A model generated the notes under the pieces. The model worked only from the letters and a program-made list of their open reading frames with translations, was not told the origin of the DNA and ran no database searches. Of a stretch of DNA of 33,418 nucleotides, positions 1 through 33,418 are shown in pieces (position 1 is the stretch's first letter; the number at the start of each line of letters is the position of its first letter). Source of the DNA: a virus; IMG/VR virus record IMGVR_UViG_3300025860_000045, positions 1 through 33,418 of that record, one strand, 5' to 3'. Both the position numbers and the translations under genes were made by a program.

Positions 1-98
1 CCATCGCCATCGCCATCGCCATCGCCATCGCCATCGCCATCGCCATCGCCATCGCCATCGCCATCGCCATCGCCATCGCCATCGCCATCGCCATCGTC
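1..98 (-). repeat. Hexanucleotide tract (CCATCG)n coding an Asp-Gly run
   Basis: About sixteen perfect CCATCG units run from the window edge to position 96. In the minus-strand frame of the overlapping gene they read as alternating Asp-Gly codons (GAT GGC). The unit is a multiple of three, so gain or loss of copies changes protein length without a frameshift. The left end is outside the window. Confidence 0.95.
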
Positions 99-617
99 GC
101 AGGGTTTGCCTTCACCCTCCTCTTCTTGGTCTTCATCATCCTCCTCCTCTTCAGACTGATTACATAGTTTGTTGTAGACTACTTCCTCAGAGTATTCTCC
201 AAACTCATCGGAGTCATACAACGAACACCCCTCTGGAGTAGACATCAGGCTAATTGCCGAAGAGCGAGACGATAACAAGCGAATCATTCGATTCACGATG
301 TAGTCACACGCCACATTGGCAATCTCCAGATTGGAGTTTTTGAACCTCCAGAAGTGTAGCCACAGACAATGGAACATCTCATGGAAGAGAAGTCCCACCT
401 TCTGAGTCTTGGTTTGTAGGTTCCAGAACTCTAAGTTTACCCAGATGGTGTATCCATCAGTGCAAGCAGTCAGGACATCTTCTCGACCAACCTCCATTTT
501 CAGGCTTATAAGTCCCGGCATGAATAAGTTTAGAGTGGTATCAGCGGATATAGTCCGCATCAAGTTGTTCAAGTCCTCCTCTAATTCTTTTTGATTAGTA
601 ATATTACTAGCTCTCAT
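1..617 (-). CDS. Metallopeptidase-like / VWA-type protein (partial)
   Basis: This gene reads leftwards from an ATG at 617 and is cut by the window edge, so only about 205 residues are visible. Residues 79-88 form an HExxHxxxxH pattern (H79, E80, H83, H88), followed by an A-x-D-Y-x-V-N stretch near 103-109. This matches the putative metallopeptidase domain (DUF2201-like) that precedes a VWA domain in proteins paired with MoxR ATPases. An acidic stretch (about 155-170) and an Asp-Gly repeat follow. The next gene upstream is a MoxR-like AAA+ ATPase, which fits that pairing. The start is supported by the A/C-rich leader with ACATACCAA just before the ATG, shared with other genes here. The VWA half is not visible and is inferred. 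The pair may remodel or activate a protein complex; its phage role is unknown. Confidence 0.72.
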   Translation of the reverse strand, partial: MRASNITNQKELEEDLNNLMRTISADTTLNLFMPGLISLKMEVGREDVLTACTDGYTIWVNLEFWNLQTKTQKVGLLFHEMFHCLWLHFWRFKNSNLEIANVACDYIVNRMIRLLSSRSSAISLMSTPEGCSLYDSDEFGEYSEEVVYNKLCNQSEEEEDDEDQEEEGEGKPCDDGDGDGDGDGDGDGDGDGDGDGDGDGDGDGD

Positions 618-640
618 TTGGTATGTTTTATTGGTTTGTT
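618..640 (-). promoter_or_regulatory. Shared A/C-rich translation leader
   Basis: Read on the minus strand this is ACAAACCAATAAAACATACC followed by AA and the ATG at 617. Nearly the same 20-mer precedes the genes starting at 2325 and 9753. It contains no Shine-Dalgarno sequence. It is probably an unstructured leader or enhancer of initiation; the function is inferred. Confidence 0.5.
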
Positions 641-683
641 TAATTAGCCTGTCTCATCAGCGTCGTGTGGCTAGTTACGACGG

Positions 684-738
684 AGGCCCGAAGGCCTTTC
701 GACTTATGGAATGAACGGGAGGATTACTCCCCCCGTTC
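684..738 (-). terminator. Tandem hairpins between AAA+ and metallopeptidase genes
   Basis: Two stems lie between the stop of the AAA+ gene and the leader of the next gene: AGGCC-CGAA-GGCCT (684-697) and a 7-bp GAACGGG/CCCGTTC stem (713-738). There is no strong T-run. They could be a weak terminator or an RNA-processing or stability element. Confidence 0.45.
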
Positions 739-753
739 TACCAGCGATTGCTA

Positions 754-1899
754 CTAGATGCTGCCTGAACGACCGGATAGGGTATCCAATTCACGCGCCA
801 TCCAACTGCGTAGGGCAGGTTCCTTTTGGAGGTTTGGCTTTTGCTTGCCAATCGACCTAGCCACGAAGGCTTCAAGGAATGACTTAGAACCACGAAGGCG
901 GGTGGCAATTTCCATTACCGCCCCCAAGTTTGATTCGTTCGCTACCCCCACCAACTTCACCGCAACGATCCACTGCTTACTGATATCATCAGGAAGCCTA
1001 CTGGTGGTCGGGTTTGCAAGGATGCGTTCGATAGAACCGATCGCATCATACAACTGGAGCCAAGCATACGCCTTAGTTCCAGATACCTGCCCGAGTATGG
1101 ACTGGAGTTTCGCACGGCAGAGAGGGTCTGACTTGAAATCAAACGTCCTACTACCATCCTGCTCCTCTGTAACATAGTCAGCTTCAAACATCATACCCAT
1201 TTCGGTAACGGTTCGGAAAGAAGCAAAGTTGCTCTTCCCGTCCCATGTCGCGAATTTGATATTATAAAACATGTCGGTATTAGAAGCGATCAACGCCTCT
1301 GCCTCCACGTTAATGTTTGCCGCCGTAAACCACTCTTGGAATACGTCTACTGACGGGGCTACTTCAAAGAAGCCCGTTCTGTTAGCCATTGCTGCCCCAA
1401 GGCGCTCTGAGTTACAGGCATGTTCCAACCCGTTCGTCATTGCAATATGGAGCGTGTTCTCAGCAAAGCGAAGGTCACCCAAACGGTTGGCCTCGGTTGC
1501 TTGCTTGAGAATCTTCTGGATGATTGGTGAAGCATCCAAAAACTCATCCCACAACATCAGCACCTTATCGTCCTCTTTGACGGTTCCAGTGTTAATGAAG
1601 GGATAAGATTTATTACCACAATACATAGCAATCTGCTTCTCCAAGTCCACCGCAGGAATGCGAGCATCCCCCGGCATCATGTTACCCGCGCAGTCTTCAA
1701 ACAACAGGCGTTCAAGATCATCGGCCAACTTGGCTCCGATCGAGGTTTTACCAGATCCCGGCACTGCCATAAACATGGGCATGGTAAGCCCACGGCGATG
1801 GCCGAGTTTTTTCAACTGCAACTCAAGACGACGATGGCAGGATTTTACAATCTCTGGAATGTCGCCTTGTGTGATGGTGATGTTCTCGTTAACTTTCAT
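754..1899 (-). CDS. MoxR-like AAA+ ATPase
   Basis: This 381-residue P-loop ATPase has Walker A VPGSGKT at residues 46-52 and Walker B MLWDE at 115-119. A sensor-1-like Asn lies in AMTNGLEHA, and an Arg-finger-like MANR follows. The architecture and length fit the MoxR branch of AAA+ proteins, which work as ring ATPases with VWA or metallopeptidase partners. Such a partner is encoded immediately downstream at 617, so the two probably form one chaperone-like module in the host cytoplasm. The ATG at 1899 is preceded by ATACCAATAAT, related to the leaders of neighbouring genes, and by no SD sequence. The substrate is unknown; similar pairs in bacteria act in metal-cofactor insertion or complex maturation. 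Confidence 0.82.
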   Translation of the reverse strand: MKVNENITITQGDIPEIVKSCHRRLELQLKKLGHRRGLTMPMFMAVPGSGKTSIGAKLADDLERLLFEDCAGNMMPGDARIPAVDLEKQIAMYCGNKSYPFINTGTVKEDDKVLMLWDEFLDASPIIQKILKQATEANRLGDLRFAENTLHIAMTNGLEHACNSERLGAAMANRTGFFEVAPSVDVFQEWFTAANINVEAEALIASNTDMFYNIKFATWDGKSNFASFRTVTEMGMMFEADYVTEEQDGSRTFDFKSDPLCRAKLQSILGQVSGTKAYAWLQLYDAIGSIERILANPTTSRLPDDISKQWIVAVKLVGVANESNLGAVMEIATRLRGSKSFLEAFVARSIGKQKPNLQKEPALRSWMARELDTLSGRSGSI

Positions 1900-1976
1900 A
1901 TTATTGGTATATATTTACTTGTCTATTAATTGGTTTGCCGAGTTTTCCGTCTCGTTGGAATCATAACAACTCCCCT

Positions 1977-2005
1977 ACCTACTGAGAAATAAATCCTCAG
2001 TAGGT
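1977..2005 (-). terminator. Hairpin terminator after the 2017-2325 gene
   Basis: A perfect 10-bp stem, ACCTACTGAG/CTCAGTAGGT, with a 9-nt loop lies just beyond the stop of the minus-strand gene at 2017. On the minus strand no long T-run follows, so termination is plausible but not certain. Confidence 0.6.
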
Positions 2006-2016
2006 GCGGGAATGGT

Positions 2017-2325
2017 TTACTTTAGTAACTCGTGGCGCGTCCGTCCCCCAAGCTCCACTACTGTTTCTGCTACCTCGGATAGGGTGTAGCAGCAGCCGCT
2101 TTTTTCGTGGCTGACTTTCCCATTTTCAACCACGGTTACCCCGTAGATGGTATGGTGCGTAATGCCCCTCCCCTTGCTCACTTCGATTACCCCATTAAGG
2201 ATTTTCGCGTAGAACATAACCGTCGGGGTCATGAAGTTAGGTTCACTAAGGACATTTGTGAACTTCTTACAAAGAAGTATCTGATTATCCGTGTCATCCA
2301 TGGTTGGGTGTAGTATCTCGATCAT
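2017..2325 (-). CDS. Small protein of unknown function (102 aa)
   Basis: I do not recognise this protein. The reading frame extends upstream, but the start is placed at the ATG at 2325 because it directly follows ACCAATAAACATACCAATAAC, the leader shared with other genes. The protein has mixed alpha/beta character with a Gly-rich middle (KGRGITHHTIYGV) and a Cys pair (GCCYT). It sits in a leftward run of small genes feeding towards the AAA+ ATPase gene and is followed by a hairpin terminator. Confidence 0.62.
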   Translation of the reverse strand: MIEILHPTMDDTDNQILLCKKFTNVLSEPNFMTPTVMFYAKILNGVIEVSKGRGITHHTIYGVTVVENGKVSHEKSGCCYTLSEVAETVVELGGRTRHELLK

Positions 2326-2346
2326 GTTATTGGTATGTTTATTGGT
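2326..2346 (-). promoter_or_regulatory. Shared A/C-rich translation leader (second copy)
   Basis: The minus strand reads ACCAATAAACATACCAATAAC up to the ATG at 2325. It is nearly identical to the leader at 618-640 and that at 9754-9779. No SD sequence is present. Confidence 0.5.
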
Positions 2347-2353
2347 TTTATTT

Positions 2354-2770
2354 CTATATCGGGGTGGGGATTTCAAGAATCGGATATTCCTCAAGGCACT
2401 CATTCAAATCCCTTACGAAGCAATGATCGAATTTGAGGTAGACCAGCAAGGAGAATTTATAGTCTCCGTTAGTAGGCCCTACTACTGGGACTACTCCGTG
2501 GTTACCGTTGAAACCGAACTTGATTTCTTTGGGATTGAACTCCGCGTAGGTTACGGGGAAGAAACACGCCTCAGATATATCCGTGGCTTGTTTCGGGTTA
2601 ACCGAATCCTTTCGGAACAGTAGGGCCAGTGAAGGCTCTTCCATAATACTCGGTATATCCCCAACGGGGATTGGGACCTCATCGGGGTCAATGCCGTAGA
2701 TGAAGTCGTTCCCATAAGACTCCAAGAAGGAATCCATAATGGCTCTTATTAGTTTGGCTTTTCTTAACAT
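2354..2770 (-). CDS. Protein of unknown function (138 aa)
   Basis: I do not recognise this protein. It has a short basic N-terminus (MLRKAKLIRA), a Pro-rich segment (DEVPIPVGDIPS) and a beta-rich middle with GFNGNHGVVPVVGP. The ATG at 2770 abuts an octanucleotide repeat (AACCAACA on this strand) that fills the position where an SD would lie. It is one of a leftward series of small genes. Unit gain or loss in the repeat could change its expression without altering the protein. Confidence 0.66.
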   Translation of the reverse strand: MLRKAKLIRAIMDSFLESYGNDFIYGIDPDEVPIPVGDIPSIMEEPSLALLFRKDSVNPKQATDISEACFFPVTYAEFNPKEIKFGFNGNHGVVPVVGPTNGDYKFSLLVYLKFDHCFVRDLNECLEEYPILEIPTPI

Positions 2771-2810
2771 GTTGGTTTGTTGGTTTGTTGGTTTGTTGGT
2801 TTGTTGGTTT
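2771..2810 (-). repeat. Octanucleotide tandem repeat (GTTGGTTT)5 in a 5' leader
   Basis: Five perfect 8-bp units sit immediately upstream of the ATG at 2770. The same unit is repeated seven times at 3705-3760, but inside a coding region. The tract lies in the leader, so slippage would change spacing rather than protein. Confidence 0.95.
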
Positions 2811-2830
2811 GTGTGCTTTTACGTTCTCGC

Positions 2831-3097
2831 TTAATCATCCAGATCAAAAGTTTCGCCGCACCCACCATAACAAATCGCTCTTGAGTCGTCGCTATGATCT
2901 CCGGTTACATCGGTTGGGTTGAATGGAAACTCGTTTCCAACTCCGCAGTCTGGACATACCATGACACATACACTTTGCTCCTCGTATGTGATAACTCCAG
3001 ATTTGTGCCGGTAACGAGAACAAGGCGCATCAGGACAAGTCTCCTCATCTTCAGTTTTCGGGATCGGTTTTTGATTTGATAGTATTAAATCGTTCAT
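2831..3097 (-). CDS. Small zinc-ribbon-like protein (88 aa)
   Basis: The C-terminal half carries CPDCG (residues about 49-53) and CYGGCG (about 76-81), a two-CxxC-type arrangement that could bind one zinc ion. Another Cys pair lies earlier (CPDAPC). The acidic tail ends FDLDD. The family is not recognised. The gene overlaps the 3' end of the upstream gene by 47 bp, which supports cotranscription. A small zinc ribbon in phage accessory regions often mediates protein or nucleic-acid binding; that role is inferred. Confidence 0.68.
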   Translation of the reverse strand: MNDLILSNQKPIPKTEDEETCPDAPCSRYRHKSGVITYEEQSVCVMVCPDCGVGNEFPFNPTDVTGDHSDDSRAICYGGCGETFDLDD

Positions 3098-3344
3098 TGA
3101 ATAGTATTAGGTTTGGTTCGGAGACTGCCTGTGCTATGTCGTTCTGTTTTGATAATTGCCTGATCTTCCATCCGTGGAATCTGGCCATGCTATAATGATG
3201 ACCGCAGAACGGAACCCACTCTTCGTCGTCGTGTCCTTCGTAAAGTAAGCATTCCCATACGGCAGGACGAGTGCATTTCCCGTGCTTCCCATCCCATCCA
3301 CAAGAAACAGAACAAGGCGACTCAGTTTCAGTTTCAGTTTTCAT
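3051..3344 (-). CDS. Small Cys/His-rich protein (97 aa)
   Basis: The protein begins with a Thr-Glu repeat (MKTETETES) and then has several Cys and His residues: CSVSC, CTRPAVWEC and FCGHH. This suggests one or two metal sites resembling small zinc fingers. The family is not recognised. The start at 3344 gives an MKT N-terminus, common in this genome. It overlaps the following zinc-ribbon gene by 47 bp in another frame. Function unknown. Confidence 0.66.
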   Translation of the reverse strand: MKTETETESPCSVSCGWDGKHGKCTRPAVWECLLYEGHDDEEWVPFCGHHYSMARFHGWKIRQLSKQNDIAQAVSEPNLILFNERFNTIKSKTDPEN

Positions 3345-3359
3345 ACGTTTTAAAACAGT

Positions 3360-3764
3360 TTACTTGAGGGCTCCCAGCTTTATTGCTGGTTCGTCCTCAT
3401 CAATTAAAATCTTTACGACTAAAGTAGGGTGCCCTACTTGAACGCCATCCCACTCCAGCAAGGGGGAGTTAGGTCCTACCCCATACTCAGATGGTAGGGT
3501 GTCCGGCCCTTCAGGTTTTACCCTCATAAATTCGTTTAGATCGAACAGTTCGTTATCGTAGCGAAAGAACCTGCTAGTGTATTGTTCCCACACAAGATGG
3601 TCGGTTGGGTCTCCTAAGTAATCGACATCATGCCGTTCACCGCCCGTTAGGTCATACCCATTTAAAAGGGTGAACGACTCTAGTAGTAGGGTGATCTTTG
3701 GTTTGTTGGTTTGTTGGTTTGTTGGTTTGTTGGTTTGTTGGTTTGTTGGTTTGTTGGTTTTCAT
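3360..3764 (-). CDS. Putatively phase-variable protein with an octanucleotide repeat at its start (134 aa)
   Basis: From the ATG at 3764 the protein begins MKT and continues with a NKPTNQQT repeat coded by 8-bp units, then an unrecognised acidic domain of about 110 residues. The repeat unit is not a multiple of three and all three frames through it are open, so gain or loss of one unit would shift the downstream frame. This is the design of contingency loci. An upstream ATG at 3803 is also in frame; 3764 is preferred because MKT starts recur here. The promoter TTGACT-N17-TATAAG at 3827-3855 would start RNA near 3820. Function unknown. Confidence 0.66.
   Translation of the reverse strand: MKTNKPTNQQTNKPTNQQTNKPKITLLLESFTLLNGYDLTGGERHDVDYLGDPTDHLVWEQYTSRFFRYDNELFDLNEFMRVKPEGPDTLPSEYGVGPNSPLLEWDGVQVGHPTLVVKILIDEDEPAIKLGALK
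3697..3760 (-). repeat. Octanucleotide tandem repeat (GTTGGTTT)7 at the 5' end of a gene
   Basis: Seven perfect 8-bp copies (3705-3760) plus one imperfect copy begin two codons after the ATG at 3764. They encode NKPTNQQT repeats. The same unit occurs upstream of the gene starting at 2770. Confidence 0.95.
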
Positions 3765-3797
3765 ATGGATTGTAGGTTGTAGTGGAGAAGTCTCCTG

Positions 3798-3826
3798 TTG
3801 CATTACGTATTGTGTAGGTGTATCTT
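3798..3826 (+). promoter_or_regulatory. Sigma70-like promoter for the small-terminase operon
   Basis: TTGCAT (3798-3803), a 17-nt spacer and TATCTT (3821-3826). Transcription would begin near 3833, about 23 nt before the ATG at 3856. It overlaps the minus-strand promoter and a palindrome. Confidence 0.5.
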
Positions 3827-3843
3827 CTTATAAGATAACCTAC
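3814..3843. promoter_or_regulatory. Palindrome in the divergent promoter region (possible operator)
   Basis: GTAGGT-g-TATCTT, a 5-bp centre, then AAGATA-ACCTAC: twelve paired positions with a single unpaired base. It covers the -10 elements of both divergent promoters, so a bound repressor would silence both. As RNA it could also form a leader hairpin. Confidence 0.6.
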
Positions 3844-3855
3844 GTATAAAGTCAA
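3827..3855 (-). promoter_or_regulatory. Sigma70-like promoter TTGACT-N17-TATAAG
   Basis: The -35 element lies at 3855-3850 and the -10 at 3832-3827, with ideal 17-nt spacing, read leftwards. This is the best promoter match in the window. It drives the repeat-containing gene and probably the small genes beyond it. Confidence 0.72.
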
Positions 3856-4359
3856 ATGCCAAGACCAAAAGTTGATGCCCAATGGGAAGAAATAAGAAAT
3901 GCCTACCTCTTAGGAGAGAGTAGTTCATCACTAGCATCGAGATTCAAAGTCAACCCCTCCACGTTAAGAAGTAGGGCTAAGAGGGAGAATTGGACCACCC
4001 CTCGAAACGTGTCCAAGCAACTCCAACAGCGCAACACTCAGATACGAGCGCAGAAATTAAGGGGAGACATCACAAAAGAGGAAGCGGATAGGGCGCTTGC
4101 TGCGATAGATGAAACTGGCAGGAGCATCGTTGAACAACAGGACGCCCATAAAGCGGCCGTGGCTGCCATGATGCGAAAGCAGATAACGAAGGCCAAGCTG
4201 CCCGTCATTAAATCTTATAAGGACCTTGAAGTAGCGGATAGGGTCATGCGTCGGACACTGGATATGGATGTGGACAGGCAAGATACCATTATCAATGTGG
4301 GTATTTTGGGCAATAGTGGAGCCATCATAGATGATGACGAACAATCCATTGATGTCTAA
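3856..4359 (+). CDS. Probable terminase small subunit (HTH protein)
   Basis: Residues 8-45 form a helix-turn-helix (WEEIRNAYLLGESSSSLA... followed by STLRSRAKRENW) typical of small terminase subunits, which recognise packaging sites on phage DNA. The rest is a helical oligomerisation-like region and an acidic tail (IIDDDEQSIDV). The 167-residue length fits. The large subunit is about 20 kb away at 24448, so the usual adjacent pair is split. The gene is first in a plus-strand operon and its stop lies 3 nt before the next ATG. It could instead be a transcriptional regulator with a similar HTH; no sequence test was possible. Confidence 0.62.
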   Translation: MPRPKVDAQWEEIRNAYLLGESSSSLASRFKVNPSTLRSRAKRENWTTPRNVSKQLQQRNTQIRAQKLRGDITKEEADRALAAIDETGRSIVEQQDAHKAAVAAMMRKQITKAKLPVIKSYKDLEVADRVMRRTLDMDVDRQDTIINVGILGNSGAIIDDDEQSIDV

Positions 4360-4362
4360 AGT

Positions 4363-5481
4363 ATGAACGTAATCAAAAAAATTAACTCCCACACACCCAC
4401 TGTGTTATACACGATTGGGTTTGTGGTAATTGGCTTTCTGCTATTTTCGACGCCGAAATGCGGGCAGGAGCCCGTCCCCGCATCCTCGGTTATTATACGG
4501 GATAACTCCCCTGTATACGATAAGGTAGAGCCGGGGCAGTTGGATGCCGCCAAAGTAAAGGACCTTCGATTGAACGGGCAGGGAGACTATGCCCCCTCGG
4601 AGGCAATCAACTATGATCCATTCCAATCTACTGGATCTACCGCTAGGAAAGCGGTGTCCACCGATTTGGGGGATGGCCAGTCGGCTCATTTTGTGCTGAA
4701 CAAGACGGGCAGCTTTGCTACGTCAGCCATACAAGCCTCCGCTTACGGCGATAATAAAGACATACTTGTTCTGGATAAACACTTCAATGCCGCAGGGGGG
4801 AAAGCATCCGGCTTTATGATGCTATCTAATACGGCGGGAAAAAAGTTCGCTTCGGCACTAAATGGCGAATACAAAAAGATCTACGACGAAAATGGCTGGG
4901 GTTACGATCAACCGAATCTGATCGTGACAGCACGCCAACACCGGTTGGGGATGCTAAACCAGACAGGAAGGCGTGGAGTCGCCGCCGTCATTGATGAATT
5001 TGCTTATCGTAACGATAGCAAGAACGGTCGTAAACCGATCGAATGGATGCAAACTGAGGTGGGGCAACGGCGCATAGCTCTGGCCCAATTCGCCGCGATG
5101 AAATCGACTGGGTTCAAGCATTATGTTTGCTTTGCAGGTCATTGGGCCACTAATGGACGTGGCACTGGCGGAACCAGTTATAATGGGTGGCACGAATCCC
5201 CCTACGCGTTTGCTGTGCATAATAAATTGTGTGAGTTCTCGAAATGTCCGCATGATGTTATTGCTAGGTGCATGTCTGAAATTTGTCCTCCGTATCCCCA
5301 CCAGCATAAAGTGATGGGTGGAGCGTTTGTAGCGTTTGCTACGCTACCCGAAAGATTGGTTAAAGTTAAAGATTCGGGCTTTACCGCTTATGCAGAGCCC
5401 GCGCCCAAGGTCGCGGCTAGAGTTGAGGCGGTTAAGCCGGTTAGTAGACCGAAAGTAGTTCCAAAACCCAAGCCTCCCTGA
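4363..5481 (+). CDS. Membrane-anchored protein of unknown function (372 aa)
   Basis: An N-terminal hydrophobic segment (about residues 11-28, VLYTIGFVVIGFLLF) suggests a signal anchor with the rest outside the cytoplasm. The large central domain is not recognised; it is rich in Gly and aromatics and has a Cys-containing part (CEFSKCPHD and CMSEICPP) that could form disulphides. The C-terminus is a Pro/Lys-rich tail (KPVSRPKVVPKPKPP). It follows the small terminase gene by 3 nt. The layout resembles a cell-surface or lysis-associated factor. The membrane-anchored GH114-like protein at 13139 has a similar single-anchor plan. Function is inferred only from topology. Confidence 0.7.
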   Translation: MNVIKKINSHTPTVLYTIGFVVIGFLLFSTPKCGQEPVPASSVIIRDNSPVYDKVEPGQLDAAKVKDLRLNGQGDYAPSEAINYDPFQSTGSTARKAVSTDLGDGQSAHFVLNKTGSFATSAIQASAYGDNKDILVLDKHFNAAGGKASGFMMLSNTAGKKFASALNGEYKKIYDENGWGYDQPNLIVTARQHRLGMLNQTGRRGVAAVIDEFAYRNDSKNGRKPIEWMQTEVGQRRIALAQFAAMKSTGFKHYVCFAGHWATNGRGTGGTSYNGWHESPYAFAVHNKLCEFSKCPHDVIARCMSEICPPYPHQHKVMGGAFVAFATLPERLVKVKDSGFTAYAEPAPKVAARVEAVKPVSRPKVVPKPKPP

Positions 5482-5493
5482 CGCACGAAATCA

Positions 5494-5633
5494 TCTTGAC
5501 GATAAATCAAGACGACTCCGGTTCGGAGTTAATCGGAGTCGAGTGAAGCCGGTGTATAGGACTTGGAAAAGTTCACCAAATGCCCCAACAGTTCACGAAA
5601 TTGGTGTTAGCATCTCGTTTTAGAGGTGCTAAC
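5494..5633 (+). promoter_or_regulatory. Structured leader with competing hairpins and a terminator-like stem
   Basis: TCTTGA/TCAAGA (5494-5512) is followed by two mutually exclusive stems: CGACTCCG/CGGAGTCG (5513-5541) or ACTCCG-GTT-CGGAGT (5515-5529). Then an 11-bp stem with one G-U pair (5606-5633, loop GTTTTA) is followed by TTCTTTT and directly by the ATG at 5641. This looks like an attenuator or terminator that ends at the next start codon. Confidence 0.55.
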
Positions 5634-5640
5634 TTCTTTT

Positions 5641-5907
5641 ATGCCCGAGAGCAATTCAAAGAAGAAAAGACCTAAGCCGAGTCCCGTGGATAAGGATCAA
5701 CAAAGAGCCGCTGCAAATTCGGACGCCAAGGCGGTTATGGATGACTCAGTGGATAAAACTAAGTTGGCTGCGATGCGACTAAGGGAACAGGAGCGACCAA
5801 TCTGGTTGGCCTTCTTTACTGCTTCACTAAGCCGTAGTGATGTAAGCAACGCGGTAAACGCCGCTGATCGTGCCATGGTCGTGTATCGCAAACGATACCC
5901 CAACTGA
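5641..5907 (+). CDS. Small basic protein of unknown function (88 aa)
   Basis: The protein has a Lys/Pro-rich, probably disordered N-terminus (residues 1-25), then a helical region ending ADRAMVVYRKRYPN. The ATG at 5641 is chosen over an in-frame GTG at 5626 because the latter lies inside a stable hairpin. The U-rich tail of that hairpin touches the start codon, so expression probably depends on read-through or on a leaderless transcript. It is followed by a terminator and precedes a virion-protein gene. Function not recognised. Confidence 0.66.
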   Translation: MPESNSKKKRPKPSPVDKDQQRAAANSDAKAVMDDSVDKTKLAAMRLREQERPIWLAFFTASLSRSDVSNAVNAADRAMVVYRKRYPN

Positions 5908-5947
5908 TAAACTTTTTCGTTGCCGCTACCTAGGACCGCCCCTCCCT

Positions 5948-5979
5948 CCCTCACCCTATCCGGTGGTTGGAGGTGAGGG
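5948..5979 (+). terminator. Hairpin terminator
   Basis: CCCTCACC/GGTGAGGG, an 8-bp stem, is followed by CTCTTTGTTT. The loop holds CTATCCGGTGG, a copy of the CGGATAGGG motif (complement) that recurs across the window. Confidence 0.68.
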
Positions 5980-6027
5980 GCTCTTTGTTTCCCGTGGAGT
6001 TTTAAAGGGAAACGAGTATACTATAGG

Positions 6028-8172
6028 ATGAAAACCAAGCATTATTCTTTAGCCAGCAGAGGTGCAGGAACCGAGGTATCAGATGATAATCCCCTACCGG
6101 TTGCTATAAAATCTGGGGGTGCCTCCGGATCAGGTGCTGCTTCATCTACGTCAAACTCTTCCACCACAATACTACCAGCGGGTGAAACTTTCGTTGGTGT
6201 GGGGGAGGAGAACGATTTCACGGATGTAATGGTTAGCTGCCAAACAGATCAGCCGGGGACTTTAAACTTTGAGTTTTCTGTAGATGGCACAAATTGGGGG
6301 TCATTCCCTGTGGGAGGTTTTGAAGTGGTAGCGGGTATCCATGAGTTTCATACCGCAGTAAAGGGGCCGAGGTTTTTCAGGGTTTCTTTGACCAACACAG
6401 GAGGGTCCGATCAAACTTTCTTACGTCTTCAAACATATTATGGGACCTTCGCGAAGCCCAACGCCCCCCTTGGACAAAATATTAATGATGATTCCGATGC
6501 CACCGTGGTTAAGAGTGTGGTTGTTGGAATCACTCCGTCTAATACTTACAGAAATCAGCCGGTATCTGGAACGGCCTTCTCCACCACTACGAACTTAGCG
6601 GCCAGTGAAACTTTTGATTCTGGATTCCTTGAACTGAGCAAGTATCAGCAGGTCCAGACTCATATCTTGTCCAGCCATGATGGGACGATACAAATTAGTT
6701 TTGCCGCTGATTCAGCGGGCACGGACATTGTCCGGTCGTTGACCATTCCTTATCGTGCGTCAACGGGATTCCAATTGTTTTCGGCCCCTGCCTTCGCGGA
6801 TTATGTGCGGTATGAATTTACCAATGATGCGGGAGTCACCACCACCGACTTACTCTACGAGACTAAGTTTTTGATTAACTCTTTGAGCGGGCAGTTGCTT
6901 GGGTTGAACGCCTCCTTGTCACCGAGCATGGTGGCTAACCTCGGCCGAAACGTGATTGTTGGCAGAGACAGCGCGGGTAATTTTCGCAATGTTCCTACTG
7001 ATACGGAGGGTAACCTAAAAATTAACGTTCATGAACCGACTACGGCCTTCGGGGATCTCCGAACCAGTGAGCTTACCCCACAAGCACAGATTACTTTCGC
7101 TTACTCGATCAATGCGGACATTGTTGATACCGACACTCTAAACGGCGGAACCGTGACTCAAGCGGATTCCATGGCTGTTTTGCAAACGTCCACTGATGCA
7201 GCGGGGTCCGCTCAGATGAACTCAAGACGCATCCTTAAATACCGTTCAGGGTTAGGTGCCTCGGTTAGATTCACGGGAATGTGGGAAAGTAGTGCGGCCG
7301 ACTCCACCCAACTTTTAGGGGTGGGAGATACCTCAGATGGGTTTTTCCTCGGGTATAATGGGACCAGCTTCGGTTTAATGTCGAGGCAAAACGAAACGGA
7401 CACTTGGATAGGGCGGGCTGCATGGAATATTGATACGATGGATGGAGCCGGAAACGCGGGGAATCCTTCGGGAGTCCTCCTCGATACCACTAAACTGAAT
7501 GTGTTCCAGATCCGATTCCAGTGGCTAGGTGCAGGACAGGTTGAATACGCGGCTGAAGATCCGACAACGGGGCGATTTGTTCCCGTCCATCGAATCCAAT
7601 ACGCCAACAATTATGTTTTGCCCAGCATCTACAATCCTTCGTTACCCTTGCATGGTGAGGTTGTTAATCAGGGTAATACCACCAATCTAGTGGTAAAGAC
7701 CGCCTCCATGGCCGCTTTTGTAGAGGGCCGCAGTATTGTTACGGGTCCTTCTAACGCTTACCAAGCGTCCTCCACCCACTCCACTGAAACCGCGTTCTTC
7801 CATCTTAGGAATAAGGGGACTTACCAATCGTTACAGAATCGGGTAAGCAGCATTGTGAGGCAGTTGTCTGTGGGTAATGATGCAAATACATTGTCCACGT
7901 TCCGGATGTATCTCAACGCTACTCTTTCGGGGACGGCCGCATGGGCCGATATTAATGGAGCGGATTCTGTAATGGAGGTGGACCAAGTGCAGGCCTACGT
8001 CTCAGGTGGAAAATTGTTGTTCGCGGGAACGGTGGGTAAAGACACTGGAGTATCCTTTCCCATGTCGGAATTGGATATTAATATCAGGCCCAACGATGTG
8101 CTAACCGTTACGTCAGCTTCCGGAAGTTCGGGCGCACAGAGCGCGAGTATTGTTTGGGTAGAGGACTTTTAA
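6028..8172 (+). CDS. Large virion structural protein with tandem beta domains (tail or head fibre-like)
   Basis: This 714-residue protein is rich in Thr, Ser, Gly and Asn, with no hydrophobic segment, typical of phage surface proteins. Two similar beta domains lie near residues 50-145 and 185-290. Each starts with an A-x-E-T-F motif and carries a strand such as LNFEFSVDGT or IQISFAADSAGT, then a segment ending with an aromatic-rich F-R/Y-E-F strand. This suggests an internal duplication. A Ser/Gly linker (about 30-45) follows the N-terminus. It is flanked by terminators on both sides, so it is an independent unit. A -10-like TATACT at 6017-6022 lies just 5 nt before the ATG. A receptor-binding or decoration role is inferred. 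Confidence 0.62.
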   Translation: MKTKHYSLASRGAGTEVSDDNPLPVAIKSGGASGSGAASSTSNSSTTILPAGETFVGVGEENDFTDVMVSCQTDQPGTLNFEFSVDGTNWGSFPVGGFEVVAGIHEFHTAVKGPRFFRVSLTNTGGSDQTFLRLQTYYGTFAKPNAPLGQNINDDSDATVVKSVVVGITPSNTYRNQPVSGTAFSTTTNLAASETFDSGFLELSKYQQVQTHILSSHDGTIQISFAADSAGTDIVRSLTIPYRASTGFQLFSAPAFADYVRYEFTNDAGVTTTDLLYETKFLINSLSGQLLGLNASLSPSMVANLGRNVIVGRDSAGNFRNVPTDTEGNLKINVHEPTTAFGDLRTSELTPQAQITFAYSINADIVDTDTLNGGTVTQADSMAVLQTSTDAAGSAQMNSRRILKYRSGLGASVRFTGMWESSAADSTQLLGVGDTSDGFFLGYNGTSFGLMSRQNETDTWIGRAAWNIDTMDGAGNAGNPSGVLLDTTKLNVFQIRFQWLGAGQVEYAAEDPTTGRFVPVHRIQYANNYVLPSIYNPSLPLHGEVVNQGNTTNLVVKTASMAAFVEGRSIVTGPSNAYQASSTHSTETAFFHLRNKGTYQSLQNRVSSIVRQLSVGNDANTLSTFRMYLNATLSGTAAWADINGADSVMEVDQVQAYVSGGKLLFAGTVGKDTGVSFPMSELDINIRPNDVLTVTSASGSSGAQSASIVWVEDF

Positions 8173-8198
8173 TCTAACATGGGAAAATTCTCTCCTTA

Positions 8199-8228
8199 CC
8201 CCCTCGATCCGGTTAGAGATCGAGGGGG
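8199..8228. terminator. Convergent terminator hairpin
   Basis: CCCCCTCGATC-CGGTTAGA-GATCGAGGGGG, a perfect 11-bp stem, lies between the end of the plus gene (8172) and the end of the minus gene (8253). T-runs are weak. Confidence 0.72.
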
Positions 8229-8252
8229 TTATGGATACAGGAGAGCTAGAGC

Positions 8253-8498
8253 TTATACCTGTTCCGCCTGATTGTTAGCAGTCGCCGCTTTGGTGACCAA
8301 TATGACGTTGCACGTTGCAACGCAATCAGCGCAGATATACACTACTCCCGCAGGGTTTCCCACCACAGGGATATCAAGCGAATACGCATCACGTCCGCAG
8401 AACGAACAGTGATAAAGACGCTTATGAGTCACTGACGCCGGGGCATCAACGATCTGTAAGTATCTCTTGGACTTAGTGAATGATTCTGAGTTTGCCAT
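8253..8498 (-). CDS. Orphan ClpX-type zinc-binding domain protein (81 aa)
   Basis: Residues 31-68 read CSFCGR, then 21 residues to VYICADCVATCNVILV. C31, C34, C56 and C59 match the four zinc ligands of the ClpX N-terminal zinc-binding domain, whose consensus starts CSFCGK and ends VYICDECV-LCN-II. No AAA+ motor follows; the whole protein is just this domain plus short tails. In ClpX this domain dimerises and binds adaptors and some substrates. A free copy could compete for adaptors, block substrate delivery or recruit ClpXP to phage substrates. The family match is by motif; the role is inference. The last eight codons lie in a 25-bp sequence repeated at 9095. The ATG at 8498 has a CATACCTAAATT leader. 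Confidence 0.78.
   Translation of the reverse strand: MANSESFTKSKRYLQIVDAPASVTHKRLYHCSFCGRDAYSLDIPVVGNPAGVVYICADCVATCNVILVTKAATANNQAEQV
8258..8282. repeat. 25-bp direct repeat, copy 1
   Basis: CCTGTTC-C-GCCTGATTGTTAGCAGT, differing from the copy at 9095-9119 at one base. It covers the last codons (T-A-N-N-Q-A-E-Q-V) of the ClpX-domain gene. Confidence 0.95.
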
Positions 8499-8566
8499 AA
8501 TTTAGGTATGTTCTTGTCTTTCTTGTCTGGGCCGCAGTATGTCGGGCTTAAATTCTAAAAGTGGAT

Positions 8567-8576
8567 CGGATAGGGC
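8567..8576 (-). promoter_or_regulatory. CGGATAGGGC motif upstream of the ClpX-domain gene
   Basis: On the minus strand it reads GCCCTATCCGA. The same 11-mer lies upstream of the minus genes starting at 9312 and 10859. The surrounding DNA is A/T-rich (8581-8596). It may be a phage-specific promoter or operator element; function unknown. Confidence 0.45.
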
Positions 8577-8624
8577 CCCATATTATATTATATTATCAGC
8601 CATGGATTTGGCGGCCGCCCTGAA

Positions 8625-8658
8625 CCCCTTTACAAGAGACTACTCTCCTATAAAGGGG
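8625..8658 (-). terminator. Hairpin downstream of the 8702-9016 gene
   Basis: CCCCTTTA/TAAAGGGG, an 8-bp stem, encloses a small inner AGAG/CTCT stem. It lies in the 203-bp gap between two minus genes. No T-run; a terminator or RNA-stability role is inferred. Confidence 0.5.
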
Positions 8659-8701
8659 ATCACCGGTGTCGGTTTGTTCCGACAACTCCGACCTTGGCCA
8701 A

Positions 8702-9016
8702 CTAAGGGCGTGAAGGAGCAGGAGGATTGTCTCCTGAAACCCATGCATTATCGGAACCCGCTGAGTGCAGTTCCAAATACAGGGGTTTGTTCTTAGTCTT
8801 GCGCTCGCGACCGCGATGCACAAAATCTGGATCGAGGGGATCTTCCAGATTGTCGAAGTAGAAGGCGATGATCGTCTTCTCTTCCTGTCGTAGGGCGCGT
8901 GACCATAGTTTAGCCATAGTCCGGCCTGCTTTCTTATTCCCGTGTCGCTTCTCGATTTTATCATACTTTGCAGCAGAGTATCGAGAACCCATTCTCTTTC
9001 TTTTTGTTGTTGCCAT
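8702..9016 (-). CDS. Small basic protein of unknown function (104 aa)
   Basis: The N-terminal 45 residues are strongly basic (MATTKRKRMGSRYSAAKYDK and HGNKKAGRTMAK), suggesting nucleic-acid binding. A more acidic middle (FDNLEDPLDPDF) and a Pro-rich tail follow. Family not recognised. An in-frame ATG eight codons downstream is an alternative start. The gene lies with the ClpX-domain gene in a segment bounded by 25-bp direct repeats. The hairpins at 9034-9089 lie upstream of it. Confidence 0.6.
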   Translation of the reverse strand: MATTKRKRMGSRYSAAKYDKIEKRHGNKKAGRTMAKLWSRALRQEEKTIIAFYFDNLEDPLDPDFVHRGRERKTKNKPLYLELHSAGSDNAWVSGDNPPAPSRP

Positions 9017-9033
9017 AGCGTGAAAAAAGTCTA

Positions 9034-9089
9034 GCGTTCCCCCCGAAAGGGGGAACGCAGTTCGCCTTGGGGGCTCTTAGAGCCCCCAA
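9034..9089. terminator. Tandem strong hairpins
   Basis: GCGTTCCCCC-CGAAA-GGGGGAACGC (9034-9058) and TTGGGGGCTC-TTA-GAGCCCCCAA (9067-9089), each with a 10-bp perfect stem, lie between the minus genes ending at 9112 and starting at 9016. They probably terminate or protect the transcript of the upstream gene. Confidence 0.65.
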
Positions 9090-9094
9090 AATCC

Positions 9095-9119
9095 CCTGTT
9101 CTGCCTGATTGTTAGCAGT
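9095..9119. repeat. 25-bp direct repeat, copy 2
   Basis: CCTGTTC-T-GCCTGATTGTTAGCAGT. It includes the stop codon of the gene at 9112-9312. The two copies flank an 812-bp segment with two genes. Confidence 0.95.
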
Positions 9120-9312
9120 ATTTGTTCGCCGGACGCATCTTGAATGGGGGATGCGAGTTCTTAATGAAACTCCCCTGAGTGCCAATGTTGGATATGCCCG
9201 TAACGGGACCAGACATTGACCGATCGAAGTTAGCCCGACGCTTGGCTTGGATCTTCATTACCGCCAGCTTTTGGCGCTGTTGTGGTGTTAGTTTTCGGAT
9301 GTGCTTGTTCAT
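9112..9312 (-). CDS. Small basic protein of unknown function (66 aa)
   Basis: The protein has a highly basic N-terminal helix (RKLTPQQRQKLAVMKIQAKR), then a Gly/Ser-rich stretch (GPVTGISNIGTQGSF). It could bind nucleic acid or be a structural accessory protein. Family not recognised. The ATG at 9312 is preceded by TATAGTT and the CGGATAGGG motif only 9 nt upstream. Its stop codon is inside a 25-bp direct repeat, suggesting that DNA to its left was inserted or duplicated at this gene's end. Confidence 0.62.
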   Translation of the reverse strand: MNKHIRKLTPQQRQKLAVMKIQAKRRANFDRSMSGPVTGISNIGTQGSFIKNSHPPFKMRPANKYC

Positions 9313-9321
9313 AACTATAAT

Positions 9322-9331
9322 CGGATAGGGC
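9322..9331 (-). promoter_or_regulatory. CGGATAGGGC motif nine bases from a start codon
   Basis: On the minus strand it reads CGAGCCCTATCCGA then TTATAGTT and the ATG at 9312. The 14-mer is identical to that in the hairpin loop at 10913-10926. Confidence 0.5.
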
Positions 9332-9350
9332 TCGATACCTTAAAAGTAAA

Positions 9351-9385
9351 AACCCGGGCCTCACCTTTGCGGCGAGGACCGGGTT
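9351..9385 (-). terminator. Rho-independent-like terminator after the 9406-9753 gene
   Basis: AACCCGG/CCGGGTT stem with an inner CCTC/GAGG. On the minus strand it is followed by TTTTTACTTTT, a good T-run. Confidence 0.75.
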
Positions 9386-9405
9386 ATGATGGAGGAGTCC
9401 GCAGA

Positions 9406-9753
9406 CTAGTGATTGCCTTGAAGCAGCATATAGCTGGCGTCAATCATCAAGCTCCGGGGGGTTTGCCATACCCCCGCGTTATTCCGTTCACCCGCTTTTG
9501 GGACCGAATACATATTGGAGGAGTCCTCCCATTCAGTCATTTCGGGGGTGGTATACCAGTAGATGTCCTGCACGGTATCTATGGAGATGCAGATTTCTTC
9601 GCAATCCGGATAATCGAAGGCCACCTCAACGGGGCCTACGAATGAGGACCCTGACCGGATTCGATCAATTTGGCTTCGGAGAGATTTTACCTCTTCCCGC
9701 AAGCGGCACAGATCGGATTCCATATCATCTATTAGTTTGGTTTGGTCTGTCAT
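9406..9753 (-). CDS. Coiled-coil protein of unknown function (115 aa)
   Basis: Residues 1-35 form a heptad-like coiled coil (KLIDDMESDLCRLREEVKSL). The rest is acidic and rich in Tyr and Trp (DIYWYTTPEMTEWED), probably a small beta domain. Family not recognised. The ATG at 9753 is preceded by the shared leader ACAAACCAATAAAACATACC, and the gene is followed by a terminator with a T-run on this strand, so it is well supported as a real gene. Function unknown. Confidence 0.7.
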   Translation of the reverse strand: MTDQTKLIDDMESDLCRLREEVKSLRSQIDRIRSGSSFVGPVEVAFDYPDCEEICISIDTVQDIYWYTTPEMTEWEDSSNMYSVPKAGERNNAGVWQTPRSLMIDASYMLLQGNH

Positions 9754-9779
9754 ATTTTTGGTATGTTTTATTGGTTTGT
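9754..9779 (-). promoter_or_regulatory. Shared A/C-rich translation leader (third copy)
   Basis: Minus-strand ACAAACCAATAAAACATACC then AAAAAT and the ATG at 9753. The 20-mer is identical to that at 618-640, about 9 kb away. Confidence 0.55.
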
Positions 9780-9827
9780 AAACAATGCCCCTCTCCTTAA
9801 ATCGCAGAGTGAGGCGGTAAAAAGTTT

Positions 9828-9850
9828 CCGGCTTGGTTTAGGTAAGCCGG
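9828..9850 (-). terminator. Hairpin with T-run after the small membrane peptide
   Basis: CCGGCTT/AAGCCGG, a 7-bp stem, is followed on the minus strand by AAACTTTTT. It lies 22 nt beyond the stop of the small ORF at 9873. Confidence 0.62.
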
Positions 9851-9872
9851 TGCCCCCGTTTGAGCGAGGAGA

Positions 9873-9962
9873 CTAGTCCTCTCGCCCCCGTAGTTCGTAA
9901 ACTACGTAGATCGTGAGCGCAATTATGGCGCTCAATATCAGCATTGGTGTCAATATCAGCAT
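9873..9962 (-). CDS. Candidate small membrane peptide (29 aa)
   Basis: An ORF from ATG 9962 encodes MLILTP and then MLILSAIIALTIYVVYELRGRED, a short single transmembrane segment with a charged C-terminus. A second in-frame ATG at 9944 gives 23 residues. The two starts lie in a direct repeat of CAATATCAGCATTGGT, so the N-terminus is duplicated. The leader AAACCA precedes the ATG and a hairpin with a T-run follows the stop, both as for real genes here. Small phage membrane peptides of this size include inhibitors and lysis or toxin-like factors. The call rests on topology and context only. Confidence 0.45.
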   Translation of the reverse strand: MLILTPMLILSAIIALTIYVVYELRGRED

Positions 9963-9990
9963 TGGTTTGGCTGGTTGAGGTTAATCCGGC

Positions 9991-10275
9991 CTAGGTGGTT
10001 ACGGGGGGCAATAATGCCCTTCCGATGCCATCTACACCGATGATGATTTGGTCAATCCGATTAGGATTGTCCGTGAATGTCACAAGGACTAAGGTCTCTC
10101 CGCTTGGAAGCGGAGTTGTCCAGTCAATCTGACAATGGTAAGCCGTTTTAAGGGCATTTGATATGTCCCCCGACCGGTTCAGAATCGGTGGGGTGGTCTC
10201 ACCGTAGAAACACATTACTCTGTGAAGTAATGAAGCTTTAACGGGCTGGTTTTGTTTGCAGTATTGCATGTTCAT
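9991..10275 (-). CDS. Small protein of unknown function (94 aa)
   Basis: Not recognised. It has a Cys/His-containing N-terminus (YCKQNQ, HRVMCFYG) and a beta-rich C-terminus (GETLVLVTFTDNPNRIDQIIIGVDGIGRALLP). The ATG at 10275 has another in-frame ATG two codons on. It follows a hairpin (10287-10312), which probably ends the previous transcript or processes the mRNA. It is one of a run of leftward small genes, the usual place for host-takeover factors. Confidence 0.58.
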   Translation of the reverse strand: MNMQYCKQNQPVKASLLHRVMCFYGETTPPILNRSGDISNALKTAYHCQIDWTTPLPSGETLVLVTFTDNPNRIDQIIIGVDGIGRALLPPVTT

Positions 10276-10286
10276 AAATTGTGTCC

Positions 10287-10312
10287 CTCTGTAGGAGATA
10301 ACTCCTACAGAG
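10287..10312. terminator. Perfect 11-bp hairpin
   Basis: CTCTGTAGGAG-ATAA-CTCCTACAGAG lies between two minus genes. There is no T-run. It may be a terminator or processing site. Confidence 0.6.
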
Positions 10313-10326
10313 AGATTCGCGGCATT

Positions 10327-10563
10327 TTACAACTCTAACCAGTGTTTACTGGTTCTAGCTACCCACACTCTTCCCCGCTTGGGGAAGATTGTGGAGGCCG
10401 GAGCGTTGGTGTCCCCGTCCCCCCTCACCCTATCCGGGTGGCTGGGGGCTGCTGGGCTATGGATAACAATTGAATCGCCGCGTGCGGGCAGTTGCATGTT
10501 AGCAAGATCACTTGCGATTGTTATCGGTGTGGCGGTGGTGGTGGCGGTGGTGTGGTGGTGCAT
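10327..10563 (-). CDS. Possible small protein, His/Thr-rich N-terminus (78 aa)
   Basis: From ATG 10563 the frame begins MHHHTTATTTATPIT and continues into a charged domain ending RVWVARTSKHWLEL. It is in the same orientation as all neighbours and starts just after the terminator at 10580-10613. The low-complexity Thr/Ala start comes from a repeated GGTGGC-type stretch. An overlapping plus-strand frame has a hydrophobic segment but would have to read through that terminator, so the minus frame is preferred. Neither is certain. Confidence 0.42.
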   Translation of the reverse strand: MHHHTTATTTATPITIASDLANMQLPARGDSIVIHSPAAPSHPDRVRGDGDTNAPASTIFPKRGRVWVARTSKHWLEL

Positions 10564-10579
10564 AAAGAAAGTGATACAC

Positions 10580-10613
10580 AAAAAAGACCACCTGCAGCGA
10601 GGTGGTCTTTTTT
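10580..10613. terminator. Bidirectional rho-independent terminator
   Basis: AAAAAAGACCACC/GGTGGTCTTTTTT, a 13-bp stem with A- and T-runs on both sides, is a classic two-way terminator. It ends the gene at 10629-10859. Confidence 0.9.
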
Positions 10614-10628
10614 GGTGGAGTATCGGGA

Positions 10629-10859
10629 TTAGAACGTCCAGATCTGTTTGATCTGCTTGACGAACTTCTCCTTATTATAATTCTCGTTGCCCCAAAGGGC
10701 TAACGAGAACTCCTCGTCCTTGTAAACGTTGCGGCATTGCCGCTCGGTTATTAGTCCCTCCTGATGGAGAGACAGTGCGTAGGCCCTAAGGGGCGTGATT
10801 GAGGTTGTTACCCTCGTTCTTGGTGTTTTTGTTGGTTTGTTGGTATCGGTGTTAGCCAT
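10629..10859 (-). CDS. Small protein of unknown function (76 aa)
   Basis: The N-terminus (NTDTNKPTKTPRTR) is disordered and basic and carries one and a half units of the AACCAACA octamer repeat. Residues 24-60 look helical (RAYALSLHQEGLITERQCRN) and the tail is basic and aromatic (KQIKQIWTF). Family not recognised. The ATG at 10859 is preceded by CTATTTATT. A 14-bp hairpin holding the CGGATAGGG motif lies 28 bp upstream, and a strong bidirectional terminator follows, so the gene is a self-contained unit. Confidence 0.66.
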   Translation of the reverse strand: MANTDTNKPTKTPRTRVTTSITPLRAYALSLHQEGLITERQCRNVYKDEEFSLALWGNENYNKEKFVKQIKQIWTF

Positions 10860-10886
10860 AATAAATAGAGTGTCTGAAATTATAAA

Positions 10887-10940
10887 TGTTGTATGCAACG
10901 CTGGAGAAGGCCTCGGATAGGGCTCGCGTTGCATACAACA
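10887..10940. promoter_or_regulatory. Long hairpin carrying the CGGATAGGG motif in its loop
   Basis: A perfect 14-bp stem (10887-10900 with 10927-10940, TGTTGTATGCAACG and complement) presents a 26-nt loop that contains CGAGCCCTATCCGA on the minus strand. It lies upstream of the minus gene starting at 10859 and at the left edge of the structured non-coding region. It could be a recognition hairpin or part of the large RNA. Confidence 0.6.
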
Positions 10941-11779
10941 AATCGTTTGGGAACAATTTGTGTTTGTTCTTCCTAGGCTCTCCAGACGCCTCACCTAGCC
11001 GCATTTGGCGTAGGAGTGTTGGCCTCTGGAGAGGTATAGGATTAACAAAACCCACGGAAAAACCGTGGATTGAAGTGGGTTTTCAAGATGACGGTATTTA
11101 CCCCGTCCGATGAGATGCTAGCGCCGCTCTTCCTCCAGTTTCATTCTACGTAACAACGTAGAAAGCCCGCCGTTATCATAGGCGAGCTGGATGCATTGGT
11201 GCATTGTCTCAAAGTGTTGGATTCCGTTTCAGGATTAGCCTCGCAAGGCATTAGGGCGTCCAACCGCCACTCATTTTAAATCTATACGCCACTAGTAACC
11301 TCCGATTAAGGAAACGTATGTCAAAACCAGCCCGCTTGCTAATGCGGTTTTGTTTGCTGGACTACGGGAAAATGAACCCCACTGTGAAAGTCCCCAAAGG
11401 TTTGACAGGAGAGCCTAGTAGCGTCGGACGGAAGCCTGTGAACCTCGTTCCATTATGCTATTTCGTGTCGTTAGCGTGGTTTTTACACCTTGCACTAAGC
11501 GCGTTGATCTCGGACTAAGCAACAATTTCTGTAATGTTTGACTCCAAATCGACAACTGGTGGCATACGCCTGCTAAGGACGCATCAGTCGTCTGTTACGC
11601 GGGAATAAGAGGTTCAACCTCTTGCAAGACACCTTTGAATAAGGCCGCAAGCCGCGTGGTAGTTCAAATATCCAGCCGAAAAAGTTATTTTTTTGCCGTT
11701 CAATCGAATCACGAAAGCTCCCTTCAATTCGGGATAAATTCTATGCTGTTAATGATCAGTTTGGCTCCCCCCTACGGTA

Positions 11780-12000
11780 GGACGTATCCGCGTAAGGCGA
11801 GGCTGAGGCGCGTCTCTTAACTTTCTGGCTCTCCTCTAGGCGACGTATCGCCCTTCAGATGCCTTACTCGCCCCCTTGCCCGACGTATCAGGCTTTAAGT
11901 GCTGCGACCGCAACACCGTTAGGTTAAAAACATGGTCCGACTATTTTGTCGTGCCCTCATGTGGTGCTAGATGGCAGGGACGTATCCCTTGCAATCTAGC
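11780..12000 (-). repeat. Four hairpins sharing a GA-UACG-UC cap
   Basis: GATACGTC (minus strand) occurs at 11780-11789, 11839-11852, 11878-11893 and 11966-12000, each time at the tip of a hairpin with a different stem: GGA/TCC, GGCGA/TCGCC, GCCTGA/TCGGGC and AGGGA/TCCCT. The last extends to a further 7-bp GCTAGAT/ATCTAGC stem. Identical caps on compensating stems suggest conserved RNA structure, not a plain sequence repeat. Confidence 0.75.
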
Positions 12001-12018
12001 TGAATCCTTAGATTCACC

Positions 12019-12083
12019 TCCGCCATCACCTGATAGGGTGATGGCGGAAGAGAATCCCCGCCCCACCGTGAGGTGGGGCGGGG
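12019..12083. terminator. Two perfect 12-bp hairpins
   Basis: TCCGCCATCACC-TGATAG-GGTGATGGCGGA (12019-12048) and CCCCGCCCCACC-GTGA-GGTGGGGCGGGG (12056-12083). The second has a GNRA-type loop on the plus strand. They lie just beyond the stop of the minus gene at 12095. Neither has a T-run. They may end that transcript or cap the structured RNA. Confidence 0.65.
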
Positions 12084-12094
12084 TAGTCCTTCGG

Positions 12095-12367
12095 TTATCC
12101 CTTGAGACTGATGGTGGCCTCCGGAAAGGCCTCCGCTAACTTCGAGAGGTTTACCCAGGTTTCAATGGTCTGGGCCAACCTCCGGTGGACCGCTGGGTCC
12201 CCCGCCTCTGCCTTGAGGCAGAGTTTGAATGCGTTACTCCCTTCGGAGTAGATTTTTGACTTCGTCGAGGCCAACTTGACCTCCCGAAAATACTCAGGCT
12301 TGGATTTCGTTTGGCTCTGGATCTGCGAGAACAAATCCGATATAGTTTCTACGATAGGTTTAGCCAT
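12095..12367 (-). CDS. Small helical protein of unknown function (90 aa)
   Basis: An all-helical pattern is predicted by eye: ISDLFSQIQSQTK, then FREVKLASTKSKIYSEGSNA, then LAQTIETWVNLSKLAEAF. The frame is open further upstream, but the ATG at 12367 is chosen for its TACCTATTATATT leader and M-A-K start. The family is not recognised. It is the first minus gene left of the divergent control region at 12368-13138, a position typical of early regulators. Function unknown. Confidence 0.66.
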   Translation of the reverse strand: MAKPIVETISDLFSQIQSQTKSKPEYFREVKLASTKSKIYSEGSNAFKLCLKAEAGDPAVHRRLAQTIETWVNLSKLAEAFPEATISLKG

Positions 12368-12710
12368 AATATAATAGGTATTCAAAGGAGAGCAGTCCGT
12401 TAACTGGAATTTCCAGACCGTAGTGGCCGAACCACTCTCACTAGTATACGTATCTACTACGTATGGTAGGGAGTCCCCCACTGTAGCAGGGGCCACGGGG
12501 GAGGGGGCCGTGCCCCATCGGGGCGGCGGGGATTAGTATCAGTCCCTGTAAAATTTCCCCCATATTTTCTATATACGTATTTAATAAGGGAATAAAGTAT
12601 AGAGTAGAGTGAATGTGAACAGTCTTTTGGGCAAAAGTGCCGACCCCCTTTAGGTGCTAATAATACAACTAGAATCCTGAACACGTCGTAATATCAATAA
12701 AAGTTGAATG

Positions 12711-12796
12711 CTCCCAATGTAGGGATGTAGAGAGAAACTTTTTAGACAACCCTGTTGGTGAAAAACCCTTCTCTCAGAAATCCCTATGTTTGGGAG
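12711..12796. other. Long three-segment hairpin
   Basis: CTCCCA/TGGGAG, AGGGAT/ATCCCT and GAGAGAA/TTCTCTC pair in order, with small internal loops (4x5 and 3x4), giving 19 bp around a roughly 32-nt apical loop. Confidence 0.75.
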
Positions 12797-12827
12797 ACAA
12801 CTCGTTAAAGGTAAACAAGTTAGAGAT

Positions 12828-12896
12828 AAATAGATGATTCTAATAAGATACTTTTACTTTTTAATAGAAAAATAGAGAGAGGGGTATCATCTATTT
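12828..12896. other. 11-bp inverted repeat with A/T-rich centre
   Basis: AAATAGATGAT (12828-12838) and ATCATCTATTT (12886-12896) are perfect complements 47 nt apart. The centre is almost pure A/T with polypurine AATAGAGAGAGGGG. Confidence 0.7.
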
Positions 12897-12993
12897 TCCC
12901 CCGTCAGGCTTGTTTTTGTTTTTCACCTCCAGAAGAATCTGAAATCCAATAATGCGATAATTTACTCGGAAATAACCCTCTAGCCCTTTGTTT

Positions 12994-13085
12994 ACCTAGG
13001 CTGTGGCCCATTAGTAGGGTTGCCTGAGATAAAAAATAATTACAATAGATGCTTTACTATTGTTTATCTCAACCTAGGCTGCGGC
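12994..13085. repeat. Iteron-like direct repeats flanking a hairpin
   Basis: ACCTAGGCTGTGGC (12994-13007) and ACCTAGGCTGCGGC (13072-13085) match at 13 of 14 positions. Between them lies the hairpin TGAGATAAA/TTTATCTCA with an inner CAATAG/CTATTG (13025-13071). Confidence 0.82.
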
Positions 13086-13138
13086 GTCCAGAAACGGGTG
13101 AAATCCACCTGCACTCTTACAACTAACTATAACTAATT

Positions 13139-14140
13139 ATGAAAACTACAGATCCCTACCGGAATATTGTCCTAGGCACCATTGTCGTGGTCCTTTTGAT
13201 GGCCTTGAGCAAGAAATACGATATCCCGCCCCGAAAATCCCCTGCCCCAACAACTACCACCCAAGATGCTCGCTCCGCTTATGACGGGGAAGGCTCCGAC
13301 AATGACTTGTTACCTCCCTACTTTGGACCCGACTCCGATCCCGCCTCCGAGGATGTCCCGTATGAGGAACCTTTGTCCACACCACGGTATATCACTTATG
13401 AAGGACTTATTTCTCAAGGCATCCCCCGTAAAGGCTCCTCACCGCTTTGGACATGGGTTTGGCAGTATAGTGGCAATCCAGTGGATACCCTCGCTCACGT
13501 CCACGTTCTCGACGCGGAGGACCACTCTGCGGAAGACTTCAAGACCGTAATGGAAAAAGGATCGTTCCCCGTGGCCTATATATCTTGTTCATTTGAGGAC
13601 TGGCGTTCGGACGCTTCTGACTGGGCTGCCGCCGATAAGGGCAAGAAAATGAGCGGATGGGACGAACGATGGCCTTCTGCAACCTCAATCAAGGACCACC
13701 ATTCAAACCTGTGGAGTGTTTACGAGGGACGAGTCCGACGCTTGGCCGAGAAACTGGCTCCAATCACCGCCCCGGACCCCACAACCCGCCGATGTGGCAT
13801 TGAGTGGGATAATGTGGACCTCTATGACTCCATTGATTTAGGGACTACTGAGGGAGTAAGGTTCCTCAAGAGACTCAAGCAGCTTACTGAACATTATGGT
13901 TTCATCTTTGTTTTGAAGAACTCGGTGGAAGTTATTGACCTCCTGCCAAACGTTGAGATGTATATCAATGAGCAGGGGCAGCAATACAACGAAATCCAAG
14001 CCTACGCGGAAGTCGGTAAAAAGGTCCCTGTGTTGAATGTGGAGTATCGTAAGAAGCCCAAAAGCTCCCCTCCCTATGTATTCACTTTGTTTTACACGAA
14101 TACAGGCAACATAAACGGGGTTGCAGAAGTCATAGAATAA
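13139..14140 (+). CDS. Membrane-anchored GH114-like glycoside hydrolase
   Basis: A signal-anchor helix at residues 10-23 (IVLGTIVVVLLMAL) is followed by a Pro/Thr/Asp-rich linker (about 32-80) and a domain matching the GH114 endo-alpha-1,4-polygalactosaminidase family. Visible family motifs are WQYSG (108-112), VLDAED (123-128), VAYISC..EDWR (145-156), GIEWDNVDLY (220-229), LKNS (259-262), NEQGQQYNE (277-285) and a final GKKVPVLNVEY (293-303). Conserved acids E222, D224 and E278 are candidates for catalysis. Such enzymes cleave galactosamine-rich exopolysaccharide. Here it would sit on the outer face of the host membrane. It leads a plus-strand unit right of the control region; ATG 13139 follows AACTAATT. 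Confidence 0.78.
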   Translation: MKTTDPYRNIVLGTIVVVLLMALSKKYDIPPRKSPAPTTTTQDARSAYDGEGSDNDLLPPYFGPDSDPASEDVPYEEPLSTPRYITYEGLISQGIPRKGSSPLWTWVWQYSGNPVDTLAHVHVLDAEDHSAEDFKTVMEKGSFPVAYISCSFEDWRSDASDWAAADKGKKMSGWDERWPSATSIKDHHSNLWSVYEGRVRRLAEKLAPITAPDPTTRRCGIEWDNVDLYDSIDLGTTEGVRFLKRLKQLTEHYGFIFVLKNSVEVIDLLPNVEMYINEQGQQYNEIQAYAEVGKKVPVLNVEYRKKPKSSPPYVFTLFYTNTGNINGVAEVIE

Positions 14141-14193
14141 GGGTAAAGGTAACCATTATACGTATTTTATACTGAATGTGAACGCACGGAAGA

Positions 14194-14871
14194 ATGATTA
14201 TTAAATTGGATGGCGGGGTATCCATTACCATACCCACAGCGAAGGTAATCGGCTTGTTAAGGAAAGAAGGTTACGAAGTCAAAGATACTCAATTAAATCG
14301 CGGTGACGTAGGGAGGGGTTCGATGGGGCAGAAGTTGTTCGCCATCACCTTCTATGATGGACAAGTCCTGACTTTGTATCAGGCCCTTGTCCAACTCATA
14401 CCGGATTTGTTAAACGATATGGCGGGATCGGATGATACGGACCTGATTGCCAATGCTCACAAGCATCGGTTTACTTCCAGCAACTTGTTAGATTACATTC
14501 TGGAAAACAATCATACCGCCATACTAGCCCACCTTAATGGACCAGTAATGGTGGGCCGGATGATGACCAAAATGAGTGAGGCTTCCCCTTTGGTAGGAAT
14601 CCGGAAAATATCAGCCAAGTGTTATTACGTTTGGATGCCCTACGATACCAAATGGGTAGCCGAGGGGGGCAAGCCTTTAGGGTTGCGAACGGATGAAGTA
14701 TCCAAAGCTCAGGTTGCTGCGTTCAACAAAGAAGAGTATCTACCTCCGGGCCATCCTACTGAAAAGGAAATAAAAGACTCACTGAAGCCTAAACCAAGGC
14801 CTAAAGTGGGTAGGCCTCCGAAACCTACAATAATAAAAGATATCTATAATGCCGAAACGAGAGAAGAGTAA
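14194..14871 (+). CDS. Protein with AT-hook-like tail (225 aa)
   Basis: The main domain is not recognised; it is mixed alpha/beta with a Leu-rich middle (LYQALVQLIPDLLNDM). Residues about 197-214 form a basic Pro/Gly run (KPKPRPKVGRPPKPT) with a GRP core like an AT-hook, suggesting binding to the minor groove of A/T-rich DNA. The ATG at 14194 follows CTGAATGTGAACGCACGGAAGA; the element TGAATGTGAAC also occurs at 12611. Its end overlaps the next gene by 23 bp, so they are cotranscribed. It could act in DNA organisation or regulation near the control region; that is inference. Confidence 0.66.
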   Translation: MIIKLDGGVSITIPTAKVIGLLRKEGYEVKDTQLNRGDVGRGSMGQKLFAITFYDGQVLTLYQALVQLIPDLLNDMAGSDDTDLIANAHKHRFTSSNLLDYILENNHTAILAHLNGPVMVGRMMTKMSEASPLVGIRKISAKCYYVWMPYDTKWVAEGGKPLGLRTDEVSKAQVAAFNKEEYLPPGHPTEKEIKDSLKPKPRPKVGRPPKPTIIKDIYNAETREE

Positions 14872-15283
14872 AAGAAGGGCCAAAAAATGGGCTAAAGAGG
14901 ATACCCCAACGTTGTTTATCGGGGGTATGCAAAACGGGCAACTGTTGAGCGTCACGAACGAAGTTAACAAAGCGGTTATCTCGGAGCCCCCCGTGGAAGG
15001 AGTTCCGGATGAGAACTTGCGAATGGACACTTACTGGAGAGTTAAGCTGCACAAGACCACTTGCGTCTTTGTTGTGGATGGTATCACTCCCGAAGAACTC
15101 CAGTTAATTATGTTAGAACGTGCCACTCGACCGGACCCCCATAAAGCTCAGAAAGGGGCGACCATGAAAGCCTTCCGTAGCATAGCTAAAAAACTACTGC
15201 CAGACGACTCTCCCACTAACCCATTGGACCCCAAAAACTTACCCCCCGGTGAACGGGAAAAAATAAAAGATCTAGTTGAATAA
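14849..15283 (+). CDS. Small basic protein of unknown function (144 aa)
   Basis: The N-terminus is very basic (MPKREKSKRRAKKWAKE), a likely nucleic-acid-binding tail. A beta-rich centre follows (YWRVKLHKTTCVFVVDGI), and then a helical basic segment (KAFRSIAKKLLPD). The gene overlaps the preceding AT-hook gene by 23 bp, so the two products may act together. Family not recognised. Confidence 0.63.
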   Translation: MPKREKSKRRAKKWAKEDTPTLFIGGMQNGQLLSVTNEVNKAVISEPPVEGVPDENLRMDTYWRVKLHKTTCVFVVDGITPEELQLIMLERATRPDPHKAQKGATMKAFRSIAKKLLPDDSPTNPLDPKNLPPGEREKIKDLVE

Positions 15284-15290
15284 TACCCTC

Positions 15291-15318
15291 TTGACTCGCC
15301 TTATAACCAACGTATCAT
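15291..15318 (+). promoter_or_regulatory. Sigma70-like promoter for the 15413 gene
   Basis: TTGACT (15291-15296), a 16-nt spacer and TATCAT (15313-15318). The leader to the ATG at 15413 would be about 88 nt. Confidence 0.5.
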
Positions 15319-15412
15319 AGGGCCTATTGGTTTGCGAATGGAGCCTCCGTCGTTTGATTGGCTTTGGGCGGCGGGGGTTTCTAATCAGTAGGCTCAAACA
15401 ACTCAAACTAAT

Positions 15413-15736
15413 ATGGATTGCACCACTACTACCACCCTAAACGTTCCCAAAGAAGCAGGGACGTTCGTTCATGTAGAAGCTAAAGTCATCAATGCAGAGG
15501 CAAGACAAGCTGTATGCACCGTGGCGATGGCGTTGAACATGCCAATAGAGTCCACCGAGGATGAATTAGCTCGGACCATGGACCTTCTCAAAGACGAACT
15601 GAACGAGGTGTGCCTGAGATACCACAACATCATTTCCCAATACTATGGGTATGGAGAGGAAGAGCAAATGGAGCTTCCTTTAAACGATCCGCGCCGTTCC
15701 CTAGAACGACCACTCCGTAAATGGAGACCTTTTTAG
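15413..15736 (+). CDS. Protein of unknown function (107 aa)
   Basis: Not recognised. A short Thr-rich start (MDCTTTTTLNVP) precedes a helical, acidic middle (TEDELARTMDLLKDELNEVC) and a basic tail (RRSLERPLRKWRPF). It has its own promoter-like sequence and is followed by a strong terminator, so it is an independent unit at the end of the plus block. The size and acidic helices resemble small phage regulators, but there is no specific family evidence. Confidence 0.64.
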   Translation: MDCTTTTTLNVPKEAGTFVHVEAKVINAEARQAVCTVAMALNMPIESTEDELARTMDLLKDELNEVCLRYHNIISQYYGYGEEEQMELPLNDPRRSLERPLRKWRPF

Positions 15737-15763
15737 CTAAAACTATTGGTATGTGAAAGCTGC

Positions 15764-15800
15764 GGCCCACCCTCATACGTGAGGGTGGGCCTTTTTTTTT
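15764..15800 (+). terminator. Strong rho-independent terminator with a TACG loop
   Basis: GGCCCACCCTCA-TACG-TGAGGGTGGGCC, a 12-bp stem with an A-TACG-T cap, is followed by nine Ts (15792-15800). It separates convergent genes. The same A-UACG-U cap recurs on the minus strand in the structured region at 11780-12000. Confidence 0.93.
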
Positions 15801-15813
15801 GTCCGCTTCGGAC

Positions 15814-16236
15814 TTACTCGTTAGCTTCAGGAGGACCGATTAATGAATCAATGTCCTCTAGCATGACCTGCAAAGAAGCCCTCATAAACTCGAATCGTTC
15901 TTTCAATTGGTTATGCTCGTTCCATACATTTTGGGCCTGAGCAACGAAGTCTGCGGGATCTGCTTGCCCCCTAAACGAGGTTGGCTCCGTCAAAAAGGCT
16001 TTACTCAGCGGTTTAGGGCTCGCCGTAGGTGGTGCCGCCACCGGAGCGGTAACCACCTGACCAGAATCATCCTTCCACCCCCCGAGTTTAACGTCGGGTA
16101 GGGCGTCCTCTTTATGTCGGGCCTTGAATGCGTCGAACGTATGTCCAGCCGAACATTCAAGCTGACCCCCCTCAGTATGTCTAACGACTGATTTCCCACA
16201 CCCCTCTTCGGGGCAATATCCTAACGGTGCTTTCAT
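15814..16236 (-). CDS. Zinc-ribbon protein at the end of the replication operon (140 aa)
   Basis: The N-terminus has CPEEGCGKSV (residues 8-17) and LECSAGHTF (about 26-34), giving a possible C/C/C/H zinc site like a small zinc ribbon. A Pro/Ala-rich linker (APVAAPPTASPKP) and a helical C-terminus (NEHNQLKERFEFMRASLQVM) follow. It starts 1 nt after the primase-helicase stop, so it is coexpressed with that gene. It may be an accessory replication factor; the family is not recognised. Confidence 0.66.
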   Translation of the reverse strand: MKAPLGYCPEEGCGKSVVRHTEGGQLECSAGHTFDAFKARHKEDALPDVKLGGWKDDSGQVVTAPVAAPPTASPKPLSKAFLTEPTSFRGQADPADFVAQAQNVWNEHNQLKERFEFMRASLQVMLEDIDSLIGPPEANE

Positions 16237-16237
16237 A

Positions 16238-18373
16238 TTATTTTAGATTTATCTTGTAGCTGACGACTCCAGCGTCCACCACCTTTTTTATTTTATTGCT
16301 GTATGTGCCAGACAACTTTGCCATAGTGCGGCCGAAGGCCACCTTATTCATCGTCCGAGTAAAAACTCGTAAAGGCTCGAATTGCTCCAACTCTCCCATG
16401 AAAGCGGACACATTACCCTCCCATTCATGCCCCTCAGAAAGACTCCACCAGAACTGAATCATTTCCCAGTCCCTTTGGTCCGGGCTTAAATCTTTAGCCA
16501 TAGACACGATTTCCGCATGGTGATAAGCGTTAATTCCGAACCGACCCGAGGCCCCCTGCGTAACATACGAAGGTGCCTTGAAGTCATTCACCAGCCACGC
16601 CAGCATATGCGGCAATTCCTTCTCGATTGTTTTTTCAATATCGTGACTGGAAAGAGATCGAAACCACGGGGTATGCTTTGGATTCATTTTGAATATCATG
16701 AGCTTATCCAAAATAGTCCCATCCAAGTTCGGGATCACCGCTAATGAATCCGCATCAGTGTTAGTGGTCAAAAGAATCCGACCCACCCTAGGGATATCAA
16801 CCGGATCAGAATACATTACCCGAGCCGTTACTTTAGGGGTAGCCGAGAGTTTCTTGAGCATTTCGGAAAACCTCCGATGCTCTGAAACCGTAGCCCCTGA
16901 AGCGTTATCATCAATATACCAAATAGGTGACTGAGTGAGATCTTGGTTAAACCCTTCCAGCCCCAGTAAATACCGGCCAGCATCCGCACCACCATTGAAT
17001 ATCTTTGGTAAGAGGAAGGTGGAGAGCAAAGACTTACCCTTATCGTGGTCCCCGGCAATAATCAAACTATGTCCCATTTCAGGCTTACCAGAGACTGCTC
17101 CCAGATAAAACCTCTGAAGCCATGCGAATAGATATTGTGAACTAATCTTATCCTCCATGAAGTTATTCATCCAATCATGGAGATTAGGCCACAATGAAGG
17201 TTTACCACTGGTAGCGGCATTCAAAGGCCTCAGATTAGAGTGAGTGTTGATATACCGTTGCGGACCCTTTTCCACAATCTCATCGTAATTATACAAAAAA
17301 GGCGCAGCCCCATGGATACGCCTTTGATCTTGAATATAAACGATCACCTCATCAATCTGAGAAGCAGGATCGTTCTGCTTTCTAGCCTTATGAGTAAACC
17401 CCGCTAATCTCAGGCGAGCCATCAAATCTTCTTTCAGTATCGGTGACCAGTTATTGCGCCCGTCCTTCACCCAGTATTTTTTGCCATCAAACCAAGTATC
17501 CTCCACCGCATCAGCAAGCTGTTGGTCCCTGAACTCCGATACAAACTTCTCTCCGAAGATATCCGCCCATGAAAAGAAACTCTTACCTCCACGGGTGGAG
17601 TAGCACCAAATGCCCCCCTCCTGAACGATGCAACCTGCTCTATCTATGCCATCATCAATCCAAAATAAAGGACCCCTGCGCCCCACGTCAAAATCACCCA
17701 CCCACCGGTTAGGAAACATTTCTTTAATCTTTTCCTCTACCACGTCCAACGGAATGGTTACCTTGCCCCGAGGCCCCGATGTCTTTTTAGCCACGTCAAA
17801 GAACAGGGACTCCAATACGGGGCCAGCTACCCTGCTGGTGGAGATTCGTTCCCACTTAGACCCAATCTCCCACATCATAGCCGGGTTTTTGGAACACTCA
17901 TCCCAGCCACATCCTTTGAATAAAGCCTTACACTTCGTAACCGCCGTAAGAGAGTCCATGATTTTATCACAAAACTGCTCGTTATCCACCATCAGGGCGT
18001 TCTCAAACTCCCAGACAACGCGTATCTTGCCTGAGTAGGTCCTGTATATCCACGTAGGTAGCCAACTGGTCGGGCTCTTAGATTTTATCTCAGTGATGAT
18101 GTCCTGAGTGGTAGTAGTTTTACAAGTATCCCCGTCATAGTCCCCCACAAAACCCCATAATTTGAATGCAGGATTACTTCCAGACACTCTTTGGTGAGGG
18201 TTAAGGGCCTCAGTTAATGTTAGGAAGCAATGTCTCGTATTCGGATGCACGCACCATTCCCTGAATTGTTCCTTATCCGTAAATTTTGGTATCGGATTAG
18301 GTGTGAAGGTAGAAGGATGTTTTTTGTCAACCGCCGTGGACGCACTCCCGAGCGTTTCTAAATAATGATACAT
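16238..18373 (-). CDS. Primase / SF3 helicase (D5-like)
   Basis: This 711-residue protein has an N-terminal archaeo-eukaryotic-type primase-like part (residues about 70-180, with a GDYDGD acidic motif at 77-82) and a C-terminal superfamily 3 helicase. Walker A is GDHDKGKS (441-448), Walker B WYIDDN (485-490) and motif C LLTTNTD (534-540). Such proteins prime DNA synthesis and unwind the fork in many phages and plasmids. The gene lies 5 nt downstream of the DNA polymerase gene in the same direction. The helicase call is firm; the primase call is less certain because the second primase motifs are not obvious by eye. Confidence 0.82.
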   Translation of the reverse strand: MYHYLETLGSASTAVDKKHPSTFTPNPIPKFTDKEQFREWCVHPNTRHCFLTLTEALNPHQRVSGSNPAFKLWGFVGDYDGDTCKTTTTQDIITEIKSKSPTSWLPTWIYRTYSGKIRVVWEFENALMVDNEQFCDKIMDSLTAVTKCKALFKGCGWDECSKNPAMMWEIGSKWERISTSRVAGPVLESLFFDVAKKTSGPRGKVTIPLDVVEEKIKEMFPNRWVGDFDVGRRGPLFWIDDGIDRAGCIVQEGGIWCYSTRGGKSFFSWADIFGEKFVSEFRDQQLADAVEDTWFDGKKYWVKDGRNNWSPILKEDLMARLRLAGFTHKARKQNDPASQIDEVIVYIQDQRRIHGAAPFLYNYDEIVEKGPQRYINTHSNLRPLNAATSGKPSLWPNLHDWMNNFMEDKISSQYLFAWLQRFYLGAVSGKPEMGHSLIIAGDHDKGKSLLSTFLLPKIFNGGADAGRYLLGLEGFNQDLTQSPIWYIDDNASGATVSEHRRFSEMLKKLSATPKVTARVMYSDPVDIPRVGRILLTTNTDADSLAVIPNLDGTILDKLMIFKMNPKHTPWFRSLSSHDIEKTIEKELPHMLAWLVNDFKAPSYVTQGASGRFGINAYHHAEIVSMAKDLSPDQRDWEMIQFWWSLSEGHEWEGNVSAFMGELEQFEPLRVFTRTMNKVAFGRTMAKLSGTYSNKIKKVVDAGVVSYKINLK

Positions 18374-18378
18374 GGCTT

Positions 18379-20139
18379 TTATTTGGTGTAACGATCAGTT
18401 TGAACCACCTCAGTTCCCAACGGTAGATCGGCGCACCAATCGGGGGACGTAGTCATGATTTCATGAATACTTTCTGCCTCCTCTTTAGAATTACTCCTGT
18501 CCCCTTCGATCAATACTTCATCATGGACTCTTAGTATGATGTTATGACCAGCATGAACGAGGGCCATTACTCTGTCCATGAAAATGTCACGCGCCATCGC
18601 TTGAACCGCGTTTTCTATGAGGATACCGTGCCAATACTTGAGACGGATGGGTTTCCCGTAACGCATGATTTCTGCACTAAGACCTCCTCTAATGGAAACA
18701 TTCTTGTAAGTCAGGCATCGACCCGAGGGCAGTCCCATTTCGTAAGTCTTTTCAGGTTCCCTTGCCGCGCTCTTCATATCCCTCGCCAAGGTTGCCCACA
18801 ACGCGACCAGCTTAGGGTTTTGGGCTCGAAAGAATCGAACCATACTCGACGCCGTATTGAAGTCTTGACCCGTAACGCTGGCAAACCGATTACCACCCAT
18901 ACCAAACTGGCAACCAAGCCCCATAGCCTTCATTTTATCCCTCAAAGCTGGATTGGTATCCTTTAGGGTGCCTTCAGCCCCCTTAAACATGCCGAATGCC
19001 CTCGCTTCCACCTCATACCAGTCAGCCCCTTTACGAGCGGCGTCCAACTTTTCAGTCTCTCCCGCAAGGTAAGCGCACACTCTGGCCTCAATTTGCCCAA
19101 AATCCGCAGAGTGGAAAACTACTCTCTCATTGGGGATTCGGATGCAGTGCCGTAGGTTTACTCCATACAAACTGCCCTTAATCATATTCTGAGCGTTCCA
19201 GCTTTTTGATTCCGGATCATCAGAACCACCCGAATCCCGACCCGTAGGGTAAGCGCCAAAGTATTTAAGATCGAACGGCAACCGCCCATTAGGGAGAACC
19301 TGCGAACGCATGGTTTTTAACTTCTGGTGCATGGAGTTAGCCCCGCGAAGTTTATGGGTAGCCTGTAGAACCTCGGCTTGAACAGGGTGTTCTTTCATCC
19401 ATTTAATAACCTCCGGATTATCTTTGGCCATCGAACGGGGAGGCTTCAAACCCTCTTCACTCTCACGACAAAACTTGTTCCACGACTTAGAAGATAAGGC
19501 CCCCTCTTGGTGATCGGCCCACGGAATAGCATCAATAGCCTCATCAAGAACTTCTCCCAAAGTTTGGATACCCTTATCCAAAAGCCTGATATCAATGGGT
19601 AGGCCCTGCCTACACATACGAGTTGTCTCATGGGAGACTTCTCTCTCCCAAGCAGGCCAGTCGTCCATTCCTTTCTCCGCTAGGTCCAAACTTATTTTGC
19701 AGTCGTTCAGACAATATTCCGACACCTCCGCTTTCTTATCCTCTTTGAGCTTTTCCCATCGTTGCCCTATCATTTCTTTACGGACCCCTTTATCGACTTC
19801 GATACCGAGCCCCTGTTTACCCGCCATATCCAACGAGCGACCCCAACCGTGATAACTCGACATATCGGCAGTGCATTCAAAGGATTTAAAGTTGGTTTTC
19901 TGTTTAAGAACCCCTAGGATTAGTTCCTCGAAAGGGCGGTTGTGGGCCACCACATCAACTCCGTCCAGTTTTTCCCATGGGGCATCCTTGGGATGGCCCA
20001 CCCATTTAAACCCGTCGTCTCCTACGATACCCACCATGTAGGCCTCGAAGTCAGGGTGATTTACGTAAAGCTGCTCGCCGTTGCGAACAGAACAATCTTT
20101 ATCGTAATAAGTTTCAAAATCTATACAAGCACGCTTCAT
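18379..20139 (-). CDS. polA: Family A DNA polymerase with 3'-5' exonuclease
   Basis: The N-terminal exonuclease keeps motif I DFE (D7, E9), motif II AHNRPFEE (65-72) and motif III YCLND (Y142-D146). The polymerase keeps motif A ADFGQIE (345-351, D346), motif B R400-x3-K404-x3-L408-x3-F412 and motif C VHDE (538-541). At the position equivalent to E. coli Pol I Phe762 there is a leucine, and Tyr766 is Phe. Leu762-type phage polymerases are known from environmental surveys and have been linked to slower or more temperate replication. At 586 residues it is short, as for T7-like enzymes without a 5'-nuclease domain. It is the main replicase of the cassette. Confidence 0.96.
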   Translation of the reverse strand: MKRACIDFETYYDKDCSVRNGEQLYVNHPDFEAYMVGIVGDDGFKWVGHPKDAPWEKLDGVDVVAHNRPFEELILGVLKQKTNFKSFECTADMSSYHGWGRSLDMAGKQGLGIEVDKGVRKEMIGQRWEKLKEDKKAEVSEYCLNDCKISLDLAEKGMDDWPAWEREVSHETTRMCRQGLPIDIRLLDKGIQTLGEVLDEAIDAIPWADHQEGALSSKSWNKFCRESEEGLKPPRSMAKDNPEVIKWMKEHPVQAEVLQATHKLRGANSMHQKLKTMRSQVLPNGRLPFDLKYFGAYPTGRDSGGSDDPESKSWNAQNMIKGSLYGVNLRHCIRIPNERVVFHSADFGQIEARVCAYLAGETEKLDAARKGADWYEVEARAFGMFKGAEGTLKDTNPALRDKMKAMGLGCQFGMGGNRFASVTGQDFNTASSMVRFFRAQNPKLVALWATLARDMKSAAREPEKTYEMGLPSGRCLTYKNVSIRGGLSAEIMRYGKPIRLKYWHGILIENAVQAMARDIFMDRVMALVHAGHNIILRVHDEVLIEGDRSNSKEEAESIHEIMTTSPDWCADLPLGTEVVQTDRYTK

Positions 20140-20170
20140 AATCTATTAGTTTGGTTAGAGTAGAGACTAA

Positions 20171-20198
20171 AATGGGGGAAGGTTTCCCTTCCCCCATT
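20171..20198 (-). terminator. Terminator between the DNA-binding protein gene and polA
   Basis: AATGGGGGAAGG-TTTC-CCTTCCCCCATT, a perfect 12-bp stem, is followed on the minus strand by a short TTTTAG. It would reduce transcription into the polymerase gene. Confidence 0.75.
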
Positions 20199-20227
20199 CA
20201 AGTGTAGTTACTGGAAGTTAGTGGGGA

Positions 20228-20974
20228 CTAGTTAGGCAGAAGCCCCTTCACAAACTCCTCTTCAGTTTCGGAAAGGATTCCGGAACGCTTCATTGATGGG
20301 GAAAACCACGTATTATCCTTGTAGGACTTCAACGAAGATGTCAGCAACCATTTGTATGCGGACAGGGGGTTTTTAGAGAATGCCACAGCACTTGCCACAA
20401 CCTTGGCGGTAGTTGCGTAAGCTGTTTTAGCCGCCGTGAAAGCGACCATCGCATAATGACTTCCCTCAAACTCATGGGGAAACATCCCTGCATCATCCTC
20501 CACGTCATCCGGCAACTTCACCAAAAAAGTGAAGTTAGCCATAGGCTTGCAGTAGTTTACTGCGCCGTATTCGGTAGAGAACCCTTCAGAGTGCATTTCC
20601 TCACGGGTAGCGAAGACTTTTGGTTGAGAGTCATCTTCCCAATCAATATCCTCTTGGTAACGCTTTACCATGTTCAGGACGATCACCTCAAGAGGGGAGT
20701 CCTTTCCAGCAAGCTCCATCTCTTTGTTGAGACAGATACCTCCGGGGGTAAAGCCCTGATCGACCAATTCAGAAGTCTTTGCAATAACGAGCAATCTCGG
20801 GAGCAGAAGATCTTCTTGATCCCAGTCACCCTCCATTCCATCATTAGGGGCAATCTTGGCGACCTCTGTTGTTGATTCCACCTTCTCCAACTCCTCCCTC
20901 TTCGCAGTCTTCTTTGCAGGAGACTTCTCTTCAGGATTAGCTGACTTCATGTTACCTAGTGTAGTTTTTGCCAT
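20228..20974 (-). CDS. Possible ssDNA-binding or replication accessory protein (248 aa)
   Basis: The N-terminus is a charged, disordered Lys/Glu region (to about residue 45). A domain follows with D-Q-E-D-L-L-L-P-R-L-L-V-I and a later VDQGFTPGGIC and LEVIVLNMVKRYQ, a pattern seen in unclassified phage proteins encoded beside DNA polymerases. The position between the helicase-nuclease and polymerase genes suggests single-strand binding or annealing. I cannot show an OB-fold or RecT motif by eye. Expression is strong in principle: an A-rich leader precedes it and a terminator follows, so it may be made in excess of the polymerase. Confidence 0.5.
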   Translation of the reverse strand: MAKTTLGNMKSANPEEKSPAKKTAKREELEKVESTTEVAKIAPNDGMEGDWDQEDLLLPRLLVIAKTSELVDQGFTPGGICLNKEMELAGKDSPLEVIVLNMVKRYQEDIDWEDDSQPKVFATREEMHSEGFSTEYGAVNYCKPMANFTFLVKLPDDVEDDAGMFPHEFEGSHYAMVAFTAAKTAYATTAKVVASAVAFSKNPLSAYKWLLTSSLKSYKDNTWFSPSMKRSGILSETEEEFVKGLLPN

Positions 20975-21013
20975 AATATAATTTCTGTTTTAACTTTTAG
21001 TTTTTGTTTGTTT

Positions 21014-23506
21014 TTAGTTTTTTATTCTACTTATATAGTTAACGTCATCACCGTGAGAGATAAAATCTTCCGATTCTAGTTCACTAACGACTTCGGCAAC
21101 TAAAGCTTTCTTCTTACCCGTTTTTGCGAAACTCGCAACGAGTTTTTCATACCCTGTAATGGGGTAGGATTTAATCCCTTCAAAGAACCCCTCAAGAGCG
21201 GCCCCCTCTTCGTCGGGAGAAATGCTCTCCCTAAGAATACCCCAAGCGGCCTTTGGACAAGTAATCGCCCGCCGACCTTTTCTAGTCTTAACCTCAAATC
21301 CGGGAATTTCAATTCCTTCCTCGAAAATCATTTCCCTAGCCTTGGCCTTCCATTCCTTAATCGCCTCTTCAGCGATGGGAGCCAGAATCAATAGCTGACT
21401 CATTATTTCCGGATCAGATACACACGCACCGCTAACAATCTCCGGTATATTCAGAACCTCACCCCCTCCGTGAAATCTCTTAGCCACCCCCGCAAGCATA
21501 CTAGCCAAGGCAGGACAATGGCCCGCATGAGCGCAATATTCGCAGGTATAGGGAGTTGGGTTAAGGTCCTCTATTGTCGCGGCTTCAAAGTTATGTCGGA
21601 ATTTTTTACCCGTTGCTATTACAGCAGAAATCTCCACCAGTATGTCTTGCATGTCATCCCTTGAGAATGTATGAGAAAGAATCTCATCACGTTGGCAACA
21701 AATTAAGTAAAAATGGATGGTATCAATTTCGGGGAATTTTTGAAAGGCCCCAAGAGCGTAGGCTTTAGCTTGCAAGTTGACGGCGGGCTCTTCTACAGCA
21801 TGGCGTCCAGTCTTATAGTCGATTTGTATGGCCTCAGTCCCTTGGATGCTGAAGCGGTCGCAGGTCCCGAAGGTTTCTTCGCCAAGCAGTTTAATAATCA
21901 ATCGAATCTCTTTATAGTCTTTGAAGTCATCAAACCCGAGATTCGTAAAGATGAGATCTTCTACGCGTTGGGTGTATTCAGCGAGTGAAGATTCCCAATC
22001 ACTTAAAGCAGACCAGTCTCCTGTTTCCAAGGCTAGGTGAACCCGTGTCCCCATTTCCGCCGCTGGATTAGTCCCTGATTTACTTTTATACCCCGCGCAT
22101 ATCTTCACCAGCTTTAACGATGAAGGCCCAAACTCCGCATGGTCCTCTACTCCACCTTCAACCTTAATTACCTCTTCTGTTTTCATGGTGGTATTAGATA
22201 CGTCACTTTCAGTGTGAAGCAAGTCTAAATTATTGAGTTTTACCATCATTCTTTCTATGATGTCCTTCTCTATAGTATCAGCCGCTACCAGTATTTGTTG
22301 CAAGGAGGGGGTTAAGTTCCCCACTCGGTCAACCCTACCCAATATCTGTTTAAACTCTTTGGCATTATAGGTAGGGGAGATCAACGCTACGCGGGGATGC
22401 CCACCAAGTTTATCATGCAGGCTAACCCCTACCCCACCCGCAGAGGTGTTACACAGGATTACTCTACTGGAGTTAGCTTGGAAACTAGCTATATAGTCAT
22501 CTCGTTCAGTTTTAGATTGCCCACCCATTACAAACCCGTGGGGTTCGGTCAATCTTCTGGATACCGCATTAATAGAATCCGTAAAGTTCAGGAATACCGC
22601 TACTGAATTACCCTCGCTCCTATGGCTTTCTATTAGGGTAACGATATCAGGGACTTTCAATATTTCTATCTCCTGACGCAACCGAAGCAGCTTAGTAATA
22701 GCAATAGGCTCATCCCCGTCTAATTCACGATGCTCCTCAATCTTTTCGAGTTCGTCATTCAGTTCCTTTACCAGCGTTCTAATCTTGGATGTCTGGGAGA
22801 AGTTTATCGGAGTGGTCATAACCTTACATTCCGAGAAGTGGGTCCCCAAATCTTCGCGAGTGAGACGACTGCCTCTTGAGGGGTAGATTAGTTTATGAAG
22901 GTCCTTTAAGCGGTGAGCCTCCGAATCGGGGAATTGAAGGGAGCCCCATGTATCAAACTTACACCCCCATGCCTTAGCCCAGTCCCAAAAATTACTCAAG
23001 GTATGCAGATCAAGAGCATACCCGATAGATCTCATTTCGCGGGGGTCCTCGGCGGCGGTTGCTGAAAGGAGCAGGGTCCGGATATTTTGGGCGCGGGCAC
23101 TGGAAAGCAAATTAGAATTGAGGGTCCTAACCCCCTTGGCTTTGTGAACCTCATCAAATATAAGAACGGTATCTCTTTGAGATACGGTCCAAAGAAAACC
23201 CTTCTTACCTCGGCGTTTAACGACGTGGCCTATGCGACCACCCCGAAGTTTTTCCCAAGTGAAGATACCTCCGTGGGAACACTTCTGTCCCTCAAAAGTA
23301 GTTTCCCATGCGGAGACTACCGCTTTCGGGCAAACCACGATCGGGGTAAGGCCCAGCCCTTTGACCGTCTCGATTGCACACAGGGTTTTACCACAACCAG
23401 TTTCAGAAGAGTCGAGGGCGCACCCCACTTTTTTAAGGGATTCTTGGAGGGAGAGAACGTGTTTTGATTGGACATCGAATAGAGTTAACATTTTTTGGCT
23501 TTGCAT
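21014..23506 (-). CDS. SF2 helicase fused to a Cas4/RecB-like nuclease
   Basis: Residues 1-430 form an SNF2-like SF2 ATPase: motif I SSETGCGKT (33-41), motif II DEVH (118-121), motif III SAT (148-150) and motif VI QILGRVDRVG (387-396). Residues 441-830 form a PD-(D/E)XK nuclease of the RecB/Cas4 class: H490, D550 and D563-x-K565 (IDYKTG). Four Cys (C470, C655, C658, C664) could hold an Fe-S cluster as in Cas4 and AddB. An internal Met441 begins MKTEEV after a leader ATACCACC like those of real starts, so a separate nuclease may also be made. The fusion could process DNA ends for recombination. It lies 9 nt after the resolvase gene. Confidence 0.86.
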   Translation of the reverse strand: MQSQKMLTLFDVQSKHVLSLQESLKKVGCALDSSETGCGKTLCAIETVKGLGLTPIVVCPKAVVSAWETTFEGQKCSHGGIFTWEKLRGGRIGHVVKRRGKKGFLWTVSQRDTVLIFDEVHKAKGVRTLNSNLLSSARAQNIRTLLLSATAAEDPREMRSIGYALDLHTLSNFWDWAKAWGCKFDTWGSLQFPDSEAHRLKDLHKLIYPSRGSRLTREDLGTHFSECKVMTTPINFSQTSKIRTLVKELNDELEKIEEHRELDGDEPIAITKLLRLRQEIEILKVPDIVTLIESHRSEGNSVAVFLNFTDSINAVSRRLTEPHGFVMGGQSKTERDDYIASFQANSSRVILCNTSAGGVGVSLHDKLGGHPRVALISPTYNAKEFKQILGRVDRVGNLTPSLQQILVAADTIEKDIIERMMVKLNNLDLLHTESDVSNTTMKTEEVIKVEGGVEDHAEFGPSSLKLVKICAGYKSKSGTNPAAEMGTRVHLALETGDWSALSDWESSLAEYTQRVEDLIFTNLGFDDFKDYKEIRLIIKLLGEETFGTCDRFSIQGTEAIQIDYKTGRHAVEEPAVNLQAKAYALGAFQKFPEIDTIHFYLICCQRDEILSHTFSRDDMQDILVEISAVIATGKKFRHNFEAATIEDLNPTPYTCEYCAHAGHCPALASMLAGVAKRFHGGGEVLNIPEIVSGACVSDPEIMSQLLILAPIAEEAIKEWKAKAREMIFEEGIEIPGFEVKTRKGRRAITCPKAAWGILRESISPDEEGAALEGFFEGIKSYPITGYEKLVASFAKTGKKKALVAEVVSELESEDFISHGDDVNYISRIKN

Positions 23507-23515
23507 GTTTACGGT

Positions 23516-24100
23516 TTAGTTCCGTGCGCAGTTTTTACAGGGAGCTTTTCTCCCACAGGTTTTGCACGCACTCGAAAGAATACGAGACGCTACCGATTTG
23601 AAGCTGACTCCACTATTGGCGGTTATGAAAGGGTCTTTTATCCCTCCCGTTTTTAACGCCCCGTAACGAGCGATTAACGCCCCGTCCGCTAGGGCGTGAG
23701 TTATTTTCCATGAGGGCCATAGCTTTATAGCCACCCTTTTTAAATCGTTTTTGTGTTGAGTCTTAGTCACACCTTTGGGTAAGTTTAAGGGTGACTGCCA
23801 TGCTTGTGGAGTAACCAGTGTAACCTTGCAGGATAGGAGGGACTTCATCACCCCCCGTTCAAACCCATAGTTACATCCAAAGGTAAAAGTGGAGGATACC
23901 CCCTGTTGAGGCATGGCATGGACCTTTTCAAGGTAAGCGAACTCTATTTTATGGGTTAAGGAAACCCCCCTAACCCAATCTATAAACCCCTCTTCTGTTT
24001 TGAACGTGTGCATGTCGAGAACCTTGATCCCTCCCGAAGAATCAAGTTCCACTAACGCTGCACCGCCCTTTATGCCCGGATCAACACCAATGCCCAGCAT
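23516..24100 (-). CDS. RuvC-type Holliday junction resolvase
   Basis: The protein starts MLGIGVDPGIKGG, with the catalytic D7 of the RNase H-like RuvC fold. E58 (LEKV) and H135-x3-D139 (THALADG) complete the site. The 194-residue length fits phage and bacterial RuvC. The C-terminus has CKTCGRKAPCKNC (C179, C182, C188, C191), a possible zinc knuckle that is not part of classic RuvC. It resolves four-way junctions before packaging or during recombination. It lies 3 nt after the RHH gene and before the helicase-nuclease gene, all read leftwards. Confidence 0.9.
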   Translation of the reverse strand: MLGIGVDPGIKGGAALVELDSSGGIKVLDMHTFKTEEGFIDWVRGVSLTHKIEFAYLEKVHAMPQQGVSSTFTFGCNYGFERGVMKSLLSCKVTLVTPQAWQSPLNLPKGVTKTQHKNDLKRVAIKLWPSWKITHALADGALIARYGALKTGGIKDPFITANSGVSFKSVASRILSSACKTCGRKAPCKNCARN

Positions 24101-24103
24101 CGC

Positions 24104-24376
24104 TTACGCGTATTGATCCTCCAGTAATTTACGCATCATTAGTTCAACTGAAACTCCCTGAGCCTTAGCTGTATGGGTTAGTTGATCGTTTAGTGCGCCG
24201 GACACACTCACGTTATGAGAAACATCTCCGGTCATACGCTCAATGAGGCATTCCGCCACTAAACGACTCAGTGATGTATCCGAAGAATCGGCAAACTTCT
24301 TTGCCTTCTCTACGACTTTGCTCGGAAGGTAAAGAGTAACCTTTACACCGTCTTCAATTTGATTTCTTCTGGCCAT
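24104..24376 (-). CDS. Ribbon-helix-helix DNA-binding protein with possible second RHH
   Basis: Residues 11-48 match the RHH fold: strand GVKVTLYLP, helix SKVVEKAKKFADSS and helix SLSRLVAECLIERM. Residues 54-88 may be a second, weaker RHH (NVSVSGALNDQLTHTAKAQG, then VSVELMMRKLLE). RHH proteins bind operators as dimers and often autoregulate. This one is the first gene of the leftward replication cassette and divergent from the terminase gene, with shared promoters at 24388-24437, so it may control both directions. The promoter gives only about 5 nt of leader before ATG 24376. Confidence 0.82.
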   Translation of the reverse strand: MARRNQIEDGVKVTLYLPSKVVEKAKKFADSSDTSLSRLVAECLIERMTGDVSHNVSVSGALNDQLTHTAKAQGVSVELMMRKLLEDQYA

Positions 24377-24387
24377 TTTATGTGAGG

Positions 24388-24416
24388 TATATTACACGTA
24401 TATTTATGCTTGGCAA
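24388..24416 (-). promoter_or_regulatory. Promoter for the RHH/replication cassette
   Basis: Minus-strand TTGCCA (24416-24411), a 17-nt spacer and AATATA (24393-24388). A second -35 candidate TTGACT (24423-24418) has a worse -10. The start would be about 5 nt before the ATG at 24376. Confidence 0.5.
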
Positions 24417-24437
24417 CAGTCAATTAAGGATTATACT
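24410..24437 (+). promoter_or_regulatory. Promoter for the packaging and virion operon, nearly leaderless
   Basis: TTGGCA (24410-24415), a 16-nt spacer and TATACT (24432-24437). Transcription would start near 24444, only about 4 nt before the ATG at 24448. It overlaps the -35 of the divergent promoter. Confidence 0.6.
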
Positions 24438-24447
24438 GGATTAGTCT

Positions 24448-26184
24448 ATGGCAATATCGAAATATGGTTACAAGTTCCCCGACGGAACAACTCCCGTCAC
24501 AATGGAGCTTCACGCGTTCAAAAACGGACGCCCTCCCGAGCAAGGCGGATTGGGGAAATACCAGCACTTAGTCAACTCAGTAGACTTGCTTTGGAACAAC
24601 CCCGCTAGGCCCGCAACTCGACAGTTTATCTGGTCCCCGTGGGCTGAGGATATGCTCTATGAAGCGTGCGAAAACCAGTATTTAGCCGTGGCCGGATGCG
24701 CTTCCTCCGGTAAGTCTGACACTTTCGCCCTTTGGGGTATCGTAAATTATCTGGCATCTCCAACGGACACGTTGGTTATGATGACTTCCACAACCCTTCG
24801 AGAAGCGAAGAGACGGATATGGAAGTCAACGATGGACTTGTGGAATGCGGTTCCCGGCCTTCCCGGCAAAGTAGTCTCCTCTATGGGGATGATTAAGGGC
24901 TTGGATAAGACGGGCAAGTTCACCGAATCAACAGGTATTGGACTTTTACCCGCAGAGCGGAAAAAAGAGCGGGACGCTATTGGTAAGCTAGTGGGTATTA
25001 AGCAGACCAATGTGTTTGTGATTGCCGATGAGCTTCCAGAAATCCCCGAATCGTTAGTCCATGTTTGTTACACCAACCTGTCCACCAACCCTAATTTTCA
25101 TATGACGGGGTTAGGTAACCCCAGTTCCCATTTCGATGCTTTTGGGGTTATGGCCGAGCCTAAAGAAGGATGGTCAAGTGTTAGCGAATCTGATTATTCG
25201 TGGGAAACCTCACGGGGTTTGTGCATTCGCTTCAATGCGGAGGACAACCCCAACATAACAGAACCGGGAAATAAATACCCGTGGATGCCCGATCTGAAGA
25301 CCATCAACCAAGCGAAGCAGGACTATGGTGAAAACTCTCTCCTCTATTATCGTATGTATAAGGGGTTTTGGTGTCCCGACGGAATCTCTAACGGAGTTTA
25401 CTCAGAAGCGGATTTGGTAAAATCCAACGCTTCTGAAAAGGCTAAGTTCACCGGACCTGTAACTAAGGTGGCCGCACTGGACCCTTCGTTCACTTCCGGA
25501 GGAGACTTATGCATGGCCTACTTTGGAGAAATCGGTCGAGTGGGGGACGTGGACGTTATTAATTTTGGGGAGGCAGTCACCTTAAAGGAGAACATCAACG
25601 ACCATAATACTCCTCGATCTTTCCAGATTGCCAGAGCCTTTAGGGACGAGTGCAGGGAACGGAAAGTGGAACCCTACCATACAGCGTGTGATGCTACCGG
25701 AGGGGGTGGACCCTTTTTAGATGTTTTGCACAATGAGTGGTCGCGAGATGTCCTAGCAGTTCAGTTTTCGGGGAAAGCCTCAGATAAGCCCGTTTCTGCC
25801 ACCGACAACCGCCCCGCTAATGAACGATATGGTAATCGTATGTCCGAAATATGGTTTCAGGGAAACGAGTTATTGCGCTCAGGGCAACTAAAAGGCATTG
25901 ACCACGCACTAGCTAAGGAGATGGTCTCCAGAATGTATGACACTACCGGATCAACGGCCCGTATCGTGGTAGAGGCAAAGAAAGATTATAAGGCCCGAGT
26001 GGGCCGCTCCCCCGATAGGGCCGATGCAGCGTTCGTGTTGGTTGACCTTTGCCGTGAGCGGATGGGGTTAATGGGCGGGGAACGATTTACTGTGAATAAA
26101 GGGAGGCAAGAGATTTGGGGAAACCGCATGAAAAAACTGGATGCTCTGTCACAATCCCACCACGCACACTTAGAAGTGGAGTAG
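24448..26184 (+). CDS. terL: Terminase large subunit
   Basis: The 578-residue packaging motor has Walker A GCASSGKS (83-90) and Walker B VIADE (191-195) in the ATPase half. The nuclease half has ALDPSF (D343), ACDATGGG (D413) and PDRADAAF (D521, D524), matching the RNase H-like acidic site of terminases. It cleaves concatemers and translocates DNA into the prohead through the portal encoded next, 36 bp downstream. The small subunit is about 20 kb away at 3856. The ATG follows a promoter so closely that its mRNA may be leaderless. Confidence 0.95.
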   Translation: MAISKYGYKFPDGTTPVTMELHAFKNGRPPEQGGLGKYQHLVNSVDLLWNNPARPATRQFIWSPWAEDMLYEACENQYLAVAGCASSGKSDTFALWGIVNYLASPTDTLVMMTSTTLREAKRRIWKSTMDLWNAVPGLPGKVVSSMGMIKGLDKTGKFTESTGIGLLPAERKKERDAIGKLVGIKQTNVFVIADELPEIPESLVHVCYTNLSTNPNFHMTGLGNPSSHFDAFGVMAEPKEGWSSVSESDYSWETSRGLCIRFNAEDNPNITEPGNKYPWMPDLKTINQAKQDYGENSLLYYRMYKGFWCPDGISNGVYSEADLVKSNASEKAKFTGPVTKVAALDPSFTSGGDLCMAYFGEIGRVGDVDVINFGEAVTLKENINDHNTPRSFQIARAFRDECRERKVEPYHTACDATGGGGPFLDVLHNEWSRDVLAVQFSGKASDKPVSATDNRPANERYGNRMSEIWFQGNELLRSGQLKGIDHALAKEMVSRMYDTTGSTARIVVEAKKDYKARVGRSPDRADAAFVLVDLCRERMGLMGGERFTVNKGRQEIWGNRMKKLDALSQSHHAHLEVE

Positions 26185-26220
26185 CGGAACGATTGAGTGT
26201 AGAATTTAAAAACCAATAAT

Positions 26221-28458
26221 ATGAACGGCCTAGAAGAATTATCTGAATTACCCGTGTTGACCCTCCCTGAAAAAGGAGGCCCGCCCAAGACTCGTATCAA
26301 AGATGTTAAGGCGGCTAATACTATCTACGAGAATTTGCGGGACGGGGATAAGGTATCTGCTATCAATCGAATGCGAGTTCAGGCGATGTTCGATGGAACC
26401 CCTCCCTATTCAGACCAAGCCTTACGGGAGTCTGGCCAAGCCTTCCGGACCAATCTAAACTTTGGGGAGGGAGAGAAGTATCTGGAGCAAGCCCTCTCTG
26501 CTTATGTAGATCTAATCAACTCAGTGGAGCAGATCGTTAGAGTTCAAACCAAGTTTGGCACCAACAATGAGCAGATCGAATGGAACCGAATCATATCAGA
26601 AGAGTATTCGTTCCAGTTAAGGAAGTGGGATAGATTCCATTTTGAGTTCATCAACTTGTGCCATCATTTTGTGGGGCACGGGGTTGGAGTCACCTTCTTT
26701 GAAGATGACTTGAGTTGGCAAGCACGATCTACCGGCCTAGGGGATATTCTAATCCCTAGGGGGACCAAGTCCTCCACAGAGGCGATCGAGATAGCTTGCG
26801 CCGTCCGGGCAATGGACATTACTGAACTTTACCGTTACATCGAGAACGAGAAAGCCGCTGAGAAGATGGGCTGGAACGTTGAAGAGGTGAAGAAAGCCAT
26901 TCGAGCGGCCTATGTGATTAACGGGGATACGGGAAGGAACTGGGAAGATCTGCAAGTAGAGCTAAAAAACAACGACCTGCAATGCGGAGCAAAATCAGCT
27001 AAAGTGAAGGTGGTTCATCTATGGTCGAAGGAATTTGACGGATCAGTGTCCCACTATGTCACTTTAGAGAACGCCGAGAATAAGGACTTCCTCTGCAAGC
27101 AGATCGGGAAGTATGAGAACATTTCCAGAGCGTTTACATTCTTCACTTACGGTATTGGGACCAATGGAACTTTCCACAGTATCCGTGGACTTGGGTATAA
27201 GATCTTCCCTCAGTTGCAGTTGAGTAACCGGATTAGATCTCAAGCAGTGGACAACGCCATGTTAGCGGGAGCCCCGATGGTTCAACCTAACGATGAAAGA
27301 GCTTTGGAGAATCTGGCCTTCAATTATTTAGGGCCTTTTGCCATCCTCCCACCCAATGTAAGCATCGTGGACCGCGTTATACCAAACGTGTCCCAGACAA
27401 TGATGCCCATCTTGAATGATTTGGGTCAGATGACACAGGAACGTGCCGGACAGTATTCCACGGCGGGAGTTTTTGGTGGAGATGGCAGGAAAACGCGTTT
27501 TGAGGTGGCCGCTCACTTAGAAGAGGCCTCCAAGCTAAACATTACCGCCCTCAATTTGTTTTATGTCCCTTGGGATTGTTACCATGTCGAACTATCTCGA
27601 CGGTTTTGGGCTCCAAGGTATTCTAAGCATACCGTTGGATACCAACAGGTTAACGAGTGTCGTAACCGATGCCTTGAACGGGGTGTTCCCGAGGAGGCGT
27701 TGGATCTAATAGATTGGGAGAAAACCCGAACCGTTCGTGCGGTCGGTAACGGATCAGCAGCTAACCGTATGGTTCAACTCCAGCAGTTAAACGAATTAGC
27801 GGGCACTTACGATGAACTAGGACGACATAATCTGTTTCGCGACCAGACCGCCGCTTTGGTAGGCCACGATGCCGCCGATAGATACATTCCAGCAGAACAG
27901 GAAAGCCGACTGGGAGTTCAGGCCAAGGTGGCCCAACTCGAAAATGATGCCATCATGAACGGTGCGGAGATCCTTGTTCTATTCGACGAGGTGCATCCGA
28001 CTCACCTAGATTTACACCTTCCTAAGCTGGAAGAAATCTTCCAGATGACCGAGGAAGGCCAAATGGAACTTACTGACGCTATTATCCCTGCTTTACCTTT
28101 GTTTACCCATTGTGTTCAGCACCTTGAGCAGATTCAGGGGGATACCATGATTCAGGACAAGATAAAGGAATACAATCAACGTCTCCAGAAGCTGTCCGAG
28201 ATGATTCTAAATGGACAAAAGGCTTTGGCCAAAGAACAGGAACAAGCTGAACAGGAAGCCGTTGAGGGAGAACAGGTTGAGCAGCAGCAGGGACCTTCCC
28301 CAGAAACACAGGCCAAATTCCAAGAGCATCAGATAAAACTTCAAATGATGCAGGAACAGCATCAGATGAAGCAGATGATAAAGCTCCAAGAACATCAGCA
28401 AAAAATGGCTTTGGAAGACGCCAAGGGGGCGCGAGACATACGGGAATTTCTAAAATAG
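26221..28458 (+). CDS. Portal protein
   Basis: The 745-residue protein follows the large terminase and precedes the scaffold and capsid genes, the position of the portal. The body is helical with charged, polar segments (residues 60-480), as in dodecameric portals of podovirus-like phages. The C-terminal 100 residues are a long Gln/Glu coiled coil (KLQMMQEQHQMKQMIKLQEH), probably a barrel or crown helix. No enzymatic motif was seen. The ATG at 26221 follows AAAACCAATAAT, like other leaders. The family call rests on context and size more than on a motif. Confidence 0.8.
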   Translation: MNGLEELSELPVLTLPEKGGPPKTRIKDVKAANTIYENLRDGDKVSAINRMRVQAMFDGTPPYSDQALRESGQAFRTNLNFGEGEKYLEQALSAYVDLINSVEQIVRVQTKFGTNNEQIEWNRIISEEYSFQLRKWDRFHFEFINLCHHFVGHGVGVTFFEDDLSWQARSTGLGDILIPRGTKSSTEAIEIACAVRAMDITELYRYIENEKAAEKMGWNVEEVKKAIRAAYVINGDTGRNWEDLQVELKNNDLQCGAKSAKVKVVHLWSKEFDGSVSHYVTLENAENKDFLCKQIGKYENISRAFTFFTYGIGTNGTFHSIRGLGYKIFPQLQLSNRIRSQAVDNAMLAGAPMVQPNDERALENLAFNYLGPFAILPPNVSIVDRVIPNVSQTMMPILNDLGQMTQERAGQYSTAGVFGGDGRKTRFEVAAHLEEASKLNITALNLFYVPWDCYHVELSRRFWAPRYSKHTVGYQQVNECRNRCLERGVPEEALDLIDWEKTRTVRAVGNGSAANRMVQLQQLNELAGTYDELGRHNLFRDQTAALVGHDAADRYIPAEQESRLGVQAKVAQLENDAIMNGAEILVLFDEVHPTHLDLHLPKLEEIFQMTEEGQMELTDAIIPALPLFTHCVQHLEQIQGDTMIQDKIKEYNQRLQKLSEMILNGQKALAKEQEQAEQEAVEGEQVEQQQGPSPETQAKFQEHQIKLQMMQEQHQMKQMIKLQEHQQKMALEDAKGARDIREFLK

Positions 28459-28459
28459 G

Positions 28460-28759
28460 ATGACAAGGGAAGACATATTGAACAGATGGCAGTTGAACGT
28501 CCAAGCACGGGCCAAGTGGGCCGAGTTTCTGGCCTCACCTGAATTTGAAGAGGGGCTACAAGTAATAAGGGCCAACTCTAAAGCAGTGGCCTTTATTGGT
28601 GAATCCGCAGAAGCGGCAAGCCAGAGGCAATATTATCAAGCGGGATACGAGAATTGTATTGACACTTTTGAAGTAGTCCCCGACTTACACTTTAAGAAGC
28701 ACCAGAACAAGCATACCGAATGGGGTAATTTAGAAGAAGAACAAAATGAGTCAAACTAA
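28460..28759 (+). CDS. Small head-associated protein (99 aa)
   Basis: Starts 1 nt after the portal stop and overlaps the scaffold gene by 14 bp, so all three are coupled. The N-terminal half is helical (ILNRWQLNVQARAKWAEFLA), the middle is Ala-rich and the tail is acidic (GNLEEEQNESN). Similar small proteins sit between portal and scaffold genes in podovirus-like phages with unknown functions. Not otherwise recognised. Confidence 0.7.
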   Translation: MTREDILNRWQLNVQARAKWAEFLASPEFEEGLQVIRANSKAVAFIGESAEAASQRQYYQAGYENCIDTFEVVPDLHFKKHQNKHTEWGNLEEEQNESN

Positions 28760-29921
28760 CACCGACACTACCGACACTACCGACACAATCGAATCCGATA
28801 CCGTGGACACTTCCGTTGAGGAGGGGTCTTCCGTTATTGAGGACGCGATCGACACTATTGATTCCGATGAGTCTCCAGAGGATTCAAAAGATTCCTTTTT
28901 GGATCGGATCGACGAAGAACTAGGCTTTGAAGAGCCAAAGGAGGACGAGTCTGAGGAAAAGGACTCTACCGATGAGGCTGAATCCGGGGACTCCACCGAT
29001 GGGGATGAGGACGATGACGTGGACTTCCCTAAGGCAGAGGAGCTTGATGGTCTTGATGACAAGGCTAAAATCCAATGGGGTAAGCTCCGATCAGAGCTAA
29101 AGGAAACCAAGGCCGCCCAAGCTGCTTTGGCAGACGAATTGGAGGGTGTCCGTAAACAAGCCCCCGTAACCGAACTGGAAACCCAACTCAAACAAGTCAC
29201 CGCTGAACTCGAAGAGTTTAGGCAATCAGCGGCGGTATATGACGTGGAGAAATCTGACGAATACGTGGCTCAAGTGGCCGAGCCAATCGAAGCCATGATG
29301 GATGTGGCGGAAGAGATTGCTACTCGAAATGAAATCCCTCCCGAGGATTTGATCGACGCAATGGCCTTGGAAGGGAAAGCCCAAGACGAGAAACTTCGGG
29401 ACATTACCGAGGATATGTCCGATAGAGATAAAAACAGAGTCTATCGAATGATGGATGATGCGGCCATTGTCTTCCAGCGTTCCCAGCAAATGAAGGATCA
29501 GGCGGCTGAACTGGCAGTTAAATATGAGAACGCGGACCTTGCTCGCAAGGAACAAGCCGCTAAAAAATCTTTGATCGAGGTCCGATCAGGGATTGAGAAG
29601 GTCTTTGAAAAATTTCAAAAGGTAACCCCAAGTCTAGGTGAGGATGTGTCCTTCGAGGCGATCAAAGCCAAGACTATGGAGGAGGACTTCTCCACTTTGA
29701 CCCCTAATCACCGTGCCTACGCCCTCGCCGCAGGGGCAGTGGTCCCTAAAATGATCTCTGCCCTCCGCGCAAGAGATGCCGAAATTGCTAAACTGAACGG
29801 AGAACTCTCCGGTATGGTAAAAGCAAAACCCAAGGCAGGAGGGGACCACTCTTCTGCAACACCGGTTTCTGAGGGTAAATCTCTCATGGACGTAATTGAG
29901 AACGAGCTAGGGTTATCCTAA
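28746..29921 (+). CDS. Scaffold-like capsid assembly protein
   Basis: An extremely acidic Asp/Glu/Ser/Thr N-terminus (residues 1-95, starting with tandem TDT units) precedes a helical coiled-coil region (about 110-165, LKETKAAQAALADELEGVRK) and further helices. The C-terminus ends EGKSLMDVIENELGLS. Low hydrophobicity, acidity, coiled coils and a place right before the capsid genes match scaffold proteins, which guide capsid shell assembly and then leave. It overlaps the preceding gene by 14 bp. The stop is 1 nt before the RmlB-like gene. Confidence 0.78.
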   Translation: MSQTNTDTTDTTDTIESDTVDTSVEEGSSVIEDAIDTIDSDESPEDSKDSFLDRIDEELGFEEPKEDESEEKDSTDEAESGDSTDGDEDDDVDFPKAEELDGLDDKAKIQWGKLRSELKETKAAQAALADELEGVRKQAPVTELETQLKQVTAELEEFRQSAAVYDVEKSDEYVAQVAEPIEAMMDVAEEIATRNEIPPEDLIDAMALEGKAQDEKLRDITEDMSDRDKNRVYRMMDDAAIVFQRSQQMKDQAAELAVKYENADLARKEQAAKKSLIEVRSGIEKVFEKFQKVTPSLGEDVSFEAIKAKTMEEDFSTLTPNHRAYALAAGAVVPKMISALRARDAEIAKLNGELSGMVKAKPKAGGDHSSATPVSEGKSLMDVIENELGLS

Positions 29922-29922
29922 T

Positions 29923-30945
29923 ATGAATCCAACGGTATTGATTACGGGAGGGGCTGGATTCATTGGGTATCATCTAGTCAAAGAGGTGCTTAAAAACACC
30001 AACTGGAACATTCAGGTCATCGAGGGGCTGAACTATGCTACGGACTTGTCCAAGTTAGCTAGTGAGATAGCCACGTCGGGGTATTCGGATAGGGTAACCT
30101 TCTGGTATCACGATTTGAGGGCTCCCATACCAGATGAAATGGTCATTGGTTTAGGTAACCCCGAGGTTATCTTTAATGTGGCTTCCGGAAGCCATGTTGA
30201 TCGCAGTATTGCGCAACCAGTCCCCTTCATCGAAAACAACGTGGCTTTGGTATTGAACATGCTGGAATATGCCCGAAAAGTTAAACCGAGAGCCTTTATC
30301 CAAGTTTCAACGGATGAAGTGTATGGGTCCGCTCCACCTGACTATTCCAATTTGGAATGGGACTCTATTATGCCGAGCAACCCATACGCGGCCAGCAAAG
30401 CTGCGCAGGAGGCCATCGCCATAAGTTATTGGAGGACTTACGGGGTTCCCGTGGTTATCACCAATACGATGAACAATTTTGGCGAAAACCAAAATAAGGA
30501 GAAGTTCATCCCCTTGGTGGTGGAAAAAATCCTGACGGGAGAGCCTTTAAGTGTCCACGGGACCTTCAAAGGTGAAAAGTTTGTTTCAGGCAGTCGTGTA
30601 TGGTTGCACGCCGAAAACCATGCCCATGCGTTAGTGCATATTGTTAACAATTGTCGGATACATTCTTTCGCGGACGGGGATCACTTTCCCCTACGTCTCC
30701 ACGTTTCAGGGGAGGAAGACTTGACCAATTTGGAGATAGTTAAACGAGCCTCAAAGATACTGGGTTTATCCGCCAATCTTGTTTTGGAGGACTACCACGG
30801 GAGTCGTCCGGGGCATGATCTTAGATACAGTTTGGATGGGTCTACGCTAAGGCATGAGCATGAATGGGTTCCCCCGCGTAGCTTTGAGGATAGTTTTGAG
30901 GCCACAGTTCTGTCGCTGGCTAAGAGTCATTGGGATTCTCAGTAA
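29923..30945 (+). CDS. RmlB-like NAD-dependent sugar-nucleotide dehydratase
   Basis: An extended short-chain dehydrogenase with NAD motif GGAGFIG (9-15), STDEVYG (129-135, with the D-E pair used by 4,6-dehydratases) and Y155-x3-K159 (YAASK). A MNNFGENQ motif and GEPLSVHG follow as in dTDP-glucose 4,6-dehydratases. It would convert an NDP-sugar to its 4-keto-6-deoxy form using bound NAD. The length, 340 residues, fits. It sits between the scaffold and capsid genes and is translated 1 nt after the scaffold stop, an odd place for sugar metabolism. It may alter host surface sugars or glycosylate virions; the substrate is not proven. Confidence 0.85.
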   Translation: MNPTVLITGGAGFIGYHLVKEVLKNTNWNIQVIEGLNYATDLSKLASEIATSGYSDRVTFWYHDLRAPIPDEMVIGLGNPEVIFNVASGSHVDRSIAQPVPFIENNVALVLNMLEYARKVKPRAFIQVSTDEVYGSAPPDYSNLEWDSIMPSNPYAASKAAQEAIAISYWRTYGVPVVITNTMNNFGENQNKEKFIPLVVEKILTGEPLSVHGTFKGEKFVSGSRVWLHAENHAHALVHIVNNCRIHSFADGDHFPLRLHVSGEEDLTNLEIVKRASKILGLSANLVLEDYHGSRPGHDLRYSLDGSTLRHEHEWVPPRSFEDSFEATVLSLAKSHWDSQ

Positions 30946-31100
30946 GTTTTGTTCTTGCTAATACAACTCTTATGGGATACTAGTTTAGTGGAACCGTTGG
31001 ATTCCGCAATTTCCAGCAACAAATCGGGCTACTTCACTCCTCGGCTCAGGGAGAATCACAGAAATTGTAATTTAATGCCCAGAGGAGGGCTATAGCAAAC
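30946..31100 (+). promoter_or_regulatory. Capsid gene leader with a Shine-Dalgarno sequence
   Basis: AGAGGAGGG (31081-31089) ends 11 nt before the ATG at 31101 and is the only clear SD in the window. GCCC-AGAGGA-GGGC is a small hairpin whose loop and 3' arm hold the SD. A possible promoter (TTGTTC, 16 nt, TATGGG, near 30951) is weak. The 155-nt leader probably serves high capsid output. Confidence 0.55.
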
Positions 31101-32414
31101 ATGTCTACACAAACTACTGGGGGAACTCCCTCAACCGATGTTACCGAACTACTCATTCGTGAGTCTGGTCGAATTTCTGGCGATATTTATCGTCGCACAA
31201 TCAACACGAGCCCTTGGCTCAAGTTGATGAAACAAGGCAAGTGGCCCAATGAGATGGGCGACAATCTGAACGTAATGACTTACGAACGGACGATGCCACC
31301 GGCACCAACATGGCAGCCGATCAATGCGGGTTCTAACAAGTATTGTATCCCCGACGCTGTTCAAGTTCCCGTGGCTCAGACCATGCAGAACTACGGACTC
31401 GCTCATACCGCCGTTGAATCAGATCCTATCTGTGTCCACGACGTTCGTATGAGTTACAAGTTCCTCGATCAGCTTCGCAACATTCTTGATAACCTGACTG
31501 AGAACGTGGCTTGGATCTGGAAAGATCGTTACCGCGATCAGTATGGTGATTGGGCTCACAACAATGTTGTAGCTTACCTGAATACCAACGGATCTCTCTG
31601 CACCGCTCCGGGCCTCTTGGCCAACACGAGCGGATCAGTCGGACTTATTGGTCAAGCTGGTAAAGGTATGCCAGAGCAGGATAACACTCCTGCCGCGTTT
31701 ACTGAGGCAAACGTGTCTCGTCTAACTCAGGGAATGCTGAATCGTTTCTACATGCAGCTTATCCGTGATGGTGGAGGCACCAATCCAATGGGTCGCACCG
31801 ATGGGCGTCCTGTATTCACCCTTATCACCAGTGCTGAGTCTTCAGACCACTTGATTAGGCAGAATGCAGACGGAACCCGTGATGATTATCGCTACAGTCC
31901 TAAAGTGAATGAGTTGTTGAAGCCTCTCGGGGTCGAACGCTCTCACCGTGGATTTTATCATATCATTGATCCATTCCCATCCCGTTACAATTACGATGGA
32001 GGCGCGGCCCTCGGATCTCGTTGGGTTGAAGTTCCTGCTTACGTTATTGATTCTACCGGATACCAAGGCCAGCAAGGATCTGAAATCCGCTATGTGGTCA
32101 ACCCTGACTACGAAGTAGCTGAATACGAAGATTCGTATGTTTACCACCAAGATGTTACGGAATGTCTCATTCCTACCCCTCTCGGAAGCGCCGGATCTAA
32201 CGTTAACTTTGATCCTCTCACTTATCGCGGAACGTTCAACTTCTTGAACATTCAGGATAAGAACGATAACCCAGACAAGTCTTGGGGTTACTTCCGTGGA
32301 GTTCTTGCTAACGGTGCCAAGCCCGGAAAACCTCAATGGGGATTCCGAATCCGACATAAGCGTTGTGATGCAGCTTTCGAGCTTCTGGATTGCGCTGATG
32401 TTGTAATCACCTAA
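31101..32414 (+). CDS. Major capsid protein
   Basis: A 437-residue protein after portal, scaffold-like and RmlB-like genes, with an SD-containing leader and a strong terminator directly after its stop, as expected for the most highly expressed virion gene. Its codons favour CGT, TCT and GGA more than neighbouring genes. The body has helical and loop segments such as RNILDNLTENVAWIWKDRYR. No HK97 motif can be proven by eye, so the identity rests on location, size and expression signals. Confidence 0.82.
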   Translation: MSTQTTGGTPSTDVTELLIRESGRISGDIYRRTINTSPWLKLMKQGKWPNEMGDNLNVMTYERTMPPAPTWQPINAGSNKYCIPDAVQVPVAQTMQNYGLAHTAVESDPICVHDVRMSYKFLDQLRNILDNLTENVAWIWKDRYRDQYGDWAHNNVVAYLNTNGSLCTAPGLLANTSGSVGLIGQAGKGMPEQDNTPAAFTEANVSRLTQGMLNRFYMQLIRDGGGTNPMGRTDGRPVFTLITSAESSDHLIRQNADGTRDDYRYSPKVNELLKPLGVERSHRGFYHIIDPFPSRYNYDGGAALGSRWVEVPAYVIDSTGYQGQQGSEIRYVVNPDYEVAEYEDSYVYHQDVTECLIPTPLGSAGSNVNFDPLTYRGTFNFLNIQDKNDNPDKSWGYFRGVLANGAKPGKPQWGFRIRHKRCDAAFELLDCADVVIT

Positions 32415-32442
32415 TCCCTTCTTCCCTAATCCTACCCAACTG

Positions 32443-32488
32443 GTCCGCATCGTTCTAATATAATTGGACGATGCGGACTTTCTTTTTT
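32443..32488 (+). terminator. Rho-independent terminator after the capsid gene
   Basis: GTCCGCATCGTTC pairs with GGACGATGCGGAC (13 bp with one G-U) around an A/T-rich loop (TAATATAATT), followed by TTTCTTTTTT. Confidence 0.95.
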
Positions 32489-32499
32489 ACACCAATATC

Positions 32500-33418
32500 A
32501 TGAGCCTCGAAGACGAAATAGCCCCAGAATTAGGAGGGCCTTTACAAACTAACGCCAAAGATATCAGGTCAAGCGGTGACTTACTTCTCGATGTAGAAGG
32601 CAATCTAGTAATTGACCTAGGGGATTTGGCGGGAGCCAACCGCTTCGTTGTTCGTGACGGCGGGGCTCAGGATTTATTCAGTATTGATTCCAATGGTAAT
32701 TTGGTTATCAAGGGGTCCATCTTGAATCAAGATGATGTCCCCATTACTAATGATGCATGGACCAAGCTGGAGCTACCCATTGCCGAATTTGCAAAAACGT
32801 TACTAACCAATAACTCTGCGTCCACGGCACGATCGGAGCTTATCGTGGATGTCGCTGGAACAGACAACTCCCCTTCAGCAACCGAAACGGTAGAAGGTAA
32901 GGCAGAACTAGCAACTCAAGCGGAAGTGGATGCTGGAACGGATACAGTTCGTATTGTCACACCCGCCACACTGGCCAATAAGCCCAACACTACCCCATCG
33001 GCTTCTGAAACCGTTGCAGGAATCGCAGAACTAGCCACTCAAGCGGAAGTATCTGCTGGAACAGATGTTTCCCGTATTGTCACACCGGCCACACTGGCCG
33101 GATTACCCGCTGCTTCTGAAACTGTTGCGGGCCGCGTAGAACTCGCCACTCAAGCGGAAGTAGATGCTGGAATTGATACCAATCGCGTGGTCACACCCGC
33201 CACACTGGCAGGGTTACCCGCTGCTGAAATACCCTTTTCCACCGAAACGATTGCGGGCAAAGCAGAACTCGCCACTCAAGCGGAAGTAGATGCTGGAGCA
33301 GATATTTCCCGTATTGTCACACCCGCCACACTAGCCAATTACACCGGATTAGGAGGCACTACCCCTTCAGCAACCGAAACGTTAGAAGGAATCGCGGAAC
33401 TAGCAACTCAAGCAGAAG
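32500..33418 (+). CDS. Tail-fibre-like protein with tandem ETVAG-AELATQAEV repeats (partial)
   Basis: The frame is open from ATG 32500 to the window end (306 residues). An N-terminal part of about 125 residues (GDLLLDVEGNLVIDL and later strands) is followed by tandem units of 38-43 residues built on ETVAG-x-AELATQAEV-x-AGTD-x-x-RIVTPATLA. Four full copies and part of a fifth are visible. This repeat type is known in tail fibres and other virion appendages of many phages. Strong repetition at DNA level suggests recent expansion. The leader ACACCAATATC precedes the ATG. Confidence 0.82.
   Translation, partial: MSLEDEIAPELGGPLQTNAKDIRSSGDLLLDVEGNLVIDLGDLAGANRFVVRDGGAQDLFSIDSNGNLVIKGSILNQDDVPITNDAWTKLELPIAEFAKTLLTNNSASTARSELIVDVAGTDNSPSATETVEGKAELATQAEVDAGTDTVRIVTPATLANKPNTTPSASETVAGIAELATQAEVSAGTDVSRIVTPATLAGLPAASETVAGRVELATQAEVDAGIDTNRVVTPATLAGLPAAEIPFSTETIAGKAELATQAEVDAGADISRIVTPATLANYTGLGGTTPSATETLEGIAELATQAE
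32875..33418 (+). repeat. Tandem repeats in the tail-fibre gene
   Basis: Units begin near 32875, 32998, 33112, 33238 and 33366, with spacings of 123, 114, 126 and about 128 bp (all multiples of three where measured). The core GCAACTCAAGCGGAAGT is nearly constant; linkers vary (NKPNTTP, GLPA, GLPAAEIPF, NYTGLGGTTP). Confidence 0.9.

Follow-up and report, generated by a model that had tools for sequence, protein, structure and literature searches.

The 33,418 bases of IMG/VR record IMGVR_UViG_3300025860_000045, which is linear by class and was analysed over its whole length (hereafter the window), encode a family A DNA polymerase, a primase-like protein, a helicase with a Cas4-like nuclease domain, a small terminase-like protein, and a structural protein. 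With these genes, the window is recognizable as a tailed phage, either whole or as a fragment. Relatives of the DNA polymerase are numerous in IMG/VR at identities of no more than 39%, and no close relative of the virus was found except for one identical 6.3-kb contig matched via the helicase. Searches through neighbouring proteins likewise gave no relatives for the GH114 gene, the primase, or the two small genes that flank the stretch described below, with the helicase leading to this same contig only.

Several other features of the window were recorded along the way. Positions 13139-14140 hold a gene of glycoside hydrolase family GH114 (E 1.6e-27) with 0 relatives among 50,697 phage records, and its untranslated leader (12994-13085) carries a direct repeat, ACCTAGGCTGyGGC, together with an inverted repeat, TGAGATAAAAAATA/TATTGTTTATCTCA. 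The plus-strand pair TATACGTATTT ... GAATGTGAAC is common to positions 12572-12622 and 14157-14184, ahead of rightward genes in both cases, and is a possible phage promoter. A single protein encoded at 21014-23506 fuses a helicase C-terminal domain to a DUF2800/PD-(D/E)XK nuclease domain, while the small minus-strand gene at 8253-8498 encodes an 81-aa protein with a lone ClpX C4-type zinc finger (E 6.8e-8). Two other small-gene ends on the minus strand have a 25-base repeat in common, CCTGTTCyGCCTGATTGTTAGCAGT (8258-8282 and 9095-9119, 96% identical). Tandem arrays comprise 16 perfect CCATCG copies at the record edge (1-96), inside the minus-strand frame 3-617, and two perfect arrays of 8-base units, TGTTGGTT and TTGGTTTG, at 2770-2812 and 3698-3760.

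The stretch of interest, positions 10,887-12,083, lies between two small leftward genes. On its upstream side, the minus-strand gene at 12095-12367 encodes a 90-aa protein beginning MAKPIVETISDLF, for which we found no PHROGs match, only a sub-threshold Pfam match, and no tblastn match in phage records. Just past the stop codon of this gene, a minus-strand double hairpin at 12,011-12,083 (z -10.0 over the 77 nt from 12,009 to 12,085; 0/200 shuffles) is formed by inverted repeats in the order of a 12-bp GC stem (12083-12056), then ATTCTCTT, and then a hairpin of ca. 19 bp (12056-12011). The first stem starts 12 nt after the upstream stop and is followed by ATTCTCTTCC. It has the form of an intrinsic terminator, a GC-rich stem just past a stop codon with a T-rich run behind it on the coding strand, and was listed as terminator-like on the minus strand, though its T run is weak. 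We interpret the hairpins at 12,083-12,011 as serving termination or processing for the upstream gene.

At the other end, a perfect 15-bp minus-strand hairpin (10,887-10,940; z -7.1) ends 27 nt before the start codon of the downstream gene (10629-10859, minus strand), which encodes a 76-aa protein beginning MANTDTNKPTKTP and has coding-like codon usage (0.034 per codon vs a null of -0.111). Downstream of the stop codon of this gene, also on the minus strand, follows a terminator-like inverted repeat at 10,579-10,614 (15 bp, 100% complementary) with a T run on both strands. Inside the stretch, next to the 15-bp hairpin, lies a long irregular minus-strand hairpin at 10,963-11,049 with arms 11049-11025 and 10986-10963 and inner helices (pair probabilities 0.9-1.0), which folds at z -6.6 on the minus strand (0/200 shuffles) and -3.8 on the plus strand. 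The nested stems that had been named at 10,972-11,040 are thus real and present as this single long hairpin. A promoter scan found none that stood out at either end of the stretch, with promoter-like sites no more frequent than in shuffles. As the outermost hairpins adjoin the upstream stop and the downstream start, the two ends of the claimed unit may belong to the flanking genes.

The loop of the 10,887-10,940 hairpin holds CCCTATCCG, a dispersed 9-mer of this phage. No dispersed word of the window is more over-represented than its reverse complement CGGATAGGG, with 10 copies vs about 0.3 (0.29) expected, mostly in one orientation and in genes and gaps alike (plus strand: 774, 2076, 4085, 4235, 8567, 9322, 10914, and 30086; minus strand: 5953 and 10427). 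Three of the CGGATAGGG/CCCTATCCG copies shortly precede starts of small minus-strand genes, i.e., the one at 10914 and two others at the genes starting at 9,312 and 8,498.

The stretch has no detectable coding potential. Within 10,860-12,095, stop-free stretches of at least 30 codons score at or near the non-coding level of codon usage (on a per-codon scale with a wrong-frame null mean of -0.111 and a coding mean of 0.086), and the few slightly positive ones are merely 32-36 codons long. Six-frame translations had no match in PHROGs or Pfam at a threshold as lax as E<=1, which bears out the earlier statement that there is no credible protein at 10,887-12,083. We also considered a decayed gene and rejected it, as the six frames hold no trace of one against PHROGs or Pfam.

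The amount of RNA structure exceeds that of shuffled sequences, and the minus strand, which is the strand of both flanking genes, folds better than the plus strand in nearly every piece compared. Single folds of 1 kb reach z -4.8 on the minus strand and -3.3 on the plus strand (20 shuffles), the fold of 10,942-12,009 reaches -7.1 and -3.1, and the fold of 11,051-12,009 reaches -3.8 (0/60 shuffles as good) and -1.7, respectively. The coordinates given by the first-pass annotation could also suggest a giant RNA read on the plus strand from 10,887 to 12,083. Its support consists of the z of -3.1 over 10,942-12,009 together with an AT-rich stretch directly before 10,887, but the plus strand is the weaker one almost throughout, this direction opposes both flanking genes, and one of the UACG hairpins described below loses a pair on this strand, so that we regard a plus-strand RNA as very unlikely.

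This structure is unevenly distributed, with the excess stability sitting in a few strong elements toward the ends: 12,083-12,011, 12,001-11,768, 11,049-10,963, and 10,940-10,887 on the minus strand, as judged from folds against shuffles. The middle part (11,051-11,767) is marginal, with z -2.1 on the minus strand (2/100 shuffles) and -1.8 on the plus strand (5/100), and its 400-nt windows do not stand apart from the genome background (mean -0.8, sd 1.3), e.g., z -0.03 and -1.6 on the minus strand for the central ones starting at 11,201 and 11,401. It contains local minus-strand hairpins at 11,188-11,144 (z -4.5 for 11,140-11,192) and a candidate long-range arm pairing 11,835-11,798 with 11,447-11,407 on the minus strand (pair probabilities 0.85-0.93). 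The compound stem that had been described at 11,398-11,445 falls into this near-chance region and pairs best with distant partners, which are not the same on the two strands.

Hairpin number is ordinary as well: stems of at least 6 bp with loops of 3-10 nt amount to 27 on the minus strand vs 20.1+-5.3 in shuffles and to 22 vs 22.7+-4.7 on the plus strand. The impression of at least fourteen hairpins in near-continuous succession as a mark of unusual density is therefore not borne out, and most of the claimed density was dropped once counts and local energies had been compared with those of shuffles. The boundaries of 10,887-12,083 are not special within the window either. Neighbouring minus-strand stretches at 8.6-9.2 and 9.8-10.8 kb, small genes among them, match its degree of structure or come close to it. 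Minus-strand z values of about -4 to -9 also occur at 8.6-9.4 and 9.8-10.8 kb, with 400-nt peaks of -6.8 (8,601-9,000), -9.4 (10,001-10,400), and -7.3 (10,201-10,600) in regions that take in coding sequence of small genes. Over the whole small-gene cluster at 8000-12800, coding sequence as well as gaps, the minus strand folds much better than shuffles, and 400-nt windows reach z values of about -10. This hairpin-rich zone of ca. 8.0-12.8 kb on the minus strand weakens the case for the stretch as a unit of its own, and because equally structured parts of the cluster include coding sequence, strong folding at this locus does not have to signify an RNA gene. What survives of the proposed large ornate RNA of ca. 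1.2 kb is a non-coding and significantly structured stretch of phage DNA; its existence as one unit is not demonstrated, given the ordinary hairpin count, the near-chance middle, an equally structured surrounding cluster, and two ends that look like the hairpins with which the flanking leftward genes end and begin.

One feature stands out from this pattern. Between 11,768 and 12,001 on the minus strand, the motif positions and pairing table define four hairpins that share the apex GA-UACG-UC, with apex 8-mers at 11979-11986, 11882-11889, 11842-11849, and 11781-11788. Three of these hairpins have stems of 5-6 bp around the UACG loop (AGGGA/UCCCU, GCCUGA/UCGGGC, and GGGCGA/UCGCCU) that differ from each other yet remain complementary, and in the fourth, an outer stem of 7 bp encloses an inner one of only 3 bp (GGA/UCC). 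Differing stems under one apex are what selection for the hairpin gives. The minus strand of the window has no GATACGTC copies besides these four, which share one orientation and lie within about 206-210 nt, and the plus strand has a single copy at 22,197. Three hairpins per sequence with an identical apex and at least 3 further pairs arose in 0/3000 dinucleotide shuffles, a somewhat generous figure given that the UACG motif had been spotted by eye before the shuffle test. Of the 12 flanking positions in the UACG hairpins, 10 are paired, for which random pairing gives a P of about 0.0016, and the segment 11,768-12,009 folds at z -3.5 on the minus strand (0/200 shuffles) and -1.6 on the plus strand. 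The second hairpin includes a U-G pair on the minus strand that reads as C-A on the plus strand. An A-UACG-U apex also tops a 12-bp terminator-like hairpin at 15,769-15,785, and for this reason the apex may merely be a stable loop favoured by this phage, i.e., a UNCG-like tetraloop, rather than a protein site.

The same repeats could instead act at the level of DNA, for example as a replication origin or an array of binding sites in which ACGTATC repeats are recognized in the DNA duplex and the inverted repeats either extrude or are bound by protein. The direct orientation of the four GACGTATC copies would suit such an element, as would related ACGTAT sites just upstream, at 12,445-12,464 and 12,572 in the divergent promoter region. 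Against it speak the irregular spacings of the repeats (97, 40, and 61) and a cumulative GC skew that has no turning point in the stretch and peaks at about 14.4-15 kb. Hairpin arms that vary and still stay complementary, including through a U-G pair, moreover fit RNA pairing better than a fixed protein site, and we consider a DNA-level element unlikely.

No homologue of the stretch was found in IMG/VR, GTDB genomes, or phage or plasmid records, although relatives may exist outside these sets. A blastn search against phages and plasmids gave 0 matches, as did an exact 20-base probe, and blastn against 50 related virus records gave only short matches (14-27 bases; E 0.02 to 0.9). The UACG cluster was also turned into a covariance model, which had 0 matches in 49 related records; built from one sequence, this model has little power for distant relatives, and its positive control was the window itself only. 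The only compensation seen is internal, among the UACG hairpins. Two further leads were discarded: long ORF-poor gaps of some relatives, inspected by eye, had nothing recognizable in common with the stretch, and triple GATACGTC patterns in IMG/VR (9 and 8 stretches) were, in those that we read, unrelated tandem repeats, many of them in open frames.

Our favoured reading, to which we assign a probability of about 0.42 and which we prefer to both an ordinary spacer and a DNA element, is that the stretch is a leftward segment that is not translated, that its repeated hairpins form a genuine cluster, and that it may be a stable structured RNA. It joins the lack of coding, minus-strand structure above shuffles at both ends, and a repeated apex with compensating stems. 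The stretch would then be the untranslated part of a minus-strand transcription unit of small phage genes, running leftward from the terminator or processing hairpins (12,083-12,011) through the UACG cluster (12,001-11,768) and the weak middle to the hairpin at 11,049-10,963 and the leader hairpin at 10,940-10,887. Most probably, a structured RNA would be cut or terminated out of this leftward transcript, with the section that the end hairpins bracket (about 12,001-10,963) kept as a stable molecule. The repeated UACG hairpins would be stable caps, or else sites at which a single partner docks. We infer the transcription, processing, stability, partner, and any function of such a leftward RNA. 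Points that count against this reading are the lack of a detected homologue, the absence of an outstanding promoter, the near-chance middle, and the equal structure of nearby stretches that include coding sequence.

Much of this is what an ordinary intergenic spacer would look like, i.e., terminator hairpins of one small gene and a leader hairpin of the next, separated by sequence that is unselected or has decayed, and no RNA that works as a unit. The strongest hairpins lie directly beside the flanking genes, structure in the middle is close to chance, hairpins occur in ordinary number, and similar hairpin-rich gaps separate other small leftward genes at 9.75-9.99 and 10.28-10.63 kb. Yet termination needs neither four same-apex hairpins with compensating stems nor the hairpin at 10,963-11,049, 1.2 kb is a long gap by phage standards, and the six frames hold no trace of a decayed gene. 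A mere spacer is thus a serious alternative, but one that we hold to be doubtful.

Beyond the favoured reading of an untranslated leftward segment, a new giant RNA is possible. In its fullest form, this would be a new class of phage RNA of ca. 1.0 kb, running leftward from about 12,001 to 10,963, in which a repeated hairpin module, constant in its apex GA-UACG-UC and free to vary in its stems, could build a multivalent scaffold for protein or RNA-RNA contacts; this specific proposal appears rather improbable to us. A discrete RNA from this locus, if there is one, would be a large structured orphan in a phage lineage that has no close relatives in the collections searched, and the repeated UACG-capped hairpins would offer a direct handle on its binding partner. 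If there is no such RNA, the locus is a warning that hairpin density judged by eye can reflect the terminators and leaders of small genes.

Among known systems, the giant phage RNAs GOLLD and ROOL are the natural comparison. The first-pass annotation had remarked that nothing assigns the stretch to either, and this view holds in gathering, lax, and direct model searches alike, including the Rfam search for both families that it had proposed (0 matches to either). No Rfam family, GOLLD and ROOL included, reaches its gathering threshold, and a lax Rfam scan (E<=10) of 10,200-12,700 gave chance-like matches far below gathering scores, with no GOLLD, ROOL, OLE, HEARO, or intron match in the stretch. 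Searched directly over the whole window, the GOLLD model (RF02032; gathering score 150 bits) gave no match at E<=10. The ROOL model (RF03087; gathering score 99.1 bits) also had 0 matches at E<=10, a weaker negative since its positive control was without a match as well, and its weight is shared with both Rfam scans. Both RNAs are often found near tRNA islands, an association that is frequent but not obligatory for GOLLD (PMC12286853), whereas the 33.4-kb window, which may be a fragment, has no tRNA gene. Phage location and size alone would favour a divergent GOLLD or ROOL RNA, and with neither model matching at E<=10 or in the lax scan, we find this highly improbable.

The stretch resembles GOLLD, an RNA that forms homo-oligomeric cages (PMC12286853), in being large, non-coding, structured, and located in a phage, but differs in that it has no model match, no tRNA nearby, and no conserved homologues that we could find, and in that its structure is concentrated at the ends. 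The ROOL class is marked by a conserved secondary structure with covariation support. The stretch is similarly a large non-coding structured stretch of phage sequence with hairpins in long succession, but it lacks a model match, a nearby tRNA, and detected homologues. The intrinsic terminators and leaders of phage operons are like the end hairpins, which adjoin stop and start codons on the coding strand, but they do not explain the UACG-hairpin cluster or the hairpin at 10,963-11,049. Any discrete RNA made from this locus would stand outside GOLLD and ROOL.
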